Assembly: GCA_958296045.1 (NCBI GenBank)
Contig: CATQHT010000003.1
Location: 1,003,246-1,067,245 of the forward strand
Length of the DNA stretch: 64,000 nucleotides
Source: Rhodothermales bacterium
GTDB lineage: Bacteria > Bacteroidota > Rhodothermia > Rhodothermales > Bin80
Reading direction: 5' to 3'
Numbering within the stretch: the first letter of the stretch is position 1; each line of letters starts with the position of its first letter. The position numbers and the translations under genes were made by a program. Below are positions 1-64,000 of the stretch, one piece after another. Below the pieces are notes generated by a model. The model did no database searches, was not told where the DNA came from, and saw only the letters and a list, made by a program, of their open reading frames with translations.

Positions 1-717
1 GTTGTAGCGGCCATGGTGGTTTCTCTCACGGGGAAAATAGTCGTCATAACACGACTGGAAATACTTGTTAAGCAAGAGGCCGACCTCCAGATGCACATGC
101 GCTCTTCGCCTGTTGATGCCGCGACCCGTGTATCCCAACAGGCCAAGCGGTTCCCCACGTCGCAAGTGATCTCCTACCCTGACGGAAATGGTCTTCAGGT
201 GTGCATACAGAGAGTAGTACGGTGAGCCATTCCACCAGTGTTCGACAACCACATACAGGCCGTAGCTCGACTGCAGGCTGACGCGATTTGCATAGACCAC
301 CACGCCATCAGAGATGCTGCGCACCTCATCTAGCGGCTCGCCACTGTCTGTGCGCCTTACAGGCTTAATGTCGATGCCCTCGTGAAACCGCGCGTATATC
401 ACGCCCCACCGGGTAATCGTTCCGTTGCGGACAAACCCGTAGCGCCCGCCGTTCCAGGCTGGCGCAAGGCCCCGCTTGGGCCTTCGATCGGTGTACATGT
501 AAAATGCCGGGCCGTCGCCTTCCCAGAGAGCCGTGTTATCAGTAGGCAATGTCAGCATTGCGGCACTGGAGTCGGGGATGGCCCGCGTCTGAGCCGCGAC
601 CATGTCCGTCGTTCCAACAGCCAAGAGCATGACGAACAGCTTCCAGGTCCGTGTCACACTGTGCCATTGCGCTAAAGAGCTCAATGTGGCGCCAACTGTT
701 GAAACCCGCCGCCTCAT
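1..717 (-). CDS. M23-family (LytM-like) metallopeptidase, 3' end outside window
   Basis: The reading frame is open from an ATG at 717 down to base 1, so the C-terminus is missing. After a hydrophobic leader (about residues 26-43, ending near VAAQT) the protein shows the M23 zinc site: HEGID (the HxxxD half) and, later, HVHLE (the HxH half), with the typical GLLGYTG strand between them. M23 enzymes cut peptidoglycan cross-bridges or act as murein-hydrolase regulators in the periplasm. A GTG at 657 would give a tidier signal peptide and may be the true start. It lies 66 bases downstream of the deformylase gene on the same strand and could share its transcript. The fold call is firm; substrate is not known. 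Confidence 0.85.
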   Translation of the reverse strand, partial: MRRRVSTVGATLSSLAQWHSVTRTWKLFVMLLAVGTTDMVAAQTRAIPDSSAAMLTLPTDNTALWEGDGPAFYMYTDRRPKRGLAPAWNGGRYGFVRNGTITRWGVIYARFHEGIDIKPVRRTDSGEPLDEVRSISDGVVVYANRVSLQSSYGLYVVVEHWWNGSPYYSLYAHLKTISVRVGDHLRRGEPLGLLGYTGRGINRRRAHVHLEVGLLLNKYFQSCYDDYFPRERNHHGRYN

Positions 718-783
718 CCGTTGCTCTGCCCCGCTACTGGGTGCACTGTAACTCAATACCTTGTAGCTCATGGGCAAAGAGAT

Positions 784-1371
784 TCAGGAAGCAGCAGAGG
801 TGCTCCGATATGCAGTCACAGGATACTCCGCCTCAACTTCGCCTCGCGCCACCTCCCTGAGCCGTCGCTTAAGAAGCGCACGCCGAAAAGAGCTCAGATA
901 ATCGATAAACAGGACTCCCTCCAAGTGATCGTATTCATGCTGGATCACCCGCGCCATCAGGCCATCAAATTCATTTGTATGCTTATTGAATTCGGCATCC
1001 CGGTATGCTACTCGAACCCTTTCGGGGCGCACCACCACTTCTCGCACGTCCGGGATGGACAGGCAGCCCTCTTCGAAATCTGACTCGTCTTCGCTCTCCC
1101 ACAGGATCGTCGGGTTGACAAATGCCAGCGGCTCCGATAGCCACTGGGCTTGGTGTTCCTCGTCTATGTCCTCACACAACGCGGACAGATCAACCACAAA
1201 GACGCGCTCCCGTCTTCCGATCTGGGGCGCTGCAAGCCCGATCCCATTGGCAGCCCGCACGGTGGCCGTTAAGTCCTCGAGAAGTTCGCCCAGCGCTTCG
1301 CTGTTTGCAGGCACCTTACGTGTTTGTGCCCGAAGCGCTGGGTCACCAAACAGGCGGATCGGCCGTACCAT
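784..1371 (-). CDS. def: peptide deformylase
   Basis: Removes the formyl group from the N-terminal methionine of new proteins, in the cytoplasm. All three family motifs are present in order: GIGLAAPQ at residues 43-50, EGCLS at 101-105 (metal-binding Cys) and HEYDH at 145-149 (two metal-binding His and the catalytic Glu). Length 195 aa is normal for bacterial type I enzymes. The start is the first ATG, directly before the conserved RPIRLFGDP segment. It is followed by the M23 peptidase and preceded by the DUF411 gene, all on the minus strand. Nothing looks damaged. Confidence 0.97.
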   Translation of the reverse strand: MVRPIRLFGDPALRAQTRKVPANSEALGELLEDLTATVRAANGIGLAAPQIGRRERVFVVDLSALCEDIDEEHQAQWLSEPLAFVNPTILWESEDESDFEEGCLSIPDVREVVVRPERVRVAYRDAEFNKHTNEFDGLMARVIQHEYDHLEGVLFIDYLSSFRRALLKRRLREVARGEVEAEYPVTAYRSTSAAS

Positions 1372-1385
1372 CGCGCAATTAAAGC

Positions 1386-1856
1386 CTATGGCATGATACG
1401 TTCATAGAGGGTAGACCCTTTCTCGTCGAATGCCAACACATCGTACGCAACGGGGTTGGGACCTTCCATACCCGGCGAACCTATGGGCATTCCCGGCACC
1501 GCCAGGCCCACCACGTCAGGCTTCTCCTCCAGCAATCGTCGGATCGACGCGATCGGCACATGCCCTTCAATCACGTAACGGTCGTCCACCACCGCGGTAT
1601 GGCAGGACTCGAGACCTCGGAGTACGCCATACTTCTTTTTGGTGGTCTGAAGCGCATCCGCGTTCTGGTTGATGGATTCCACCTCGTAGCCTGCCTCCTC
1701 GAGCAAGTCCGCCCACTTGATACAGCAGCCGCATGTGGGCGACTTGTACACCACTACGGCAGGGCCGCTGGTCGTTGGCTTCAGCATGTTCCATCCAATA
1801 GCTGCCGTAACGATCAGACAGGCGGCGAGCACGATCACTACGTAACGAGTCTTCAT
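1386..1856 (-). CDS. DUF411 membrane-anchored metal-binding protein
   Basis: A 156-aa protein with one N-terminal membrane segment (about residues 5-23) and a DUF411 domain. The domain starts with VVVYKSPTCGCC, giving a Cys cluster at C42, C44 and C45. A further SCHT (C85) and an EGHVP segment follow, and a PGMPIGSPGMEG loop lies near the C-terminus. DUF411 proteins are usually linked to copper or other soft-metal handling in the periplasm. That role is known for the family and not shown by anything else here, since no copper exporter or regulator lies nearby. The gene ends 14 bases before the deformylase start, so co-transcription is likely. Confidence 0.88.
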   Translation of the reverse strand: MKTRYVVIVLAACLIVTAAIGWNMLKPTTSGPAVVVYKSPTCGCCIKWADLLEEAGYEVESINQNADALQTTKKKYGVLRGLESCHTAVVDDRYVIEGHVPIASIRRLLEEKPDVVGLAVPGMPIGSPGMEGPNPVAYDVLAFDEKGSTLYERIMP

Positions 1857-1885
1857 GACACTTCGGGGCTAGATCACGTGTGCCG

Positions 1886-2872
1886 TCACTGCACGAGCTG
1901 ATCATAGGTGGTAAGGTGCGAAGGATCGACCTCCGCCAGGAGCGCATACGCCTGTGCACTCAGTGTCGATTGTTCAAAGACAGACGCCAGCTCCTGGTAT
2001 TTGGTAGAAAAGAAGATGTCAAAGACGTACTGCCGGGCCAAGTCGTCGTAAAGCGCTTTCATGGTGCTGAGCACGCCCATCACTGCAGCGCGGGCCGCGT
2101 CCACGTCTTTGGTGAAGTGATCTAGGCCGTCAAAGTGATACGTGAAGTAGGCTTCCCGCAGCGGCCTGAACCGCGGGCCCGTTATCTGGTCCACAAGGCG
2201 GGACCGGCTGTCGGGATCCACCCCGCTCCATCCGGCTCCATTGGCCGAAGTGGCAGCCTGCTGGATGCGGCGTGCCTTCTGAAAAAACTCTTCTCCGCCA
2301 AATTCGCTGAACGAGTCGTAATCATAGCCGAGCATGATATACGCATAGTAGTCCAGCACAGAAGTAAGGTGGTTGTACCGTTCCGTTTCAAAAACGAGCG
2401 GCGTGCCTTGTGCGAAGGCGAACTCCCACTTTGAATCATTGACCTGCAGCAGGGTGGTTTTGGCTGTTGTACCGTATATCGGGCGTGTGCTGGTCAGCAC
2501 CAGTTGTGCCCGGAAGGTGGTCTGCGTGTATGCTTCCAGAAAGACGATTTGCAGCGAGCAGTCGATAAGCTCATGCAACTCAAAACGGTCATCGGTCCAG
2601 GTATTCTCGTTGATATACTCCTGGATCAGCGGACCGAGGTTTCTGAGAAAATCGAATCCCGACCCTTCCAGCTGCCTATAGTTGACCCTGACGCCACACT
2701 GAAATTCGCGCCCCCAAGCCTGGGGGACCGCCATAGTGCAGGTCAAGAGCAGCAGCAGCAGGCGTGACAAAAAGCGGGCAGGCACGTTGGCGAAGAACGG
2801 TTGTAGAGGGCATAAACCCGTATTGCAGACCGACGGTTTCCTAGGGTGTGTATCGGTCACCGAAACGTCCAT
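1886..2872 (-). CDS. PorD-like DUF4835 protein, probable T9SS-associated
   Basis: 328 aa, secreted. A strong hydrophobic stretch RLLLLLLTCTMAV precedes the mature start REFQC. The body matches the DUF4835/PorD pattern: an opening CGVRVNYRQLEG, a central LDYYAYIMLGYDYDSFS and a C-terminal helical part. In Bacteroidota this family belongs to the type IX secretion apparatus or gliding machinery; the T9SS-tailed LRR protein in this window agrees with that. The ATG at 2872 overlaps the upstream gene by 16 bases and gives an unusually long leader. A GTG at 2785 would give a cleaner signal peptide. The neighbour order (large outer-membrane barrel protein, then PorD) suggests an envelope operon. Confidence 0.82.
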   Translation of the reverse strand: MDVSVTDTHPRKPSVCNTGLCPLQPFFANVPARFLSRLLLLLLTCTMAVPQAWGREFQCGVRVNYRQLEGSGFDFLRNLGPLIQEYINENTWTDDRFELHELIDCSLQIVFLEAYTQTTFRAQLVLTSTRPIYGTTAKTTLLQVNDSKWEFAFAQGTPLVFETERYNHLTSVLDYYAYIMLGYDYDSFSEFGGEEFFQKARRIQQAATSANGAGWSGVDPDSRSRLVDQITGPRFRPLREAYFTYHFDGLDHFTKDVDAARAAVMGVLSTMKALYDDLARQYVFDIFFSTKYQELASVFEQSTLSAQAYALLAEVDPSHLTTYDQLVQ

Positions 2873-5721
2873 CGGATCTGCCGGGAACCCGGATGGTATG
2901 CGCCACCCACTCGGAGCTGGAGATTTATGTGGTGCGCCACGCGAATGTCAAGGCCTAGCCCAGCGCCCGCGCTGCGGTAAGTCTCCTGTGGCCTATGGCC
3001 AAACAGCGCCTCTGCAAACGCGTAGGCATATAGCACTTTCAGGTACACCGGCACGATCACCAGTCCGTTGTCCGCAAACCACAGAGGCTGTATTGCAAGG
3101 GCATCGACCCCGTAATAGGTGCGGCTTCGGAGCCTTCCGTCTTCGAAGCCGCGCGGCGCGAAGTGGCTTGGACTGTACAGCTGCGCCCGGTTTTGCGCGA
3201 CCAGAGTCGCTTGGATACGCAGCCCGGTGTGGTATTGTTTGGAAAGTGACCAATAGTGTCCCAGCCGCGCGAGCACCGCACGCCGGGGCTGTGCCCGGCC
3301 GTCCCACAGGTCCAGGTCGGACGACACATTCAGCACGCTGCCGCTGTTAGGCATCAGATCGCGCGTATTGCGGCTGATACGATAGCGCAACAGGGCCGCA
3401 GGACCGACCGAATAGCGTCCTTGAAACGTGCGCCAGCTTCGCGGCAGCTGCGGGAGTATAGTCCCTGGCAGCGCAATCAGGCGGTTCTGTGCTAGCGTCT
3501 GCTCAAGCCGCAGGTGCAGTGACGTGCTGCGCACGTTGGATTCCAAGAATACCGGCAGGCTCAGGTTCAGGCGCACCCCCCGCCAAGCCTGTCCCCATAC
3601 GCCAAGGACGGTATCGCTGTGATCACGGTAGAGCACCGAAGCAGCGCGGGCCTTAGAATACAGCTCAATGTCGGTCTGGAGCACATGCACATGCGTAGCC
3701 GCGGCCATAGAGACCCACAGGCGCGCCGCCTGGTAGTGTGCTCCCAGGCTGTAGGTCCATCGGCGAAGCGGGTCTGCCCCCTGGAGCGCCATTCCGGGCC
3801 CAAAGCCCAGCGGTCCGCTCCACACGGTGCCGTCGCCACTGTCGGTCCACGAAGGAAGCAGCGTGCGGGGCGCTAGGTACCTCAACGGACGATAGGGCAC
3901 GGGTGCATCGTGGCTGGCATCTGCCGCTGCAGGCATGAGGGGCGCTGAGGTTTCCTCGCCGGTATGCATCGCGGGCGCCACCGGTCGCGCGAGAGCCAAA
4001 TCAAATGGAATAACTCGAAGCTCATAACGCTCGTGCCCGTATTCCACATAAGCCAGCGTCGATGCGTCCGGCGAAATACTAGGCTCCATCGCGCCAAAGG
4101 GTACATTGGTGAGCTGCACTAGGCCGCTGACCGTAGCGCAGTAGATGTTGGATACTCCTCCCAGGTCCGCGGCAAAGAAAAGGTCCTGTCCATGCCAGAA
4201 GATGTCGTACACCGATGCATCCCGGAAGACGATCCAGGGCTCGAGGTCGGGCGCGCCCTCGCTCGGCCACGACGCCCGCCAAATTCCCTGGCGTCCCCCC
4301 TGCCGAAGGACCAGCGCCACTTCGCGGCCATCAGGGGCAGGCGCTAACTGCACGATGGTGCTACGCGGCCAAGCGGCGACGGGCTCAGCCTCGTCGTCAC
4401 GTAGGCGCACCCAGCGGGTAAACTGTCCCCGGTTCTGTATCGCCCACCGCTCCGTGCCCGCATCCACGGGAAAGAAGACGCGCTTGCCGCGTGTCAGACG
4501 TTCGGCCCTGCCAGATGCCATATCCAGGCGGAATGCATCGGCCACCCACTGCGTTGCTACATGGCGACTGCGAACATAGCGAGAGAAGAGCAGCACGGAC
4601 CCGCCTGAGGCCACAGAATAGGCACCATCCCCGGTCACGGCATGGAATGCCAACGGCCGCATCGCCCTCGTAGTGATGTTAACCACATAGAAGCCGGTGC
4701 GCAGGTTGTATCCAGAGGCATAGACCACCACTGTGCTGTCGGTGAGCCATTGCGGGCGCCTAACACGCCAGCCCTGCTCGGACACGATCGGGCGTCCGCG
4801 GACCAGGTCACCCAGGCGCCCCAGGCGCGTCGATTCCTGCTGTTGCATGGCCTGCCTTACGGCGCGGCCCAGCCTCCACGGACTAGTGCCCGTTCCGTGC
4901 CACAGCTCAAGGCCGGTCCCCAGGAACGGAAACCGGTAATGTAGCGCCCGGACTTTGCGAAAAAACGCTCCGTCATCTGATGCAGCGAGGTGAGCAAACA
5001 GGTTGGCACCACCACTGTAGTGCCGATCGGCGGGATACGTGTACGCGGGTGCTTCGAGCATCTGCGCCAGCGTCCATGGCCTGCCAGAGGCCATAGCCGC
5101 ACGGATCTTCATCTGGAACTGCGCGAAGTTGAGCCGCCCTGCCCCTTCCTCCAGCGAGCTTTCGTAGTAGACGGCCGCGCCTTCTGAAAGCCCGGGGGGC
5201 AGCCCCAGATTAAGGGATCGTGCAAGATCAGGCGACACCCACCGAAGCACAGTTCCTACTCCAAACTCGCCTCCAGCGTCGGCTTGCGCAGCATGCACTA
5301 ATTCATGTGGCGCCACGGCCTGCATCCAGGACGTATAGCGTGCGGAAAGCCGGCTGCCCTGGATGCCCGCCGTCTCTATCTCCTGCCGAAAAGGCAGTGT
5401 GGTCACCAGCCCGTTGCTGCGGTCGTTGTATGCGTTGAGCACCACAGGCATGCGCATCGTGCGGGCATGTCCAGTCAGGGCCTGGGTTCCGGGCAGCTCA
5501 CGTTCGAGGATGGCGGCGGCCGCTCTGGCTTCCGCGTAGGCCCCATCTTCGAAAATGATGCGGAAGTGCTCGCTGCTAAGCACCTGGTAACGGATGCCAG
5601 GCGGCCTGGGGGCAGGCTGGTACAGCCGGGATCGATCGGGGATCTGCGCGGCAGCTGCATGGGGCAGCAACAGCGCAGTAGTGGCCAGGAGTAGGGCCGT
5701 GAAGCAGCTTTGGCGGGCCAT
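2857..5721 (-). CDS. gluzincin-like HExxH protein with PD40 propeller and C-terminal outer-membrane barrel
   Basis: A large secreted protein (954 aa from the ATG used here). Residue numbers below count from an ATG at 5763; I chose 5721 because the earlier one lies only 8 bases from the tRNA-Ser gene and would lengthen the signal peptide pointlessly. Three parts can be read. First, a peptidase-like domain with HELVH at 153-157 and a candidate third zinc ligand in GLSEGAAVYYE (E194), the HExxH-37-E spacing of gluzincins. Second, a WD40/TolB-like propeller from about 300 to 620 with repeated SPDASTLAY-type strands. Third, a beta-rich C-terminal 320 residues resembling Omp85/surface-antigen barrels (GSVLNVSSDLDLWDGR; final Arg after Phe). 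It probably sits in the outer membrane with the protease outside or in the periplasm. Substrate unknown. Confidence 0.8.
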   Translation of the reverse strand: MARQSCFTALLLATTALLLPHAAAAQIPDRSRLYQPAPRPPGIRYQVLSSEHFRIIFEDGAYAEARAAAAILERELPGTQALTGHARTMRMPVVLNAYNDRSNGLVTTLPFRQEIETAGIQGSRLSARYTSWMQAVAPHELVHAAQADAGGEFGVGTVLRWVSPDLARSLNLGLPPGLSEGAAVYYESSLEEGAGRLNFAQFQMKIRAAMASGRPWTLAQMLEAPAYTYPADRHYSGGANLFAHLAASDDGAFFRKVRALHYRFPFLGTGLELWHGTGTSPWRLGRAVRQAMQQQESTRLGRLGDLVRGRPIVSEQGWRVRRPQWLTDSTVVVYASGYNLRTGFYVVNITTRAMRPLAFHAVTGDGAYSVASGGSVLLFSRYVRSRHVATQWVADAFRLDMASGRAERLTRGKRVFFPVDAGTERWAIQNRGQFTRWVRLRDDEAEPVAAWPRSTIVQLAPAPDGREVALVLRQGGRQGIWRASWPSEGAPDLEPWIVFRDASVYDIFWHGQDLFFAADLGGVSNIYCATVSGLVQLTNVPFGAMEPSISPDASTLAYVEYGHERYELRVIPFDLALARPVAPAMHTGEETSAPLMPAAADASHDAPVPYRPLRYLAPRTLLPSWTDSGDGTVWSGPLGFGPGMALQGADPLRRWTYSLGAHYQAARLWVSMAAATHVHVLQTDIELYSKARAASVLYRDHSDTVLGVWGQAWRGVRLNLSLPVFLESNVRSTSLHLRLEQTLAQNRLIALPGTILPQLPRSWRTFQGRYSVGPAALLRYRISRNTRDLMPNSGSVLNVSSDLDLWDGRAQPRRAVLARLGHYWSLSKQYHTGLRIQATLVAQNRAQLYSPSHFAPRGFEDGRLRSRTYYGVDALAIQPLWFADNGLVIVPVYLKVLYAYAFAEALFGHRPQETYRSAGAGLGLDIRVAHHINLQLRVGGAYHPGSRQIRWTFR

Positions 5722-5770
5722 GGTGCCGCTTGATGCGCACATCAGATGAGCTTCTCCCTCCAATCAAGCG

Positions 5771-5857
5771 CGGAGGGGGAGGGATTCGAACCCCCGGTAG
5801 GCGCATGCCTACAATGGTTTTCGAGACCACCCCGTTCGACCGCTCCGGCACCCCTCC
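5771..5857 (-). tRNA. tRNA-Ser (anticodon CGA)
   Basis: 87 nt on the minus strand. The acceptor stem GGAGGGG pairs with CCCCTCC, followed by discriminator G; no CCA is encoded. The anticodon loop is CTCGAAA, giving anticodon CGA for UCG codons. A long variable arm (GTAGGC-GCAT-GCCTAC) is the hallmark of tRNA-Ser. The T-loop TTCGAAT is intact. It lies between alaS and the protease/propeller/barrel gene, all on the minus strand. Confidence 0.97.
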
Positions 5858-5969
5858 GTGGGGAATGCAACGCCACACTGCAGACCATGTTGCGCCTCTG
5901 CCGTATTTGCCGCCGTGGCAGTCAACAGGCACGCCTTGCTACGCCTGTAGGCCCCTTAGAAAGCTCGAA

Positions 5970-8846
5970 TTATCCGGCCGATTCGAGGTGCGCACCCACT
6001 AGGTGCTGTGCATGGCCCAGCGCCGCATCGAGCTTTTCTGGGCTGCGCCCGCCCGCGGTCGCCAGATGGGGTCGCCCGCCACCGCCGCCATCGATCTGCC
6101 GGGCAAGGTTTCCTACGATGGTGCTTGCGTTGTTGCCTTCTGCTACCAGATCGTCGGACACGGTAGCAACGAGATACGCTTTGCCGCCACCCGGGTCAGC
6201 GGCTCCTAGCACGCCGACACTTCCAGCGCCCAGGCGACGCCGCAGCTCCTCGCCCAACTTGCGGAGCGCACCCATCTTCACGTCGGCTACGCGCCCTATT
6301 GCGATGCGCCGCGCACCTACACGCACCGCAGCACGCACCAGTCCATCGAGACTCTGGGCCAGTCGCTCGTTGTGCAGTTGCTCCACCTCTTTTTGCAGCG
6401 CCTTGTTGGATTGCTGCAACGCCGCCACCTGTTCGGCCACCGGGCCGGGTGACCGCTTCAGCTGCCGCCGCACGTCACCAAGCGCTGCCAGCTCTTTCTG
6501 TACCAGATCTACGGCGTCTATCCCAGTGACGGCCTCCACGCGCCGCACGCCGGCCGCTACAGATCCTTCGGACCGAATCAGCAGAAGCCCGAGCTCTCCA
6601 GTAGCCTCCACATGGGTTCCGCCACACAGCTCCACGGAGAAGTCCTCGTCGAACATCACCACACGCACATGGCTGCCGTATTTTTCGCCGAACAGCGCTG
6701 TGGCACCACGACGGAGGGCCTCCTGCAATGGCACATGCGATTCTATAGCCGCTTGCACGTTGCGCTGAATCAGCTCATTGATATGGATCTGGATATGGCG
6801 CAGCACATCCGGCTTGACCCGCTCATAGTGACTGAAATCAAAGCGCAGATAGCCAGGGGCCACCAATGAGCCCTTTTGCGCCACCCCCGGACCCAGCACT
6901 TTGCGCAAAGCGCCGTGTAGAAGGTGTGTAGCCGTATGGTGCTTGCATATCCGCTGGCGACGTCCGTGGGCCACTTCCGCACGGACCGCGCCCACGATGT
7001 GCTCTGGAAGGCGCTCCACCATGTGGCAAGTCCGGCCCCTGACCACCTGGGTGTCGGTCACCTCGATCGTTTCGCCACCAATGCGGAGCACGCCGGTGTC
7101 GCCCACCTGGCCTCCCATCTCTGCATAGAAGGGAGTAGCGTCCAGCACGACCATAAAGGGTTTGGCCCGGTGCAGCGCGCGCACTGAAAGGCCTGTCACG
7201 GTGAGCTCATCGTAGCCCAGAAACTTCGAGTCATCGCCAGCGCTTACGGTCTGCCAATTCGTGCGCCCTTTGTCGGTCTTGAGCGCAACATTTTTGGTAT
7301 GCAGGTCGCGCCTAGCCCGCTCCATTTGTCTGGCCATCAACTTGTTGTAACCCCGCTTGTCGACGTTGAGGTCACGCTCGCGCGCCAACAGCTGTGTCAG
7401 GTCCAGAGGAAAACCGTACGTGTCATGCAGCAGGAAGGCCAGCTCACCTGGTATCTTGCCTCGGGATGCGACCTGCACAAAGGCGCGGATCGCCTTTTCT
7501 TTGCCTCGGCTTGTCCCGTAGGAATGACGCAAGAGGGTCTTAGCCCGCGGTTCATCGGCTAGACGCGACTTTGCCACCCGTTGAGCGTCGGCATCTCCGT
7601 GCGTCAAAGCAGACACGTACGGTACCATCGTTTCAAACATTTCGATGCCTTTGCCCAACGTCTGCAGAAACGCTCTTTCCTCGCCGCGGATAACCTTCCT
7701 TATTCGTTCCTGATGGTGCACAAGCTCCAGGTACTGGTTGCCCATAGTCTGGACCAGCGGCTCGACCAGCTGATGCAGGAATGGTTCTCTAAAGCCGAGC
7801 GCCGTATACCCATAGCGCGCGGCCCGCCGCAGGATCCGGCGAATCACATAGGGACGCCCCAGGTTGCCGGGGATCACGCCATCCGCTATAGCAAATGCTA
7901 TCGCCCGGATGTGGTCCGCCACGACGCGCATGGCCACGCGAAGCTCCCTTCTTTTCTCTGTATCCTTGACATCCATGTCATCATATCCACGGACGCCTGC
8001 GATTTCGGCCAGCGCCACGATGCGTGCCATCAGTGGCACGAACAGGTCCGTGTCGTAGGTGCTGGGGGTATGCTGCAGCACGGCCACGAGCCTTTCCAGC
8101 CCCATACCTGTATCGACATGTCGCGCGGCCAGCGGCTCCAGGACGCCCCCCGAGACGGCATTGAACTGGATAAATACCAAGTTCCAGAGCTCGATGACGC
8201 GTGGATCATCCTGGTTAACCAGTTTGCGGCCTGGCACGCGAGCACGCTCTTCGTCGGATCTCAGGTCCACATGGATTTCTGAGCACGGACCGCAGGGCCC
8301 TGTGTCCCCCATCATCCAGAAGTTGTGCTTAGTAGAGCAGTACAAGAGCCGCTCTCCAGGAAGGTGGCGGCGCCAGTATGTGGCCGCTTTTTCATCCGCC
8401 CTTAGGCCCAGGGTACTGTCGCCGCGATGCACGGTGGCGTACAGTCGGTCCTTGCTTAGTCCCCATCGCTCGGTCAATAGCTCCCAAGCCCAGGCGATCG
8501 CTTCCTTTTTGAAGTAATTGCCAAAGCTCCAGTTGCCCAGCATCTCAAAGAATGTGTGGTGGTACGTATCAAGGCCCACCTCTTCGAGGTCGTTGTGCTT
8601 GCCCGACACGCGCAGGCATTTCTGGGAGTCTGCGGCGCGCAGGTACGGACGCGATCCTGTTCCCAGGAACACATCTTTGAACTGGTTCATTCCCGCGTTG
8701 ATGAACAGTAGCGAAGGATCGTCCTCTGGCACGAGCGGTGCACTGGGGACGATGGTATGCTGTTTCTGGGCGAAGAAGTCCAGAAACTCCTCGCGAATCT
8801 GAGCAGCTGTGCGGCGCGGCGGTGTTTTGCGGTCGCTTTGTGGCAT
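5970..8846 (-). CDS. alaS: alanine--tRNA ligase
   Basis: Charges tRNA-Ala in the cytoplasm. 958 aa, somewhat longer than the E. coli enzyme (about 876 aa). The order is class II catalytic domain (RTAAQIREEFLDFF, LLFINAGMNQFKD, FEMLGNWSFG), a tRNA-recognition middle, an editing domain with the HTATHLLHGAL zinc motif and the later CGGTHVEATGELG, and a C-terminal DHHA1 oligomerisation domain (GGGGGRPHLATAGG). The start is the first ATG in a standard N-terminus. Transcribed away from the DUF4097 gene across a short intergenic region (8847-9060) that must hold both promoters. No damage seen. Confidence 0.97.
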   Translation of the reverse strand: MPQSDRKTPPRRTAAQIREEFLDFFAQKQHTIVPSAPLVPEDDPSLLFINAGMNQFKDVFLGTGSRPYLRAADSQKCLRVSGKHNDLEEVGLDTYHHTFFEMLGNWSFGNYFKKEAIAWAWELLTERWGLSKDRLYATVHRGDSTLGLRADEKAATYWRRHLPGERLLYCSTKHNFWMMGDTGPCGPCSEIHVDLRSDEERARVPGRKLVNQDDPRVIELWNLVFIQFNAVSGGVLEPLAARHVDTGMGLERLVAVLQHTPSTYDTDLFVPLMARIVALAEIAGVRGYDDMDVKDTEKRRELRVAMRVVADHIRAIAFAIADGVIPGNLGRPYVIRRILRRAARYGYTALGFREPFLHQLVEPLVQTMGNQYLELVHHQERIRKVIRGEERAFLQTLGKGIEMFETMVPYVSALTHGDADAQRVAKSRLADEPRAKTLLRHSYGTSRGKEKAIRAFVQVASRGKIPGELAFLLHDTYGFPLDLTQLLARERDLNVDKRGYNKLMARQMERARRDLHTKNVALKTDKGRTNWQTVSAGDDSKFLGYDELTVTGLSVRALHRAKPFMVVLDATPFYAEMGGQVGDTGVLRIGGETIEVTDTQVVRGRTCHMVERLPEHIVGAVRAEVAHGRRQRICKHHTATHLLHGALRKVLGPGVAQKGSLVAPGYLRFDFSHYERVKPDVLRHIQIHINELIQRNVQAAIESHVPLQEALRRGATALFGEKYGSHVRVVMFDEDFSVELCGGTHVEATGELGLLLIRSEGSVAAGVRRVEAVTGIDAVDLVQKELAALGDVRRQLKRSPGPVAEQVAALQQSNKALQKEVEQLHNERLAQSLDGLVRAAVRVGARRIAIGRVADVKMGALRKLGEELRRRLGAGSVGVLGAADPGGGKAYLVATVSDDLVAEGNNASTIVGNLARQIDGGGGGRPHLATAGGRSPEKLDAALGHAQHLVGAHLESAG

Positions 8847-9060
8847 ATACGGTCAAAATGGCACGATTCAGATATACGTATTCTAACCCCGTTTTGTGCC
8901 TAGCAACGACCGCTTCCTTGGTGGCATTGTTCTTGCATCTCAAGCCGCTGTTGCCGCTCCTGCTGAGCGTGTTGCTGTGTCCGCCAACAGGGATGCCATT
9001 GGCCGGAACCCGTGGAGCTCGTCTCCGTACTGTACGCCCCATCACCTTTTGGTTTGGTCT

Positions 9061-10341
9061 ATGTCGATACTTCGCGTCGTATGTTTGTCGGTTTGCAGTC
9101 TTCTTTTTCTAGCGGCCGGGTCCGCCCAGACTCAGTCGGAGATCATGATTGATCAGACCTTCGATCCAGCGGGCGCCACTTCACTGGTGGTCGACGTTAC
9201 TGATGCCGATGTGCAGATCGTTTCTACCAAGGGCAGCGATCTGAGCGTTGAAATTAGCGTCTGGGGCAGCGATATGGAGCGGGCCCGTAAGTTTTTCAGA
9301 GAACTGAACTTCAGCGTAGATCTCTCAAGCGACAAACTCCGTATCACCAGCGACAAACAACGGCGCCACGGGCCATACTGGCGTAGTGATGGCAGCAGCA
9401 TCGATATCGGGATCAGGGCTCGGATTCCCGAGACTTTTAATGCGAGCGTGCGCACCATCGATGGTAATGTGGCTTTGGATCATTTCGCCGGTAACCTGCA
9501 CATCAAGACTGTTGACGGCGACATTGATGTTGGATCCGTAGTTGGCAGTGAGGAGGTGGAATTCCAGACCACTGACGGCGACATCGCAGTAGCGTCGCTT
9601 GACGGCGGATCCATTCATGCCAGGACGCTGGATGGCGACATCACCATGGGAAGCGCTCGCGGCATCCGCGTCGTGGTTGAGACCGTTGACGGAGACATCA
9701 TCCTGAGTGCTGCCGAAGGCGATGTCAATGCTAAGTCAGTAGACGGGGACATCGCGATCGGCAGTGCCGAAGGCAAGTTCATTACGCTGAGAACCACAGA
9801 CGGAGATCTCGCGGCGTTGTCTGTGAACGGGACGAATGTGACCGCCCATACTATGGATGGTGATATCGAGTTTGGCAGCGTACGCGGCGACAAGATCGCT
9901 CTTTCGGCGGTAGATGGAGATGTGGTCTTGGAGTCCGCACAAGGAGAGCTGCGCATTCAGACGGACGACGGTGACATCAGCGTCAGTCAGATGCAGGGAG
10001 GCAGCAGCGTTCTGCAGACCACTGCGGGCAGCATTGCTATTCGCCAGGAAAAAGGCAACGTCAGGGCTATCGGGATGGATGCTGATATAGTGCTGGATCT
10101 GGTCAGTCCTGCCGAGGTAGATGCCAGCACCAACGATGGCGACCTTATCATTTCTCTTCCCAGCTCCCATGACGCCCAACTGGAGCTGGCAGGAGACGAC
10201 ATCGTGGTGGATCCAGACCTGCCGCACACCCCGATCAAGGTTGGAGACTCCCGCTTGAGCGCGCGTCTAAACGCTGGTGGCGCCGTGATTTCCGTGCGCA
10301 CGCGCAGCGGCAGCATCGTGCTGCGGCCTCTGGAGCAGTAG
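9061..10341 (+). CDS. secreted DUF4097-family repeat protein
   Basis: The ATG at 9061 gives a clear signal peptide (MSILRVVCLSVCSLLFLAAG then SAQTQ). An upstream in-frame ATG at 8896 would add 55 unlikely residues. The mature part, about 400 aa, is a DUF4097 beta-solenoid-like ladder. The phrase T-V/T/M/L-D-G-D-I/V/L recurs roughly every 19 residues at least nine times (for example TIDGNVALD, TVDGDIDVG, TTDGDIAVA, TMDGDIEFG, AVDGDVVLE). Family members are exported proteins of uncertain role, often called putative adhesins and often next to envelope-stress systems. No regulator is adjacent here. The stop is TAG. Confidence 0.85.
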   Translation: MSILRVVCLSVCSLLFLAAGSAQTQSEIMIDQTFDPAGATSLVVDVTDADVQIVSTKGSDLSVEISVWGSDMERARKFFRELNFSVDLSSDKLRITSDKQRRHGPYWRSDGSSIDIGIRARIPETFNASVRTIDGNVALDHFAGNLHIKTVDGDIDVGSVVGSEEVEFQTTDGDIAVASLDGGSIHARTLDGDITMGSARGIRVVVETVDGDIILSAAEGDVNAKSVDGDIAIGSAEGKFITLRTTDGDLAALSVNGTNVTAHTMDGDIEFGSVRGDKIALSAVDGDVVLESAQGELRIQTDDGDISVSQMQGGSSVLQTTAGSIAIRQEKGNVRAIGMDADIVLDLVSPAEVDASTNDGDLIISLPSSHDAQLELAGDDIVVDPDLPHTPIKVGDSRLSARLNAGGAVISVRTRSGSIVLRPLEQ

Positions 10342-10932
10342 CGCGCGCCGTGACACGTACGTCTTAGGCAGTTGGCACTATGTGACCTTATCTGGCCCGC
10401 CGTGCTGATTCCAGCAGTGTGACGGGCCCATGTGATGATTGCTCTCACAGGCGGAGGCTAATTCTGCCGACTGCAGCGAGGATTGCTTCCAGAGATCCTG
10501 TTCCCAGCGACTACATGTCTGCTCTGCATCGGGGCTCGCCCGTGTACCCACCTACGACCGTACGCCACCAGTAGTCGGCCTGCGTCCAACTATGTGTCCG
10601 TAACGCTGCGCCAATGCAGCCGGCCGTGCTGAAGGTCTTCGCCAGCGGCCATCAGCCGGAAGTGCAAACCGATGCGCTTGACCTACGCTTCTGCCGGTAT
10701 GGCCTGCCACTAATGGCGTAACCCATGCATGCATAATCCGAGGCAAGCTGGACACCCAATCCGATCCCCCCAAGGCTGGACGCTTGTAGAGGGCTGCTGG
10801 CGCCTGTCTCGGGGCCGAATAGAGATCTTTACAGGTGTGTGGTTTTGGCTGGTGGCAGTGGAGCAGTGGCGGTGTCGGAGGGGATCCGTCAGCCGCTTAA
10901 TATCAGGGACTCAATCACCAACCGAGTTTCTG
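10342..10932 (+). other. intergenic, no gene recognised
   Basis: About 590 bases with only short unconvincing frames on either strand. I see no RNA gene. It probably marks the edge of the accessory, insertion-rich zone that runs to about 17.8 kb. Confidence 0.5.
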
Positions 10933-11091
10933 ATGTCATACAAGCGAGTGTCTATGCGGGCGATTAGGGACGTGCTTCGGCTGCATTTCCGGGAGGGGTA
11001 TAGCAATCGCAAGATTGCGAAGTGCCTGTCCGTTTCAGCCAGTACGGTGAGCGCGTATTTGGAGCGTGCAAAGCAAGCGGGTCTGTCCTAG
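10933..11091 (+). pseudogene. IS21-type istA remnant (N-terminal HTH only)
   Basis: An ATG at 10933 opens a 52-codon frame with the N-terminal helix-turn-helix of IstA transposases: AIRDVLRLHFREGYSNRKIA, then KCLSVSASTVSAYLERAKQ and AGLS. In IstA the next residue is normally Trp (GLSWP). Here it is TAG followed by a Pro codon, and the frame then degrades within about 60 bases. No catalytic domain follows before the next element. The istB at 16 kb is on the opposite strand and belongs to a different insertion. Confidence 0.75.
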
Positions 11092-11308
11092 CCTTGCCGT
11101 TTACCCATAACGGTGCGTCTCGCAATATTAGGGAGCGCAGGATTCACCGGGTAGTCTGATGGTAGATTTGTGGACGGTAGGGGATAACATATGGGAGGTT
11201 GTACCTCTAGGTCAGGTGGCATTTGGATTTCGCGAGGTCGATAGTCGGGGCACAGGCTACGGCCTCGAACGGGCCGCACCTTCCCCGTACTCCCACGTAT
11301 GTGTATGC

Positions 11309-12646
11309 TCAAACGGTACGCATGGTTGTCATGAGGTCATCCTCTAGCAAGCCCAAAGCGAATACACCTGTTGTTAATCGGTCCAGCCCACGCCATATGA
11401 TCTCGTTACCCGGTGGGCCATCCCGGCTGAGGTTCAGGTGACCCCCCAAATAGGCCACTAGGTGTACGGCTGCAACTAGCGTCTCTGGCGGTGGGCACCG
11501 AAACCTCTTTGCGTATCGCTCCAAGAAACGAAGCTCCGCATTGGTGAAGAACACATCCGCGGGCAAGTCTGGGGCCTCGCGCCCCAACAGCGTCAGGAGC
11601 ATGACGCGCCAAGCGATGACACAATAGATGGCAATTGCCCGCGACAGACGCTCGGCCTTCCGTAAGGCCAGCTTTTCCACCTTACATCCGTGCTTGAGGA
11701 CGCGGAAAAACTCCTCCACGCGCCAGCGGCGCACATAATAGCTCACCACCCTAAGGGCATCGTCCGCCGTCTCGACCTTTAGGCTGGTAAGTAAGTACCA
11801 TTTGATGGGTTCAGCATCATCCGGCGGATTCGGCTCGGTAACACTCACCACATTCATGGATAAGGGTGGCCGTCCCTTACGTTGAGACCGCATGGTGATG
11901 CGAGCAAAGCGAATCTCCAGATGGGCTGTCCGCTGGGCCCGACCCTTCGCCTTCTTGCGCTTGGACAGACGGCGCAGATCCAACGTGATCTCACAAGCGG
12001 GCGGTTCTTGCGCAAGCTGGTTAATCAGCCGCTCTCCTGACTCCAGTATTCGATTATGCTTCACCTGGACCAGCATCTCTACCCGACCGGACTGCCGCTG
12101 CGCATCAAACAACGCAAAGCAGTCCGCTTCCCGATCCATCACGCACACCACACACGTATCGGCGGGAAGGGTCTCGGCGGCCTCGCAAATATCCGCATAC
12201 CCGTCCAGCCACGGTTGCATCTTCGGCTTCAGCGGACCGGTATCGGGGTGTTTTATGCTGCAGCGCAGTACACCCAAAGGCAAACCGTATTCCGTTGTCG
12301 CCAAGGTCACATGCAAATGCAGACCGCGCGATTTCACACCCGTCTGATTGCTGCCGATCACCTGCAACCCTTCACAGGCCAACTTTGTATCGTAGTTGAG
12401 GCGGGATCCATCTTGGATACATAACACGACCTTCTGACTGCGCATCCGCTCCAGCGTCCGTGCCCGATGCGGCGACAAAATGTTCTCGGGAGTGACCGGT
12501 GAATCCGCCTTTTTGGATAAAAGCCGGTAACAGCCCCGAACATCGGCCAGCTCATAGTCGGTGTGCCGTGCAATGCCCTCACCCAGCACATCATTGAGCA
12601 TAGCGGCGGTCTTCTCCAAGCGTTCCGACAATCTGCGATCTCCCAA
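11309..12646 (-). pseudogene. IS4-family (Tn5-like) DDE transposase portion
   Basis: 445 codons from the ATG, but homologous sequence continues upstream of it. The N-terminal GDRRLSERLEKTAAML resembles the DNA-binding start of Tn5-type transposases. The DDE triad is visible as CIQDGSRL (first Asp), VMDREADCF (second Asp) and the YREK signature YYVRRWRVEEFFRVLK, which fits Y-x2-R-x3-E-x6-K. The catalytic part therefore looks intact. Because the natural N-terminus lies in the disrupted DruA-linked frame, I treat the gene as damaged, though a shortened protein could still be made from the ATG at 12646. Confidence 0.8.
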
Positions 12647-12815
12647 GGGTGCTCCGCCAAATTCCCCCGATACCCACTCCGCGAGTCCCTCTTCCGGCTG
12701 CCGTATGCGCCTGCAGCTCTTTCCTCCAGCCAGGGTCTAACTCATACACAAAGACCGCCTTCGGTGTTCGCGGCTCATCTTCGGGGTGGCGTTTTTTGCT
12801 GGAGGTCTGCCCAAT

Positions 12816-13559
12816 CTATCTGAAATTGGCGGCCTTAAAGCAGCTGCCGGTTCGCTCAGCGTCCACAAACGTCTCAATGATCCAGGGCCGATAGCCGTAA
12901 CACGCTTCAAAGTCCGCCTCCACACGCCGCAACACATGACCCAGGACATGACTGGCTAGATTCCGACACGGACCACGAATCAACAAGCGACTCAGGCAGA
13001 GCACCCGATGCAGATGCCGTTTACGCTCGACATCACTCCAGCCCATCCAGGTGTCCCGACTGGCTAAACGCAGACACGAAGCCGAAAAGCCAAGGGCACC
13101 CAAATAGCCGTGCTCACTGTGGATGAGGTATTTGCGCTGGGCCCCAATAAACCGACTCACACCGCGTGGGTGGTCTTCAGCCAGCAGCGTGTTCCACAGC
13201 ACAAGCTGCTCACTTTCGGTAACTAGACTGATGGATAGTCCATCAATGTCTTGCACCTGGTCCGGTAGCCCTGAAGACTGTGGTACCGGCTCAGGCAGTG
13301 TGCGTACATGCCCACTGCGCGGCGGTAGGGGCCGTGCCTCTGGCAACGCCACCAGCCCGCGATCGGCCAACATCGACAGCGCCCGGCTACAATTAGCCTC
13401 CTGCAAGCGACCACATGCGTCCCGAACATTGAAGGCCTCACAGGTGGCACGCGCCAACGCAGCCCGACTTTCCACGGGTTGGTCTGTGGTAAGGTGCCGC
13501 AAACGCGGCAGCGACGAAGGCCGGCTCAAGGTCCAGAGAATCTGATTCTGTATGTACAT
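12816..13559 (-). pseudogene. DruA-like (DUF4338) domain protein, truncated by TAG
   Basis: 247 codons ending in TAG. An N-terminal winged-helix-like segment (ARATCEAFNVRDACGRLQEA) is followed by the DUF4338 core: GAQRKYLIHSEHGYLGALGF, DTWMGWSDVERKRHLHRVLC, LASHVLGHVLRRVEADFEA and YRPWIIETFVDAERTGSCF. This is the domain of DruA from the Druantia anti-phage system. It also occurs in transposon settings. Here it directly precedes an IS4 transposase on the same strand, which argues for a mobile-element role rather than a Druantia locus: no DruE helicase or other Druantia gene is nearby. The stop replaces a residue inside the conserved NFR-IGQTS stretch. Confidence 0.8.
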
Positions 13560-13763
13560 GCCGCTAATCTGAGCGACACTCTTGCCAATTGCAAGTCTAT
13601 TCGGTGTGGTAAAACGGCAGAGTTAGCCTGGCGCACCCCTTATCGCTTTTTGTACTATCTTACGTTTCCGCTTACAAATGCAGTTGGTCTGCCTGCAGGA
13701 GCTGCACTTTCTATGTCCATTGGCGTATGGTTGTCGGCTCCTTGGCCAGCTCTAACCTGAACG

Positions 13764-15596
13764 GTGATTGCCATGACTGACAAGCTTACCTTGGTCGTAT
13801 CGCAACTTTGGCGCAGGCATGGTTGGTGCCTGATTCTAGCTGGGTTGGCCTGCACACTGTCCGTGCAGACTGCCACGGCACAGCCGGTATCAACCGCGTT
13901 CGACATACTGAAGGCCTTGTACGAGTCTACTGACGGCGACAATTGGACGGACAACACGGGTTGGGATATAACCAGGGTACCAACTGCTGCAGAATTGGAT
14001 ACATGGTATGGAATCGACTACGACGGAGGGACCGAGGCTCTGCGAGGGGTTCTTTTACGTAATAATAACCTTGTAGGTCCGATTCCCAGCGAGTTGGGCA
14101 GCCTTTCCAAACTGGAACTCCTTGACTTATCACGGAATGCTATATCGGGTACGGTGCCCGCCAGCCTGGGCAACCTTTCCAAACTGAGAGGTCTTAACCT
14201 GGGGGGCAATAATCTTTCGGGCACGATTCCCAGCGAGTTGGGAAACCTTGCCAATCTGGAAAGGCTTACCTTACTAGACAATGCTATATCGGGTACGGTG
14301 CCCGCCAAGCTGGGCAATCTATCGAGTCTGATAGTTCTTAGCCTGGGGAGCAATAATCTTTCGGGCAAGATTCCCAGCGAGTTGGGAGACCTCCTGAACC
14401 TCGAGTGGCTCAGCGCAAGCTGGAATGATCTTTCGGGCACGATTCCCAGCGAGTTGGGAAACCTTTCCAAACTCAGAACTCTTGTCCTGGGGAGCAATGA
14501 TCTTTCGGGCACGATTCCCAGCGAGTTGGGAAACCTCCTGAACCTCGAGGATTTCAGCGCAGACTACAATGAGCTTTCGGGCCCGCTTCCCAGCGAGTTG
14601 GGAAACCTTTCCAAACTGGAGTACCTGTACCTTCACAGCAATCAACTCTCGGGTCCATTCCCCGACTGGGTCGGAGCACTTACGTCTCTTCAGGGTCTTC
14701 TCTTGGATGGGAACAATTTCTCAGGTGGAATCCCCAGCAGACTGGGTGATCTGGTGGGTTTGACAAGCCTTCGGCTGAACAAGAATCCCATATCAGGTAC
14801 AGTCCCCGGTGAGCTCGGGAATGCTTCGGCGCTGGAAGTCCTCCGCCTGGACTCCACTTCTCTAAGTGGATCACTGCCGACCACCCTCACGCAGCTAAGC
14901 AACTTATCAACATTCTACTTTGATGGAGCCCACGGCCTTTGTGCACCGGCGGACAGTGCCTTCCAGACGTGGCTGAACAGCATCCCGGATACAAACGGGT
15001 CCACCTGCGCACCTTTGGATCTTACAGGTACCATTGCAAATCAAACCCTTCCCAGAGCACAGCCCATTGCTCCGCTGGTCTTGCCTGAAGCCTCGGGAGG
15101 TGTGCCGCCGATCAATTATACGCTGGCTCCTACACTGCCGACAGGCTTGAGCTTTGACTCGGCAACGCGCACGATCAGTGGTACGCCGACGGAAGTCACG
15201 CAAGCTCCCTTGCCCTATACGTACACGGCGACCGACATGAACGGATCCGCCGACAGTTTGCACTTTACTATTGAGGTGTTTTCACCAGTGGACGCTGAGT
15301 ACGAGACGCTGCCGGAATCGTTTGCCGTGCAAGGCCATTATCCGAATCCCTTCCGTGAATTGACCCGCATCGTGTTCGATCTGCCTTGGCCAGCACGCGT
15401 GACCGTTGAAGTAATGGACGTAACGGGCCGGCGTGTGCTTGCTGTTGCGCCGGTGGATCTGGCCGCTGGATGGGCGCATAACATTGCAGTAAACGGCATT
15501 ACTCTTCCTTCGGGCCTCTACCTGTATCGCCTGATGGCCGTGTCGCCCGAGAGCCACGCAACGTATCTGATGGGCCGCTTCGTGCACGTTCGCTAA
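13764..15596 (+). CDS. secreted leucine-rich-repeat protein with T9SS C-terminal domain
   Basis: 610 aa from GTG at 13764; an ATG at 13773 is an equally good start. A signal peptide ends near VQTATAQ. An LRR cap (FDILKALYESTDGDNWTD) leads into about 14 plant-type repeats of 24 residues (NNLSGTIPSELGNLSKL). Then come a putative-Ig (He_PIG-like) domain (TLPTGLSFDSATRTISGTP) and a T9SS type A sorting domain (ESFAVQGHYPNPFRELTRI ... VMDVTGRRV ... GLYLYRL). The protein should be exported through the outer membrane by T9SS and anchored or released. Several LRR units are nearly identical at DNA level (72-base period). The ligand is unknown. Confidence 0.92.
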   Translation: MIAMTDKLTLVVSQLWRRHGWCLILAGLACTLSVQTATAQPVSTAFDILKALYESTDGDNWTDNTGWDITRVPTAAELDTWYGIDYDGGTEALRGVLLRNNNLVGPIPSELGSLSKLELLDLSRNAISGTVPASLGNLSKLRGLNLGGNNLSGTIPSELGNLANLERLTLLDNAISGTVPAKLGNLSSLIVLSLGSNNLSGKIPSELGDLLNLEWLSASWNDLSGTIPSELGNLSKLRTLVLGSNDLSGTIPSELGNLLNLEDFSADYNELSGPLPSELGNLSKLEYLYLHSNQLSGPFPDWVGALTSLQGLLLDGNNFSGGIPSRLGDLVGLTSLRLNKNPISGTVPGELGNASALEVLRLDSTSLSGSLPTTLTQLSNLSTFYFDGAHGLCAPADSAFQTWLNSIPDTNGSTCAPLDLTGTIANQTLPRAQPIAPLVLPEASGGVPPINYTLAPTLPTGLSFDSATRTISGTPTEVTQAPLPYTYTATDMNGSADSLHFTIEVFSPVDAEYETLPESFAVQGHYPNPFRELTRIVFDLPWPARVTVEVMDVTGRRVLAVAPVDLAAGWAHNIAVNGITLPSGLYLYRLMAVSPESHATYLMGRFVHVR

Positions 15597-15608
15597 GGGG
15601 CCCCTTAG
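15593..15608. repeat. perfect 16-bp palindrome across the LRR stop codon
   Basis: CTAAGGGGCCCCTTAG is self-complementary over all 16 bases and contains the TAA stop of the LRR gene. There is no loop and no T-run, so it is not a standard intrinsic terminator. It could be a protein-binding site or chance. Confidence 0.5.
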
Positions 15609-15690
15609 TCGTAAGCGTGCGGTGAACTACCATTGGATTTGGGATTGAGAACTCAGGAGATTTCCTCCTGTGACCTAAATCCTGGATCTG

Positions 15691-15810
15691 ATGACGAAGC
15701 CGAGATGCACGGCGGAGCAGATGTTTCCGCTAGTGCAGCAGTTCGAGAATGGCACACAGACCATAGCGGCGTTCTGTCCTGACTCGACTTTATCACTTGT
15801 AGTGAAGTGA
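15691..15810 (+). pseudogene. possible IS66-type TnpA (accessory) remnant
   Basis: A 39-codon frame starting MTKPRCTAEQMFPLVQQFEN and continuing GTQTIAAFCPDSTLSL. It resembles the start of the small IS66 accessory or other IS3/IS66-type HTH proteins (R-Y-S-x-E-E-K...L-V-x-x-x-E...S-V-A-A-F-C). It ends early in TGA and nothing recognisable follows. Call rests on a short similarity only. Confidence 0.4.
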
Positions 15811-15829
15811 GAGGTCGGACCTCCCCTGT

Positions 15830-15850
15830 CCCCGTTTTTGGGGCGTTTTT
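15830..15850 (+). terminator. possible intrinsic terminator
   Basis: CCCC, a GTTTTT loop and GGGG are followed by CGTTTTT. The stem is only 4 bp, so it is weak. It lies about 230 bases after the LRR gene and just past the IS66-like scrap. Confidence 0.35.
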
Positions 15851-15985
15851 CCGTGTGCTATAGAGCCTTGCTGATTACCGGAGTGCCTATTCCGATCCAC
15901 TGCGCCACCAATTCCGGCTTCAAGCGCGCCACCCTACGTCTTGCGTCAGGGGCACGAAATCGGCCTTTGCACACATGTGTATGTG

Positions 15986-16633
15986 TCATGCCTGGTCGTA
16001 GGGTTTGATGCTCCGCAGGGCGTGTGTTTTGCGCATGGATTCACCCTTAAGTGAGATGTGGTGTGCATTGTGAACCAGTCGGTCAAGGATGGCATCGGCC
16101 AAGGTAGGATCTTCCATGGTGTCGTGCCATTGTTCCACGGGGACTTGGCTGGTCGCGATGGTGGACCGGCTCTGGTATCGGTCGTCGAACAGCTCCAAGA
16201 GGTAGCGTTGTTGCGTGACGTTCACTTCGCTGGTACCCCAGTCGTCGGTGATCAATACATCGATCTTTGACATTTTACGCAGGAGTTTCCGATCGGTGTC
16301 ATCGGCGCGCCCGAGGTGCATATCCTGCAAGAGTCGCGAAAGTCGGTCGTATTGTGCCCGGTAGTTTTCCAGGCATGCCTTATGAGCCAGCACACAGGGT
16401 AAGTAGGTCATGCCCATGCCTGTCGCGCCGGTAATGATGACATTTTCATGCCGCTGAATCCACTGACAGCTAGCCAGATGCAACATGAGTCGTTTGCTGA
16501 GGCCACGCCCCTTTCCGTAGTCGACGTCGGCCATACTTGCTTGACACTCTAGCTTAGCGCGCCCGAGTCTCAGATTCCTAGAGGTTCGCTTCCTTCGAGC
16601 CTTCCGATAGGCCAAATGGCTGTACCAGGGCAC
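15986..16633 (-). pseudogene. istB: IS21-type istB ATPase, N-terminally truncated, Walker A mutated
   Basis: 215 codons resembling IstB helper ATPases. It opens inside the usual N-terminal region (LECQASMADVDYGKGRGLSK), then SCQWIQRHENVIITG. The P-loop reads GATGMGMTYL where family members have GxTGxGKT/S, so the invariant Lys is Met. Walker B (VLITDDWG) and the C-terminal ILDRLVHNAHHISLKGESMR are retained. The first 30-40 residues are missing and no istA lies upstream on this strand. It is very probably inactive. The next 1.2 kb upstream holds nothing recognisable. Confidence 0.8.
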
Positions 16634-17873
16634 CTTACATCAGGGACCTCAGCCGACCTCTTCCTGCATGTCTGGTTCTGTTGCCCGCCGCACATGGCCT
16701 GCCATCATACTGGTCTCGGGCGCAAGGAGCATCGCTGCATTCGGCCGCATATGCTTCCTATACCGCGCGCGCCTCGGCCATAATCTCGTCACCTAGCGGC
16801 TGGACGTACCTTGGCTCGTCCAATAGAGTGCCTCCACAGTTCTTCATGCATTCAGATCACAACCGGATTGAGTTCCAATCTGCTGCATATTTACTCAATC
16901 CTCTTTTCTGGAAAGGATTGGCCGTGTGCTTGCAATTTCGCGTTACCAGATAGTCTACTCCGTTGGACACGACTACGGGTATGTGAGCGGCGTCATTGTC
17001 AGCATTTTGGGGGACGGCACCACCCTCACGTAGCGCTGCGATCGACGGCAGCGTGGATGGTTGCTCCTAAATCAGCGTTATACCGACAAGCAGTGCATTC
17101 CTTTTTTTGAGTTGCGCTACCCCTTTGTTGCCTTAACACGCTTCTCCGGTCACCCATGGGGGCGACAACCATAATCAAGCAGGCCCTCCCGCAGCGCCAC
17201 CAACTCCGCGTAATCTGTTGCCGTTGCGTAGCTAGTGGATCACGAGACGGTCGCGGCACCTTGGCTGATTGCGTGCGTTTCCGCATATGCGGTTAGCTTC
17301 CTGTGGTCCAAGGGGCGCGCGAGGTATGGGTCAGGGTCCCAGAGCAAATCTCTTCCCATATGCCTAGCGAATACGGGTGAAACACTCATTGTCGTGCGGT
17401 TGCTATGCTGATCTTAGGCGTGCTCTGGCAAGGCATGGTGTTTGGAGTCGGAGGTATGCACCAGCAGCCAAGTCACCGCTACATCGGGTCGCCTTTTGCA
17501 GTCCAGCATCTCCTCGCCGCTCTCGCGTCCGAAAGCTATCCTCGCCACCCTGGTGCACCGGCTCCAGACCTTCAGTAGGTGTGGTAGCTGCTCGATGTGT
17601 GGGCGTACCCTCAAAAGAGCCACTACCCTTGCCTTGAATGCACGCCGGTAGCCGCTTGTGGTGATGATCCTCGTCTCAGACAGGCGCGATACAGCCCCAT
17701 GTGCACCACGGCAGACAGGGTGTTCGATCATTCAAGTTGGCACCAATCGTTCCCGGACGCCCCCAGTCACTCGCATCCTCTACGCCAGTCGCTACAGCAG
17801 AGCGCGGCACCTGCTGCCAGCTATCTACCCTGACCGACCGTGCTAGCAGATGACCTGATGATTGGAAATAACC
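16634..17873. other. 1.24-kb region without a recognisable gene
   Basis: Only short overlapping frames occur on both strands. A minus-strand stretch near 17610-17670 (TTSGYRRAFKARVVALL) faintly resembles a transposase HTH start, but I would not call it. The istA partner of the istB pseudogene would be expected here and is not visible. Likely decayed insertion DNA. Confidence 0.5.
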
Positions 17874-19064
17874 CTACACCGCCCTGACGACCATGGCCGT
17901 TCCTCCACCCATGCCGTGACAAATCGCGGCAAGCCCGAGCTCCAACCCCTTCTGTCGCATTGCATGCATAAGCGTAACCATGATGCGGGCACCCGAACAA
18001 CCGATCGGGTGGCCCAACGCGATCGCACCACCGCGGACGTTGAGTCTGTCGTATCCGACGCCGAGCTGCGAATGAAAGAGATGGCTGCTCAAGGCAAATG
18101 CTTCGTTGTTTTCGAACAGATCCACATCGCCGGCGTCTGCCCCCGCCAAGTGCAGTGCCCTCTTGGAGGCCGCCGATGGAACTTCCAGGAAGCGCCACGG
18201 AGGACCAGCAGCCCATGCTCCAGACAATACCTCCCAGCGCGGCGTGAGGCCATGCGCCTTTACAGCCTCCCCGCTGGCCACCAGTAATCCGGCGGCCCCG
18301 TCGCTGATCTGACTGCTCGTGCCCGCCGTGAGGACGCCCTTGGGATCAAATGCCGGCCGGAGCCTCCCCAATGCCTCGAGCGTCGTCTGCGGGCGTATCC
18401 CCTCGTCGCGCTCGAGCTGGAAATTACCCTTGCGGCCTTCAACGGTGAGCGGCACCATTTCGTCATCAAACTGCCCCGCTTCCGATGCCGCCATCGCCCG
18501 CTCATGCGAAGCACACGCGATGGCATCGAGCTCGGCACGCGTAGCACCAACCTCCTGGGCAAGCCTCTCGGCCTGCTCTCCCATGGCTTCGCCTGAGAAG
18601 GGATCCGACAAGCCATCGCCATGCAGCACGTCAGTTAGTGTCTCTTTGGGCCCCGCCAGGTACTTATAGCCCCAGCGGGCACGGCCCGAAAGGTAGAACC
18701 CTGCACCCGACATGGATTCGGTGCCGCCCGCCAAAATAATGTCCGCCTCGCCTGAGCGAATGTAGGCTGCCGCTGTCATCACGCTCTTCATTCCAGAAGA
18801 GCAGACCATATCCACGGAAACTGCATCCACTGAAGGCGGGATGCCTCCCTTCAATGCAGCCTGGCGCGCCACAAGCTGTCCCCGGCCCGCACGCAGCACG
18901 TTCCCGAGAATGACCAGGTCAAGCGCAGCGCCGTCGACCCTGGCGCGTGCCAGTGCTTCTCGCAACACGGGCGCCGCCAGCTCGGCTGGCCCCCATGCCT
19001 TAAGCGAGCCGCCAAAACGACCAATGGGCGTGCGGACCGCGGTAAGAATGTATACCGACTTCAT
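17874..19064 (-). CDS. thiolase (acetyl-CoA C-acyltransferase family)
   Basis: 396 aa, full length for a thiolase. It forms or cleaves 3-ketoacyl-CoA in the cytoplasm, in beta-oxidation or acetoacetyl-CoA synthesis. The nucleophile is C88 in VDMVCSSGMKS. The ENNEAFA segment, H352 in GGAIALGHPIGCSGAR and C382 near the end complete the active site. The last motif reads CHGMGGG where most thiolases have CxGGG(M/Q)G, a small rearrangement. Preference for acetoacetyl-CoA or longer substrates cannot be read from the sequence. It starts 10 bases after the YyaL-like gene ends, on the same strand. The stop is TAG. Confidence 0.93.
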   Translation of the reverse strand: MKSVYILTAVRTPIGRFGGSLKAWGPAELAAPVLREALARARVDGAALDLVILGNVLRAGRGQLVARQAALKGGIPPSVDAVSVDMVCSSGMKSVMTAAAYIRSGEADIILAGGTESMSGAGFYLSGRARWGYKYLAGPKETLTDVLHGDGLSDPFSGEAMGEQAERLAQEVGATRAELDAIACASHERAMAASEAGQFDDEMVPLTVEGRKGNFQLERDEGIRPQTTLEALGRLRPAFDPKGVLTAGTSSQISDGAAGLLVASGEAVKAHGLTPRWEVLSGAWAAGPPWRFLEVPSAASKRALHLAGADAGDVDLFENNEAFALSSHLFHSQLGVGYDRLNVRGGAIALGHPIGCSGARIMVTLMHAMRQKGLELGLAAICHGMGGGTAMVVRAV

Positions 19065-19074
19065 GACTTAGCAC

Positions 19075-21150
19075 TTATTGATCAGCGATGTTTGCATTCC
19101 CCTGTTCCTTCGTCTCACCCAACTGCTCCAGCATGGCGCTGACCGATGTTACAGGCGCCTGGCAGGAAAAGCCTTCACACACGTACGCCGTTGCCTTACC
19201 ATCGATCATACGGTAGGGCACAAGGTATGGGGCTAGTTGCGCTGACCCCGGTTGCTCGCTAACCGGACGGAGGCACACCACCACGTTGGGCAGGTAGCGC
19301 ACAGCAAGCGCCCGCAGCATCGCCCCGGTGTCGGGTGCGTGTGGATACCCGGCGATAATTACTTCCCGTGCTGGTCCCAATGCGAAGTCGAGCGCTGAAA
19401 ACATAGCCATCGTTGCCGTCGGCGCACCTCGCATCAGCTGCGCGTGTGTTCTAGCGATAGTCCAGGCTTCTTTAATCAGTGCGGTGTCGTGGGTCAAGTG
19501 CCCGAGCCTCAGCAGATTCATCATCATCACGGCATTCCCTGACGCTACAGGCGAATCATACGACGGCCGCGAACGCACCAAGAGCTCTTCCCCGTCATCG
19601 GGCGTCTGAAAATATCCCCCCTGATCCGACCGCAATCGCTCACGGGCTGTGCGGCACAGTCCCTGTGCATCCGCCAGCCACCGTGACTCAAAGGTCGCCT
19701 CATACAACTCAATAAGGCCCCATACCATGCAGGCATAGTCGTCCAGCATCCCGGGAATAGCCGCGCTTCCATCCCTCCACCGGTGAAGAAGCCTAAATCC
19801 GTCTGACATCAGGTGGGATCGGACAAACGACGCGGCACTCTCAGCGGCCCCCACATAGACGGGCTCCTGTAGCACGCGCCCAGCACGAGCCATAGCCGCA
19901 ATCATTATCCCGTTCCAGTCCGCGAGGACCTTGTCGTCTTTCAAGGGGCGCACCCTTGAGCTGCGGTGCGCGAAGAGCCTGTCAAGAGCGTCGCGGTGCA
20001 GGTCGTTGCCTGTTGGGACTGACGTGGTGTGCAACACGTTTTCCCCCGTGTACACACGCGTACGTTCATCTCTGAAGTTACCGCCAGACCGCACGTTGAA
20101 GGCCGCCTCCACCTCGGCAAAAAGGGACTCCCCGAGCACATCGCGCAGCTCCTGGTGAGTCCAGACATAGTACTTACCCTCGTGGCCCTCGCTGTCGGCG
20201 TCTTCAGCTGAATAGAAGCCTCCTTCGGCACTGACCATGTCGTGCAACACATACCGCAACGTCTCGTGCGCCGTACGCGCAAGAAACGGCTCGCCTATCG
20301 CCTGAAAAGCCTCCACACAGACCATCACCATCGTGGCCTGATCGTACAGCATCTTCTCAAAGTGAGGCAGAGTCCATGTGCGGTCGGTCGCATACCGGTG
20401 AAATCCCCCGCCCACATGGTCATAGATACCTCCGCTGCGCATGGCTGCCAGCGTCTGCCCCACCATCTGCAGTGCCACTGGCTTTCCTGTCCGTTTCCAG
20501 TAACGGAGCAGAAAGCGCAGACTCGTGGTCGATGGAAACTTAGGCGCGTCGCCAAAGCCGCCATGCACAGGGTCGAACGAGCCGCGGAGCGCCTCAAAGC
20601 CTGCATGCAGCAGGCTGCTGTCAGGCACCTGACCACTCATGTCTTTAGCCGCGAGCTCTGCCAATGCCCGGGTCAACCGATCCGCATCCGCCACGAGCCC
20701 TTGGCGTCGCCGGTCCCATGCATCCTGCACCATGGGAATCAGCTCCATCATGCCGTAGCGTCCCCCAACGGTAGTCTTTGGTATGTACGTGGCTGCAAAA
20801 AAGGGCTTGCGCTCCGGTGTCATGAATATGGTCAGGGGCCAGCCGCCCCTTTGGCCAATCAACTGGCAGACCGTCATATATACCGCATCAATGTCCGGGC
20901 GCTCCTCCCGGTCCACCTTCACATTGATGAAAGCCGCATTCATGAGCGACGCCACGGCGTGATCCTCAAACGACTCGCGCTCCATGACATGGCACCAGTG
21001 GCAGGTGGCGTACCCGATAGACAGAAACACGGGCTTATCTTCAGCAACTGCCCGCTCAAAGGCCTCTGGAGCCCAGGGCCACCAGTCTACGGGGTTGTCC
21101 TTGTGCTGGAGCAGATACGGACTCTTTTCTTTCGCTAGCCTGTTACTCAT
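19075..21150 (-). CDS. YyaL/DUF255 thioredoxin-domain protein
   Basis: Start set at the ATG at 21150 ([20 protein letters not shown]), the conserved family beginning; an upstream ATG at 21186 adds 12 unconserved residues. 691 aa, normal for this family (human homologue SPATA20). The N-terminal thioredoxin-like domain carries [16 protein letters not shown], a CxxC motif, then [15 protein letters not shown] and [11 protein letters not shown]. The remainder is an alpha/alpha-barrel glycosidase-like domain ([37 protein letters not shown]). The biochemical role is not established in the family. The stop codon is 10 bases before the thiolase start. Confidence 0.93.
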
Positions 21151-21376
21151 TGTCTCAATTGGGACATGTGTACGATACGGCAGCACTCATATTCACGATT
21201 CTGTGCCCCAGCATGGGGGCTTCCTGCCCTCTTAGAGAAATGTCCACCCTTGCGAAAACTATGGACGCGGCGGTGAAGCACATTGTACCCTTCATTGTTG
21301 CAACATGTCCATTGTTCGGTAGTTAAGCACACAAGGTACATATGTTTGCCGACTTTGGTATATCAAGGTATTCACC

Positions 21377-22681
21377 TCAGTGTCCTGGCGCCTTCAGGCC
21401 AACCATCACGTCCATCACGTTGGTATGCGTCGGGCCCGTGTAGAGTGCGCTGCCAGCGGCCTCAAAAAAGCGACGCGCATCGTTGTTGCAGAGCAGCGCC
21501 ATGGGCTCCGCGCCCTGGCGCCTCGCCACGGATACCGTTTGGGGCGTCGCCCACGCTCCGGCTGCCCCACTGGTGCCATCCACACCGTCCGTCCCGCCAC
21601 TCAACACCAAGGTGTCGATACCTGCGCCTTCCAGCACTATCGCAGCGGACAGCGCCACCTCCTGGTTGCGACCGCCCATTCCGGTCCCCGTCACAGTCAC
21701 CGTAGTTTCTCCTCCCCAGAGCAGGCAGGTCCCTCTGGGCGACGCCAACACAGCTGTGGCCAGCGCTTCACCCACCATCCGAGCCTCACCGGTCACATCA
21801 TTTTGAATTACCGGCACGTACCCCATGGCTCGGGCATATTCGGCAGCGCGGTTCAGCGCCACCCCGTTGGTGCCAACGAGTCGTACCCGCGGCGGTGCTA
21901 AGTCACCTGCCTTGGGCGTCTCGTGAAGCTTTCCTTGCGCGCCAGCCTTAAGGCGTACGAGTACCGACGCCGGCATGACGTCGACCAGACCATACCGCTC
22001 TGCCACGGCCTGCGCTCCCGCAAAGGTGGACGGATCAGCAACGGTCGGCCCACTGGCAATCACCGGCAGCGCATCGCCCGGCACATCAGAAACCGCCAGC
22101 GTCACCACCGTGGCAGGGCGAGCGGTATGAGCAAGCCAGCCTCCTTTTATGTGAGACAAGTGCTTGCGCACCATATTGATCTCACCAATGTCGGCCCCAG
22201 AACGTAGGAGCAACCGATTAACCTGCTCCAAGTCGTCGAGGCTGATGCCTGCCGCCGGGGCGCACCACAAGGCTGATCCACCGCCAGACAGCAGAACGAG
22301 CACCAGATCCTTCGGCCCGGCGTTTCTGACCGTGCTCAGCGCACGCTCCGCTGCCCGCACACTCTGTTCACTGGGCACCGGGTGCCCGGCCTCAAGGACC
22401 CGGATCTGCTCTGGACGCCGCTGGGTGGCTGGCAGCGCCGCTACATACCCTCTGGGTACCACTACCTCTCCAGCATAGCTCGTTCCCTCCAGCCCGGCCT
22501 CCAGAGCTCCCGCCATCGCCATCGCAGCTTTTCCTGCGCCCAGCACGCGTATCTCCAGGTATTGACCTGGATTCTTGCCCAAAGCGGTAGCTAAGTCAAG
22601 GCAACCGAGCATCCGGTCGGCCTGGACGCTGCGCACCGCGGCCATAAATATCGCCTTTGCGTCCCGGATCAGCCGCTCCAT
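21377..22681 (-). CDS. glycerate 2-kinase (DUF4147/MOFRL family)
   Basis: 434 aa. Family members phosphorylate D-glycerate to 2-phosphoglycerate with ATP, linking glyoxylate or serine breakdown to glycolysis. Visible landmarks are VLGAGKAAMAMAGALE, LLSGGGSALWCAPAAGISL, INMVRKHLSHIKGG, DVPGDALPVIASGPTVAD and the C-terminal MOFRL domain (WGGETTVTVTGTGMGGRNQE, LSGGTDGVDGTSGAAGAW, THTNVMDVMV). All parts look intact. It is transcribed away from the NIPSNAP gene across a 68-base gap, a probable divergent promoter, and lies 190 bases upstream of the YyaL-like gene on the same strand. Confidence 0.95.
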   Translation of the reverse strand: MERLIRDAKAIFMAAVRSVQADRMLGCLDLATALGKNPGQYLEIRVLGAGKAAMAMAGALEAGLEGTSYAGEVVVPRGYVAALPATQRRPEQIRVLEAGHPVPSEQSVRAAERALSTVRNAGPKDLVLVLLSGGGSALWCAPAAGISLDDLEQVNRLLLRSGADIGEINMVRKHLSHIKGGWLAHTARPATVVTLAVSDVPGDALPVIASGPTVADPSTFAGAQAVAERYGLVDVMPASVLVRLKAGAQGKLHETPKAGDLAPPRVRLVGTNGVALNRAAEYARAMGYVPVIQNDVTGEARMVGEALATAVLASPRGTCLLWGGETTVTVTGTGMGGRNQEVALSAAIVLEGAGIDTLVLSGGTDGVDGTSGAAGAWATPQTVSVARRQGAEPMALLCNNDARRFFEAAGSALYTGPTHTNVMDVMVGLKAPGH

Positions 22682-22749
22682 AGTCCCCTACCCCTACATT
22701 CTGTATAATTAGCCGCGTCCTGAAGCCACCGTTTAGCAACCTGCCTCGA

Positions 22750-23526
22750 ATGAACCGTCGCCACTTTATCGCCGCCTCGGGTGCGGCTGCCACCCTGCCA
22801 TTCGCATCTTTGGCCAATCACTCTAACCCGCGGCAGTTCCTGGAGGTCATCATCTACCACCTGCATCCAGGTTTGCGCCGTGGACTGGTAGCCGACTTTT
22901 ACAGGGATGTGGCGCTTCCGACCTACAGGCGGCTCGGCATCGGCCCGGTGGGCACGTTTTCGGTTATGCACGGCCCTACCGCACCATCTCTCTTTGTGGT
23001 CGTTCCACACGACACCCTTGAATCGGCCGCCAATGCCGCCAGCACACTGCGCCAGGACGCCACCTACCTGCAGGAAGGCGAGGCCTTCTTGGGCGCACCG
23101 CTCTCTGATCCGGCATATGTGCGGCACGAAAGACTCCTGCTTCACGCCTTCACCGACATGCCTACGGTGGAACCTCAAGCCGAGGCATTGGGATCCGAAC
23201 GCATATTTGAGTGGCGCAGATACGAAAGCCACAGCAGACGGGCTGGCCAAAAGAAGATCGCCATGTTCAATGAAGGCGGCGAAATCGCGATCTTTCGCAG
23301 GGTGGGACTGATACCGGTGTTCTTCGGCGACATGCTGTTTGGCGCTTCCATGCCCAACCTGACATACTTGTTGGCCTTCGAGAATATGGCTGAACGCGAA
23401 GCCGCATGGCAGCGGTTCTTGGACGATCCAGAATGGCATGCGCTAAGGGACGACCCGCAGTATGCGGACACGGTGTCCAACATCGCCAGCTACCTCCTTG
23501 CGCCCACATCCTTTTCTGAGATCTGA
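22750..23526 (+). CDS. NIPSNAP-family protein with twin-arginine leader
   Basis: 258 residues. The N-terminus MNRRHFIAASGAAATLPFAS has the Tat-like RRHF pattern followed by a hydrophobic stretch, so export is likely. Two NIPSNAP/dimeric alpha-beta-barrel-like halves follow: LEVIIYHLHPGL and, later, IFEWRRYESHSRR ... FGDMLFGASMPNLTYLLAFE ... AWQRFLDDPEWHALR. Function of bacterial NIPSNAP proteins is poorly defined. It ends 15 bases before the amidohydrolase gene on the same strand, so the two probably form an operon. Confidence 0.88.
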   Translation: MNRRHFIAASGAAATLPFASLANHSNPRQFLEVIIYHLHPGLRRGLVADFYRDVALPTYRRLGIGPVGTFSVMHGPTAPSLFVVVPHDTLESAANAASTLRQDATYLQEGEAFLGAPLSDPAYVRHERLLLHAFTDMPTVEPQAEALGSERIFEWRRYESHSRRAGQKKIAMFNEGGEIAIFRRVGLIPVFFGDMLFGASMPNLTYLLAFENMAEREAAWQRFLDDPEWHALRDDPQYADTVSNIASYLLAPTSFSEI

Positions 23527-23541
23527 TTTTTCGCCTGTGCT

Positions 23542-25185
23542 ATGAGCTGTCTGCGCTGCAATCTTTCGTGTTCCATAGCCGGTGCACTGGTACTGACCTT
23601 CGCGCTCCTATTTGTGACGCTGGAGGCATTCGGCCAGGAGGAGCGGCGTGGCGTCCTTGGCGGCCCGGATCGGACCGAGGGGGAAGGGGAAGGGCCGTTT
23701 GAGCGCCTCATCATTCGCGGTGCCACCATGATCGACGGGACCGGCGCCCCGCCGCGCAGCCCGGTGGACATCGTCATCGAAGGAAACAGAATCGTGCGCG
23801 TAGCCAGCGTAGGCGCTCCAGGCGCAGCAATCAACCCAGACCGGCGCCCCGAAGACGCCACCCGCGAAATTGAAGCGCACGGCATGTATGTCATTCCGGG
23901 CATCGTTGACCTGCATGCGCATACGGGCGGCATACCCAAAGTGCCTGAGGCGGAATATGTGTACAAGCTCTGGCTTGCGCACGGCATTACCACCGTGCGA
24001 GGCGTGCCCACCGGACCTATGGAGTGGTCCCTGAACGAGAAGGCGCGCAGCGCTCGCAATGAGATTGTCGCTCCGCACATCGTATCCTTCCACCGCCCCG
24101 GCAGCGGCTGGGAAGGCAGCGTACAGACACCGGAAGATGCACGTGAGTGGGTACGGTTTGCGGCCGAGCAAGGCGTCGACGGACTCAAGCTCGGCTCCTA
24201 TCGTCCAGAGATAATGGAAGCGTTGCTTAACGAAGCTGCTAAGTACGAGATAGGTTCTACCGCGCATTTGGGGCAGATGGGCGTGGCACAGATGAACGCG
24301 CTGGATGCGGCCCGTCTGGGGCTTACGGGCATGACGCACTTCTATGGGCTGTTCGAAGCCATGTATGATCAGGCGGATGTGCAGCCGTGGCCGGTGACGA
24401 TGGACTACAACGATGAGCAGCAGCGCTTCGGCCAAGTCGCTCGCCAGTGGCAGATGGTGACGCCACAAGGAGCCAAGTGGGAGGCCCTGATGGAGGAGTT
24501 CCTCGCGCTCGATTTCTACATCAATCCGACGATGGGCATCTACTCAGCTGGCAGAGACGTGATGCGCGCGCGTAATGCCGACTGGCATGCCACGTACACG
24601 CTCCCCAGCCTAGCGGCGTTTTTTGAACCCAGCCGCGTAGACCATGGCTCCTACTTTTTTGACTGGACGACGCACGACGAGGTGGCCTGGAAGAAGTTCT
24701 ACCAGGTGTGGATGCAGTTCCTTGAGGAATATAAGAACCGGGGCGGCAAGGTCACCGTCGGTTCCGATAGCGGATTCATCTATCAGCTGTACGGCTTCGG
24801 CACCATCTTGGAGCTGGAACTGCTCCAGGAGGCCGGATTTCATCCTCTGGAAGTGATACGCGCCGCCACGATGCACGGAGCAATGGAAATCTTTAAACCG
24901 TCTGGCAGGCCCATAGAGTTCGGAGTTATTAGGGCAGGTCTGCGCGCGGACTTGGTGGTTCTAGAAGAGAATCCGCTGCACAACCTTAAGACGCTCTATG
25001 GAACCGGCGCGGTGAAGCTTAACGATGAGACCGGGGAGGTAGAACGCGTTGGCGGCGTGACCTACACCATAAAGGACGGCATCATCTACGACGCGCAGGC
25101 ACTCTTGCAGGATGTAGCCGACATGGTGGAACGCCAGCGCATTAAGCGCGAGGATTCGCTAGAAAACTCCAGCGAGGGGCAGTAA
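23542..25185 (+). CDS. exported amidohydrolase-family metal-dependent hydrolase
   Basis: 547 aa with a signal peptide (ALVLTFALLFVTLEAFGQ). The amidohydrolase fold is shown by the TMIDGTGAPPRSPVDIVIEG start, the metal motif VDLHAHTGG after MYVIPGI, TAHLGQMG, the strand VTVGSDSGFIYQL with the late metal Asp, and the closing LRADLVVLEENPL typical of imidazolonepropionase/prolidase-like members. It would hydrolyse a cyclic amide, a dipeptide or a related bond in the periplasm; substrate unknown. The frame runs cleanly to TAA. Convergent with the TonB receptor gene, about 100 bases apart. Confidence 0.9.
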   Translation: MSCLRCNLSCSIAGALVLTFALLFVTLEAFGQEERRGVLGGPDRTEGEGEGPFERLIIRGATMIDGTGAPPRSPVDIVIEGNRIVRVASVGAPGAAINPDRRPEDATREIEAHGMYVIPGIVDLHAHTGGIPKVPEAEYVYKLWLAHGITTVRGVPTGPMEWSLNEKARSARNEIVAPHIVSFHRPGSGWEGSVQTPEDAREWVRFAAEQGVDGLKLGSYRPEIMEALLNEAAKYEIGSTAHLGQMGVAQMNALDAARLGLTGMTHFYGLFEAMYDQADVQPWPVTMDYNDEQQRFGQVARQWQMVTPQGAKWEALMEEFLALDFYINPTMGIYSAGRDVMRARNADWHATYTLPSLAAFFEPSRVDHGSYFFDWTTHDEVAWKKFYQVWMQFLEEYKNRGGKVTVGSDSGFIYQLYGFGTILELELLQEAGFHPLEVIRAATMHGAMEIFKPSGRPIEFGVIRAGLRADLVVLEENPLHNLKTLYGTGAVKLNDETGEVERVGGVTYTIKDGIIYDAQALLQDVADMVERQRIKREDSLENSSEGQ

Positions 25186-25286
25186 GAGCACGGCCAATAC
25201 GCGCCAGCACCGCAGGTGGCCAGACCCCAGCTTGGCGAGCTGCAGCGCGCCCTAGAGGCGCAGAGCATCCCGGCTCGGCCGCACAC

Positions 25287-28016
25287 CTACAACACAATGC
25301 GCGTTCCCACACTCCAGGTCCGCGGCAACCCTAGGAACACCGCCGCATCATCCGCGGTGCCCTGCCCAACGCCGTTGCCTGGATAGGCATGAAACCGTGA
25401 ATTGTTGGTGGCATCCTGCACGTAGGTCGCATCAAAGAGGTTGAAAACATGCACAAATATGCGCGCCGGCACCCGGCGCAGCATGAAATCAACTTGCGCC
25501 TGCGCATCGACTACCGTGTACGGTGGCGTCTCCCATACGCGGGTCCCCGGCAAGACTTGTCCAGCCGGATCAAAGTCTGCAAAGTGCCGCGCATAGGAAC
25601 GGCCGCTCACCGTCAGACGCACGGTGCGTAAAGGGAGCACGGTAACCGCATAAGCGAGTTGCGTCTGCGGCGCATCCCCCACCATGATGTCTTTCAGGTA
25701 CAGCGTTATATCTGTCTGCGTCCCGGGATCAGACCGGTCCGGCGTGTACTTGCCAAAGACGTTGGCAGTGTACCGCCAGTCTCCCACAGAGAAGGCAGCA
25801 TCTAGGCGCAAAAACGCTCTCGGCTGAAATGCCACCTCGCCTTCCACTCCGATATGCTGCGAATCCAAGCCCCGGATGCTGACCAGCTCCGCATTGCCGC
25901 TCTGCTCGACCAGGCTGCGCGTCACCGTACGGTCATCCCAGCGTGTACGGTACACGTTAAGCTTAGCGGTCAGTCTACGGTTCAGGGAACGGTATGTGGC
26001 CCCCGCTTCCAGGCCCACGAAGGTCTCGTTCTGCGGATTCGCGTTGACCGTCCTTGAGATGGCATCTATCACGCCGTCAAATACCGGCACCTTCGACACG
26101 ATCCCCGCGCTAATAAAGGCCGACAGAGTACCGGTCAAGTTCGCGGTGACACCGCCTTTTAACTGGTACCCGGTCAGCGGGTCTGGATGCACACGAAAGG
26201 GCTGCCCGTTCTGTTCGGTATAGAAATCCTCAAAGGTGTACCCAACCGCTGAGTATCCCGCCACCGCAAACCCCGCCAGGCGGTCCATTTCCATCTGGCC
26301 CTGCACAAAGCCACCCACCCAGCTGACCGCAACGATGTCATTATAGTCAAACCGGTCCCCCAACACGAGCACGCGCCCGTCTTCGCCCCAGAAGTCACTG
26401 TCGCGACGCCAATAGCCGTTGCCGCCTAACAGGTCACGGATGGTGCTGTAGTGCTGGATCTCCGCCGTACGCCAGTCCACACCCGCCTCCAGGCTAAACT
26501 GGTCCGACACCCGATAGGAAAACTTTGAGATGCCACCTACAGTCCACTGCACATTGTGTCGGTTCCGGAGGATTCCCTGAGAAAGCCTATCTCTGTTACG
26601 CGAGATCATCGTGTCGTAGTCCGGTACCGGGGAAGGCCCAGCATCGTCGAATTCAAACGTTCCGTGCCTTCCTGAGCCTCCCCCTTTGCCACCCGAGTAA
26701 TAGAGAACCGTGGAAAGGAGCGACCGTTCAGAAAGCTGGCCGAAGTGACTAAGACTGACGATAGGCTTGTGAAAAAAGTTCTCTATCTCGTCAAAGTAGC
26801 GCTTATTGTGCCGGCGCACTTCGCCAAACCCGTTGTGCTGGACATCCGTGTAGGTGACCCTCTTTAGCTCGCCCACGTTCTGATTCCACCGCCGCCCCCC
26901 TTCGGGAATCCTCTTGAGGATGTCCGAGATGGTGGCATCCGTCAGGCCGTCCTGTTGAAAAACTTTGCGGGCATACTCATGGTCATAGGCCGCCAGATTC
27001 TGCTTGAATAAGTTCTGCCCGTGGCGCTGAGACGCCCCGATCGCGAAAAAGTCCACCCTGTGCCGACTGGTAACGTTCCATCCGGCGGCCGCATAATAGG
27101 ACCACATGTCGGTCCAGGTGCCGTTCACATATCCAGAGCCTATCTTGCGCACGCCGGATATCGTGATCGCCAACTTCTCCTTCATCAGCCCGGTTGACGC
27201 CATCAAGGTAGTTCTGCCCACCCCGTCGTTGCCGTACTCCTGCTTCACAAGAATTTGGCGGTCATGGTGGGCCGGGTCTGTGATGATGTTCATGGACCCG
27301 CCAATGGACGGCGTGGCAAGGTTCACCGCTGAGAGGCCTCGCTGCAGCTGAATGGAGTTGGTGACTTCGCCCAGCCCATCCCAGTTGGACCAGTACAGCC
27401 AGCCGCTTTCCATGTCGTTAACCGGAATACCGTTGATCATGATGGCCACGTTGCGCTGATTGAACCCGCGCACATTGACGCGCGCGTCGCCCGCGCCGCC
27501 TCCTTGCACCGTGCTGTAGACCGATGGCATGCTGTTAAGCACCAGCGGCACGTCACGCATGCCCAGTTCGCGCTGGATGCGAGCCTGGTCCAGGTTGGAG
27601 AATGCTACCGGCGTACTCCGATCCAGTGCTCTTGAAGAGAACACCTCCATTGCTTCCAGGGCCACGCTGGTGACACTGAGCGTAAAATCCACCTGTACGG
27701 TGGCGCCTTCCCGCACGGTGATAATGCGCGTAGCCTCATTGTAACCCAAAAAGAATACCGCGAGCGTGTAGGTGCCTAGTGGTGCGCCCACTATCTCATA
27801 CCGCCCCGTAGCATCCGTCGCACCTCCCAGCGTAGTACCGGCCAAAAACACGGACGCCCCCGGGATCGGATTTCCGCTATTCTCATCCGTAACTGTGCCT
27901 GTGACTGTCGGCTGCGCGTATGCTGCAGCGACCATGTGCAGGGCCGCCAGCACCAAGACCATTGCGCATCCCAGACATCGCCCCTTACCCGTATCGATTG
28001 AAGTTCGTTCAGACAT
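25287..28016 (-). CDS. TonB-dependent receptor with carboxypeptidase-regulatory-like N-domain
   Basis: 909 aa. Signal peptide ending near VAAAYAQ, then a CarboxypepD_reg-like domain (VTGTVTDENSGNPIPGASVF ... GRYEIVGAPLGTYTL), then a plug (ALEAMEVFSSRALD, VNVRGFNQRNVAIMINGIPV, IGGSMNIITDP) and a 22-strand-type barrel. The C-terminus is RTWSVGTRIVL, with residues alternating as in outer-membrane strands. It should import a large substrate across the outer membrane using TonB energy; no SusD partner or transporter sits beside it, so the substrate is unknown. The gene looks intact. Confidence 0.93.
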   Translation of the reverse strand: MSERTSIDTGKGRCLGCAMVLVLAALHMVAAAYAQPTVTGTVTDENSGNPIPGASVFLAGTTLGGATDATGRYEIVGAPLGTYTLAVFFLGYNEATRIITVREGATVQVDFTLSVTSVALEAMEVFSSRALDRSTPVAFSNLDQARIQRELGMRDVPLVLNSMPSVYSTVQGGGAGDARVNVRGFNQRNVAIMINGIPVNDMESGWLYWSNWDGLGEVTNSIQLQRGLSAVNLATPSIGGSMNIITDPAHHDRQILVKQEYGNDGVGRTTLMASTGLMKEKLAITISGVRKIGSGYVNGTWTDMWSYYAAAGWNVTSRHRVDFFAIGASQRHGQNLFKQNLAAYDHEYARKVFQQDGLTDATISDILKRIPEGGRRWNQNVGELKRVTYTDVQHNGFGEVRRHNKRYFDEIENFFHKPIVSLSHFGQLSERSLLSTVLYYSGGKGGGSGRHGTFEFDDAGPSPVPDYDTMISRNRDRLSQGILRNRHNVQWTVGGISKFSYRVSDQFSLEAGVDWRTAEIQHYSTIRDLLGGNGYWRRDSDFWGEDGRVLVLGDRFDYNDIVAVSWVGGFVQGQMEMDRLAGFAVAGYSAVGYTFEDFYTEQNGQPFRVHPDPLTGYQLKGGVTANLTGTLSAFISAGIVSKVPVFDGVIDAISRTVNANPQNETFVGLEAGATYRSLNRRLTAKLNVYRTRWDDRTVTRSLVEQSGNAELVSIRGLDSQHIGVEGEVAFQPRAFLRLDAAFSVGDWRYTANVFGKYTPDRSDPGTQTDITLYLKDIMVGDAPQTQLAYAVTVLPLRTVRLTVSGRSYARHFADFDPAGQVLPGTRVWETPPYTVVDAQAQVDFMLRRVPARIFVHVFNLFDATYVQDATNNSRFHAYPGNGVGQGTADDAAVFLGLPRTWSVGTRIVL

Positions 28017-28484
28017 TAGAACTATACACGAGAGAAAACTCGCCCATAAAACTCAGGAGCGATGTCGTGGTTGCATGCCTGAACATGGTGAAGACACAGA
28101 CATGATCGTGCTACTGGACTAAGCAATGCCAAGCAAGGTGCGCTTGACCAATACTAGCGCCATCAGAGGTTGCTTTGCAACTAGGTGGAGAGGTATTGCC
28201 GGGTCCTGCACAAGCAAAGCAAGAAGCGTTCGAGTTACTAAGACCTGTGCAAGTGGCTGACGGCATTGCTCAATGCGACGGACTAGGAGGCCGGCTTCGC
28301 TCATAGGGCGCTGCGGAGTGTGAGGAGTATGACCCGTCGGGTCTGAAGGGGTTACATGCAGGCCTTAAAGAAGTTGGCAGGCTTCCCAGGTTTGGCGTGG
28401 ATGTCAACGGCTTTGGCCTGCAGGAGGCATGGCAGGCAGGAGTAAGACGACAAGTTCTCAGTAGCAGCGAAGCGTGTTGGAAAG
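28017..28484. other. intergenic, decayed sequence
   Basis: Nothing convincing. The last 100 bases before 28485 may be the broken 5' end of the tnpB pseudogene that follows, since the +1 frame there has interrupted TnpB-like basic stretches (LKKLAGFPG, AAKRVGKMFMKD). Confidence 0.45.
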
Positions 28485-29290
28485 ATGTTCATGAAGGATT
28501 CCCGCAACTTCTTGGGACGGGGCGATGCCACGGTCAAGTGCGTGCGGATAAAGCGCATTCCGGTCGGATGCAGCATTGAGGTACACGTGATCTACGAGTG
28601 GGAATTTCCACTCGCAGGGCCGTGCGAGGACGCCGCGGTTGGCATCGATCCTGGCCTGGAGGCTCATTGCACGTAGTAGAATGGCGTGCACTACACACGC
28701 CTAAGTTCGGGTGAACGCAAACGCAGCAAGCGGCAGCGCAGGATGGCTCGCGCTCAGGAAAAAGGTAAGAACAGGGAGAAAGGCAGTTGCACGCAGGGAA
28801 TCCTTCACGATTGCACAGCGCCGCAAGGCAACGGTGCACAACAGCGCGGCGGGCATCGTTAAGCAGACCTACCACGTGGCATGCGAAGACCTGCAGGTTA
28901 CCAGCCTGACCTGCAAAGGTGGCGCTCGCAAGCCTGGTCAGAACCATGCCACGCTGGACCAGGCCATTGGGCTGGTGAGACAGCAGATTTCCTACATGAT
29001 ATAGCAAAAGCGCAGCACCGTCGTGTGTGTGCCGCCCCGCAACGCCACACAACAGTGTAGCCGCTGCGATCAACTACCCGCTGTGAAAATCACACTGCGG
29101 GTAATAAAGTACGTGTGCGAACAAGCTATTGATCGCGACCTCCATGCCTCGATCAATAGCTTTGGCGAAGGCGCTAAGCTCCTGAGCGGGGCGGGAGGCC
29201 TCACGAGGTGGAAGAACACGGAGTATGCCGAGTCCCTGGTACTGCTCAAGCGGAGCACTATACTCAGCTACTGCTCAGAATCATATGCGT
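28485..29290 (+). pseudogene. tnpB (IS200/IS605-type OrfB) pseudogene
   Basis: Pieces of TnpB lie in order but in several frames. AAVGIDPGLEAH is the RuvC-I segment and ends in a stop at 28676. VKQTYHVACEDLQVTSL resembles the RuvC-II segment, followed by a KPGQNHATLDQAIGLVRQQ helix. VPPRNATQQCSRCDQL is the first zinc-finger half; the second half (YVCEQAIDRDLHASINSF) has lost a Cys but keeps the RuvC-III-like RDLHASIN. Stops and frame changes between them mean no intact protein can be made. The N-terminal third is not clearly visible. Confidence 0.75.
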
Positions 29291-29647
29291 AAGTGTTAAC
29301 CTTCGTACATAGGTCGCTAGATTTATTTGCGGCAGCTGGAGTGGATCTGCGCCAGTGCGCAAGAGGTGCGTGCTACGGACGTCACAAGGCTTGATGTTTT
29401 CATTGCGGCTCGAGTCAAGTGCTTTCTCACCGGCGCCCGCCAGCGATTCTGAATTTGGGGCGTTCGGTGGGGGAACGGATCTTGTTTTGCGGTAGGCTAC
29501 GCGCACGCGGGCTGTGAGATTGGCAGTTGGTGGACGGAAACAGGCAATGAGAAGCTACATTTGAGGCGCCACCAATCCGCCCGAGACATACGACGGCCTT
29601 CCAGGCCTCTGGAATTCCCGGTTATCCTGTTTACGACATACAATCTT
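29291..29647. other. spacer between two IS pseudogenes
   Basis: 357 bases with no recognisable coding or RNA feature. It should include the left end of the DDE transposase element that starts at 29648 on the opposite strand; I could not define the terminal repeat. Confidence 0.4.
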
Positions 29648-31009
29648 TCAGGCTCTCGCAGCGGAAGGCGCCAGCGGAGGCGAGCGACGGTACAACATGC
29701 TTTCCCAGAGACTTCGCCAGTCGGGAATTGGGTAGCCCATCGTACGTGCCCGCAACGCCTCAAAGAAATCGCGGCGTACCTGGTAGGATGCTCGGCATTG
29801 CTTCCACAACCCTTTTACTTGGTCGAGCATCGTATGCAGGGCAAATGCCAACAGGCTGAGGGTAGCTAACAGGTTTGCCAGCCCATTATTGCCATGCCCG
29901 AAGTTGTGTTTGAAGTTCTGTCCGTGTCGTGCGATGCAGTTGAAGCACTCGTTCTCGATCTTCCAGCGCGCCCGCCCACAACGAGCAACCTCCTGCACAT
30001 TGTGCTTCGTTACCGTCAGGCTGGTGAAAAGCGTCGTGTAGAAGGTCTGCTTGTAGGTGCCCTGCTTTTGGCGTACCCGCACGGTCTTTTCCACCCATGT
30101 GCCGTGTACAGCATCGTCCGTGTTCCGAATCGGCAGATCGGTCATTCAGCAATAGCAGTGCTCTTCGTAGCGACGTGTCTTCTTGTTCTGCACCCGGATC
30201 CAACCGGTGCTCTGGATATAGCGCTCGTGTAAAAACTTGAATAGCGTGCTATGCGACTTGGGTTTGACCACAACCAGGAAATCGGCGCCCGCATGGAGCA
30301 CCTGTTGGCAGAAAGGGTGTGTAGCATATAGGGCATCTCCCAGATATACCAGACGATAGCGAGCCATGCGAGCTCCCCACTTCGTTAACCACCGCTTAGC
30401 GGCATTGATCTCGCAATCCTGCTTGCGACGCCGCACCGAGTGCTGGTCGCCAGGATCATCCTGTGTGCGGACAAACTCCGGCATCAACGGTACCACCCGG
30501 TTGTGCCCTGGCGCCACCACAACCGCTGCCACCATGGTATGGAAAAACGAGGAACGCTTATCTTTGCCCGTGCGACGCGAGGAGCATTGCTGACAATGGA
30601 TTGTCCGAGAGGAATGAAACTCTATGCCATCAAGCGCCACGAGGATGCGATCCCTCAGACGTACAAACGGCGAAAAGTCTCCCTTGGAACGAAGCGTATC
30701 CAGCAGGTGCAGAAACAGGAACTGAAATGAATCTGGCACTAGGCGGTCCAGCAGGTTGCGGATCTGCCCGTCAGAGGGAATGCCTTGCATGCCAAACAGC
30801 GTCTGGCAGTTGGAACGGCCCACGTCGTCCTGCATCCTCCGCTGAAAAGCAAGAAAGGAGGGCGATGGCAGAAAGAAGCAGGCAAATGCGCTCAACACGG
30901 CATCGGCCAGCGTGTAGCGCAGATTGGGCCCCTAACGGTTATCCTCAAATGTACCGGCGGCCTATCGGATGCGTTTCAGCACATCGCGCAGCAGCTTGCT
31001 TGGTTTCAT
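29648..31009 (-). pseudogene. DDE transposase pseudogene (IS4/ISNCY-like) with three in-frame stops
   Basis: One reading frame from ATG 31009 to 29648 (454 codons) is transposase-like throughout but carries TAG at 30962-30964, TAG at 30932-30934 and TGA at 30146-30148. Landmarks are MKPSKLLRDVLKRIR, RYTLADAVLSAFACFF, LFGMQGIPSDGQIRNLLD, VALDGIEFHSS, the strand YLGDALYATHPFCQQVLHAG, and the C-terminal GRARWKIENECFNCIARHG ... HNFGHGNNGLANLLATL. No frameshift was needed to follow it, so the three stops alone inactivate it. A downstream fragment could be read from 30145 or 30898. Confidence 0.8.
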
Positions 31010-31253
31010 GGGTGTACCTCAGAGTGAAAGACGAGAGCACCCTATAGCAGGGCATCGCAGGACCGGTATTGCCAGTCCATACACCCATCATACACATATC
31101 GTCTGCTGAGCAGGCATTCCGGTAAACCCTACATGCACCCAAATTTAGAATCGCTGGGCGCCCGCGGCAGGGCTTGCATTGCAGCACATGGCAGCGTAAC
31201 TTAACCAGCCAACCTGTTCCCCTGTTTTCCGCTTGCGCCATTCCTTTTCCACC

Positions 31254-31826
31254 ATGAAATTCCGTGCGTCTTTCCTATTCTCTCTTTCTCTCCTTCTCGC
31301 GCTGCCAGTGCTGGCCCAGGATTACGCGGACGGGGATGAAACCGAAGCCCCGGCTGAGGACACCTTCCTTTCCGCCTTTCTTGCCGACTTTGAAGGCTCT
31401 TCCGATAAGCTGGTTCAGCTTGCTGGAGCATTCTCCGATGAGCAGTATTCCTGGCGCCCCGCCGAAGGTATTCGCTCTGTAAGCGAGATGTTTGTGCATG
31501 TGGCTAATGCAAATATTCGTATATCGCTCGCCTTGGGGTTTGAGCACGAAGGGATGGAGCGTCCATCCATGCAGGAGGCGGAGCAGATGATTATCTCCAA
31601 AGCTGATGTCATAGCCGACTTAACTATGAGCCAGGCGCATGTCCGTGGCGCTATCAAGTTGCTTATGGATCAGGACCTGAGCGAAGGGATGCCCATGTTT
31701 GGGCAGACGATGTCTCGATATCAGGTGCTTATGATTCTGGGCGGCCACAGCCATGAGCACCTTGGCCAGGCCATCGCCTACGCCCGCTCCGTCGGCGTGA
31801 CGCCACCGTGGAGCGAAGGCAACTGA
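31254..31826 (+). CDS. exported DinB-family protein
   Basis: Start at the ATG at 31254, which opens a signal peptide (FRASFLFSLSLLLALPVLAQ). An ATG at 31233 is possible. 190 aa. After an acidic linker the DinB four-helix fold follows: KLVQLAGAFSDEQYSWRP, VSEMFVHVANANI and the C-terminal ILGGHSHEHLGQAIAYAR. His residues in VHVAN and GHSHEH match the usual metal-binding triad. Many DinB-like proteins are thiol transferases or metal-dependent hydrolases, but no activity can be assigned here. It borders the IS graveyard upstream and the decaying tct genes downstream. Confidence 0.87.
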   Translation: MKFRASFLFSLSLLLALPVLAQDYADGDETEAPAEDTFLSAFLADFEGSSDKLVQLAGAFSDEQYSWRPAEGIRSVSEMFVHVANANIRISLALGFEHEGMERPSMQEAEQMIISKADVIADLTMSQAHVRGAIKLLMDQDLSEGMPMFGQTMSRYQVLMILGGHSHEHLGQAIAYARSVGVTPPWSEGN

Positions 31827-31870
31827 CGGCACTACGACAGCGCCGCCACGCACCGCGCATCTGCCCCTGA

Positions 31871-32824
31871 GCGACCGCTGCACTGGCCATTGGCCTTCTG
31901 ACCGCGCGCGTGGCATGCGGCACTGGCGGCCCGTGCCCTGCACGGCCCATAGAAGTCATTGTCCCCTGGAACGTAAGGGGCAGCACCGACACCGGTGCGC
32001 GTGCGCTCGCACCCGCACTGAAGAATGTGCTAGGAGGGTCGATCAACGTCGTCAACCGCGCAGGCGGCAGTGGCGTGATCGGCCACATGGCAATAGCGAA
32101 AGCTGTGCCCGATGGCTATACGCTGGGAGCCGTCACGGTCGAAGCCACCATGATGCACTGGACCGGGCTGACATCTGTCACGCCGGCCGACTTCGAACCC
32201 TTGGCGGCGCTGATGATCAACCCGGCGGCCGTCACGGTGCGAGCCAACTCGCCCTGGCAGGCACTGCAGGCACTTCTAGATGAGATCACTGCGCAGCCCG
32301 GTGAACACTCCGCTTCTGGCACGGCTAAGGGCGGCATCTGGGATCTGGTACACATCGGAATGCTGGACAAAGCCGGCATCCTGGAATAGGCCCTGCCATA
32401 GGTTCCCAGTCGCGGGGCGGCAACCGCGCTTCAGAAGCTTCTCGCCGGTGGCGTGTCCGTCGTTACCGCAGCCTTTGCCGAAACCGCCCAGCTGCGCGCC
32501 ACTGGGCGTGTGCGCACCCTGGCAGTGACGGCCGAGGATCGGCTCCCTACGGCGCCAGACATTCCTACGCTGACTGAACTCGGCATCCCGTGGTCGCTTG
32601 GGGCATTGCTCCTGAGGGCGACGCCAAGCGATGTACCCCTTGCGGTTCGCGACACCCTAGTAAGCGCACTTGAAGTCGCGACGGCTGATCCGCCTTATCG
32701 CGAACTGCTTGAGCGCGCTGGATGTAACCTCGTGGATCTGACCGGGGACGAGGCGTGCAGGTTTGTGGAGGGGCAGGATGTCACCAACAGGGCGCTTCTT
32801 CAGCAAGCGGGGCTGGCATTCTGA
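31871..32824 (+). pseudogene. tctC: tctC-like tricarboxylate-binding protein pseudogene
   Basis: The periplasmic solute-binding protein of tripartite tricarboxylate transporters. The frame shows PIEVIVPWNVRGSTDTGARA, VVNRAGGSGVIGH, KAVPDGYTLGAVTV and, after the breaks, VPSRGAATALQKLLAGGVSV, LAVTAEDRLPTAPDIPTLTE and the C-terminal helix. Two in-frame TAG codons interrupt it (32387-32389 and 32399-32401); the second replaces the usual Trp before VPxxG. No ATG follows the upstream in-frame TGA at 31868, so the start is also lost. tctB and tctA remnants follow immediately, in the normal operon order. Confidence 0.8.
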
Positions 32825-32826
32825 GT

Positions 32827-33266
32827 ATGGTGCGTCCCGGCGCCGGTGATGTGTGGGCAGCAGCACTGTTGGTGCTTTTGAGCGGTCTGGTCTGGGCCAC
32901 TTCGGAGGCGTTTCCGTCGATCGAAGGAGGGCATCCGGGTCCGGCGCTGTTTCCGCGCGCTGCGGCCGTGGTGCTGGCACTCTGTGCTCTGGCCATGCTG
33001 CGTCCGCTCAGGTCGACAGATCAGCGGGATCATCAGCCCTTATGCCGCCGGGCCCTGGTACGCGTAGCCGCGGCCGCGGGGATCGTTGTGCTGTTTCCGC
33101 TGATGCCTCCAATTGCAGGTATCGGCGGCGCGGCATTGGGATGGGACTGCTTTTGGGCCTCCGCCTAGCCGCTGCAACCGTCTTAGCACTGGAGGCGACC
33201 GCCGCGGTGTTTCGTCTTGTTCGCCCTAGTTCTGAACGCTCCTTTGTATTGAATCTTATTTCCTAG
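32827..33266 (+). pseudogene. tctB: tctB-like small membrane subunit, frameshifted
   Basis: The ATG at 32827 starts a hydrophobic protein with helices around WAAALLVLLSGLVWATSE, FPRAAAVVLALCALAML and VAAAAGIVVLFPLMPP. It then shifts frame near 33135: the first frame ends WDCFWASA-stop. The neighbouring frame continues MGLLLGLRLAAATVLALEA to 33266, which completes the fourth helix expected of TctB. Position between tctC and tctA supports the identification, since TctB has little sequence conservation. Confidence 0.65.
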
Positions 33267-33272
33267 GAAGCG

Positions 33273-34478
33273 GTGCTCGCGCTGCTCGCAGGTGGACTGT
33301 ACGGGGCCGTCTTCGGTGCAATCCCCGGGCTTACCGCTACGCTGGCGGTGGCTCTTTTTATGCCGCTGGCCTGCTTTCTGGACCTGGCGCTGGCGCTTCC
33401 TGCCGTCATTGCCATCTCGTCCGTGGCGATATACGCTGGCGATGTGGATTCGGCCGTGGCCCGCATCCCTGGCATGCCAGCCAGTGCGGCCTATGTCGAG
33501 GAGCTCCACAGGCTGTGCCAGGGGCGCGAACCTGTCTATGGCCTGGACATCAGTGCCCACGGATCTTCGCTTGGCGGCACACTGGACACCGCTGTGCTTG
33601 TCGGCGGTGCCACCGGCATTCCCGCGGTAGCGACCCAGTTTTCCAGCTTTGAGTATTTCTGGATCGCCATCCTGGGCCTAGTGGCTGTTGCATTCGCATC
33701 GGATCACCGGTCCACCAAGGCGCTGGCTTCCCTCGTGCACGGCATGCTTCGGACCACCGTCAGTCTGGATCCGACGCTCGGCTATCTGCGGCCCCACTTC
33801 GGCAATCCAACGCGGACGGGCGGACTGGACTACATGGTGGCCATGATTGGGCTGTTCGGCTTTTCCAAAGTGCTAGCTCACATGGTGCGGCACGAATGGT
33901 GCTCCGAACCGAGATTGGCGCAGCAGAGTGCAGCAAGAGGCTTCTTTCTGGCGCCTTGGCGCCTGATCCGCCGCGCACAAGTGCTGGTGGCTCGCTCGTC
34001 GTTGGCTGGCATTGTGGCGGGATTTCTGCCGGGAGCAGGGGCCGACATCGGCGCCTGGATATCCACCTCACTGCAGCGGATGCGGCCACGGCGATCTGAT
34101 GGCCACATCGTGCTGGCTGGGTCCAGCAGCAACAATGCGGCGGTGGCCAGCGCTTGGATACCTCCGCTCTCGCTCGGGTTACAGGGCGACACCGTCACAG
34201 CCATGGTCCTGGGGGTGTTTCTCATGAAAGGCATCACGCCAAGCCCGGCGCTTTCCGAGCAGGACGAGGCACTGGTGCTCACACTCAACGTGACCTTCCT
34301 GGCGTCTAACGTGCTGCTTTTCCCCGCCTTCGGCTTTCTTTCCGCGCGAATGGCACGCCTAACGCGACTTCGTCATTCAAACGGGCGATACTGGCAGACG
34401 CGAGGACTACCCCGACAAATCCGCTGCGTCAGGTCGAAGCGCCGATTGAACCCTCAGCCAAGGCATGAGTATGACTGA
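33273..34478 (+). pseudogene. tctA: tctA-like large membrane subunit, C-terminally truncated
   Basis: 401 codons from a GTG. TctA landmarks are visible: GAVFGAIPGLTATLAVALFM, the weakened IYAGDVDSAVARIPGMPASA and the second half-repeat GIVAGFLPGAGADIGAWIS ... SNNAAVASAWIPPLSLG. Full TctA proteins are about 500 aa. This one ends about 100 residues early in a non-membrane tail (RYWQTRGLPRQIRCVRSK). Together with broken tctC and tctB it makes a non-functional transporter cluster. Confidence 0.72.
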
Positions 34479-34670
34479 AGTCAAAGCACTCTTGGATCAT
34501 GAGTTCCCGTCGCTCACGTCGCAGACGGAGGACTGTTGCATTCCGGCAAGTTTGCTCGGTGTGGAGTCGCAGTGTACGGCGTATTCTATCCGATACAGCT
34601 GGTGGTGTTGATGTCGTCGCTGGACCTCGACGCCACCATTCGACAGGATTATTGCTGAGGGGAGCGGAAA

Positions 34671-35672
34671 ATGGCGAAGCTGGCAGCCTGGAGCATAGTC
34701 AAGCAGCATGGCAAGGGTGGCTCACAGCAGTCGGAACCACGGAGAGTCAGGCGCTCCAGCATCGGCCTGGAAAGATATCTCGAAGACTGGATTGTAAAAG
34801 ACGTGACGCTAATCGGGGAGGGATTCACCTTGGTCGGCCGCCAAGTCTTGATAGATGACGGACGGCTCGATCTGTTAGCTGTTGACTCGCGGGATCGCTG
34901 GGTGGTGATTGAGATCAAGCCTGCGAGACTCGATTCTGGCGCGCTGGCACAGGCGCTCTACTATGCCTCTTCACTTGCCCGACTCGACGCAGATGAACTC
35001 TACGTAAAGCTTGAGCCCAACTTTGGCGAGTTCGGTGATGTAGAAACGCTGTCGACGAGAGTGAAGCAGCTACTGGATAGTGAAGGGATGGAGCGCGAGA
35101 TCGCCCTGCTTCTCGTTGGCACCGGAACCCACTCCGGGTTGGAGCGAATGATCGAGTTTCTCGGGCGCTTCGACGTCCCAATCAGTGTCGTCAGTTTCGA
35201 GGTGTTCGAGCTGGAGGGTGGTCCGAAGTTGTTGATTCGTGAAGTCATCGACGAACTGACCAAGCGACCCCCTTCACATCGCCGGCTCAGTCTTGAGGCT
35301 ATTCGTGGCTTAGCCATTGAAATGGGCGTAGTCAAGCAGTTCGATCGTTTTGTGGACATGTCCAAGGAGGCAGGTCTTGCGGTCCAGGCCCAACGGGCAT
35401 CTGTGAGAATTGCGCCACCGGACGACCGCAGGAGGTTCCTCATGTGGATGCAACCACGGGCTGGCCGCAACGGGGGCGAATTGGGTATTTGGGTAGGCCC
35501 AAAGCAGTTCGCAGAGTTCTTTCCTGAGGTAAACGAAAAGGAGGCCATCGACGCGATTGGTAAGTACGAAGATGGTGCGTTCTTCGCTGGCGAGGCCCTT
35601 GAGGAGCGGCTCAATGAGATCGAACGATTTCTAACCGACAAGATCCAACAGGCAGAATCCAGGGACCTCTGA
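34671..35672 (+). CDS. NucS/DUF91-type PD-(D/E)XK nuclease-domain protein
   Basis: 333 aa with a good ribosome-binding site (GAGGGGAG) 6-7 bases before the ATG. The N-terminal domain has the nuclease core GRLDLLAVDSRDRWVVIEIK: D67, E81 and K83 fit the D-ExK active site, and the following SGALAQALYYAS is the helix typical of NucS-like DUF91 proteins. The C-terminal two-thirds (LLVGTGTHSGLERMIEFLGR, FEVFELEGGPKLLI, PQPRAG-like strand, FFPEVNEKEA) is not recognised. NucS acts on mismatched or branched DNA in archaea and actinobacteria; similar standalone proteins also occur in defence contexts. Here the neighbours are a dead transporter and an intron fragment, so the role is open. Confidence 0.8.
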   Translation: MAKLAAWSIVKQHGKGGSQQSEPRRVRRSSIGLERYLEDWIVKDVTLIGEGFTLVGRQVLIDDGRLDLLAVDSRDRWVVIEIKPARLDSGALAQALYYASSLARLDADELYVKLEPNFGEFGDVETLSTRVKQLLDSEGMEREIALLLVGTGTHSGLERMIEFLGRFDVPISVVSFEVFELEGGPKLLIREVIDELTKRPPSHRRLSLEAIRGLAIEMGVVKQFDRFVDMSKEAGLAVQAQRASVRIAPPDDRRRFLMWMQPRAGRNGGELGIWVGPKQFAEFFPEVNEKEAIDAIGKYEDGAFFAGEALEERLNEIERFLTDKIQQAESRDL

Positions 35673-35698
35673 TGAATCGAGGCCGTCAAATCGCGATA

Positions 35699-35956
35699 TA
35701 ACGCACACGGCTCCTCCCGCAGGTCGCGCTGTCGCGCATGACGTTAGGAAGTGGGGATACCCACCACCTCCAGCCGTAAGCGGTACACCTGCGCCCCGAC
35801 TGTGGCTCTGAGTCCACAGCCATTTGGACAGATTCACAAAATCCGACCCAGAGTCCGGCATGAATCCGGCTTCTCGCTTTCCCCTTGGGTGCGACCCTTG
35901 GCTCCACCGGCTCCGCCCCGTGGTCATCCACGCGTTGTTCGCCGGCTTCGTAGCTA
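35699..35956 (-). repeat. group II intron 3'-region fragment, copy 1 of a 255-bp repeat
   Basis: About 258 bases that are nearly identical to 63395-63649. On the minus strand both copies run toward the domain V start GAGCCGTGTGCG. In this copy similarity stops just after GAGCCGTGTGCGTTA, where the nuclease-gene 3' flank begins, so domain V is cut in half and the copy is dead. The short frames seen here on both strands are intron RNA, not protein. Confidence 0.75.
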
Positions 35957-36523
35957 CTATGGTTACATCTGACTTCTCTCCACCGTACATCCTCCGATCA
36001 GCATTTGGCCTACGCTTTGGTGACCCTCCCCGAAGGGATAGGTAATGGAGAGACCTCCCAGGTCCTGATGCAGTACGTACGTGCGTGCCTGGGTTCTTGG
36101 ACACCGCGGGACCCTCCTCCGCCTCACCATTAACGGCAAAGAAGGTGTTGCCTTCGACCAAGATCAAAGCCTCGGCATCCCGGACAATAGCATTTTCGGT
36201 GCTCATTAGCCCTGCCCACCCGCACCTCTACCGACGCTTCGCCTGCACCCTCGCGGGTACCAACGCACGGCTCGAGGAGATGCGTGAATGGTTAGTCCTT
36301 CACATCGGGAGACTTTCACTCCCTGTACTGGCACCAAGTAGCCTAGCGCACGACCTAACCCGCTTTTTGGGCCGTCCCATGACGCTGGTCCTGATGGCTG
36401 CCACCGTGGCCACCATCGTACTGGGACTGCGGATTCGACGCCGTCGGCGCGGTCTAGGATGGCCGCCTACTACTGGTTGAGACACGATTTATATGGCTGG
36501 GTTAGGTAGTTTGCCTTTTCCGC
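35957..36523. other. region with unassigned short frames
   Basis: A plus-strand frame 36085-36480 ends in one membrane-like helix plus basic tail (LVLMAATVATIVLGLRIRRR), origin unknown. On the minus strand a frame from ATG 36206 contains ALILVEGNTFFAVNG and GTHVRTASG...LHYLSL, which faintly recall DUF427 proteins (VEGNxYFP, THTxxxxKGxASYY). If real it is a remnant. I would not annotate either as a gene. Confidence 0.35.
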
Positions 36524-36544
36524 GTGTATACAATCTGCGGCTCC

Positions 36545-37120
36545 ATGGAATCTCTGACGACAAAGCGGTTCAGCAACTGGAGCAGAAGACTGCGACAGTC
36601 GGACAGGGCGGCTTACACGGAGCTGTATAATGCGACACATGCCGTTTTGTATCGGTATGCCTCATATATAACCCGGAACCGTGATGATGCGTATGACGTG
36701 CTTCATGACGTGTACATGAAGTTGTGGACCATTCGTGGGACGCTGAACCCTGATCTGTCGCTGAAGGCGCTGCTGTACCTGATGGTGCGAAACCGGGCAC
36801 TTAACCGCATTAGCAGTACGTCGCGAACCCGAGAGGTGGCGATGTCGGAGACGGACGAAACGCAATCGCCAAATGCGGCGGCCGACCTCGAGCTCGGGGC
36901 GAAGCTGCTGAAGCGGAAGATACGCAGCTGGGTCATGGAGCTGCCTGAACGTCGGCGCGAAGCGTTTATGCTCAGTCGGTATGAGGGACTCAACCATCGC
37001 GAGATTGCCAAGGTAATGGGGCTGGCGCCGAAGACGGTCAACAACCATATTGTCGCAGCACTCGCGCACCTGAGGCAGCGGTTAGAGGACTATAATCGGG
37101 GGGATTCTGGTCAGTTATGA
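36545..37120 (+). CDS. ECF RNA polymerase sigma factor (FecI-like)
   Basis: 191 aa from the ATG at 36545 (MESLTTKRFSNWSR); an ATG at 36524 is possible. Region 2 reads YTELYNATHAVLYRYASYIT ... DDAYDVLHDVYMKLW and region 4 reads ELPERRREAFMLSRYEGLNH then REIAKVMGLAPKTVNNHIV. This is the Bacteroidota-type ECF sigma that pairs with a FecR anti-sigma. The stop overlaps the next gene's start (ATGA), so the two are translationally coupled. Expected role: switch on the receptor gene downstream when its ligand is sensed. Confidence 0.94.
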   Translation: MESLTTKRFSNWSRRLRQSDRAAYTELYNATHAVLYRYASYITRNRDDAYDVLHDVYMKLWTIRGTLNPDLSLKALLYLMVRNRALNRISSTSRTREVAMSETDETQSPNAAADLELGAKLLKRKIRSWVMELPERRREAFMLSRYEGLNHREIAKVMGLAPKTVNNHIVAALAHLRQRLEDYNRGDSGQL

Positions 37121-38007
37121 TTACCGATCACTGTTTACCTGAGGAGATTCAGCCTGACGGGGCGGCTGGCATTTCCAGACCGGAGCTGGCGTCGGCATGG
37201 GCATCTGTGGCTGGCGCTAGCCCCCTTGCGGCGATATCTGGCCCCGACCCGGGACGAGTTCTGGCCATCGGCCAAATGCTGACGGCCCATGCGTTACCGT
37301 CTCGAAGAATGCGCTTGGTCACGATTCGTCGTCTTTCCATCGCCGCAGGCATCGCGCTGTTGGTAGCGACTGGCGCCATCCTGTGGTCCCAACCCGTTCA
37401 TACGGTAGCTGACGCGGCGCTTGATGTGGCATTGCCAGACGGCTCCACCGCCTCGCTGGAGCCCGGATCCGAGCTTGCGTACCACCGCAGTCTTGGGCGA
37501 TTCACGCGCCACGTGGCACTACAGGGCGCCGCCTTTTTTGATGTGCAACCCGGCGAGTCACCGTTTGTCATTCAGACTGCAGACCTGCGCGTCACGGTGC
37601 TGGGCACTCGGTTCAGCGTTGACGTGACCGGTGATGAGGCCGTCGTCTATGTGACCGAAGGGTCTGTTGAGGTCGCCGCCCACGGACAGGTACGTCGTCT
37701 GACGGCGGACCAAGGTCTTCGCGCGGATAGGCAGAGCGGTACGCTTACCGCGGTAGTCCAGAATAAGGATGCCACTCCCGACCTGTTTGTCCAGATCAAG
37801 CAGCCGTTGGGCGTCATGTTTGACGAGGTGGAGCAAATTTTTGAGGTTGAGGTTATTGCAGACGACCGCATCCGCCGCCATGTTCACAACTTCAAGCATG
37901 AAATTTCTACGGTGGACGCTCTGATCAGTGACCTATGCCGGAGCGTCACCTCTATGAACCTCCGGTATCGCCTGACTGCCACGGGCTTCGAGATTCTCGA
38001 CCAGTAG
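37117..38007 (+). CDS. FecR-family anti-sigma factor
   Basis: 296 aa. A cytoplasmic N-terminal part is followed by one membrane helix (RLSIAAGIALLVATGAILW), then the periplasmic FecR domain (LDVALPDGSTASLEPGSELA, FDVQPGESPFVIQTADLRVT, VLGTRFSVDV, VYVTEGSVEVAAHGQ). A DUF4974-like end (GVMFDEVEQIFEVEVIADDR) follows. It overlaps the sigma gene by 4 bases and precedes the receptor by 8 bases: a complete sigma/anti-sigma/receptor operon. It should relay receptor occupancy across the inner membrane. The stop is TAG. Confidence 0.93.
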   Translation: MITDHCLPEEIQPDGAAGISRPELASAWASVAGASPLAAISGPDPGRVLAIGQMLTAHALPSRRMRLVTIRRLSIAAGIALLVATGAILWSQPVHTVADAALDVALPDGSTASLEPGSELAYHRSLGRFTRHVALQGAAFFDVQPGESPFVIQTADLRVTVLGTRFSVDVTGDEAVVYVTEGSVEVAAHGQVRRLTADQGLRADRQSGTLTAVVQNKDATPDLFVQIKQPLGVMFDEVEQIFEVEVIADDRIRRHVHNFKHEISTVDALISDLCRSVTSMNLRYRLTATGFEILDQ

Positions 38008-38015
38008 CCGCCACC

Positions 38016-40928
38016 ATGGGTACAATGCAGCCCTGCGTGCGCGGCATGCTGGCAGCCGCGTGCTGCGCCTGCCTTTTCGTCCTGCCAGCACGCGCCCAGC
38101 AATCGTACAACGTCGTTCTGCAGGGTGTGACGCTGGAAGAGGCGCTGGTGGAGCTGATGACCCAAACCGACCTCGTTCTGGGGTTCGATCAGCGCCTGGT
38201 CGCAGGTAAGTGGACGAACTGTGTCATCTCGGACGCTTCTGGCGAAGAGCTTCTTCAGTGTGTCCTCAAGGGCACGGGCCTCGAATATTTTCGGTTAGCT
38301 TCGGGATTGTATGTCCTGACTGAGCCTGCCGAGGTGCGCATCCGCCATGGCGCATTGCACGGCATCGTGGTAGACCGTGACACGGGCGAACCGTTAGAGC
38401 ATGCCCATGTCATGCTGAATCCGCAGCGCGTCACCATCTCCAATCAGGACGGGCGGTTCATCTTCAGCGACCTGATGCCAGGGCTGTATGCGGTCACTAC
38501 CACGTATGTCGGCTACTCGGCGCAGCTGAACTATATCCGCGTCACGGCCGACAGTGTAGCCCGAACCCGTATGGCACTTCGCCAAGAGGCCATCGTCGAG
38601 CGGACACCGGTGGTAATCAGCGGCACGGGGTGGCGTGTCCCATCCGATACGCTTGGGCGGCAAGCCCTTGTTAACGACGCCCTCCGCCAGGAAGCTGGCG
38701 GCCTTGTGTCGGATGTGGGGCGTGCCTTTGCTTCGATGGTCGGGGTACGCCTAAACGACGCTACCGCGGACCTGCATATCCAGAGCAGTGGCGCTGGCGA
38801 GCATCAGTACCGTATTGATGATGCGCCCGTATTCGTTCCGGTGAGTATCGGCGGACTGGTCGGCCCATTCAGCACGTACGCACTCAGCCGGATCACGGTA
38901 CACAAAACGGGTTTCGGCGCGGATGTGGGCAGCCAGACGGCCGGTGTGGTGGAAGCTGTCCACGCGTTGGGCAAGCGCCCTGGTAGGCACCTCGATGTGC
39001 ATGTGGACCCGATGAGCGTCAACGCGCGCGCCAGCCACGCACTCGAGGACGGGTCAGCCATTATGGCCGCCGGACGTCTGGGACTATGGCAGCTGTATGC
39101 ACCGCCTGCGGTACACGGCATGCTGCAGCGATGGAATCAGACCGATCAATTCATGTACTCCGCCTTTCGCGCGGTGCCTGACCCTTCACAGTCCAACTCG
39201 TCGTTCTTCAGTCAAAGCGGACATGCTCCCGCGCCCAGCCTGCAGTTTTCAGATGCACATTTTGCGCTGAGGAAGCGCAACGGCATCCTGAGCAGCATCA
39301 ATGCCTCTGCGTACTGGGGGCGACGGCAGCTGGACAGCGAGGAGGGATTCGGAGAACATCCTGTGGTGGTAGGCTATCCGGCACTATTGAAAGCGGCACC
39401 GGGCGTACAGGACCGGTACGTATGGAATAACGTGACGGGCCAGATCCGATACGAATCCGTGCTGGGGTCACGCATGATGGCGTCAGTGCAGGCGCGTGCC
39501 AGTCTGTTCAGCCTTCAGCATGACATCACCACGGCTCGGGCCATTCAGCGGGCTGCAGCGATGAGCAGTGCGTTGGCGGAGCGCGTGGATCTGAGAGACG
39601 ACAACGGCAACAGGGTGCGTGAATATGGTCTGGCTGGGCGGATCTCTATGGCCGTCTGGAAGGGCTGGCACGTGGATGCCGGATTGGAGCCCGCCTATAC
39701 GCACAGCCGTTTTCTGGTGCATGGAACGCGAACGGCTCCCATTGTCCACGCCTCAGGCGTCTGGCGCGTAGAGAGCTTTATTCAGAACCGTATCCCTGTC
39801 AGTGCACAGTTGACCGTAGACGCCGGGACACGAGTCACGTACCTTGCGTCACGCAAATCCTGGTTTGCAGAGCCACGTCTGGCGGTCCGTTACGATGCGC
39901 GATCAAGCGACGTAGGCCCGTGGTCTGCGCGGCTTGCTGCGGGACTGTACCGTCAGTACGTCACCCAATATGACGTTACAAGCCGCAGCGCGCGTGCCCT
40001 CCGATCGTCCAGCCGCATGTGGATGGCCCCAGACCATTCCGTGGCTCCGCCCAAGGCGGCGCATCTAAGCCTCGAGGCAACGGTCGCCCCTTCAGATTCG
40101 TGGACGCTTCGCGCAGGAGGGTACCTCAAGCAGCTTATGCACCTGTTGTCGATCAATTATGTGGCACCGGCTCCCGGTAGCGTATCCACAACCGCGTTAC
40201 TTGGCGGGCAAGACCTGTCCGCTTTTCTTGAGGACGGCTTCTCGCTGCCTAGTCAGACGCAGTCTTCATTTCTTAGCTCGGGCACTGGTTATGCTTACGG
40301 GTTCAGCCTGTACACCAGCCGGCATCTGGCCCGCTTGCGGCTGCAGGCCGGATACGAGTTCAGTCATACGTCCCGCAGCTTCGGATCCCACTTCGAAGGG
40401 CGCACTGTGGTGGCACCATGGAACGAGCCACATCGACTGGAGCTGGAGGCCGACTTCGATGCGATGCCAAACCTAGTGCTACAGGCTCGTTGGCAGAGCA
40501 TCTGGGGGCGTGCCTGGGGCTTTCGGCAGTCCTATTATGATTTCCTGGGAGCATATGGCCAAAGGCTTTTTGAGCTTCTGGAGACACCCCGGAGCGACGT
40601 GAACGACGACGGTTATGATGTGCTCAGCATCCCTGTCGTGGTGGAGCATATCCGCGCCTACCGGCTGGAGCATCCCGAAGAACACCGTCTCCCGGCGCTG
40701 CATCAGCTTGATGTCAGCGTAGCCTATACACGAAACGTCAAGGCTATGCGCGTGCAAGTTCGTGCGGACGCCATCAACGCCTTGGGCACCAGAAACGTGG
40801 TAGACTGGGGCTTGGTCCAGGGCGAAGAAGAAAGCGAGGAGGATAGGCCCGAGGGCGGTCTGCTTGAAATCCAGGAGCGTCACATGCTTCCGGTGACGCC
40901 ATCGTTGGCATTCCGCCTTATCTGGTAA
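38016..40928 (+). CDS. TonB-dependent receptor with STN signalling domain (FecA-like)
   Basis: Start at ATG 38016, 8 bases after the fecR stop; it opens a signal peptide (MLAAACCACLFVLPARAQ). The secretin/TonB N-terminal domain (VTLEEALVELMTQTDLVLGF ... ASGLYVL) is the part that signals to FecR. It is followed by a CarboxypepD_reg-like domain (LHGIVVDRDTGEPLEHAHVM), a plug and a long barrel ending SLAFRLIW. About 970 aa. The plug is atypical at RYRIDDA-like HQYRIDDAPVFVPVSI, which is still plug-like. Ligand unknown; iron-siderophore or a glycan are both possible. Confidence 0.92.
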   Translation: MGTMQPCVRGMLAAACCACLFVLPARAQQSYNVVLQGVTLEEALVELMTQTDLVLGFDQRLVAGKWTNCVISDASGEELLQCVLKGTGLEYFRLASGLYVLTEPAEVRIRHGALHGIVVDRDTGEPLEHAHVMLNPQRVTISNQDGRFIFSDLMPGLYAVTTTYVGYSAQLNYIRVTADSVARTRMALRQEAIVERTPVVISGTGWRVPSDTLGRQALVNDALRQEAGGLVSDVGRAFASMVGVRLNDATADLHIQSSGAGEHQYRIDDAPVFVPVSIGGLVGPFSTYALSRITVHKTGFGADVGSQTAGVVEAVHALGKRPGRHLDVHVDPMSVNARASHALEDGSAIMAAGRLGLWQLYAPPAVHGMLQRWNQTDQFMYSAFRAVPDPSQSNSSFFSQSGHAPAPSLQFSDAHFALRKRNGILSSINASAYWGRRQLDSEEGFGEHPVVVGYPALLKAAPGVQDRYVWNNVTGQIRYESVLGSRMMASVQARASLFSLQHDITTARAIQRAAAMSSALAERVDLRDDNGNRVREYGLAGRISMAVWKGWHVDAGLEPAYTHSRFLVHGTRTAPIVHASGVWRVESFIQNRIPVSAQLTVDAGTRVTYLASRKSWFAEPRLAVRYDARSSDVGPWSARLAAGLYRQYVTQYDVTSRSARALRSSSRMWMAPDHSVAPPKAAHLSLEATVAPSDSWTLRAGGYLKQLMHLLSINYVAPAPGSVSTTALLGGQDLSAFLEDGFSLPSQTQSSFLSSGTGYAYGFSLYTSRHLARLRLQAGYEFSHTSRSFGSHFEGRTVVAPWNEPHRLELEADFDAMPNLVLQARWQSIWGRAWGFRQSYYDFLGAYGQRLFELLETPRSDVNDDGYDVLSIPVVVEHIRAYRLEHPEEHRLPALHQLDVSVAYTRNVKAMRVQVRADAINALGTRNVVDWGLVQGEEESEEDRPEGGLLEIQERHMLPVTPSLAFRLIW

Positions 40929-40962
40929 CCTGAAGGCAGCGGCTGTGTGCTGCAGCTAACTG

Positions 40963-41559
40963 TCAGGCTTCGTCGGTCACCCGCGGCGCTGGCTCAGGCG
41001 CTGGATCGACCATTAGCGCCTCCGTCTGCATCTGGTGGAAGCGTTTCTGGAACAACAGAATCCCCGCCACGCCTCCACAGATGGCGATGTCGGCCACGTT
41101 GAATATGGGAAACAGCGCCAGAAACTGCCCGCCTATCAGCGGAACCTCGTCGGACACAAGTCCACTCCAGACGTTGAAATGAATGAAATCCACCACCTTT
41201 CCCTGAAAAAAGGGGCCATAATCGAATATCACCCCATAAAACAGGCGATCCACGATGTTGCCTCCAGCGCCCCCCAGGATGAGCGCCAAGCAGGTCGTAT
41301 ACGCCTGGTACCCCGTCCTGACGCGTAACAAGTAGATCAGTATGAGCACCGTGGCAGCGATGGAGAATGCGGTCACCACCGCAGTGGACCCCGGCATGAT
41401 GCCGAACGCCATCCCGGGATTCTCCGTAAAGGTGAACTTGAACCAGTCGCCGAGTATCCCAAACGATTGCCTAGGCGGCCCATCCATGTTCAGTCGTACG
41501 ACAATCTTGGTGGCCTGATCGAGGACCAGCACGACCACCACCGTCCAGATTAGCCGCAT
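40963..41559 (-). CDS. lspA: lipoprotein signal peptidase
   Basis: 198 aa integral membrane aspartyl protease that removes lipoprotein signal peptides. Four membrane helices are visible. The catalytic Asp residues lie in GGAGGNIVDRL and FPIFNVADIAI, and FTENPGMAFG is the usual conserved loop. The C-terminal tail (EALMVDPAPEPAPRVTDEA) is a short acidic extension. It follows traR and ileS on the same strand, a gene order common in Bacteroidota. Convergent with the receptor gene, 34 bases apart. Confidence 0.97.
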   Translation of the reverse strand: MRLIWTVVVVLVLDQATKIVVRLNMDGPPRQSFGILGDWFKFTFTENPGMAFGIMPGSTAVVTAFSIAATVLILIYLLRVRTGYQAYTTCLALILGGAGGNIVDRLFYGVIFDYGPFFQGKVVDFIHFNVWSGLVSDEVPLIGGQFLALFPIFNVADIAICGGVAGILLFQKRFHQMQTEALMVDPAPEPAPRVTDEA

Positions 41560-41578
41560 AAGGATCGGGCGTGGGTTC

Positions 41579-41998
41579 CTATCGGTACTGCTTCCTTTTC
41601 CCTTCCACCGACTTGGTCGTATGGGGCACCATGATGAGCCGCTGTTTGGCGATGGGCTGCCCCGTCACGCTGCAGATGCCATACGTTCGCGAATCGATCC
41701 GATCCAAGGCCCGATCGAGCGAATTGATGAACCGCTGTTTGTGGGCAATGAGCCGGTAGAGCTTTTCGCGTTCCTGGGCATCGGTGCCAGCGTCTGCCAT
41801 ATGGTAGCTGTACGCCGAGTCATTGCCTGACTGCTCCCGCGCATCTTTGACCTGCTCCATCATCCACTCCTTGTCGTCCATCGCGTCCTGCCTCTTGGAG
41901 AGCAGCAATTCGCGGAAAAAGTCCAGCTCCTCGTCGCTAAAGGGCGTCGAGGACGCCGCATCTGCGCTTGAAGCTTCAGGCCTGTTGTCGGCGGACAT
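41579..41998 (-). CDS. TraR/DksA-family zinc-finger protein
   Basis: About 139 aa from the ATG at 41998 (MSADNRPEASS). A longer start at 42040 would abut the ileS stop. A coiled-coil-like helix (ELLLSKRQDAMDDKEWMMEQ) and DRALDRIDSRTYGICSVTGQ, then PIAKQRLIMVPHTTKSVEGK, match DksA-like proteins. Only one Cys of the usual C4 finger remains, a form common in Bacteroidota. Likely binds RNA polymerase and modulates transcription. It sits between ileS and lspA on the same strand. Confidence 0.92.
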   Translation of the reverse strand: MSADNRPEASSADAASSTPFSDEELDFFRELLLSKRQDAMDDKEWMMEQVKDAREQSGNDSAYSYHMADAGTDAQEREKLYRLIAHKQRFINSLDRALDRIDSRTYGICSVTGQPIAKQRLIMVPHTTKSVEGKRKQYR

Positions 41999-42040
41999 AA
42001 CGTAGTCGTGTGCTTTGGACGGCTGATGCGGCGCGCGCAC

Positions 42041-45000
42041 TCACCTCATTACTCCTAGTGTTACCTCTTCCCCTCCGAATTCGAAGTGTTCGACAGCTTC
42101 TCCGCAAGGCTCACGGGCAGATTTAAACGAACGTGCCAGCACCTCGTTTCGGATCCAGCGGATATGACGGACCACTGCGGCAGCCAGCATCGGTGATGCT
42201 TGGTACTGCACTGAGATGCGATCGGTGATGCCGAACCCCGCCCGCCTGCGCAGGTTCTGAAGCCGATTGATCAGCTCCCGTGCTAGGCCTTCCTTCCGCA
42301 ATGCGTCGCTTACCCTTGTGTCCAGGGCAACAGTGATCCCGGCTTCGGTACTTACCGCCAGCCATCCTTTGATGCCTTTCGCATCCACCTTGAGGTCTTC
42401 GGGCCCGAGGGTGATGGCACGGCCGCCGATCGAGATTTCCACCGAGCCGGTTCGCTCGTATGTGCGCAGCGCCTCCTGATCCAACGCTTTGATGGCGGCC
42501 TGTACCTGTGGCATAAGCCGACCCAGTCGGCGGCCCAGCCGGCGAAAGTTGGGGCGCGCTGTGCGATGTACCAGCCTATCGTCCCCTGTGAGGTATTCTA
42601 TCCGCTTAACATTAACCTCGCTCAGGATGATAGAAGCCACCTGGCTGACAACATCTTTCTGAACCGCATGGCCCTGTACGACCAGGATGCGCTCCAAAGG
42701 CTGCCTGATATTGATCTTGGACCTGTTACGCAGCGCGAGCACCATCGATGACATTGTCTGTGCCAGCTTCATGCGGTACTCCAGCGCGGCATCGACCACC
42801 TGGTGGTCTGCGCGCGGAAAGTCAGCCAGATGTACGGACTCCTTATGCGCGCAGTTTTCCCGGCGCAGCTTCTGATAGAGCCATTCGGCAAAGAATGGCG
42901 ACAGCGGTGCCATCAGGCGTGCGACCGACTCTAGGCAGGTCCAGACCGTCTGATAGGCCGCCCACTTGGTGTCGGCATTCTGCTCCTCCTTCGAAGACCA
43001 GAATCGCCGCCGGGAGCGCCGGATGTACCAGTTGGACAGCTCTTCCACAAACCGCTCGATGGTACGGGCTGCCCGTGTAGGGTGATACGCCGCATTAGCT
43101 GCGTCCGCCTCTCTGGCGGTCGAATGCAGCCGGCTGAGTATCCAGCGGTCAAGCTCCGGTCGGCGCTCCAAGGGTACCGTCTTCCTGGCTCCGCTGAACC
43201 CGTCAATGTTGGCATAGGTGGCAAAAAAGCTGTACACGTTGCCCAACGTGTTGAAAAGCTTGCTACTCACTTCGCGAATGCCTTGCTCAGAGAATCTTAT
43301 GTCTTCCCAAGGCGGCGAATTGCTCATCAGATACCACCGCACCCGATCTGCTCCCCACTTTTCCAGCACGGCGAAGGGATCCACAGCGTTGCCGCGCGTC
43401 TTGGACATCTTCTCGCCCTTCTTGTCTAGCACCAGTCCGCCGACTACGCAGTTCTTAAAAGAAGCCTTATCCATCACCAAAGCCGCGATGGCATGAAGGG
43501 TATAGAACCATCCGCGCGTCTGATCCACGCCTTCGCTGATAAAGTCGGCCGGAAAGCTTCGTGCAAAGGCTTCCTTGTTTTCAAACGGATAATGCCACTG
43601 CGCAAACGGCATGGCGCCCGAATCGAACCATACATCGACCGTCTCGGGCACGCGTCGCATCACGCCGCCGTCGGGCGCAGGCCAGGTGAGCCTGTCCACA
43701 TGCGGCCGATGCAGGTTCAGGTCTGCATCGCACGCTGGCAGCTGATCGTTGCACCGCGCCCGCAGCTCTGCGATAGAGCCGATCGCCTCCGTGCAGGACG
43801 GATCTCTGTCAGATACCCACAACGGTAATGGGGTCCCCCAGAAGCGGCGCCGGCCCAGCGCCCAGTCCACATTGTTTTCCAGCCATTGCCCAAAACGTCC
43901 GGTACCAATGGCCGCCGGCTGCCACACGATGGTGCGATTGAGCGCCAAAAGCCTGTCGCGAACCGCCGTGGTCTGGATAAACCAGCTTTTTACCGGATAG
44001 CTCATCAGCGGCGTGCCTTTGCGCCAGTCATGTGGGTAGTTGTGGAGGCATGTTTCCTGCCGGTACAAGAGCTCGCGCCGACGTAAGTCGCGCATAAGCG
44101 GCCGATCCGCGTCCTTAAACCAGAGGCCTCCAGCAATGGCCACCTCCTTAGTAAAGCGCCCGTTCGCGTCTATGGGATTGAAGACCGGCAGATTCTCTCG
44201 CATGCTGGTGGCATAGTCATCGGCTCCAAAAGCGGGAGCGATGTGCACAATTCCAGTGCCCTCCCCGGTGGAAACAAAGGGTGCGGCTACTACGCGCCAC
44301 GCGTTGTGCCCCTTAGCTACAAAATGCCCGAACACTGGCGAGTACCGCTCGCCAACCAGTGCAGACCCTTTCATGCTGGCCAGCACTTCATACTTGTCCC
44401 GGAGCTCTTCCAGGCGCTTGGCCGCCAAGATGAACTGCTGGCCCGGACGGCCTGCAGTACGCACCCTTACATAGTCAATGTCGCGTCCCACCGCGAGTGC
44501 CACGTTGGACACCAGCGTCCATGGCGTAGTGGTCCAGGCCAAAAGACGCACATCCTCTTGGGCTACCAGCGGAAACTCCACCACGATGCTGGGATCCTGC
44601 ACCTCTTTGTATCCCAGGCTGACTTCGTGGGAGCTGAGCACCGTGCCCGACCCCGGGCTGTACCACTGGATCTTGTCGCCCCGGTAGAGCAGCCCTTTAT
44701 CGAAGATATTCTTGATCAGCCACCATACGCTCTCGATGTAGCTGTTGTCGAACGTCACGTACGGGTGATCCAAATCCACCCAGTAGCCCATCAGGCGCGT
44801 CAGCTGGTCCCAGTCCGCCTTGTACTCGAGCACGCTCTGGCGGCAGGCCGCATTGAAACGCTCGATGCCGTAGGCAATCACATCGTCTCGGCCATCAAGT
44901 CCGAGCTTCTTTTCCACCTCGATCTCCACCGGCAGGCCGTGGGTATCCCATCCCGCTTTGCGCTCCACTCGGCAGCCTTTCATGGTATGGTAGCGGCAGA

Positions 45001-45205
45001 ACACATCTTTGATGGTTCGTGCCAGCACGTGATGGATGCCTGGACGTCCGTTGGCAGTAGGCGGCCCTTCGTAAAACGTGTATGGACGTGCCGGGTCCTT
45101 CTGGCTTATGCTCTTGGCAAAGATGTCGTGCCTGTCCCAAAAGGCAAGCACCTGGCGCTCAAGCTCGGCTGGCCGGATGTTATGGAGATCCTCAAATGGC
45201 GGCAT
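42041..45205 (-). CDS. ileS: isoleucine--tRNA ligase
   Basis: 1054 aa, the longer class I IleRS type found in Bacteroidota and eukaryotes. The ATP-site HIGH motif is GRPGIHHVLART (HH form), and KMSKTRGN is the second signature. The editing CP1 domain lies between (TPWTLVSNVALAVG). The C-terminal part includes an anticodon-binding domain (YNRWIxxR-like ELDRWILSRLHSTAREADAA) and a DUF5915-like tail. No break seen. First gene after PNP on the minus strand, 77 bases away. Confidence 0.97.
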   Translation of the reverse strand: MPPFEDLHNIRPAELERQVLAFWDRHDIFAKSISQKDPARPYTFYEGPPTANGRPGIHHVLARTIKDVFCRYHTMKGCRVERKAGWDTHGLPVEIEVEKKLGLDGRDDVIAYGIERFNAACRQSVLEYKADWDQLTRLMGYWVDLDHPYVTFDNSYIESVWWLIKNIFDKGLLYRGDKIQWYSPGSGTVLSSHEVSLGYKEVQDPSIVVEFPLVAQEDVRLLAWTTTPWTLVSNVALAVGRDIDYVRVRTAGRPGQQFILAAKRLEELRDKYEVLASMKGSALVGERYSPVFGHFVAKGHNAWRVVAAPFVSTGEGTGIVHIAPAFGADDYATSMRENLPVFNPIDANGRFTKEVAIAGGLWFKDADRPLMRDLRRRELLYRQETCLHNYPHDWRKGTPLMSYPVKSWFIQTTAVRDRLLALNRTIVWQPAAIGTGRFGQWLENNVDWALGRRRFWGTPLPLWVSDRDPSCTEAIGSIAELRARCNDQLPACDADLNLHRPHVDRLTWPAPDGGVMRRVPETVDVWFDSGAMPFAQWHYPFENKEAFARSFPADFISEGVDQTRGWFYTLHAIAALVMDKASFKNCVVGGLVLDKKGEKMSKTRGNAVDPFAVLEKWGADRVRWYLMSNSPPWEDIRFSEQGIREVSSKLFNTLGNVYSFFATYANIDGFSGARKTVPLERRPELDRWILSRLHSTAREADAANAAYHPTRAARTIERFVEELSNWYIRRSRRRFWSSKEEQNADTKWAAYQTVWTCLESVARLMAPLSPFFAEWLYQKLRRENCAHKESVHLADFPRADHQVVDAALEYRMKLAQTMSSMVLALRNRSKINIRQPLERILVVQGHAVQKDVVSQVASIILSEVNVKRIEYLTGDDRLVHRTARPNFRRLGRRLGRLMPQVQAAIKALDQEALRTYERTGSVEISIGGRAITLGPEDLKVDAKGIKGWLAVSTEAGITVALDTRVSDALRKEGLARELINRLQNLRRRAGFGITDRISVQYQASPMLAAAVVRHIRWIRNEVLARSFKSAREPCGEAVEHFEFGGEEVTLGVMR

Positions 45206-45282
45206 GCATGTTAGCCGGCATGGCTATTCGTTGGGGAGGTGTCATGCCATGCCACCCCCTCTGGTTCATAGTGGACTTGGGC

Positions 45283-46137
45283 TCAGGCTCCTTCGCGGAT
45301 TGCTCGGACCACGCCGGACATCACCTTGGTCAGTTTCGGCTCCGCCTCTTGGGCCGCCGCCAGGACCAACGCAAGCGTAACCTCGCCTAGCGCATCTGGA
45401 AAGCACTCATCGGTGATGATACCGATCGCCATCACGCGCATCCCCATATGGCGGGCCACAATGACTTCGGGCACGGTACTCATGCCCACGACGTCTGCCC
45501 CTATGTTCCGCAGAAAGCGGTATTCCGCTTTGGTTTCCAGGCAGGGTCCCACGACAGAGACGTAGACTCCCCTTTCAAGCCGAATATTCATGTCCATAGC
45601 CACCTTGAGCGCTGCTTTGCACAGGCCCACATCATACGGCTCGCTCATGTCTGGGAACCGGGGGCCCCATGCATCCACGTTCGGGCCTACCAGAGGGTTC
45701 ACTCCCTGCAGGTTGATGTGGTCGGTAAGCAGCATGAGGTCACCGCGTCTGAACAGCGGATTCATGCCACCGCAGGCGGTGGAGATGCACAGGGCCTGCG
45801 CGCCGAGCAGTCGAAGGACACGTATGGGAAACGTGACTTCTCGGGCACTGTAGCCCTCGTACACATGCATCCTTCCTTGCATCGCGACGACAGGCACGCC
45901 CTCTAACGTCCCGAACAGGAGCCTCCCTTGGTGCGACTCCGCCGTTGACACAGGAAAATGCGGCAGCTCGCCATATTCGATGGCGTCGTCGACGTGGATT
46001 CTGCGCGCGAGGCGTCCCAGCCCGGTGCCCAGGATAAGCGCCACATCCGGCTTGCTCGGGGTGCGGCTACGGATTGCGGCTATTGCTTCTTCAGCGTGCG
46101 CCTTTTGTGTGGCCGCGTCGGGAATATAGATGTCCAT
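45283..46137 (-). CDS. purine nucleoside phosphorylase (class I)
   Basis: 284 aa. Cleaves purine nucleosides with phosphate to base and ribose-1-phosphate. Landmarks are LILGTGLGRLARRI, PVVAMQGRMHVYEGYSA, CISTACGGMNP, LMLLTDHINLQGVNPL, VVGPCLETKAEYRFLRNIGA and MSTVPEVIVARHMGM. Length and motifs fit the trimeric PunA/XapA type. Its ATG overlaps the stop of the yggS gene by one base (TAATG), so the two are probably translationally coupled. Confidence 0.95.
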   Translation of the reverse strand: MDIYIPDAATQKAHAEEAIAAIRSRTPSKPDVALILGTGLGRLARRIHVDDAIEYGELPHFPVSTAESHQGRLLFGTLEGVPVVAMQGRMHVYEGYSAREVTFPIRVLRLLGAQALCISTACGGMNPLFRRGDLMLLTDHINLQGVNPLVGPNVDAWGPRFPDMSEPYDVGLCKAALKVAMDMNIRLERGVYVSVVGPCLETKAEYRFLRNIGADVVGMSTVPEVIVARHMGMRVMAIGIITDECFPDALGEVTLALVLAAAQEAEPKLTKVMSGVVRAIREGA

Positions 46138-46868
46138 TAGTACTGAGGTTTTCTATCGACATTTCTCGGGCCAAAGATGGCGGTCCCGACCCGAATGTGG
46201 GTGGCGCCTTCTTCTATTGCCACCTCAAAATCGCCGCTCATACCCATTGACAACACCGTCATATTTGAAAGTGGTGCCGATTCCAATAGGCGACGCATCT
46301 GCTGAAACTGGGGTCTGACTTCTTCTGGGTCCGCCGCCGGTGAAGCCAGTGTCATAAGGCCCTTAATGTCCAGGTGCTCGTGTTGGGCTACTGCCTCGAG
46401 CATGGCAGGCACTGCTGATGGCGCTACGCCAAACTTGCTTGTCTCTCTGGACACATTGACTTGGAGCAGGCACGGCAGCACGCGCCCCATCAATGCCGCC
46501 GCCCGCTCGAGGCTGACCGCTAGGCGCATGCTGTCGAGGGCATGAAACAGCGCTGCATGCCGGACCACAATTTTGGCTTTGTTGCGCTGAAGGTGTCCGA
46601 TCATATGCCACCGGCAGACGTCGTCGGGAAGGCCGGCGGCTTTGGCATTCAACTCCTGTGCTTTGTTTTCGCCCAGATCGTGCAGGCCGGCTGCTATGGC
46701 GGCCGCGACCAACTGCACAGGGTGGGTCTTAGTCACTCCCACCAGCGTTATTTCTTCTGCCCCGCGTCCTGCGCGCTGGCACGCGCGCGCTATGCGCCCA
46801 CGAATCCTGTCCAGGCGACGCGATATCACCTGCACGTCCTCTTCTCGGGCTGTTAGCGGCAGCGGCAT
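46137..46868 (-). CDS. YggS/PLPBP-family pyridoxal-phosphate homeostasis protein
   Basis: 243 aa. PLP-binding Lys is in ITLVGVTKTHP, followed by GLHDLGENKAQEL, WHMIGHLQRNKAKIV, LLQVNVSRETSKFGV, GLMTLASPAADPEEVRPQF and the closing LSMGMSGDFEVAIEEGATHIR and GTAIFG. All standard for the family, which buffers PLP in the cytoplasm. It heads a minus-strand run with PNP. About 300 bases upstream (to 47164) hold no gene; they precede the C-terminal fragment of the broken permease. Confidence 0.95.
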   Translation of the reverse strand: MPLPLTAREEDVQVISRRLDRIRGRIARACQRAGRGAEEITLVGVTKTHPVQLVAAAIAAGLHDLGENKAQELNAKAAGLPDDVCRWHMIGHLQRNKAKIVVRHAALFHALDSMRLAVSLERAAALMGRVLPCLLQVNVSRETSKFGVAPSAVPAMLEAVAQHEHLDIKGLMTLASPAADPEEVRPQFQQMRRLLESAPLSNMTVLSMGMSGDFEVAIEEGATHIRVGTAIFGPRNVDRKPQY

Positions 46869-47164
46869 GCGTTATATGGAGATTCTGTGGAATAATGTCA
46901 TCGATCCCACCGCGAAGTAGCGTATCCGATTGCGGCAGGGATCAACCACTTCGCAACCGTCACGCTGGCGAAGTGCGGCAATATTCTATCGTATCCTGCA
47001 TAGTGCCCCACACACGGCCTGCGCGGTGCATTATGGCCATTGGCGTGCTGGCCGCATCACTATTCTCACACCCACAGGGCATTGCTATGGATGCGCACGC
47101 AATGGCACGGCCGCACCGCCCACGGATCGCATCCAACGCCTCACTACAAGGCATGGTTGCCATG

Positions 47165-47312
47165 TCAGGGCTCAGCGCGCAGTGCCGCCGTTGAGGTTTG
47201 TCGGTATATGCCGTGACTGCTAATCAACCCGATTGCCACAGCAGACCCGGTTACCACAATAACCGCCGTCACAAGAGGCAAAGCGTAAACCACAAACGGC
47301 ACAGTGACAACA
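47165..47312 (-). pseudogene. FtsX-type permease, C-terminal fragment (piece 3 of 3)
   Basis: Minus-strand frame VPFVVYALPLVTAVIVVTG, then SAVAIGLISSHGIYRQTSTA and ALRAEP-stop (TGA at 47165-47167). It aligns with the C-terminus of the intact neighbour permease (LVSAVVILMGLMLGVGL ... RGVYAQTPLMALRRSAA). The fragment begins at the left terminal repeat of the serine-recombinase element. Joining it to piece 2 across that element leaves a one-base frame offset. Confidence 0.8.
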
Positions 47313-47410
47313 TGGAATCAAAAAGACTGCTGCGGCTGGATCGTGTTTTCGCCCGGCCCTAGTGATGGATCATTTGCATATGATCATATAGTTCTGATAT
47401 TATAGGATGC

Positions 47411-47731
47411 ATGAAACGAGCCACACTGACGGAGCGCGCCGCGCGCGTGGCTGCAGCCAAGGTGCTGTGTCGGGAGCACAGCGCCGCAGAAGCGGCGCGC
47501 ATGCTTGCCGCACGGTTCGACCTCTCCCGGGTGCAGGCTTCACGTTACGTCCGTGCGGCGCGCGAAGCGGATTCTTCGCTGGCTCGGGCGGAGGCTACCG
47601 CGCCCCTGAGTGTCCGAATTCCCGTGGCTCTGCTTGCGCGTGCGCGGGCTCGTGCACGCCATACCGGTGTGAGTCTGGGGGCGCTGGTGGCTCGAGCGCT
47701 GGCGCGTCTTTTGGACAGCGATTCACCGTGA
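47411..47731 (+). CDS. small helix-rich protein, putative RHH/HTH DNA-binding
   Basis: 106 aa, very rich in Ala, Arg and Leu. An N-terminal helical region (AAEAARMLAARFDLSRVQAS) looks like a small HTH. The C-terminal PLSVRIPVALLARARARAR, then HTGVSLGALVARALARLL, reads like a ribbon-helix-helix domain. It lies about 100 bases inside the left end of the recombinase element, after an AT-rich stretch (around 47370-47400) that could be the promoter. Probably an element-encoded regulator or accessory; no family was recognised. Confidence 0.6.
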   Translation: MKRATLTERAARVAAAKVLCREHSAAEAARMLAARFDLSRVQASRYVRAAREADSSLARAEATAPLSVRIPVALLARARARARHTGVSLGALVARALARLLDSDSP

Positions 47732-47944
47732 ATGCGTCCCATCCGCCTGACATACAAATCGGACCGGGCTGCGCAGCAGCGCATAGCCCAGGCCTACGAG
47801 CTGTCGGTGCAGCCCCGGATTTCGGACAACAATACCTCCTCGCATGAAGCAAGAAGAGAAGATCGCGGCCGTGATACGTGCGCGTATCCAGCGAGAGCCA
47901 GCGGCGCCAGCAGACGATTGACAGTCAACTGGAGGCCGTGCTGA
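47732..47944 (+). CDS. short overlapping frame, unassigned
   Basis: Begins with ATG directly after the TGA of the preceding gene. 70 aa (MRPIRLTYKSDRAAQQRIAQ then AYELSVQPR...). It overlaps the beginning of the recombinase in another frame, so at most its first 35 residues are likely to be meaningful. Could be a small element protein or chance. Confidence 0.3.
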   Translation: MRPIRLTYKSDRAAQQRIAQAYELSVQPRISDNNTSSHEARREDRGRDTCAYPARASGASRRLTVNWRPC

Positions 47945-49557
47945 TGAATGCGCGTGAGCGTGGCTGGGCCATCGATAAGCAGCAGATCTTTGCTGACAAC
48001 GGCTACAGTGGTGCAACCCTCGCTCGCCCCGGATTGGACGCCCTGCGCGACCTGGTCTCCCACGGCGTCCTGGCGTATGTGTTGGTCTTGTCTCCTGATC
48101 GGCTCAGTCGTAAGTTCGCCTATCAGGTTCTGCTTCAGGAGGAGTTCGAACGATACAATGCCCGTATCGTCTTCGTAGAAGAACCCGATAACGCGACGCC
48201 GCAACAGGTACTGTTGCGGCAGATTCTGTCCGTACTGTCAGAGTATGAGCGTACCCAGATTGCTGAGCGCTCTCGCCGCGGCAAACTCTATCGGGCCCGC
48301 CAGGGCTCTCTGAACATGATCAGCAGGTCCCCCTATGGTTATGACCTGATCCGCAAGACGGAGACCTCTGGCGCGCGACTGGTGATAAATGCGTCTGAAG
48401 CGGCGGTCGTACGTCTGATTTTCAAGCTTTATACCGAAAAGGGTGGCACCATGCCGACGGTGGCACGGAAACTGGATGCACTGGGCCACGCACCCCGGCA
48501 CGCAAAGTACTGGAGCACTTCCACCATTTCTGCCATCCTGCGCAATGAGGCCTACATTGGTAAGGCCGCGTATCAGAAGACGACCAAGTTGGAGAAACGT
48601 GTTCGGCATAATCGCACCGGGCGCAGCAAGAACGGTGCGGTACGGCGTTTGTCTTCACGAACGGCTCGTCCACGAGAAGAGTGGATTACCTTGCGCGTGC
48701 CACCAATTGTTGACGAAGCAACCTTCCAACGTGCACAAGAGCGGCGCAAACATAACCGTCGCTTTTCCGTGCGAAACACGCGTGCGCCAAGTCTTTTGCA
48801 GGGGCTATGTATCTGCGCGCATTGCGGATATGCGATGGGACGGCTCCAACATAAGAACAGCCGCAGAAAATACTATCGGTGTATGGGGACGGAGGGCTGG
48901 CGGTTTCCCGAAGGTGCCGTATGCGACAACCCCTACGTTAACGCCGAAGCTCTCGACGCAAGGGTGTGGACGACGGTGGTGGGATTGCTGGAAGCTCCTG
49001 AACTCGTTCAGGCCGAGATTGGTCGTCGAGTCAAAGCGGCACGGGACAAGGGCCCAGCGCAACGGCGCAAGGGCGAGTTGCAAAAGGAGCGTCTGAGCTG
49101 TGGAAGGCAAAGCCGCCGACTGGTGGATGCATACCAGCAAGGCCTTATAAATCTGGACGAGCTGCGCGATCGAACCGGACCGCTGCAAACGCGACAGCGG
49201 GCCATTGAATCCGAGCTCAGGGCACTACAGGCCGATCGGATGGACGCCGCGTCTACCTTGACGCTCGCCCACAGTGTTCAGAAATTTGTGGCGCGGATGC
49301 ACGAAGGCGAAAAGGACCTGTCCATCGAAGAACGGCAGCAGTTGGTTCGGCTCTTGGTTCGCGAAGTACGCGTCGGCAAAACTGAAGTCACCATATGCCA
49401 TTGCATTCCGCTGGCACCCTCAGCAGACCCCAAGCAACGCTCCGACACGTCCCTGGCCTCACCGGCTAGCGAAAAAGATTTTTTGATTCCACGTCGTGTT
49501 AAAGACGTAACGGATAAGCGCCCAGGCGGCACCAAGCGCAAGCACCACACCGGATAA
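47844..49557 (+). pseudogene. large serine recombinase, frameshifted at the N-terminus
   Basis: The N-terminal start MKQEEKIAAVI (ATG 47844) and the catalytic YVRVSSESQRRQQTIDSQLE segment lie in different frames. A two-base loss near 47877 would explain it. From GTG 47878 the frame is open to 49557. It has the resolvase core (VLVLSPDRLSRKFAYQVLLQ, SEYERTQIAERSRRGK), a Recombinase domain (TISAILRNEAYIGKA), a zinc ribbon (CICAHCGYAM ... C) and a C-terminal coiled region. Without the first strand the enzyme is probably inactive, unless the GTG start suffices. The stop lies 66 bases beyond the right terminal repeat, inside the permease DNA. Confidence 0.82.
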
Positions 49558-49698
49558 CGTGGCTATCAGACCCAAACAAAGGTATTCCACCAGCATAATC
49601 AGATAGGTCTGTCGACGCGAAGCTCCGAGCGTCTTCAGCAACACTACCTCCCTGGTGCGGGCGCGGCGACTGACCAGCACAGCCCCGGCCATAGCTAA
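49492..49698 (-). pseudogene. FtsX-type permease, middle-C fragment (piece 2 of 3)
   Basis: Minus-strand frame AMAGAVLVSRRARTREVVLL, then KTLGASRRQTYLIMLVEYLC, ending ALIRYVFNTT where the recombinase element begins. It matches the same part of the intact permease (LAGATMVSRQARVREVALLK, TLGASRRQVYAVLCSEYLLL). It is bounded by the TnpB element on one side and the recombinase element on the other. Confidence 0.85.
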
Positions 49699-49788
49699 AG
49701 GCTGGCGAAATATTAACTTAGCCTGTCTGGAACCATCGGCTCCGTAACTGCGCAGATGCTATGCACGCCGATAACCGCTCCCGCCTGA

Positions 49789-49980
49789 ATGTCGGAAATA
49801 GTCCTTATTTACGTTTCACGTAGCGCCCTTGACGCTGCTTTCGGTCTGGCCCTGCGCGAAGGGGCGCCGTACATGGACGTCGTGCGCCGAGCCGTTGTCG
49901 ATGAGGCCATTGCGTACTCGAAGCGGATACGGGCTGCCCAGACGGCACGCCTGAAAGCCGGTCCACGAGAGCAGTCGTAG
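49789..49980 (+). CDS. small ribbon-helix-helix-like protein next to tnpB
   Basis: 63 aa: a short strand (MSEIVLIYVSRSALDAAFGL) followed by two helices (GAPYMDVVRRAVVDEAIAYS, KRIRAAQTARLKAG). The pattern suits an Arc/CopG-type repressor. It ends 2 bases before the tnpB frame opens and shares its strand, so the pair is probably one transcript. It may regulate the TnpB element. No specific family recognised. Confidence 0.5.
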   Translation: MSEIVLIYVSRSALDAAFGLALREGAPYMDVVRRAVVDEAIAYSKRIRAAQTARLKAGPREQS

Positions 49981-49982
49981 CC

Positions 49983-51274
49983 TTGCTCCTGAGCCAGATA
50001 TACCGCTGCTATACAAAGAAGGCGGGCTATGCCCGCCTGCGGCGGATGTTCGTTAACGGTAAGTGGGTCCGCCACTGGGCGGTCGAACAATGCCGCAACG
50101 CACACAAGGCAGCAGAGAAGCATCCGAGCTATTTCACATTGACGAAGCTCTGGACGGCCGCCCGCTACGCCGATGAGCGCAATCTCGAGTTCGGCGTGAC
50201 GGAGCAGCGTTCTGTGATCAGGGGCGTGACGGAGGGTTACAAGCGCTTTTTCAATAAGCACAATGCGCGGCCGCCGCGTTTCAGCGGCGACTTGGTGAAG
50301 AGCTTCAGGCTGCTACGAAAGCCCGAACGCGTCAGGCGCCAAGACTATCGCGTTCGCATCAAGGGCGTTGGGTACGTCCGTTTTACCGATCGGCGCGGGC
50401 TGATCAAGCGCTACGGCTGCAAGTTCGTGCGCATCGTGCGGTCGTCGCTGGGTACCGAATACACGATACAAGTCGTGTACGAGCGCCCCGAGGCGCCAGA
50501 GAACAGCTGCGCAGACACGCCGATGGCCGTGGACCTTGGCTGCAAGGCCATCGCGACGCTGGCGGATGGAAAGAGCTACGCGCCCATCAAAAGAGTGAGC
50601 CCTGCAGGGACGCTTTGCAGCGTCGGGCTGCTAAGACGAAGAAAGGCACGCGTCTGCGCCGAAAGCGGTTCGGTGCTTGGCGCAAGGAGGCCGAGCGCGT
50701 AGTAAGACGCAACCGCGGGTACCGCCACGAGGTGGCTGCCGACGTCGTCAAGCGATCCGCGAATCTGTTTCTGGAAGACCTGAAAGTGGAACGCATGACA
50801 CGCGCCGGTGGCAGCCGCAAGACGGGGCTGAACCGATCGATGCGCGCGCAAGGGCTGTACGAATTGGTGCAGCTGTTGAAGTACCAATCCACTTTGCTTG
50901 GCGGCAAGGTGGAGCTGGTTCCGCCGAACGACACAACGCAGAGATGCAGCGCTTGCCATCACAAGCCGGAGGAAAGGCTACGCCTGGCTGACAGGAAGCA
51001 TCGTTGTGCCATGTGCGGAAAGACCCAGTGCCGCGACGTTAACGCGGCGTTGAACGTGTTGTATCGGGGCCTTTGCCCTGATGGATGGGCGGCGAGCCTA
51101 TCGTACGCCCAACACGTGTCTGCTCACCCGGACGCTGAGCGGCATCCGCTGTTGGATGCTGTGGCGGGTCTGGGGAGTGTACAGCATCGTGCTCGTGAGC
51201 TGCATCCGCAGGGGTGTTGCGCACCCACGAGTTTAGGCGAAATTGACCACCGGCCAACCAGGCAGATAGGTTAA
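49983..51274 (+). pseudogene. tnpB: tnpB (RuvC nuclease), one frameshift near 50,590
   Basis: Two overlapping frames make one TnpB. The first (TTG 49983 to 50702) has the N-terminal YRCYTKKAGYARLRRMF region and RuvC-I (MAVDLGCKAIATLADGK). The second (to 51274) has RRAAKTKKGTRLRRKRFG, RuvC-II (LFLEDLKVERM), the zinc finger CSAC ... CAMC and RuvC-III (CRDVNAALNVL). All catalytic Asp/Glu/Asp and the four Cys are kept. A one-base indel around CAAAAG (50587-50592) separates them; sequencing error, recent mutation or programmed frameshift are all possible. TnpB is an RNA-guided DNA nuclease in IS605/IS607 elements. Its guide RNA would be expected near the 3' end, toward 51288, but I could not define it. 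Confidence 0.8.
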
Positions 51275-51291
51275 GTTTTCGCCAGCCCTAA

Positions 51292-53445
51292 GATCCCAGC
51301 GATGATGCAGAACAGCGCCATAGAGCGCAGAATCGTGTTGACGCGGCCGATGACTGCATCAAGAACACGCAGGATCAGGTCCAGACTGATGGCCGCGACA
51401 CTCGGATACTCCGCCGCCAACGTTGCCTGTAGCCTGCCCGCTGAGGCTTCGCCACCCGCGCGCGTGGCGAGAACATACACCTGGGGTACCGATTCCAGCA
51501 CGCCTGCAGGGAAGACCCAGGAGAAGTTGGGCCTCATCTGCTGCCAGTCCACGCGCCAGACGCTGGTAAGGCGGGTAGTGACCGGCACTCCCTGCACGTC
51601 AAAGACAATGGTGTCCCCCAGTCCCAACGTCAGCGCGTCCTCTGTGAGCCCCTGTTCCACGGAGACGGGCACCGGCGCATCGGGGTTTGTATGCGTTCCG
51701 ACAAACTCGCCTGCCACCACCGTTTCGCTGGTAGCCAGCGTGTCCCGGTATGTGGACCGGTACTCACGCGTGTGCGCCCATGTGAGCGCGGACGCACTGT
51801 CCGCGCGTATCTCGTTAATCGTCCGCCCTCCAATCTCCTTGATACGCATGGTAACCATAGGTGCTACGTCGGTGGCTGTAAGGCCCTGCGCCGTAAGCAG
51901 TGCCCGAACGCCGTCCACCTCACTTGGCTGGATATCGAACAGAATCATGTCGGGTCGATCCTCGCCACCGAGCCCCTCGAGGCGACTTATCACCGACCGT
52001 TCCACCAGCATCATTGTCAGTATGAGGAACGTACCCAGACCCAGCGCCAGAATCATCAGGATGGTCTGGTTGCCCGGCCGAAACATGTTCGAGATGCCTT
52101 GCCGCCACTCGTATCGCAGGGACCACGGAAGCAGCCGGCGCGCTCCTCTTGTGAGGCCTGCACCTACGAATGCCAGAAAGCTGAACACCAGCCCCAGCCC
52201 GGCGACATGGATCAGGCTTCGCGTACGCCTCCAGACTGCACTATGGAGCAGATCGCCAGTCCTGTTGCGGCCACAACGCACAGCGCAGCGCCTGCAGCAT
52301 GTGAACGATCTCGGCTCGATGGTCGTACGCACCGCACTTAGCGGCCACAGTGTAAAGACCATGGTGACAACGAGGCCCGTCCCGAGTCCGACCGCTATTC
52401 CTTGCGGCTAGAGCCTACCAGACACATTCACAGGCAGAACATCACGCGTCACAACCGGCAAGAGCTGCTGGACCGATACCCCCAGCACACATCCGGCAAT
52501 GCCCGCGAGAAGACCTAATGCCAACGCCTGCGCCAGGTACACGGCAAAGGTGCGCCCGGTAGTCGCGCCCAGACACCGCAATGCGGCGATGGCGCCCAGC
52601 CGCTTGGTCATATGGACATGGAGCGCGCTTCCGATGCCCAGCCCGCCAAGTACCAGCGCCAGAAATCCGACCAGCCCCAGGAACGTGGCCATGATGCCGA
52701 GCGCTTCCCCCCAGGCTTCCTTCTCTTCTTCGATGGTGTCCAGTCCCACCTCGTACGTATCGAGGTGGTTCTGCATGTCGTTGCGGAGGGACTCAGTATC
52801 AACGTCACCATCGACGCGGAAATAGACCTCGTAGGTGGCTCGTGCACCTCTGGCAAGCAGCGAGGTATCTATCTGCGCCAGGTCCAGGTACACGGCCGGA
52901 TTCACCAGGCGCGCCATGCCCGATGAACGAGGCGCCGACACCACGGACCCAGCCACCCTGTACCGTATGCTTCCCACCTGCACGGAGTCCCCGAGTTGCA
53001 CGCTATACGCGCGCATCACACTGCCATCCACCAGCGCATGCTGGCCGCGGTGCAGCGCGATCCTGGCGGACGGAGGATCCGTCTCGATGGTACCATAGAA
53101 CGGGTAACCCGGCTCGCTGGCACGAATGGTGACTAGGCGAGCTGCTCGTTGCCGGGTAAAGAGCGCCATGGAAGCACAGGATACACGCCGGACCTGCGCG
53201 CCCCCAATGGAATCGATTAACGCCTCTGTAGCCGACTCAAACGGCCGGTTGCGCTCAAGGCTCATGTCGGCGCCCAACAGCACTTGCGCCTCCGAATCTA
53301 TGGCGCCTTCCAAGTTCAGACCGAAGGAAGAGATGGCTACCACAGCAGCGACGCCCGTCGCCATGGAGCACAGGTAGAGCGCCAAGCGCCGCCGGCTGCC
53401 CATCGTGTCCCGCCACGCCATCCTCCAAGTCCAGCCGCGTAGCAC
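51292..53445 (-). pseudogene. FtsX-type ABC permease, N-terminal and middle part (piece 1 of 3)
   Basis: Starts MLRGWTWRMAWRDTMGSRRR, like the intact paralogue that precedes it by 48 bases. It runs well to PVNVSGRL, then TAG (52408-52410) and on in frame (PQGIAVGLGTGLVVTMVFTL). Around 52200-52340 the homology hops through the other two frames (HMLQALRCAL, then AATGLAICSIVQSGG) and returns at LIHVAGLGLVFSFLAFVGAG. It continues to FCIIAGIL at the TnpB element edge. So it had a nonsense mutation and two frameshifts besides two insertions. The whole ancestral gene spans 53445 to 47165. Confidence 0.85.
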
Positions 53446-53493
53446 GAGTTCAGGAATCCTGCGGATCGTCAGGAGACCAGCGTGCTGCCGCCG

Positions 53494-56004
53494 TCATGCG
53501 GCGCTCCGTCGAAGGGCCATAAGCGGCGTCTGGGCATACACGCCGCGCGTGCTCAGAAGACCCACGCCGAGCATCAAACCCATAAGGATAACCACGGCAG
53601 AGACTAGCGGCTGCCACGGCGCCCAGAGCGCCACCTGGAGCTGAAATCCTGTGACCGCCCATGTGACGGCCAAAGCCAGACCCAAACCAGTAGCCGCTAC
53701 CACCAAAGCCAACAAGAGGTATTCGGAACACAGCACAGCATATACCTGGCGCCGGGAGGCTCCCAGAGTCTTGAGGAGCGCAACCTCCCTTACTCTTGCC
53801 TGGCGGCTGACCATCGTTGCTCCCGCGAGCACCATAATCCCGGCAGCCACACTGAACAAGGAAAGGAACCGAATCACAGAGCTGATGCGTCGGAGCACCT
53901 CCCCAAGCACACCCAGCACCAGGGGCAGATTAAACATGTGAAGGTCGGGAAATCGCTCTGTCGCAGCTCCGTAAAACATAGATACCGCCTGTGCGTCGGC
54001 GCCTACGAGCGCGTATGAACGGAAGTGAGGCAGTGCTTGGAGAGCTCCATCAGGCAGGACCAGTGAACCGCGACCGCCGTCTTGCCATCCCCCAGCCTCC
54101 ATGCTGGGGGCAGGTACAACGCTGGAGACGTACACATCCACGGTATCTTCATCAAATACGACAAGCCGCACGGTGTCGCCCACCGCCAGGCTCAGCTCCG
54201 ACTCCTGGGCTCTCTGGGTTATTCCTATGGGGGCGACAGCGCTGGAGCCATCCCACTGCTTCACGTAGTCACCCTCCAGGGCAATCAGGGAGTCTGGATG
54301 ATCTCGGGCAAAGCTTGCTATTGACCATGGACGCACTTCTGGCCCATCAGCCATAGCGTTGCCCGGTGGCCCGAAAACTGAGTCCACGGTTACCCGCACA
54401 AAACTTGACGTGGAATGGATTTCGAGATCGTGGCTATGGATGAGCGCCTCCACTCCTGGCACATCTGACGATGGTACTCGCGTCAGCATCAGGTCCGGCA
54501 TCGCATCTTCCAGGCTGTCGAATGTCGTGGCTTCGCGGCTGACGGCTCCCTCCACAAGGACCTGCGCCATAATCATGACCGTTCCCATCCCGAGCGCGAT
54601 CACCATCATGAGGGTCTGGTTGTTGGGACGGTGCAAGTTGGCCATCCCCTGCCGCCAGACGTAGCTGCGCACGACGGGGCTGATGGCACGGCTAAGCCGG
54701 ATCACGCCAAAAGCGACAAGCGCCAGGATGCCCAGGCATACGCCGATGACCCCCAGATACAGCAATGCGACAAGCATGCTGCCGGTCTGGGTCATCGCAC
54801 AGATGAAGATCCCCAGACCTACAAGGCCATATGCTCCCAGCCGCTTCTTCACAAATGGTCGTTGGCCAAAGGCCGACCGCAGCGCTTCCAGGGGTGCGAC
54901 ACTACGCAGACTCGCAAGCGGAACCAGGGCGAAAACCAATGTGGCGCCTGTCCCCAGTCCAGCACCAGCAAGCAACCCACGGGGAGAGACGCTATAGTCA
55001 ATATCTACCGGAAGCAGGTCAGCGAATCCCATAGGCAGCAGGACTTGCCCCAGCGATCCGACAACCCCGGCTAAGAGGCCAACCGCCAGTCCCATCATGA
55101 GCGCTTGAGCCAAGTAGATGCCAGCTGCCTGACCCTTGGACGCACCCATGCAGCGCAGCAATGCAATCGAGTCCCGGCGCTCCTTCAGATGCACCTGTAG
55201 GACACTGCCTACGCCGAGGCCGCCAAGCAAGAGCGCAAAAAAGCCCGTGATCCCGAAGAACCGCTCAAACAGGTTCAGGAATTCCTGCCAGTCTTCTTTT
55301 TCGTCGTCCCTAGTCCGCACGCTGAGATCGTGTGCGGCACGAATTTCCTCTCGCAGTGCTTCGAGGTCCTGGTCGCCGTCGAGTCTTACAAATGCTTCAT
55401 ATGCCGCAGCGGCGCTCTGGAGTGAATCCAATTCGCTCAGTGCCATGTATATGGGCGGCTCCATCAGCATCTGTATCGCGCGTTCCGTTCGCGACCCAAG
55501 CAATATGCCAGCGACCGCGAATCGCTTCCCGCGAATAGTCAGTGAGTCGCCCGGTGCTGCGCTGATGGCCGCTTGCACGCCCTGTGACACAAGGACACCG
55601 GCGCCTTGGCGAAACTGCTCCGCTGCTTCAGGCGGGCTCACGAGGAATTCGCCGTAGAGTGGGAAGTGCCTATCCATCGCCCGGACTCGCACCGTCCGCG
55701 TCAGCCTGGAGCGGTCGTGTCGCGCCTGGGCGGCAAAAGACACCTGACGTGACTGAGTGCCGCCTAGCTCACTCAGCATCGCAGCCAACTCTTCGGATAT
55801 CGGTTCATCGCTCCTGATGCGCAGGTCGCCACCCAGCAGCGATCCCGCGTCACGATTTATCGTACGCTCCATGCTGGACACGAACGATAGGATCGATACC
55901 AGCGCAGCTACGCCGACCACCATGGCCGACAGAAAGAGCGCTAGGCGCCGCCGGCTGCCCCTGCTATCCCGCCAGGCCATCTGCCATGTCCAGGGATTGA
56001 GCAC
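53494..56004 (-). CDS. FtsX-like ABC transporter permease (YbbP-like)
   Basis: 836 aa, intact. An N-terminal membrane helix (LALFLSAMVVGVAALVSILS) and large periplasmic domain are followed by FtsX helices (FFALLLGGLGVGSVLQVHL, LLRCMGASKGQAAGIYLAQA). A second periplasmic domain and a second FtsX block (ATMVSRQARVREVALLKTLG) follow, the double-FtsX layout of E. coli YbbP. It should work with the ATPase whose gene ends 11 bases upstream, on lipoprotein or lipid-type cargo. The following gene is a decayed tandem copy. Confidence 0.92.
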   Translation of the reverse strand: MLNPWTWQMAWRDSRGSRRRLALFLSAMVVGVAALVSILSFVSSMERTINRDAGSLLGGDLRIRSDEPISEELAAMLSELGGTQSRQVSFAAQARHDRSRLTRTVRVRAMDRHFPLYGEFLVSPPEAAEQFRQGAGVLVSQGVQAAISAAPGDSLTIRGKRFAVAGILLGSRTERAIQMLMEPPIYMALSELDSLQSAAAAYEAFVRLDGDQDLEALREEIRAAHDLSVRTRDDEKEDWQEFLNLFERFFGITGFFALLLGGLGVGSVLQVHLKERRDSIALLRCMGASKGQAAGIYLAQALMMGLAVGLLAGVVGSLGQVLLPMGFADLLPVDIDYSVSPRGLLAGAGLGTGATLVFALVPLASLRSVAPLEALRSAFGQRPFVKKRLGAYGLVGLGIFICAMTQTGSMLVALLYLGVIGVCLGILALVAFGVIRLSRAISPVVRSYVWRQGMANLHRPNNQTLMMVIALGMGTVMIMAQVLVEGAVSREATTFDSLEDAMPDLMLTRVPSSDVPGVEALIHSHDLEIHSTSSFVRVTVDSVFGPPGNAMADGPEVRPWSIASFARDHPDSLIALEGDYVKQWDGSSAVAPIGITQRAQESELSLAVGDTVRLVVFDEDTVDVYVSSVVPAPSMEAGGWQDGGRGSLVLPDGALQALPHFRSYALVGADAQAVSMFYGAATERFPDLHMFNLPLVLGVLGEVLRRISSVIRFLSLFSVAAGIMVLAGATMVSRQARVREVALLKTLGASRRQVYAVLCSEYLLLALVVAATGLGLALAVTWAVTGFQLQVALWAPWQPLVSAVVILMGLMLGVGLLSTRGVYAQTPLMALRRSAA

Positions 56005-56014
56005 CGCGCCCTCC

Positions 56015-56728
56015 TTAGGTGTTGTTGATGGGCCCGAAAGCGTGTGTCTTCGTATCGGAAGCGATCGCGCCGCCTTTCAGGGACAGGATCCTGCTTGCCC
56101 GCGCCGCCAGCTCCAGGTCGTGTGTTACTGTGATGAGCGTCGTACCTGCTTCGCGGTTGAGATCCAGAAGCAGGTTTTCGATGGTAGCACTGGTTGCCGC
56201 GTCCAGGTTGCCGGTTGGTTCGTCCGCAAAGAGGATGGCGGGGCGGTTGATGAAAGCGCGCGCCATCCCTACGCGCTGCTGCTCACCGCCACTAAGCTGC
56301 GCGGGATAGTGGTGCCCGCGATCTCCCAACCCCACCTCATTGAGAAGCTCTTGTGCGCGTGCACGCGCCTTCCGGTCCCGCCGCAGTTCCGCCGGGACCA
56401 TGACATTTTCCAGCGTGGTGAGCGTCGGAATAAGGTTGAAGGTCTGGAAGACGAAGCCCACCTTCTCATTGCGCAGCGATGCACGCGCGTTTTCGTCCAG
56501 GCGGGCGACGTCGGTTCCGCACAGCTCCACAGTGCCGCTCGTCGGCGTATCCAGGCCAGCGCAGAGCCCCAGCAGCGTCGTTTTGCCACTGCCGGAAGGG
56601 CCGACAATCGCGATCGTCCCGCCGGGTGGCGCTTCGAATGTGACATCCTTCAGCACCGTCAGGGACCCCGACCCACTCTTGTACGTTTTCGTCAGCTGCG
56701 TCACGCGCAGGATCATTGAGTCGGGCAT
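56015..56728 (-). CDS. ABC transporter ATP-binding protein (YbbA/LolD-like)
   Basis: Start at ATG 56728 (MPDSMILRVTQLTKTYKSG); earlier in-frame codons overlap the divergent hydrolase gene. 237 aa with Walker A GPSGSGKTT, Q-loop VFQTFNLIPTLTTLENVMVP, signature LSGGEQQRVGMARAF, Walker B ILFADEPTGNLD and switch HD in VTHDLELAARA. It matches the LolD/MacB-type ATPases that pair with FtsX permeases. Its divergent overlap with a TesA-type hydrolase reproduces the tesA-ybbA-ybbP order known in E. coli. Confidence 0.94.
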   Translation of the reverse strand: MPDSMILRVTQLTKTYKSGSGSLTVLKDVTFEAPPGGTIAIVGPSGSGKTTLLGLCAGLDTPTSGTVELCGTDVARLDENARASLRNEKVGFVFQTFNLIPTLTTLENVMVPAELRRDRKARARAQELLNEVGLGDRGHHYPAQLSGGEQQRVGMARAFINRPAILFADEPTGNLDAATSATIENLLLDLNREAGTTLITVTHDLELAARASRILSLKGGAIASDTKTHAFGPINNT

Positions 56729-57462
56729 CGCGCCACCATGGGAATTATTGTCGGCTGCGGGCAATAAACATTCTGGTGGCGCTTTCTGTTCTGGCCTCGT
56801 GCGGTCGATCGCCCAATCCGTCGCCGGCGCCGCCTGTCGCACCACCCGCTGCTGTAGAGGCACCCGATGCGGCGCCGGCACCCTTGCGTGTTGTATTCCT
56901 TAGCAACAGCATCACTGCGGGGTACGGCGTTGATCCGGCTCTGGCGTTTCCGGCGGTGATTCAGGCCAGGGCCGATTCGTTGGAGTGGCCTGTGAGCGTA
57001 GTGAACGCAGGGCTAAACGGCGAGACCACTGCAGGCGGGCCGAGCCGGCTACCGTCGCTCTTGCGCACCTCTCCAGACGTGCTGATCTTGGAGTTGGGCG
57101 CTAATGACGGGCTGAGGGGACTGGATCCCGCGGTGACGAAGGAGAATCTGCGCCAGATAATCGAGATGGTGCGCTCCGAGGTGCCGGGCCTTGTTGTGAT
57201 TTTGGCTGGCATGCAGGTACCGCCGAGCATGGGCGCCGCGCACGCCACCGCGTTTCGGGGGGTTTATGTGTCGCTTCATCGCGAGACGGGCGTGATCCTG
57301 ATCCCTTTCATCCTCGCAGGCGTTGGTGGCAATCCATCGCTGAACCTGTCTGATGGTATCCATCCCAACGCCGCTGGGCACAGGATCATTGCGGACCTGG
57401 TCTGGGAGACACTGGCTCCGCAGCTACACACGCGCTTACTTACCACCCAGCCGCACCTGTGA
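56716..57462 (+). CDS. SGNH hydrolase, TesA-like lipoprotein
   Basis: 248 aa from TTG 56716, overlapping the divergent ATPase start by 13 bases; the true start is uncertain. A lipobox-like LSVLASCG suggests lipid attachment. The SGNH blocks are LSNSITAGYGVDPALAFP (block I, with the Ser kept but SNSI in place of GDSL), VVNAGLNGETTAGGPSRL (II), LELGANDGLRG (III) and DGIHPNAAGHRII (V, Asp and His). TesA-type enzymes cleave thioesters or lysophospholipids in the periplasm. Confidence 0.88.
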   Translation: MSRASRHHGNYCRLRAINILVALSVLASCGRSPNPSPAPPVAPPAAVEAPDAAPAPLRVVFLSNSITAGYGVDPALAFPAVIQARADSLEWPVSVVNAGLNGETTAGGPSRLPSLLRTSPDVLILELGANDGLRGLDPAVTKENLRQIIEMVRSEVPGLVVILAGMQVPPSMGAAHATAFRGVYVSLHRETGVILIPFILAGVGGNPSLNLSDGIHPNAAGHRIIADLVWETLAPQLHTRLLTTQPHL

Positions 57463-57923
57463 AGCCCTCGCCGCGAGCGTGAGCTGGCCACTGCTGCTAG
57501 GCATGCCACGTGCCTCAACGATAGGATAGTCTGCGCTGGTCCGCCTGATCGATCGGCTCAGGCTTTGGCGGGATGTCAGATGGACAGCGGGGGAGGCTCA
57601 GTCAGCGTAGGCATGAATGGCGATGACAAAGCCTGCAAGCGTCGACGTCCGCGGCTGCACGCTGGGAAACGCAACCTGCCAGCCCTGCCTTGCGGAGGAT
57701 TGTGCCAATTCGGGGTCAGGAAGACTTCGCGTGCCATGCCCAGAAGGTACGAGAGGTGGGTGGGAATCATAAGTGCCGCCAAAGCGACCACGCACGATTG
57801 GGTAGGCACTATGTGTTCTACTGCCTCAGCTCCGCTTGCATAAAGCCGTGGACGTTACCGGATCAATCCAGAACCGGTAACGTTCCACCGCGCCGGAATC
57901 CTCTAGCCCCTCCTTCTAACGTC
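57463..57923. other. intergenic, no gene recognised
   Basis: About 460 bases between the SGNH hydrolase and the methyltransferase. Short minus-strand frames exist (57576-57809) but match nothing I know. The methyltransferase promoter should be here. Confidence 0.45.
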
Positions 57924-58745
57924 ATGTACGAGGTTCCCGCCACTTCTGCATTTGTGCTCCTGTTCACGCCACCCGACTTTTACAAAGGGCAGGCGGCTGG
58001 CCGCTTTCTTGAGCAGGTGGACCTTACTGCTGGTGAGGGTCTGAGAAGCCAATTCAAGGAACACTGGGACGTTGCCTATGCTGCCATTGGATCGAGAAAA
58101 GCACGCGTACGGCAACTAAGCCAGTCCTACCTGCACAAGAATCCGACGGCGCAGGTCATATCTCTTGCCAGCGGACTGGATCCCATGACGTTAGCACTGG
58201 CCGAGCAGTTTCCGGGGGCGGCTGTCTATGATGTGGATATGAGCCAGATGGATGTTAAGGCCGATATCAATGCTACCATCGACGGTCCGAAAGTGAACTT
58301 CGTTACGGCAGACCTGGCTGATACGGCTGCGCTGCGACGCGTGCTTGCGGACCATGGGTGGGATGCAGAACTGCCCACGCTGGTGATAGCTGAAGGCATT
58401 ACGTACTATGTTCCCGCCTCGGTATTTGCACAGACGCTGGGTACAGTTCGTACGAGCGGTGGCGCCCTAGTGCTCGAGTATTCTATTCCCGACGACGCGA
58501 TCACCGACGTTAAGTACCGCAACGTGATTATCGACTTCTATAAGGAGCTCAGCAATCTATTGCAGATGCCGTTTCCCTTGGTGCGCTACTCCTTGGACTA
58601 TGTGCAGCAGCTTGCTGAACAGCTGGGCGGTACAGTTGAGTTGACGCTCGCCGATTACCACGGCGAGCTCGCTCTCACGGGGCGCAACGAGTATTTCGAG
58701 ACAATGGATTCCGGCGTGATTCGCGTGTCCCTCATAACATTTTGA
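57924..58745 (+). CDS. LCMT/PPM-type class I SAM-dependent methyltransferase
   Basis: Start at ATG 57924 (MYEVPATSAFVLLFTPPDFY); an upstream in-frame ATG at 57690 adds 78 residues without family character. 273 aa. Landmarks are AQVISLASGLDPMTLALAEQ (SAM-binding motif I), VYDVDMSQMDVKADI, VNFVTADLAD and LVIAEGITYYVPASVF, as in leucine carboxyl methyltransferase-type enzymes. The substrate is unknown; bacterial members methylate polyketides, small acids or proteins. It stands alone on the plus strand. Confidence 0.87.
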   Translation: MYEVPATSAFVLLFTPPDFYKGQAAGRFLEQVDLTAGEGLRSQFKEHWDVAYAAIGSRKARVRQLSQSYLHKNPTAQVISLASGLDPMTLALAEQFPGAAVYDVDMSQMDVKADINATIDGPKVNFVTADLADTAALRRVLADHGWDAELPTLVIAEGITYYVPASVFAQTLGTVRTSGGALVLEYSIPDDAITDVKYRNVIIDFYKELSNLLQMPFPLVRYSLDYVQQLAEQLGGTVELTLADYHGELALTGRNEYFETMDSGVIRVSLITF

Positions 58746-59908
58746 CAGCCTTGGATTCGTCATCGCGATCGACCTGTGGTGCAACCCGAAGGCTTGGTGG
58801 CATCCGTTAACGTGCTGGGACGGTGAATGCGACCGTGGTCTGGCGGGAAGCAGATGACGGGCAGCGCTGTGTCTGTAAGTCGACACGACTCCCGCAGTGG
58901 CTTGGATAGCTCTGAGGTTGCAGCTACGGTCTCCGAATCAATGACTGTCCAACGACAACTAGAATTGAGACCAGCGACAATTAGAATTGCGTTTCGGGAG
59001 GAGGAGACTCCCCGGCTTCGCAGCTCGCTGCTCCGCCGGGGAGTCTGTCCGATTTCGTAGGCGTTCAGGGGTCCGTACCGCGTTCGTTCGGGGTAAAGAT
59101 ACTGCTGTATGGGAGACATATGATTCAGGTATTTCCTTGTTTGATTGGCGTTGGTTGGAGGCTTCCAGTCATCCGCTGTGGTAGTGCTGCTGGAGCCTGT
59201 TTAGGGCGGCCGTCACCCCCACCATAGGCGTGCCGTTGGTTTCCGGCTGGCTGAAGGCAACGGGGCGGGTGGTCCGTAGGCTGCCCCGTTTGGTCGATAC
59301 CGTTTCCTCGCGGGATCGCTTTCGTGCGGTCTCTGTAGCCATCGTACAGGCCCTCGGTGCGCTCTCGCCTGTGCTGGAGGCGTACCAGGGTGTCCGGACT
59401 GAGACCGTCGTAAGCGCCTTTCTCACGTGTCCCTGAGCATCATACGGCGATCCGGAACCGTGCAACCCAGAACACAGCAAGGACATCTCACCGCTGTTCG
59501 GTGGACTGAAGGGGGTCCTGCGTGCTCCCTGGTCCCGGCAGCCGCCTTCCAAGTACACGCTCAGGTCATGATGGATGCGAGTGGGCGTGCGCCACGTCTC
59601 CTGTTCGGATACACTTACTTGAAGGCGCTCGCGGCCAAGTGAAAAAGGCGCTGCCTCTAGAGGCAAGCATCAAGAATCTTCTTCAGCGCGGCTTTTTGTT
59701 GGAAAAGAGTCATTGCAGACGACTGTCCCAGAGAATCGTGGAGATCAATAGATATAATGCATGGACCTCGAACTATGAGACCCACGCAACCGCAGCTTCA
59801 ATGCAGTGGTGTTCGGACTTCTTCCCCGGACGGGGAGCACATCTGGATGTGCTGCTCACGTCCCCCGCATCGGCCAACCTCACGTCGATCGTCGCGCACC
59901 ACCTTGTC
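58746..59908. other. 1.16-kb region without a recognisable gene
   Basis: It contains only short overlapping frames on both strands. A frame at 59230-59436 (FRAVSVAIVQALGALSPVLE) and a minus frame at 59169-59666 are open but unlike anything I recognise. A restriction enzyme partner for the DNA methyltransferase would be expected on the minus strand here, and is not visible. Confidence 0.45.
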
Positions 59909-60895
59909 TCACAAACTGCTGCCGAGCGGTGTCTTAGCGTCGTTAGCAGATTCCGCCGCGGTAGATCGCAGCCACTTTTGAGCGAAATCCACGAAGACAG
60001 GGTTGATCTCAATGCCCAAGAATTCCACTCCCATCCTGTTGGCCACGACACACTCGGATCCAGAACCCGCGAATGGAATCAGTAGGCGCCCCTGGGTTCC
60101 GATGATTCTGGATCGGATTAGCCTTTGCGTCAAGGCCTGCGGCTTTTGCGTCGGGTGCTTTAGGGTGCGATGATCACGATGGGCCTCCAGGGCGGACGGT
60201 GGATAGACATTGTCGTCACACGTGCGGCACATGAACCAGCGCTCGGCACGCCCAGCGCCACCGGCTAGGGCTGCGAGCTTGATGACGTCTCGGGGTAGGG
60301 CACCCTCCACATGAGCAACGTAGGTAGTCTTGCTGCCGGTTCGCTGATAGCGGGATGGCGTGTTTGTGCGAACTTTCCCTGCAGAATTGATCAGGAACCC
60401 CTCGGTGTAGGGCTCTCGTATCTGGTCAACCTCCAACTTCGGCCGGGCATGCTCACGCTTCCACAGACATACGATGGACTCATGCGATCGTTGCCAAAAC
60501 TTGCTTCTCGGCGCCGTCTTGTTGGTGTAATGCCACACCAGCCAGCGCTGCTGATGTAGCGGAAAGCGTACCGCAATATGGGCCACGTACTCGGGAAATC
60601 CATAGACATACAGCAGGCCGGATTCGGTGAGCAATTCAAGGCAGTCCCTTATCCACGCTACCGACCACTCTACGTACTTATCGAGCGGCATCGCCCCCTT
60701 GCCTTGGCCAAAATCCTTGCCGATGTTGTACGGCGGATCAGCGATTATGACGTCGAAACGTTCTCCCTGCTGCACCAGGGAATCGAGGGCCACCACAGCA
60801 TCCCCGCACACGATTGAGCCGGTGCAGCCTGCAAGCCTTTTCGCTGACAGCCCCTGCAGGCCTTCCAGGTTGACGCCGGGTGGGTTAACAGCCAT
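59909..60895 (-). CDS. orphan DNA methyltransferase (beta-class, adenine type)
   Basis: About 328 aa from the ATG at 60895; a TTG sits directly before it. Motif IV DPPYNIG (FDVIIADPPYNIGKDF) comes first and motif I FAGSGSE (LLIPFAGSGSECVVANRMG) last, the order of beta-class enzymes. DPPY favours N6-adenine methylation. HPTQKPQALTQRLI is motif X. The central part has a short Cys/His stretch (RWFMCRTCDDNVYPPSALEA, HRDHRTLKHP). No restriction gene is visible beside it. Its start follows the AlbA-type gene stop by about 5 bases. Confidence 0.9.
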   Translation of the reverse strand: MAVNPPGVNLEGLQGLSAKRLAGCTGSIVCGDAVVALDSLVQQGERFDVIIADPPYNIGKDFGQGKGAMPLDKYVEWSVAWIRDCLELLTESGLLYVYGFPEYVAHIAVRFPLHQQRWLVWHYTNKTAPRSKFWQRSHESIVCLWKREHARPKLEVDQIREPYTEGFLINSAGKVRTNTPSRYQRTGSKTTYVAHVEGALPRDVIKLAALAGGAGRAERWFMCRTCDDNVYPPSALEAHRDHRTLKHPTQKPQALTQRLIRSRIIGTQGRLLIPFAGSGSECVVANRMGVEFLGIEINPVFVDFAQKWLRSTAAESANDAKTPLGSSL

Positions 60896-60899
60896 CAAA

Positions 60900-61370
60900 T
60901 CAGGCGAGGTTGGTTCGTACTCGGGGTCTTACCTTGACCGCTTTCAGCAGTCGGTGGTTTGTCGTTCCCATGAGCTTCTCCCCACCGGTGAGCACAGACG
61001 GTACAGAAACCCGTGTCTGGGCACGTGTCCGACAAGAGTGAGCTAAGTTCCTGTCATGGGCCAGCCTCCGGTTACGCACCCCGAAGGTCACGCCGGCTTG
61101 AAAATCCAGCTCAGGATGGGCCGCCTCTACGCTGTGGCGAATCAAGTCCAGGGTGCCGGTGGCCGTTCTCTCGGCGCAGCGCACCAAGTACATCGACTCG
61201 GCAATGAGCGGGTTAGCGGACATGGAAGCGTGCGCCGCGCGCAGCTTCTGAACCGAGAGCTCGGGCGCCAAGCGGCCGGTATTGATTGCCGCAGGTCGAT
61301 CCTTGAAGGGCATGGCATCGATTCGGGTACTGTTGGCGCAGTACCTGTGCACCATCGCATTCACGATAGC
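60900..61370 (-). pseudogene. AlbA/HATPase_c_4-type ATP-binding protein, 3' exon only
   Basis: The minus-strand frame from the intron edge reads RDAIVNAMVHRYCANSTRI, then PAAINTGRLAPELSVQKLR, NPLIAESMYLVRCAERTATG and TLDLIRHSVEAAHPELDFQ. This is the C-terminal half of the common AlbA_2 plus HATPase_c_4 proteins. The 5' half is not in the window; the intron and, beyond it, another insertion occupy its place. The tail after NRRLAHDRNLAHS is unlike the family and may be shifted in frame. It ends just before the methyltransferase gene, so they may once have been one operon. Confidence 0.7.
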
Positions 61371-61410
61371 ATCGCGGTTGCCCCAGGGTTTCCCCTGGGG
61401 CCCCGCACAG
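61371..61410 (-). ncRNA. outer group II intron: end of domain V and domain VI
   Basis: On the minus strand the C at 61410 completes the outer domain V. Then TGTGCGG is followed by a domain VI hairpin GCCCCAGGG-GAAA-CCCTGGGGC, unpaired AA (candidate branch point) and CCGC, pairing with GCGG. The intron would end at CGAT (61371), an AY end seven bases after the branch A. The last splice position is inference. Confidence 0.65.
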
Positions 61411-61495
61411 GTAGGGTCGGGGTCTGGCGCGCCAATCCACAGGACTCAGTCGGTAACCGCCTTGTCCTGGAATCACGTTTCCAGACCCCGCCACA

Positions 61496-62866
61496 TCAAA
61501 CCACGGCGTGCGGTTTTCCCGCACCGGGCTTTCCTGCTGGATACGCCGTAAAGTTTATACGCAGTTGGCGTGGGCGTGCTTTCGGCTTGTAATACGATAT
61601 GTGCCACTGGTCGTACAGTCCCAGTCGCTCGTAGAACATGCGCCTATTCCACCGTTTCCAACCATAGCCCCGGCGTCCTCGGGCTCGCATCAGATGGCGC
61701 CTGATCTTCAGTTCTACCCAATTGCGGATGTAACGAAAGCATCGGCTGGATTGCCCTATCCGAAAATAGTTCAACCATCCCCGTAAAATCGGGTTGATAC
61801 GTTCAATTACACGTGTGACCGGCTGTGAGCGAAAACGTCGGAATACCTCCTTGAGCCGCCGTAGCAGCTTCGTGCGCGCCTTCATACGGGGCACCGTCAG
61901 GGCGCCCCAGCGCCCCCGCTTCGTCCTGTACCGACGAATGCGGAACCCAAGAAACGTGAAACTCGCCCCTTCGGTCAGGTCAACCCTCCGCGTCTTCTCT
62001 ACATTGAGCGAAACGTCAAGCTTAGCCAACTCCTCCAGCAAACGCCGGTAAATCCCCCGCTCCAGCCAGCCCCATTTGGGGTAGCCATCCACCACTATCA
62101 CCAGGTCGTCAGCAAAGCGGGCGTACTCCATATGGAAGTACCCCCTCTCGCGGGTGACCGCCTTCGCACGCTCCAGCATACGATCCACCTCATTGAGGTA
62201 GATGTTGCTCAGAAGCGGCGAGATGACGCCCCCTTGAGGCACGCCTTTGTTGCCACCAGACTTCAGTATCCGCTTTAGTAGCCACAGAATCGCGTTGTCC
62301 TTAACACGGACAGCCACTTTCCAGAGTAGAATATGGTGACGTATCGTATCGAAGTACGACGCCAGATCCACATCTATTACCCGGGTCATTCCTTTGACCA
62401 CCGCCGAGGTTACACGGTGTACGGCAGCATGAGGCGTGCGCTTCGGTCGGTACCCATAGGATCCGTCCTGAAAGTCGGCCTCAAAGATCGGCTCCAGAAT
62501 CAGCTTCAACGCTCCCTGTACCACGCGATCACGTATCGTCGGAATACCCAGCGTGCGGAACTTGCCGCCGCCTTTAGGTATCCGCTTCTTACGCAATCCC
62601 GATGGTCGGTAGCGGTATAAGACAAGATCGCGCCGTATATCGTCCAGAAACGCCTCCAATCCCGACTCCTCTATGGCTTCAAACGTCATTGCGTCAATGC
62701 CCGGGGCACCGCCGTTTCGTTTTGCCATTCGGTACGCCTCCTGGAGCGTTTCCATCTTACATACATGCACGTACATGCCCCAAAAACGCCATTCCGGCTC
62801 TGCCTTGGCTTTACGGTATATTCTCCTCCTCAGGTCCTGCAGGCTTATAGTTGCGGCCTTCTTCAT
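61496..62866 (-). CDS. ltrA: group II intron reverse transcriptase/maturase
   Basis: 456 aa. RT blocks are visible: GGAPGIDAMTFEAIEESGLE, RRIPKGG-like KKRIPKGGGKFRTLGIPTIR, QDGSYGYRPKRTPHAAVHRV, VIDVDLASYFDTI, GNKGVPQGGVISPLLSNIYL and the catalytic YARFADDLVIVV (FADD, residues 251-254). The maturase X domain follows (INPILRGWLNYFRIGQSSRC). There is no HNH endonuclease. The TGA stop (61496-61498) lies at the edge of domain V, so the protein frame runs through the catalytic RNA domain, as often seen in bacterial introns. The frame is intact. Confidence 0.95.
   Translation of the reverse strand: MKKAATISLQDLRRRIYRKAKAEPEWRFWGMYVHVCKMETLQEAYRMAKRNGGAPGIDAMTFEAIEESGLEAFLDDIRRDLVLYRYRPSGLRKKRIPKGGGKFRTLGIPTIRDRVVQGALKLILEPIFEADFQDGSYGYRPKRTPHAAVHRVTSAVVKGMTRVIDVDLASYFDTIRHHILLWKVAVRVKDNAILWLLKRILKSGGNKGVPQGGVISPLLSNIYLNEVDRMLERAKAVTRERGYFHMEYARFADDLVIVVDGYPKWGWLERGIYRRLLEELAKLDVSLNVEKTRRVDLTEGASFTFLGFRIRRYRTKRGRWGALTVPRMKARTKLLRRLKEVFRRFRSQPVTRVIERINPILRGWLNYFRIGQSSRCFRYIRNWVELKIRRHLMRARGRRGYGWKRWNRRMFYERLGLYDQWHISYYKPKARPRQLRINFTAYPAGKPGAGKPHAVV
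61498..61531 (-). ncRNA. inner group II intron domain V
   Basis: Minus strand AAGCCCGGTGCGG, GAAAA loop, CCGCAC, GC bulge, then CGTGGTTT. Stem pairs GTGCGG/CCGCAC above a 2-nt bulge and AAGCCCG/CGTGGTTT below, with one extra bulged U. The AGC catalytic triad lies at the base of the 5' strand. It agrees with group II domain V apart from the bulged U. Confidence 0.75.
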
Positions 62867-63378
62867 GTCTTCAGTGCCTCCCCGTTATTGTCGGAAAACA
62901 TACCAGCAGCGAGGCGCCTTCGCTCCACGGGCATTACCCCGCTTCAGCGCTACTACGCACCTCTCCGCCACCCTCTCACCTTCGGTACACTTCCCGGTGC
63001 CACCGGTTATAGTACCTACCTTTCTCCGACGATTTCTCGTCGGGGCGAGGAGGGCTTCTCCAGTTGCTTTGCATGTCCTTGTGATCGTGCCGTCGCTACC
63101 ACCCCGCCGAAGTGGAACAGTCGTTTCAATCAGATTTCGACCGCCCATGCTGCCTTCGTCCCACGGATGAGGACTCGGCCTTCGGGATACACTGACGAGG
63201 CCACCTGTGCGTTCACTTGCGTTACGGCCCGAACACTCGCAACCTCCCCAAGGGAGGCCTTGTCGGTAGGCTTCATGAATTAAGTTTCCCGCTTCCATGC
63301 TACCCGAGCTACAGAGCTCTGATTTCTACTCTGGCAGGACTGACTCCTGCCGAACATGCCAGCCTATGCTGGACACAC

Positions 63379-63409
63379 ATCCGTGCGTGCGCGTTAACGC
63401 ACACGGCTC
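63379..63409 (-). ncRNA. outer group II intron domain V, 5' 31 of 32 bases
   Basis: Minus strand GAGCCGTGTGCG, TTAA(CG) loop, CGCACGCACGGAT. With the C at 61410 it folds as a standard domain V: lower stem GAGCCGTGT/GCACGGATC, a two-base AC bulge, upper stem GCG/CGC, and the AGC triad at bases 2-4. The inner intron splits it one base before its end. Confidence 0.8.
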
Positions 63410-63649
63410 CTCCCGCAGGTCGCGCTCCCGCGCATGACGTTAGGAAGTGGGGAAACCCCACCTCCAGCCGTAAGCGGTTCACCTGCGCCCCGACTGTGGC
63501 TCTGAGTCCACAGCTCTTGGACAGATTCACAAAATCCGGCCCAGTGTCCGGCATGAATCCGGCTTCCCGCTTTCCCCTTGGGTGCGACCCTTGGCTCCAC
63601 CGGCTCCGCCCCGTGGTCATCCACGCGTTGTTCGCTGGCTTCGTAGCTA
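63395..63649 (-). repeat. outer group II intron 3' region, copy 2 of a 255-bp repeat
   Basis: Near-identical to 35699-35956 over about 255 bases. On the minus strand it leads into the outer domain V at 63409. The intron's 5' part and any protein gene are missing: beyond 63649 the sequence changes to the upstream region of another insertion sequence. Short frames here (for example PRGKREAGFMPDTG) are intron RNA. Confidence 0.75.
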
Positions 63650-63891
63650 GTGCTTGTCCGAAAAACAGGGCCTGCCTTGCGTAGATGGCTACATGGGGGT
63701 CAGCAGGGGGAGAGGTACGCCAGAAATAGGCGTTTTTGCGGGCTAATGGTCGGTCTAACTCACTCTGGACCCATTGTGGACCCATTCCTGCCAAGAGCTT
63801 GAATCCGCGAATGTTGGCTCAGATTTAGCTTTTCTCAGCGTAAAGCACGATATTGAGCTCTGAACCCGCCTACATTCGCCCGAGTCATACA

Positions 63892-64000
63892 CATGAGAGC
63901 GGTCATTAAGTCCCAGTCGGATCTGGGGGTCACGCCGATTGAGCAGATTGAGCTGAACCCCAAGTCAAGGGACGATACCCCCGCGGTGTTGCGCGGCCTG
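63892..64000 (+). CDS. transposase N-terminus (ISNCY-like), runs off window
   Basis: 36 codons from ATG 63892: MRAVIKSQSDLGVTPIEQIE then LNPKSRDDTPAVLRGL. The segment L-x-x-K-S-R-D-D-x-P-x-x-L-R-G-L is the standard beginning of a widespread ISNCY-type transposase. The rest lies beyond base 64000. Bases 63650-63891 upstream hold its left end, which probably truncated the outer intron fragment. Confidence 0.75.

Follow-up and report, generated by a model that had tools for sequence, protein, structure and literature searches.

A domain of the DruA family (DUF4338) and an IS4/Tn5-type transposase that lie next to each other in a Rhodothermales genome are the remains of one broken gene. A preliminary description had proposed this, and it is confirmed by alignment to an intact sister copy (L022) and by uninterrupted 752-aa sisters in the same genome. 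Unbroken, this single gene is predicted to supply a DNA-binding, Mom-like GNAT domain ahead of a complete Tn5-type transposase. The reading preferred here is that the Mom-like DruA part acts on DNA in cis with the transposase, and as a whole it is given a probability of roughly 0.55. Its parts differ in strength: that DruA is an integral accessory of transposition is highly probable, and that the IS4-fused branch retains DNA-modifying activity is doubtful. Most likely, the DruA half assists transposition as an accessory domain that works on DNA, perhaps through acylation of adenine. There are good grounds for the earlier suggestion that the domain serves as a transposon module, namely intact fusions with defined ends in many copies and its recurrence with other DDE families. 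No earlier description linking DUF4338/DruA with transposases was found in the openly licensed papers searched.

A broken fusion and its intact sister copies

In the window, i.e. the whole stretch of 64,000 nucleotides analysed, the element is a decayed insertion sequence of subfamily A located on the minus strand at 11094-13620 (2527 bp), as delimited by alignment to L022 and by the ends of sister copies. The bounds first given to the feature, 11309-13559, missed these ends, 11309 being the end of the gene. The intact sister L022 measures 2546 bp and is 95.6% identical to the window copy over 2526 aligned bases. At the 5' end of the gene, the terminal inverted repeat CTGCCGTTTTACC was located by its motif (13608-13620, minus strand); this end is common to L021a, L022 and the window copy, and occurs in variant forms in L023-L025. 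The repeat at the 3' end of the gene, recognized by comparison with sister copies, reads TTGCCGTTTACCC (11094-11106, plus strand), its terminal base being altered relative to the CTGCCG of the sisters. The flanks TCCTAGCC (11086-11093, plus strand) and AGTTAGCC (13621-13628) match at only 5/8 positions, so the target duplication of this copy is not intact.

The DruA-domain ORF (247 aa, 12816-13559, minus strand) matches Pfam DruA (PF14236) at E 3.9e-23 with 82.5 bits, against a curated cut-off of 27, over profile positions 46-204 of 297. Its frame is closed by a TAG stop (12816-12818, minus strand) within the motif FKAANFR-Y-IG, through which the sisters read, and translation beyond this stop yields the continuation of the sister protein. 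The two frames do meet, as had been noticed, at ~12703/12704 (minus strand) and not at 12715; alignment to L022 places there a 20-bp deletion relative to the sister copies. The IS4/Tn5-type DDE transposase ORF (445 aa, 11309-12646, minus strand) matches DDE_Tnp_1 (E 5.9e-9) and Dimer_Tnp_Tn5 (E 2e-7), and the homologous frame starts upstream of the annotated ORF start, near 12703. Near the transposase C-terminus, a 1-bp insertion relative to L022 is found at 11334 (minus strand). Together, the TAG stop, the frame-shifting deletion and this insertion identify the window copy as a defunct version of a single fused gene.

The 4.78-Mb host genome contains 41 DruA matches, 26 of them within uninterrupted frames of 683-814 aa in which DruA is followed by a complete Tn5/IS4 transposase. 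A tblastn search with the two window ORFs separates three subfamilies, A, B and C, respectively ~95%, ~50% and ~44% identical to the window copy. Three members of subfamily A (L021, L022, L023) are unbroken 752-aa fusions sharing 94-95% protein identity with the window copy; these uninterrupted sisters and the 26/41 matches in frames of at least 683 aa show that the fusion is not due to chance. DruA fragments that lack a transposase are, for the most part, decayed remnants. It is neither the case that both parts are always separate genes with unrelated element ends, nor that most DruA parts occur without the transposase. Both halves of the fused gene are under purifying selection, with a dN/dS of 0.35 in each between L013 and L011.

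Intact fusions are also present in two other Rhodothermales MAGs (L057, L061), in a gammaproteobacterial MAG (L059) and in the isolate Stutzerimonas stutzeri CLN100 (L065). Sampling covered the phylum of the host and the proteobacterial relatives of L059 and L065; DruA was rare throughout, being found in 9/395 genomes from the host's phylum, 17/398 from the phylum of L065's genome and 17/369 from the class of L059's genome. The DruA domains of the fusions group in one clade (100/99), as do their transposases (100/100), so a single ancient fusion is the simplest reading. In the transposase tree, IS4 elements with DruA as a second gene form a separate lineage, beside transposases taken without DruA, which implies that the DruA-IS4 association arose at least twice.

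Some further features of these copies and of their surroundings were observed. Most subfamily B elements (L034, L028-L033, L036, L037) carry ~590 bp of extra DNA between the gene and the right end; this stretch is missing from L031, and a similar one lies inside L024. In subfamily C, the left ends of L013, L014 and L015 show a 237-bp direct duplication. In the window, an N-terminal fragment resembling IS21 IstA by eye (10939-11093) is cut precisely at the element end, and the minus strand carries, at 15986-16633, an IstB-like ORF whose ATPase motif is degenerate. The window flank 13639-13960, upstream of a gene for a leucine-rich-repeat (LRR) surface protein, is 91% identical to L029 7498-7819, which is inverted relative to it and located ~2 kb from a subfamily B DruA-IS4 element. 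The LRR-gene neighbourhoods seem to have been duplicated and rearranged around DruA-IS4 elements.

Element ends, target sites and the transposase half

Comparison of multiple copies defined the element ends for the three subfamilies. Those of subfamily A are CTGCCGTTTTACC and GGTAAACGGCAG, those of B are perfect 38-bp repeats, and those of C are shorter and imperfect, with only CTCCCCC/CTACCCG. Exact 8-bp target duplications surround 14 host copies (A, B and C) and L057 of another Rhodothermales MAG, i.e. 15 in all, as exemplified by ACCTAGCC, GACTAGGT, CCCTAGCC and AGCTAGTT. The central four bases are CTAG in 10/15 of them (binomial P about 4e-26), a word depleted in the window, where it occupies 0.0013 of positions. 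These CTAG-like targets are common to all three host subfamilies. The near-identical dispersed copies with target duplications suggest that DruA-IS4 elements can transpose, and some copies are at least 99% identical, which points to recent movement. Many non-autonomous copies with the same ends were sought and not seen, nearly all terminal motifs belonging to DruA elements; one A-type left end without a gene is located at C3:1301104.

The transposase half is complete. Residues 302-666 of P0001 align with residues 13-371 of Tn5, end-binding domain included (E 7e-37), and the transposase of an intact sister displays a Tnp_DNA_bind domain and matches NF033590 at E 3e-85. Similar values were obtained for P0002 (Tnp_DNA_bind 1.7e-9, Dimer_Tnp_Tn5 1.5e-9, NF033590 E about 1e-85), and Tnp_DNA_bind stands slightly below its curated cut-off in P0001 and P0003. 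The Y-(2)-R-(3)-E-(6)-K signature is present (YVRRWRVEEFFRVLK, aligned to YTHRWRIEEFHKAWK of Tn5), and the DDE residues D393, D485 and E625 are invariant across subfamilies. Foldseek comparison of the modelled L057 fusion retrieves Tn5 transposase at E 7e-25. Since a complete Tn5 transposase lies downstream, DruA was added in front and replaces nothing.

The host elements thus share with Tn5/IS50 (IS4 family; PDB 1mm8, 1muh, 4dm0) the end-binding domain, the DDE core with YREK and the dimerisation domain, as well as CTG-starting ends and a target duplication of 8-9 bp; they differ by the extra domain of ~300 aa ahead of the complete transposase. From this homology and from the target duplications, the Tn5 part would cut the CTG-starting ends and insert the element with 8-bp duplications at CTAG-like sites. 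DruA as sole determinant of the CTAG targeting was considered and rejected. Indeed, elements in which DruA is joined to an ISAs1 transposase do not share this target, their 10-bp target sites (CCTCGCAGGC, GATACCCTGG, CTTTCACCGG) being devoid of CTAG, and the target of a two-gene DruA-IS4 element, CTTCCGTAG, also speaks against it.

A Mom-like domain in the DruA half

Mom is a DNA-modifying enzyme of phage Mu that carbamoylmethylates adenine and shields the phage DNA from restriction. The DruA profile is related to the Mom profile with a probability of 90.5% (E 1.4e-6). All 14 transposon-branch members compared match a Mom-like PHROG (best E 3.3e-7), and 8/14 match Pfam Mom (best E 7e-5). In a structural comparison with a low-confidence model of a homologue (mean pLDDT 57), the leading rows are all GNATs (Z 5.2-6.3), Mu Mom 8bv8 being among the matches with Z 5.3, and residues 1-86 of the model match a DNA-binding factor, 5duk. 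Accordingly placed in the window, the helical N-terminal part of the DruA ORF, probably a winged helix, spans ~13335-13559 (minus strand), with the Mom-like GNAT core below it. The transposon-branch domain is therefore probably a winged-helix and GNAT module related to phage Mu Mom.

The best structural rows of this low-confidence model are RimL-type protein acetyltransferases, and GNATs commonly act on proteins. Both facts would suit a GNAT half that regulates transposition by acylating either the transposase or a host factor. Such an activity is nevertheless judged very unlikely, because the sequence kinship is specifically with Mom, whose substrate is DNA, and because a DNA-binding helical domain precedes the GNAT half.

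The residues of the Mom-like motifs are unevenly conserved. In the inactive Mom mutant S124A, the altered serine is the last one of PRNSES (PRNSE-S to A). The serine aligned to it, in N-L-A-S, occurs in 33/33 transposon-branch sequences and in 0/6 long-form DruA. The His and Arg of other Mom-like motifs are also invariant, including in 12/12 IS4-fused sequences. In the IS4-fused branch, HP replaces the Mom-like HY in 12/12 sequences, the Asp of FAD/FVD varies and a later Tyr is usually Phe, while the Glu stays; the HY, Asp and Tyr residues are mostly retained in DruA genes that are not fused to IS4.

For the action on DNA preferred here, we infer that the domain handles DNA, its helical N-terminal part binding it and its GNAT pocket acylating it as Mom does, the most plausible substrate being adenine close to the element ends or the target. 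Owing to the replaced Tyr and Asp of the Mom-like motifs, this chemistry may be altered or lost in the IS4-fused branch, leaving a DNA-handling role. The HP for HY, the variable Asp, the Phe for Tyr and the low confidence of the modelled GNAT core (mean pLDDT 57) all argue against the DNA-modifying reading, and the openly licensed work found reports no activity of a DruA-domain protein. These changed Tyr, Asp and Tyr residues, beside which His, Arg, Ser and Glu stay, would also fit a module that has lost catalysis and serves in DNA binding or architecture, helping the transposase to grip ends or targets. The helical N-terminal match to 5duk, the fusion of DruA directly ahead of the end-binding Tnp_DNA_bind domain and the CTAG-like targets of all three host subfamilies are consistent with such a module. 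However, the Ser whose loss inactivates Mom is invariant together with His and Arg in 12/12 fused sequences, which is more than a scaffold needs, and the non-CTAG 10-bp targets of DruA-ISAs1 elements indicate that the CTAG preference is not due to DruA alone. A dead module is the leading alternative for the IS4-fused branch and is considered somewhat unlikely.

Compared with phage Mu Mom (PF25680, PHROG 1384, PDB 8bv8), the transposon-branch domain shows detectable homology over the GNAT core and has in common the His, the Arg, Asn-x-x-Ser and G-x-x-Y-x-A-x-N. Mom is devoid of the winged-helix part and of a transposase, and IS4-fused DruA differs from it in Tyr and Asp motif residues. The Druantia DruA (PF14236 long form, ~400 aa) is covered by the same Pfam model, whereas it forms a separate clade on long branches and lacks the HYLG, RFLI, NLAS and ETFVD motifs of the transposon branch. 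The link to Druantia first drawn for this locus thus holds for the Pfam family only: the domain belongs to a Mom-like branch, with motifs absent from the Druantia type and long branches in between. The "DruA" label is thus right for the Pfam family and misleads as to function. The probability that this locus was left behind by a Druantia defence system is negligible. Beyond the Pfam name of the domain, no Druantia-type DruA motif is seen, PADLOC gives no DruA match beyond E 0.027, and the element ends enclose only DruA and the transposase, with no DruB-E homologues between them. Membership in a Druantia system was rejected on the short form, the different motifs and the transposase as the sole other content of the element.

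A defence context is known for other members of the family. In the passages on DndF of Kaur et al. (2024, PMC10853773), DUF4338 is identified as a GNAT domain fused to DndF. This agrees with the tentative GNAT assignment made here, whereas the context described in those passages is that of a defence protein, with no link drawn there to Mom or DDE transposases. Three very large frames of 1077-1297 aa with a DruA domain (L099, L106, L133) are perhaps DndF fusions of the type treated in those passages (PMC10853773). Long-form DruA genes were also observed outside classical Druantia (L089, L091, L120); L089 and L091 are adjoined by NurA-like ORFs, recognized by eye, and L091 also by a TniQ-domain ORF (Pfam E 6e-30).

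Short DruA genes with other transposase families

Besides the IS4 fusions, short DruA is fused to ISAs1 transposases (L074, L082, L147 and others). As a separate gene, it accompanies IS4/Tn5 (L093, L125), IS66 (L130, L156, L157) and, by adjacency alone, ISKra4 (L092) and IS1634 (L105) transposases; it is also found with less well classed DDE transposases (L045, L154). In our own tally over the two proteobacterial samples, a fused or adjacent transposase gene is present for 24 of the 26 reasonably complete short DruA genes, that of L127 being a weak remnant only; the remaining two (L101, L141) are either decayed or located where a contig ends. Inverted repeats enclose DruA and the transposase in several cases, together with a 9-bp duplication in L150 and with 10-bp duplications in L162 and in two identical Thiodictyon copies of 2057 bp. 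Perfect repeats with no readable duplication were found in L149, L154, L156, L157 and L173, and two of these contigs break off right at the repeat, as is often the case for multi-copy elements. On plasmids, short DruA was seen only on those of Candidatus Thiodictyon, and plain IS4 transposases without DruA are common. A viral origin was rejected, no close relative being found in viral contigs (query A1) or phage records.

Since short DruA recurs with several transposase families that are unrelated to one another, it looks like a general transposon tool and not like a piece of a defence system. It recalls the accessory genes of insertion sequences, e.g. tnpA/tnpB of IS66, in being an extra element-borne gene beside a DDE transposase; it differs from them in being unrelated, in spanning several transposase families and in being fused in two. 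DruA could also be mere cargo, for instance for anti-restriction or defence, riding transposons with no part in transposition. Mom guards phage DNA against restriction, long DruA proteins belong to Druantia, and DruA is a separate gene in most cases other than IS4 and ISAs1. Such a passenger is nonetheless quite improbable, given the fusion to the transposase N-terminus in two families, the equal constraint on both halves and the presence of this same domain as the only extra gene across several families.

A broader version of the preferred action on DNA is conceivable and, taken as a whole, unlikely. A Mom-like DNA-modifying enzyme would be a general accessory of DDE transposons, taken up by at least five transposase families, with which elements would control transposition by placing a base modification on their own ends or target sites, and the Druantia DruA would be a diverged, repurposed relative. 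To our knowledge, the cases of base modification described so far for transposition are the Dam methylation by which the host acts on IS10/IS50, and phage Mu; a DNA-modifying DruA domain would mean that bacterial transposons bring such a step with them. The larger, Mom-like branch of this family, which owes its name to a defence system, belongs to mobile elements, and annotating these genes as "Druantia DruA" therefore misleads defence surveys.

The DruA-ISAs1 copies of Candidatus Thiodictyon (L074 3941-5702 and L119 4001-5762) are identical, and their transposase lies in two frames, split at a C-rich run, which reflects either a shared mutation or programmed frameshifting.

What the first reader, a model, noticed from the sequence alone, without database searches (positions are those of the whole stretch)
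35699..35956. Second copy of the outer intron's 3' region, cut in domain V
A 255-bp near-identical repeat occurs 28 kb apart. Copy 1 ends inside domain V, right after the NucS-like gene; copy 2 holds the nested intron. So the outer intron family has been active or duplicated in this genome, and only 3' pieces survive here. Both break near domain V, though copy 1 by truncation and copy 2 by insertion.
Basis: partly seen in the sequence, partly recalled or inferred. Interest (0 to 1): 0.5.

Follow-up and report, generated by a model that had tools for sequence, protein, structure and literature searches.

The report
Broken copy of a multiplied intron
The repeat is the tail of a small self-splicing intron that has copied itself dozens of times in this bacterial genome; this copy has lost part of its catalytic core, while its twin in the window has been invaded, at the edge of the same core, by a second intron from a lineage that repeatedly picks that spot.

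Summary
The repeat is real: 258 bp, about 95% identical, 27.7 kb apart. It is the 3' part of a 705-nt ORF-less group II intron ("A", minus strand). The genome holds at least 40 matches; 16 full-length copies without an insert were read. Copy 1 starts with an intact GTGCG at 36351 and carries D1-D4 (RF02005). It has probably lost 47 nt internally (3' strand of D5 plus nearly all of D6), keeping the last 9 nt, so it should not splice. It lies antisense in a small frame after the NucS-like gene. Copy 2 has a complete D5; an RT-bearing intron ("C", 1968 nt) sits exactly between its D5 and D6, and an IS-like insert bounds its other end. C's EBS1 (ATCCGTG) pairs 7/7 with the 3' strand of A's D5. Close relatives of C sit in the same junction of other introns in an archaeal MAG contig and in proteobacterial genomes; several more distant ones do not. 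Copy 1 is an ordinary decayed element, but it leads to an apparently undescribed lineage of group II introns homing to domain V of other group II introns.

The parts
35690..36351 (-). Copy 1 of the ORF-less group II intron A (705 nt when intact), 662 nt, with a probable 47-nt internal deletion
   Evidence: 5' end GTGCG at 36351 aligned with intact copies; A 1-649 matched, 94%
36092..36316 (-). D1-D4 of copy 1 (Rfam RF02005, 167.1 bits, full model)
   Evidence: again in L059
35699..35956 (-). The repeat given: A positions about 396-649, ending after the 5' strand and loop of D5
35699..35713 (-). 5' strand and loop of domain V; its 3' strand (the site intron C recognises) is missing here
   Evidence: sequence; no RF00029 match in L059
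35690..35698 (-). TATCGCGAT, probable last 9 nt of intron A (TACCGCGAT), left after the deletion
   Evidence: 8 of 9 match to the terminus of intact copies; inference
34671..35672 (+). NucS_C-domain gene; its stop ends 17 nt before the probable intron remnant
   Evidence: sequence
35672..36480 (+). Small frame (48 or 51 codons once the antisense intron is taken out) split by copy 1; whether it is a gene is not shown
   Evidence: joined flanks read in frame; no uninterrupted relative found
63379..63649 (-). Copy 2: intron A positions 396-665 with complete D5
63379..63385 (-). IBS1 CACGGAT = end of the 3' strand of A's domain V, target of intron C
61411..63378 (-). Inner group II intron C (1968 nt, GTGTG...CCCTAC) inserted in the D5/D6 junction of copy 2
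   Evidence: RF02003 at 63217-63352
63162..63168 (-). EBS1 of intron C, ATCCGTG, in a predicted hairpin loop
   Evidence: the hairpin's fold score is weak, z -0.95
61496..62866 (-). Reverse transcriptase/maturase of intron C (456 aa, RVT_1 + GIIM)
61371..61410 (-). D6 and 3' end of the outer intron A of copy 2 (A 666-705)
63650..64000 (-). Start of an IS-like insertion (terminal inverted repeats GTGCTTGTC.GAAAA, TAGCTA repeated on both sides) that interrupts copy 2; continues beyond the window
   Evidence: 470-aa ORF without a Pfam family at E <= 0.001

Best explanation
The two copies are members of one ORF-less group II intron family (A). Copy 1 inserted antisense into a small frame after the NucS-like gene (shown by anatomy), then most likely lost 47 nt covering the 3' strand of domain V and nearly all of domain VI (inferred from the junction). 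Without these it should neither splice nor move. Copy 2 kept domain V, and intron C reverse-spliced into the junction right after it. C's EBS1 base-pairs with the 3' strand of domain V (pairing shown; reverse splicing inferred), and C's own RT would then copy it in. A has no RT of its own; the RT of family B, whose intron resembles A at both ends, probably moves A in trans (inferred). The close relatives of C form a domain-V-homing line: members in other genomes sit in the same junction of other introns.
For: Intron identity: RF02005 at 167.1 bits in copy 1; RF00029 ends at the 3' end of an intact A, 40.0 bits, E 1.4e-4, and is absent from copy 1; GTGCG start and AT end in the full-length copies; D6 folds with a bulged A 8 nt from the end. 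Exact excision of A leaves a frame open over 600 nt at 6 of 12 sites, against 1 of 12 when the cut is shifted by 1 nt and 1 of 12 by 2 nt. Homing of C: EBS1 pairs 7/7 with A's D5 strand. In the own genome 6 of 8 C elements with a readable 3' junction are followed by D6 of A or D. Same junction in L080, L081 (3' side only), L087 and genome G208. In L080 Rfam D5 models lie on the host's D5 (2473-2512) right at the insertion, with a host D1-D4 upstream; in L147 a host D1-D4 (RF02005) lies upstream. EBS1 at one alignment column tracks the 5' exon in nine cases, 56 of 63 Watson-Crick pairs against a shuffled mean of 32.7 (14 of 20,000 shuffles as good). J5/6 members cluster on the RT tree (2 changes against 7.1 shuffled, 0 of 500). 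A resembles B over the first 302 nt (86-89%) and at the 3' end (83%).
Against: The base after copy 1's remnant is T, where 31 of 32 A copies with a complete 3' end have G, so a plain 3' truncation is possible. No uninterrupted relative of the copy 1 site was found. No good EBS1 for A emerged (best mean 0.73 pairing), so its mobility by base pairing is not shown. Two of 8 own C elements (L032, L047) are not followed by D6. Of 14 loci from other genomes whose flanks I printed (of 53), 3 are in J5/6; L082 and L085 lie in gene-like sequence at D5-like heptamers; nine others are elsewhere or unreadable. Three more distant relatives in the alignment (L088, L095, L096) show no pairing at the EBS1 column and were left out of the nine. 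L087 pairs only 5 of 7 there and has a 7/7 match at another place (position 440). That C is absent from D5 of B and E (0 of 20 sites, against 3 of 38 in A and D) is not significant (p 0.54). L080 is a 7.8-kb contig of a MAG, so its archaeal origin may be a binning error. RNA, splicing and movement were not observed.
Confidence: 0.88

Rival explanations
1. Copy 1 is a simple 3' truncation: the intron ends at 35699 and the following 9 nt are exon.
For: The base after the 9 nt is T, not the G found in 31 of 32 A copies with a complete 3' end. The downstream small frame stays open with or without the 9 nt.
Against: The 9 nt at the break match the intron's last 9 nt at 8 positions; about 1 in 10,000 by chance (28/4^9, own arithmetic).
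Confidence: 0.15
2. The two copies are a segmental duplication of one locus, not independent intron insertions.
For: Same orientation, high identity.
Against: Homology stops at the intron's ends, flanks differ, and at least 40 matches exist in the genome.
Confidence: 0.02
3. C is a class C (IIC) intron that takes D5 simply as a terminator-like hairpin, so the site is structural, not a D5-specific homing site.
For: The nearest solved RTs are 7uim and GsI-IIC 6ar1 (class label recalled). D5 is a hairpin just upstream. C's absence from the D5 hairpins of B and E is not significant.
Against: A 7-nt EBS1 pairs with the hairpin's own 3' strand, and the heptamer varies with the target in nine cases. 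L084 and L086 use AGTCAGT sites that are not D5.
Confidence: 0.2
4. Circularly permuted group II intron: D5/D6 upstream of D1-D4 is a functional arrangement at copy 2.
For: In copy 2 a D5 lies just upstream of a D1-D4 match; such introns exist in bacteria (PMC8637638, title and start of abstract seen in listings).
Against: C carries its own D5- and D6-like 3' end and A's D6 follows it. Copies without C have an uninterrupted D5-D6.
Confidence: 0.02

Closest known systems
Thermosynechococcus elongatus group II introns TeI3/TeI4 (PMC2882425, passages read)
   Same: Many copies in one bacterial genome, ORF-less introns beside RT-bearing relatives, trans mobilisation, introns inserted at fixed sites in other introns (twintrons)
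   Different: There the inner introns sit in domain IV between two start codons. Here C sits between D5 and D6, there are five families A-E, and nests reach at least four levels.
Nested introns of Methanosarcina acetivorans (known through PMC4424553 and PMC2882425, passages read; original not read)
   Same: Repeated site-specific homing of introns into other introns, up to five introns nested
   Different: A domain V target and a lineage keeping it across species are not mentioned in the passages read.
Euglena chloroplast psbF twintron (PMC8393795, passage read)
   Different: One organellar case in the passage; no RT-bearing lineage with an EBS1 complementary to D5 in several species is mentioned.
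Trichodesmium Tr.e.I7/I8 twintron (PMC4649490, passages read)
   Same: Bacterial group II intron nested in another, spliced in order
   Different: Inner intron lies in domain I.

Membership tests
Group II intron (element A, intact copies) | 5' end GUGYG | tested here: met
   GTGCG or GTGTG at the 5' ends of full-length copies; copy 1 GTGCG at 36351
Group II intron (element A, intact copies) | D1-D4 structure | tested here: met
   RF02005: 167.7 bits in intact L063, 167.1 in copy 1, model 1-225 of 225
Group II intron (element A, intact copies) | Domain V hairpin followed by domain VI | tested here: met
   RF00029 1-77 of 77 at the last 73 nt of intact L063, 40.0 bits, just at its gathering score of 40, E 1.4e-4; not listed by the faster window scan for copy 2. 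The D5 hairpin alone folds weakly (z -1.8).
Group II intron (element A, intact copies) | Domain VI with bulged A, 3' end AY | tested here: met
   D6 z -5.9, bulged A 8 nt from the end, ends AT
Splicing-competent group II intron (copy 1) | Complete D5 and D6 | tested here: not met
   3' strand of D5 and all but the last 9 nt of D6 absent; no RF00029 match in L059 up to E 1
Autonomous mobile group II intron (element A) | RT in domain IV | tested here: not met
   A is 705 nt; the RT matches examined fall in B, C, D
Mobile group II intron (element C) | RT and maturase domains | tested here: met
   RVT_1 2.3e-29, GIIM 7e-17
Mobile group II intron (element C) | EBS1-IBS1 pairing with the 5' exon | tested here: met
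   7 of 7 at copy 2; tracks the 5' exon in nine cases, three more distant relatives without it
Class C (IIC) intron (element C) | Insertion after terminator-like stems with a short IBS1 | tested here: inconclusive
   D5 stem is upstream, but IBS1 is inside the stem and L084/L086 sites differ; no class tree with named references was built
Twintron | Complete intron inside another whose removal restores the outer one | tested here: met
   A...GAT|C|CTGTG... equals the uninterrupted A at J5/6; met for the J5/6 region only, since copy 2's outer intron also carries an IS-like insert
Twintron | Sequential splicing observed | not testable with these tools
   needs RNA

The most novel reading that the evidence does not exclude
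There is a lineage of group II introns (element C and its close relatives), perhaps spanning bacteria and archaea, that are hyperparasites of other group II introns: their EBS1 is the complement of the conserved 3' strand of domain V (CACGG[A/T]T), so their homing site is the catalytic core that host introns cannot easily change. They spread wherever other introns spread and must splice out first for the host to work. Loss of that strand, as in copy 1, also removes the target.
Probability: 0.6. Interest if true: 0.7.

Novelty: new variant of a known kind. Interest (0 to 1): 0.52.

Why it matters
Twintrons are called rare in bacteria (PMC4649490, abstract), and the bacterial cases in the passages I read have the inner intron in domain IV or domain I. 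A lineage that reads domain V itself would have a target found in many group II introns and held back from change, because the ribozyme needs it. It offers a natural test of intron-on-intron parasitism and of ordered splicing. The same genome shows at least four-level nesting with five families, a living case of intron proliferation. It also illustrates why an intron pipeline missed outer introns of twintrons (limitation stated in PMC8919778, passages read).

Tried and rejected
Protein-coding origin of the repeat: rejected. RF02005 covers the adjoining part, RF00029 the 3' end of an intact copy. A-like sequence occurs in 8 of 15 other genomes of the same family and in 0 of 43 of the same order outside it (at most nine candidates were scored per genome, so the zeros are not exhaustive).

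Segmental duplication and a circularly permuted intron: rejected (see rivals).

IMG/VR scan for relatives of C's RT: 2 pattern matches, none confirmed.

Empty-site check for copy 1: of 38 other genomes only G003 had a NucS-like match, and I saw no such small frame behind it; undecided.

EBS1 of A: scanned over 14 distinct 5' exons, no convincing site.

C's RT in 58 relatives at E <= 1e-100: none, so C is probably a recent arrival by transfer; not proved.

L082 was first taken for a D5/D6 case; reading its upstream sequence showed an oxidoreductase-like frame (by eye), so it is counted as an ectopic site; its 3' flank stays unexplained.

C sparing the D5 of B and E was first written up as avoidance; 0 of 20 against 3 of 38 is not significant, so it is no longer used as an argument. 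The motif filter let 8 of its 36 'A' rows through that are not D5; I count 28.

Rows dropped before counts: L037 and one L045 piece (3' ends short of position 705) in the +1 base count; L038, L062, L065, L075 in the excision test (they lie in other introns or in tandem); L088, L095, L096 in the EBS1 count.

Literature: seven searches listed no paper that I could recognise, from titles, abstract starts and the passages read, as describing a prokaryotic lineage homing to domain V. Most subscription papers are not held, and the original M. acetivorans paper was not read.

Full report
1. Observation. The two stretches 35699-35956 and 63395-63649 match in three blocks with small indels, about 95% overall. 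The coordinates are exact. Searching the window's own genome (G000, 4.78 Mb, 4 contigs) gives 40 matches to the 258 bases (40 of 68 candidates scored) and 47 to the 544 bases next to copy 1 (40 of 84 scored). Both are lower bounds.

2. What the repeat is. Copies in the same genome continue past both edges of the repeat. Read on the minus strand, intact copies run 705 nt from GTGCGCCAGG... to ...GGGGCTACCGCGAT. In 49 stretches taken around hits, 16 full-length copies have no insert, with 14 distinct 5' flanks. The 5' part is Rfam RF02005, group II D1-D4, 167 bits. The last 73 nt of an intact copy match RF00029, the D5-D6 model, at 40.0 bits, just its gathering score (E 1.4e-4). Domain VI has a bulged A 8 nt from the end. 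A is too short for an RT. When A is removed exactly, 6 of 12 sites show a frame open across 600 nt (five in the sense of the intron); with the cut shifted by one base 1 of 12 does, by two bases 1 of 12 (four sites in other introns or in tandem were left out). A therefore often sits inside frames, and its ends are right.

3. Copy 1. Its 5' end is at 36351 and D1-D4 at 36092-36316. The repeat ends after the loop of D5; no RF00029 match is left (L059). The next 9 bases, TATCGCGAT, match the last 9 of the intron at 8 positions, so the simplest history is a 47-nt deletion (A 650-696) that removed the 3' strand of D5 and nearly all of D6. The first base beyond is T, where 31 of 32 A copies with a complete 3' end have G, so truncation is not excluded. 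Copy 1 lies antisense in a small frame whose ATG overlaps the stop of the NucS_C-domain gene. It cannot splice from that gene's transcript and has lost half of its catalytic hairpin.

4. Copy 2. D5 is complete. After ...CACGGAT comes GTGTGTCC..., the start of intron C (1968 nt, RT of 456 aa with RVT_1 and GIIM), which ends ...CCCTAC, followed by A's own D6, CTGTGCGGGG.... The insertion is thus between D5 and D6. The other edge of copy 2 (63649) is an IS-like element with inverted ends and a repeated TAGCTA; its 470-aa frame has no Pfam family. Further up lies a second insert with a DDE transposase and a piece that starts like B and continues like A.

5. Five families and their nests. Besides A and C there are B (1926 nt, RT), D (1898 nt, RT) and E (680 nt, ORF-less, D-like). 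A resembles B (86-89% over 302 nt at the 5' end; 83% at the 3' end) and E resembles D (about 72% and 83%), so each ORF-less family has an RT-bearing relative. Recurrent positions are B in A at 388, B in D at 163, D in B at 1326, E in B at 1714, A and B in E, and C in the D5/D6 junction of A and D. Locus L075 reads D > B > E > (B and A), four levels. Matches to A-E cover about 84.8 kb, 1.8% of the genome, in the places looked at.

6. How C finds its site. Aligning C with relatives placed a heptamer at one column in a predicted loop; in C it is ATCCGTG and pairs 7/7 with CACGGAT of A's D5. Over nine pairs (C, L080, L082, L084, L085, L086, L087, L102, G208) 56 of 63 positions are Watson-Crick; shuffling partners gives a mean of 32.7, with 14 of 20,000 as good. 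Three cautions: the column was chosen because C pairs there; several of the nine share a motif; and three more distant relatives in the alignment (L088, L095, L096) show no pairing at it and were left out. L087 pairs 5 of 7 there and has a 7/7 match at another place. Against D's D5 C pairs 6 of 7, against B's 5 and E's 4 Watson-Crick of 7. In the fetched stretches, by exact motif, C follows 2 of 28 A, 1 of 10 D, 0 of 14 B and 0 of 6 E D5 hairpins (recounted); the difference is not significant (p 0.54).

7. Relatives. Of 53 loci found with C's RT I printed the flanks of 14. L080 (Candidatus Syntrophoarchaeum MAG) and L087 (Proteobacteria MAG) have D5 upstream and D6 downstream; L081 (Thiorhodococcus) has a D6 downstream, its 5' side is lost. 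In L080 Rfam puts a host D1-D4 at 1954-2072 and D5 models at 2473-2512 and 2474-2531, both a little below their gathering scores, right at the insertion at 2509. L080 and L087 are contigs of about 8 kb from MAGs, so their species names are uncertain. L082 and L085 lie in gene-like sequence at D5-like heptamers. L083, L084, L086, L088, L089, L095, L096, L102 and L104 lie elsewhere or could not be read. A search of 146 genomes of L081's family added G208 with seven copies at E <= 1e-90 (11 of its 36 candidates scored); four show D5 upstream and a D6-like stem downstream, the other three one side only, which agrees, by eye. One of them, L147, has a host D1-D4 (RF02005) upstream. In the own genome 6 of 8 C elements with a readable 3' junction are followed by D6 of A or D; L032 and L047 are not. 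On an RT tree of 26 rows the J5/6 rows need 2 changes against 7.1 by shuffling (0 of 500); near-copies from G208 help this figure. The eight J5/6 rows lie in one group of 11 that also holds L082, L083 and L085, joined at 87/97, which is below the tool's mark for firm support.

8. Relatives of A. A-like sequence was found in 8 of 15 other genomes of the same family and none of 43 from the rest of the order, with at most nine candidates scored per genome. C's RT is in none of the 58 at E <= 1e-100. This fits long residence of A and later arrival of C.

9. Known and new. Multiplied ORF-less introns, trans mobilisation and twintrons are known from T. elongatus (PMC2882425), deep nests from Methanosarcina (reviewed in PMC4424553), and one insertion in domain V from Euglena psbF (PMC8393795). 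I read passages of these, not the whole texts. What I did not find in seven literature searches (listings, abstract starts and some passages) is a prokaryotic lineage whose homing site is domain V of other group II introns. The library lacks most subscription papers. Shown here: positions, boundaries and pairing. Inferred: reverse splicing, the order of splicing, and B's RT acting on A.

Copy numbers are now given as lower bounds; the remaining length of copy 1 (662 nt), the A positions of the repeat (396-649) and the distance to the NucS stop (17 nt) were corrected; the claim that C avoids B and E was withdrawn; the three non-pairing relatives and the five further loci without a D5 (L088, L089, L095, L096, L104) are now told. 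The odds of the novel reading went from 0.65 to 0.6 and of the class C rival from 0.15 to 0.2 for these reasons.

Noticed in passing
L075 (G000 C3:2358230-2365664): Four-level nest of group II introns: D > B > E > (B and A), about 7.4 kb.
   Followed up: partly
L038 (G000 C1:543740-547435): Three-level nest D > C > A; A is inserted at position 62 of C, which itself sits in D's D5/D6 junction.
   Followed up: yes
L049 (G000 C3:339990-343787): Two D introns head to tail with no spacer, inside B, inside A.
   Followed up: no
L047 (G000 C2:764505-768944): Rearranged A and C pieces, including the 3' end of C joined to A position 489.
   Followed up: partly
window 14064-14711: Tandem repeats of 72/144 nt, five copies of 61-100% identity, not examined.
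   Followed up: no
window 36524-40928: Sigma-70 factor, FecR-domain protein and a large CarboxypepD_reg-domain protein in a row, an operon-like signalling set.
   Followed up: no
G208 (L147-L153): Seven copies of the C lineage in one genome of the family of Thiorhodococcus, in what look like at least two kinds of host intron.
   Followed up: partly
L085 and L082: C-lineage introns in gene-like sequence at heptamers resembling the D5 strand, which look like ectopic insertions.
   Followed up: partly
L080 (JAOQII010000056.1): This 7.8-kb MAG contig carries further group II intron matches (RF02001 at 633-824, RF01998 at 986-1066, RF00029 at 5092-5161) around the nested pair.
   Followed up: no
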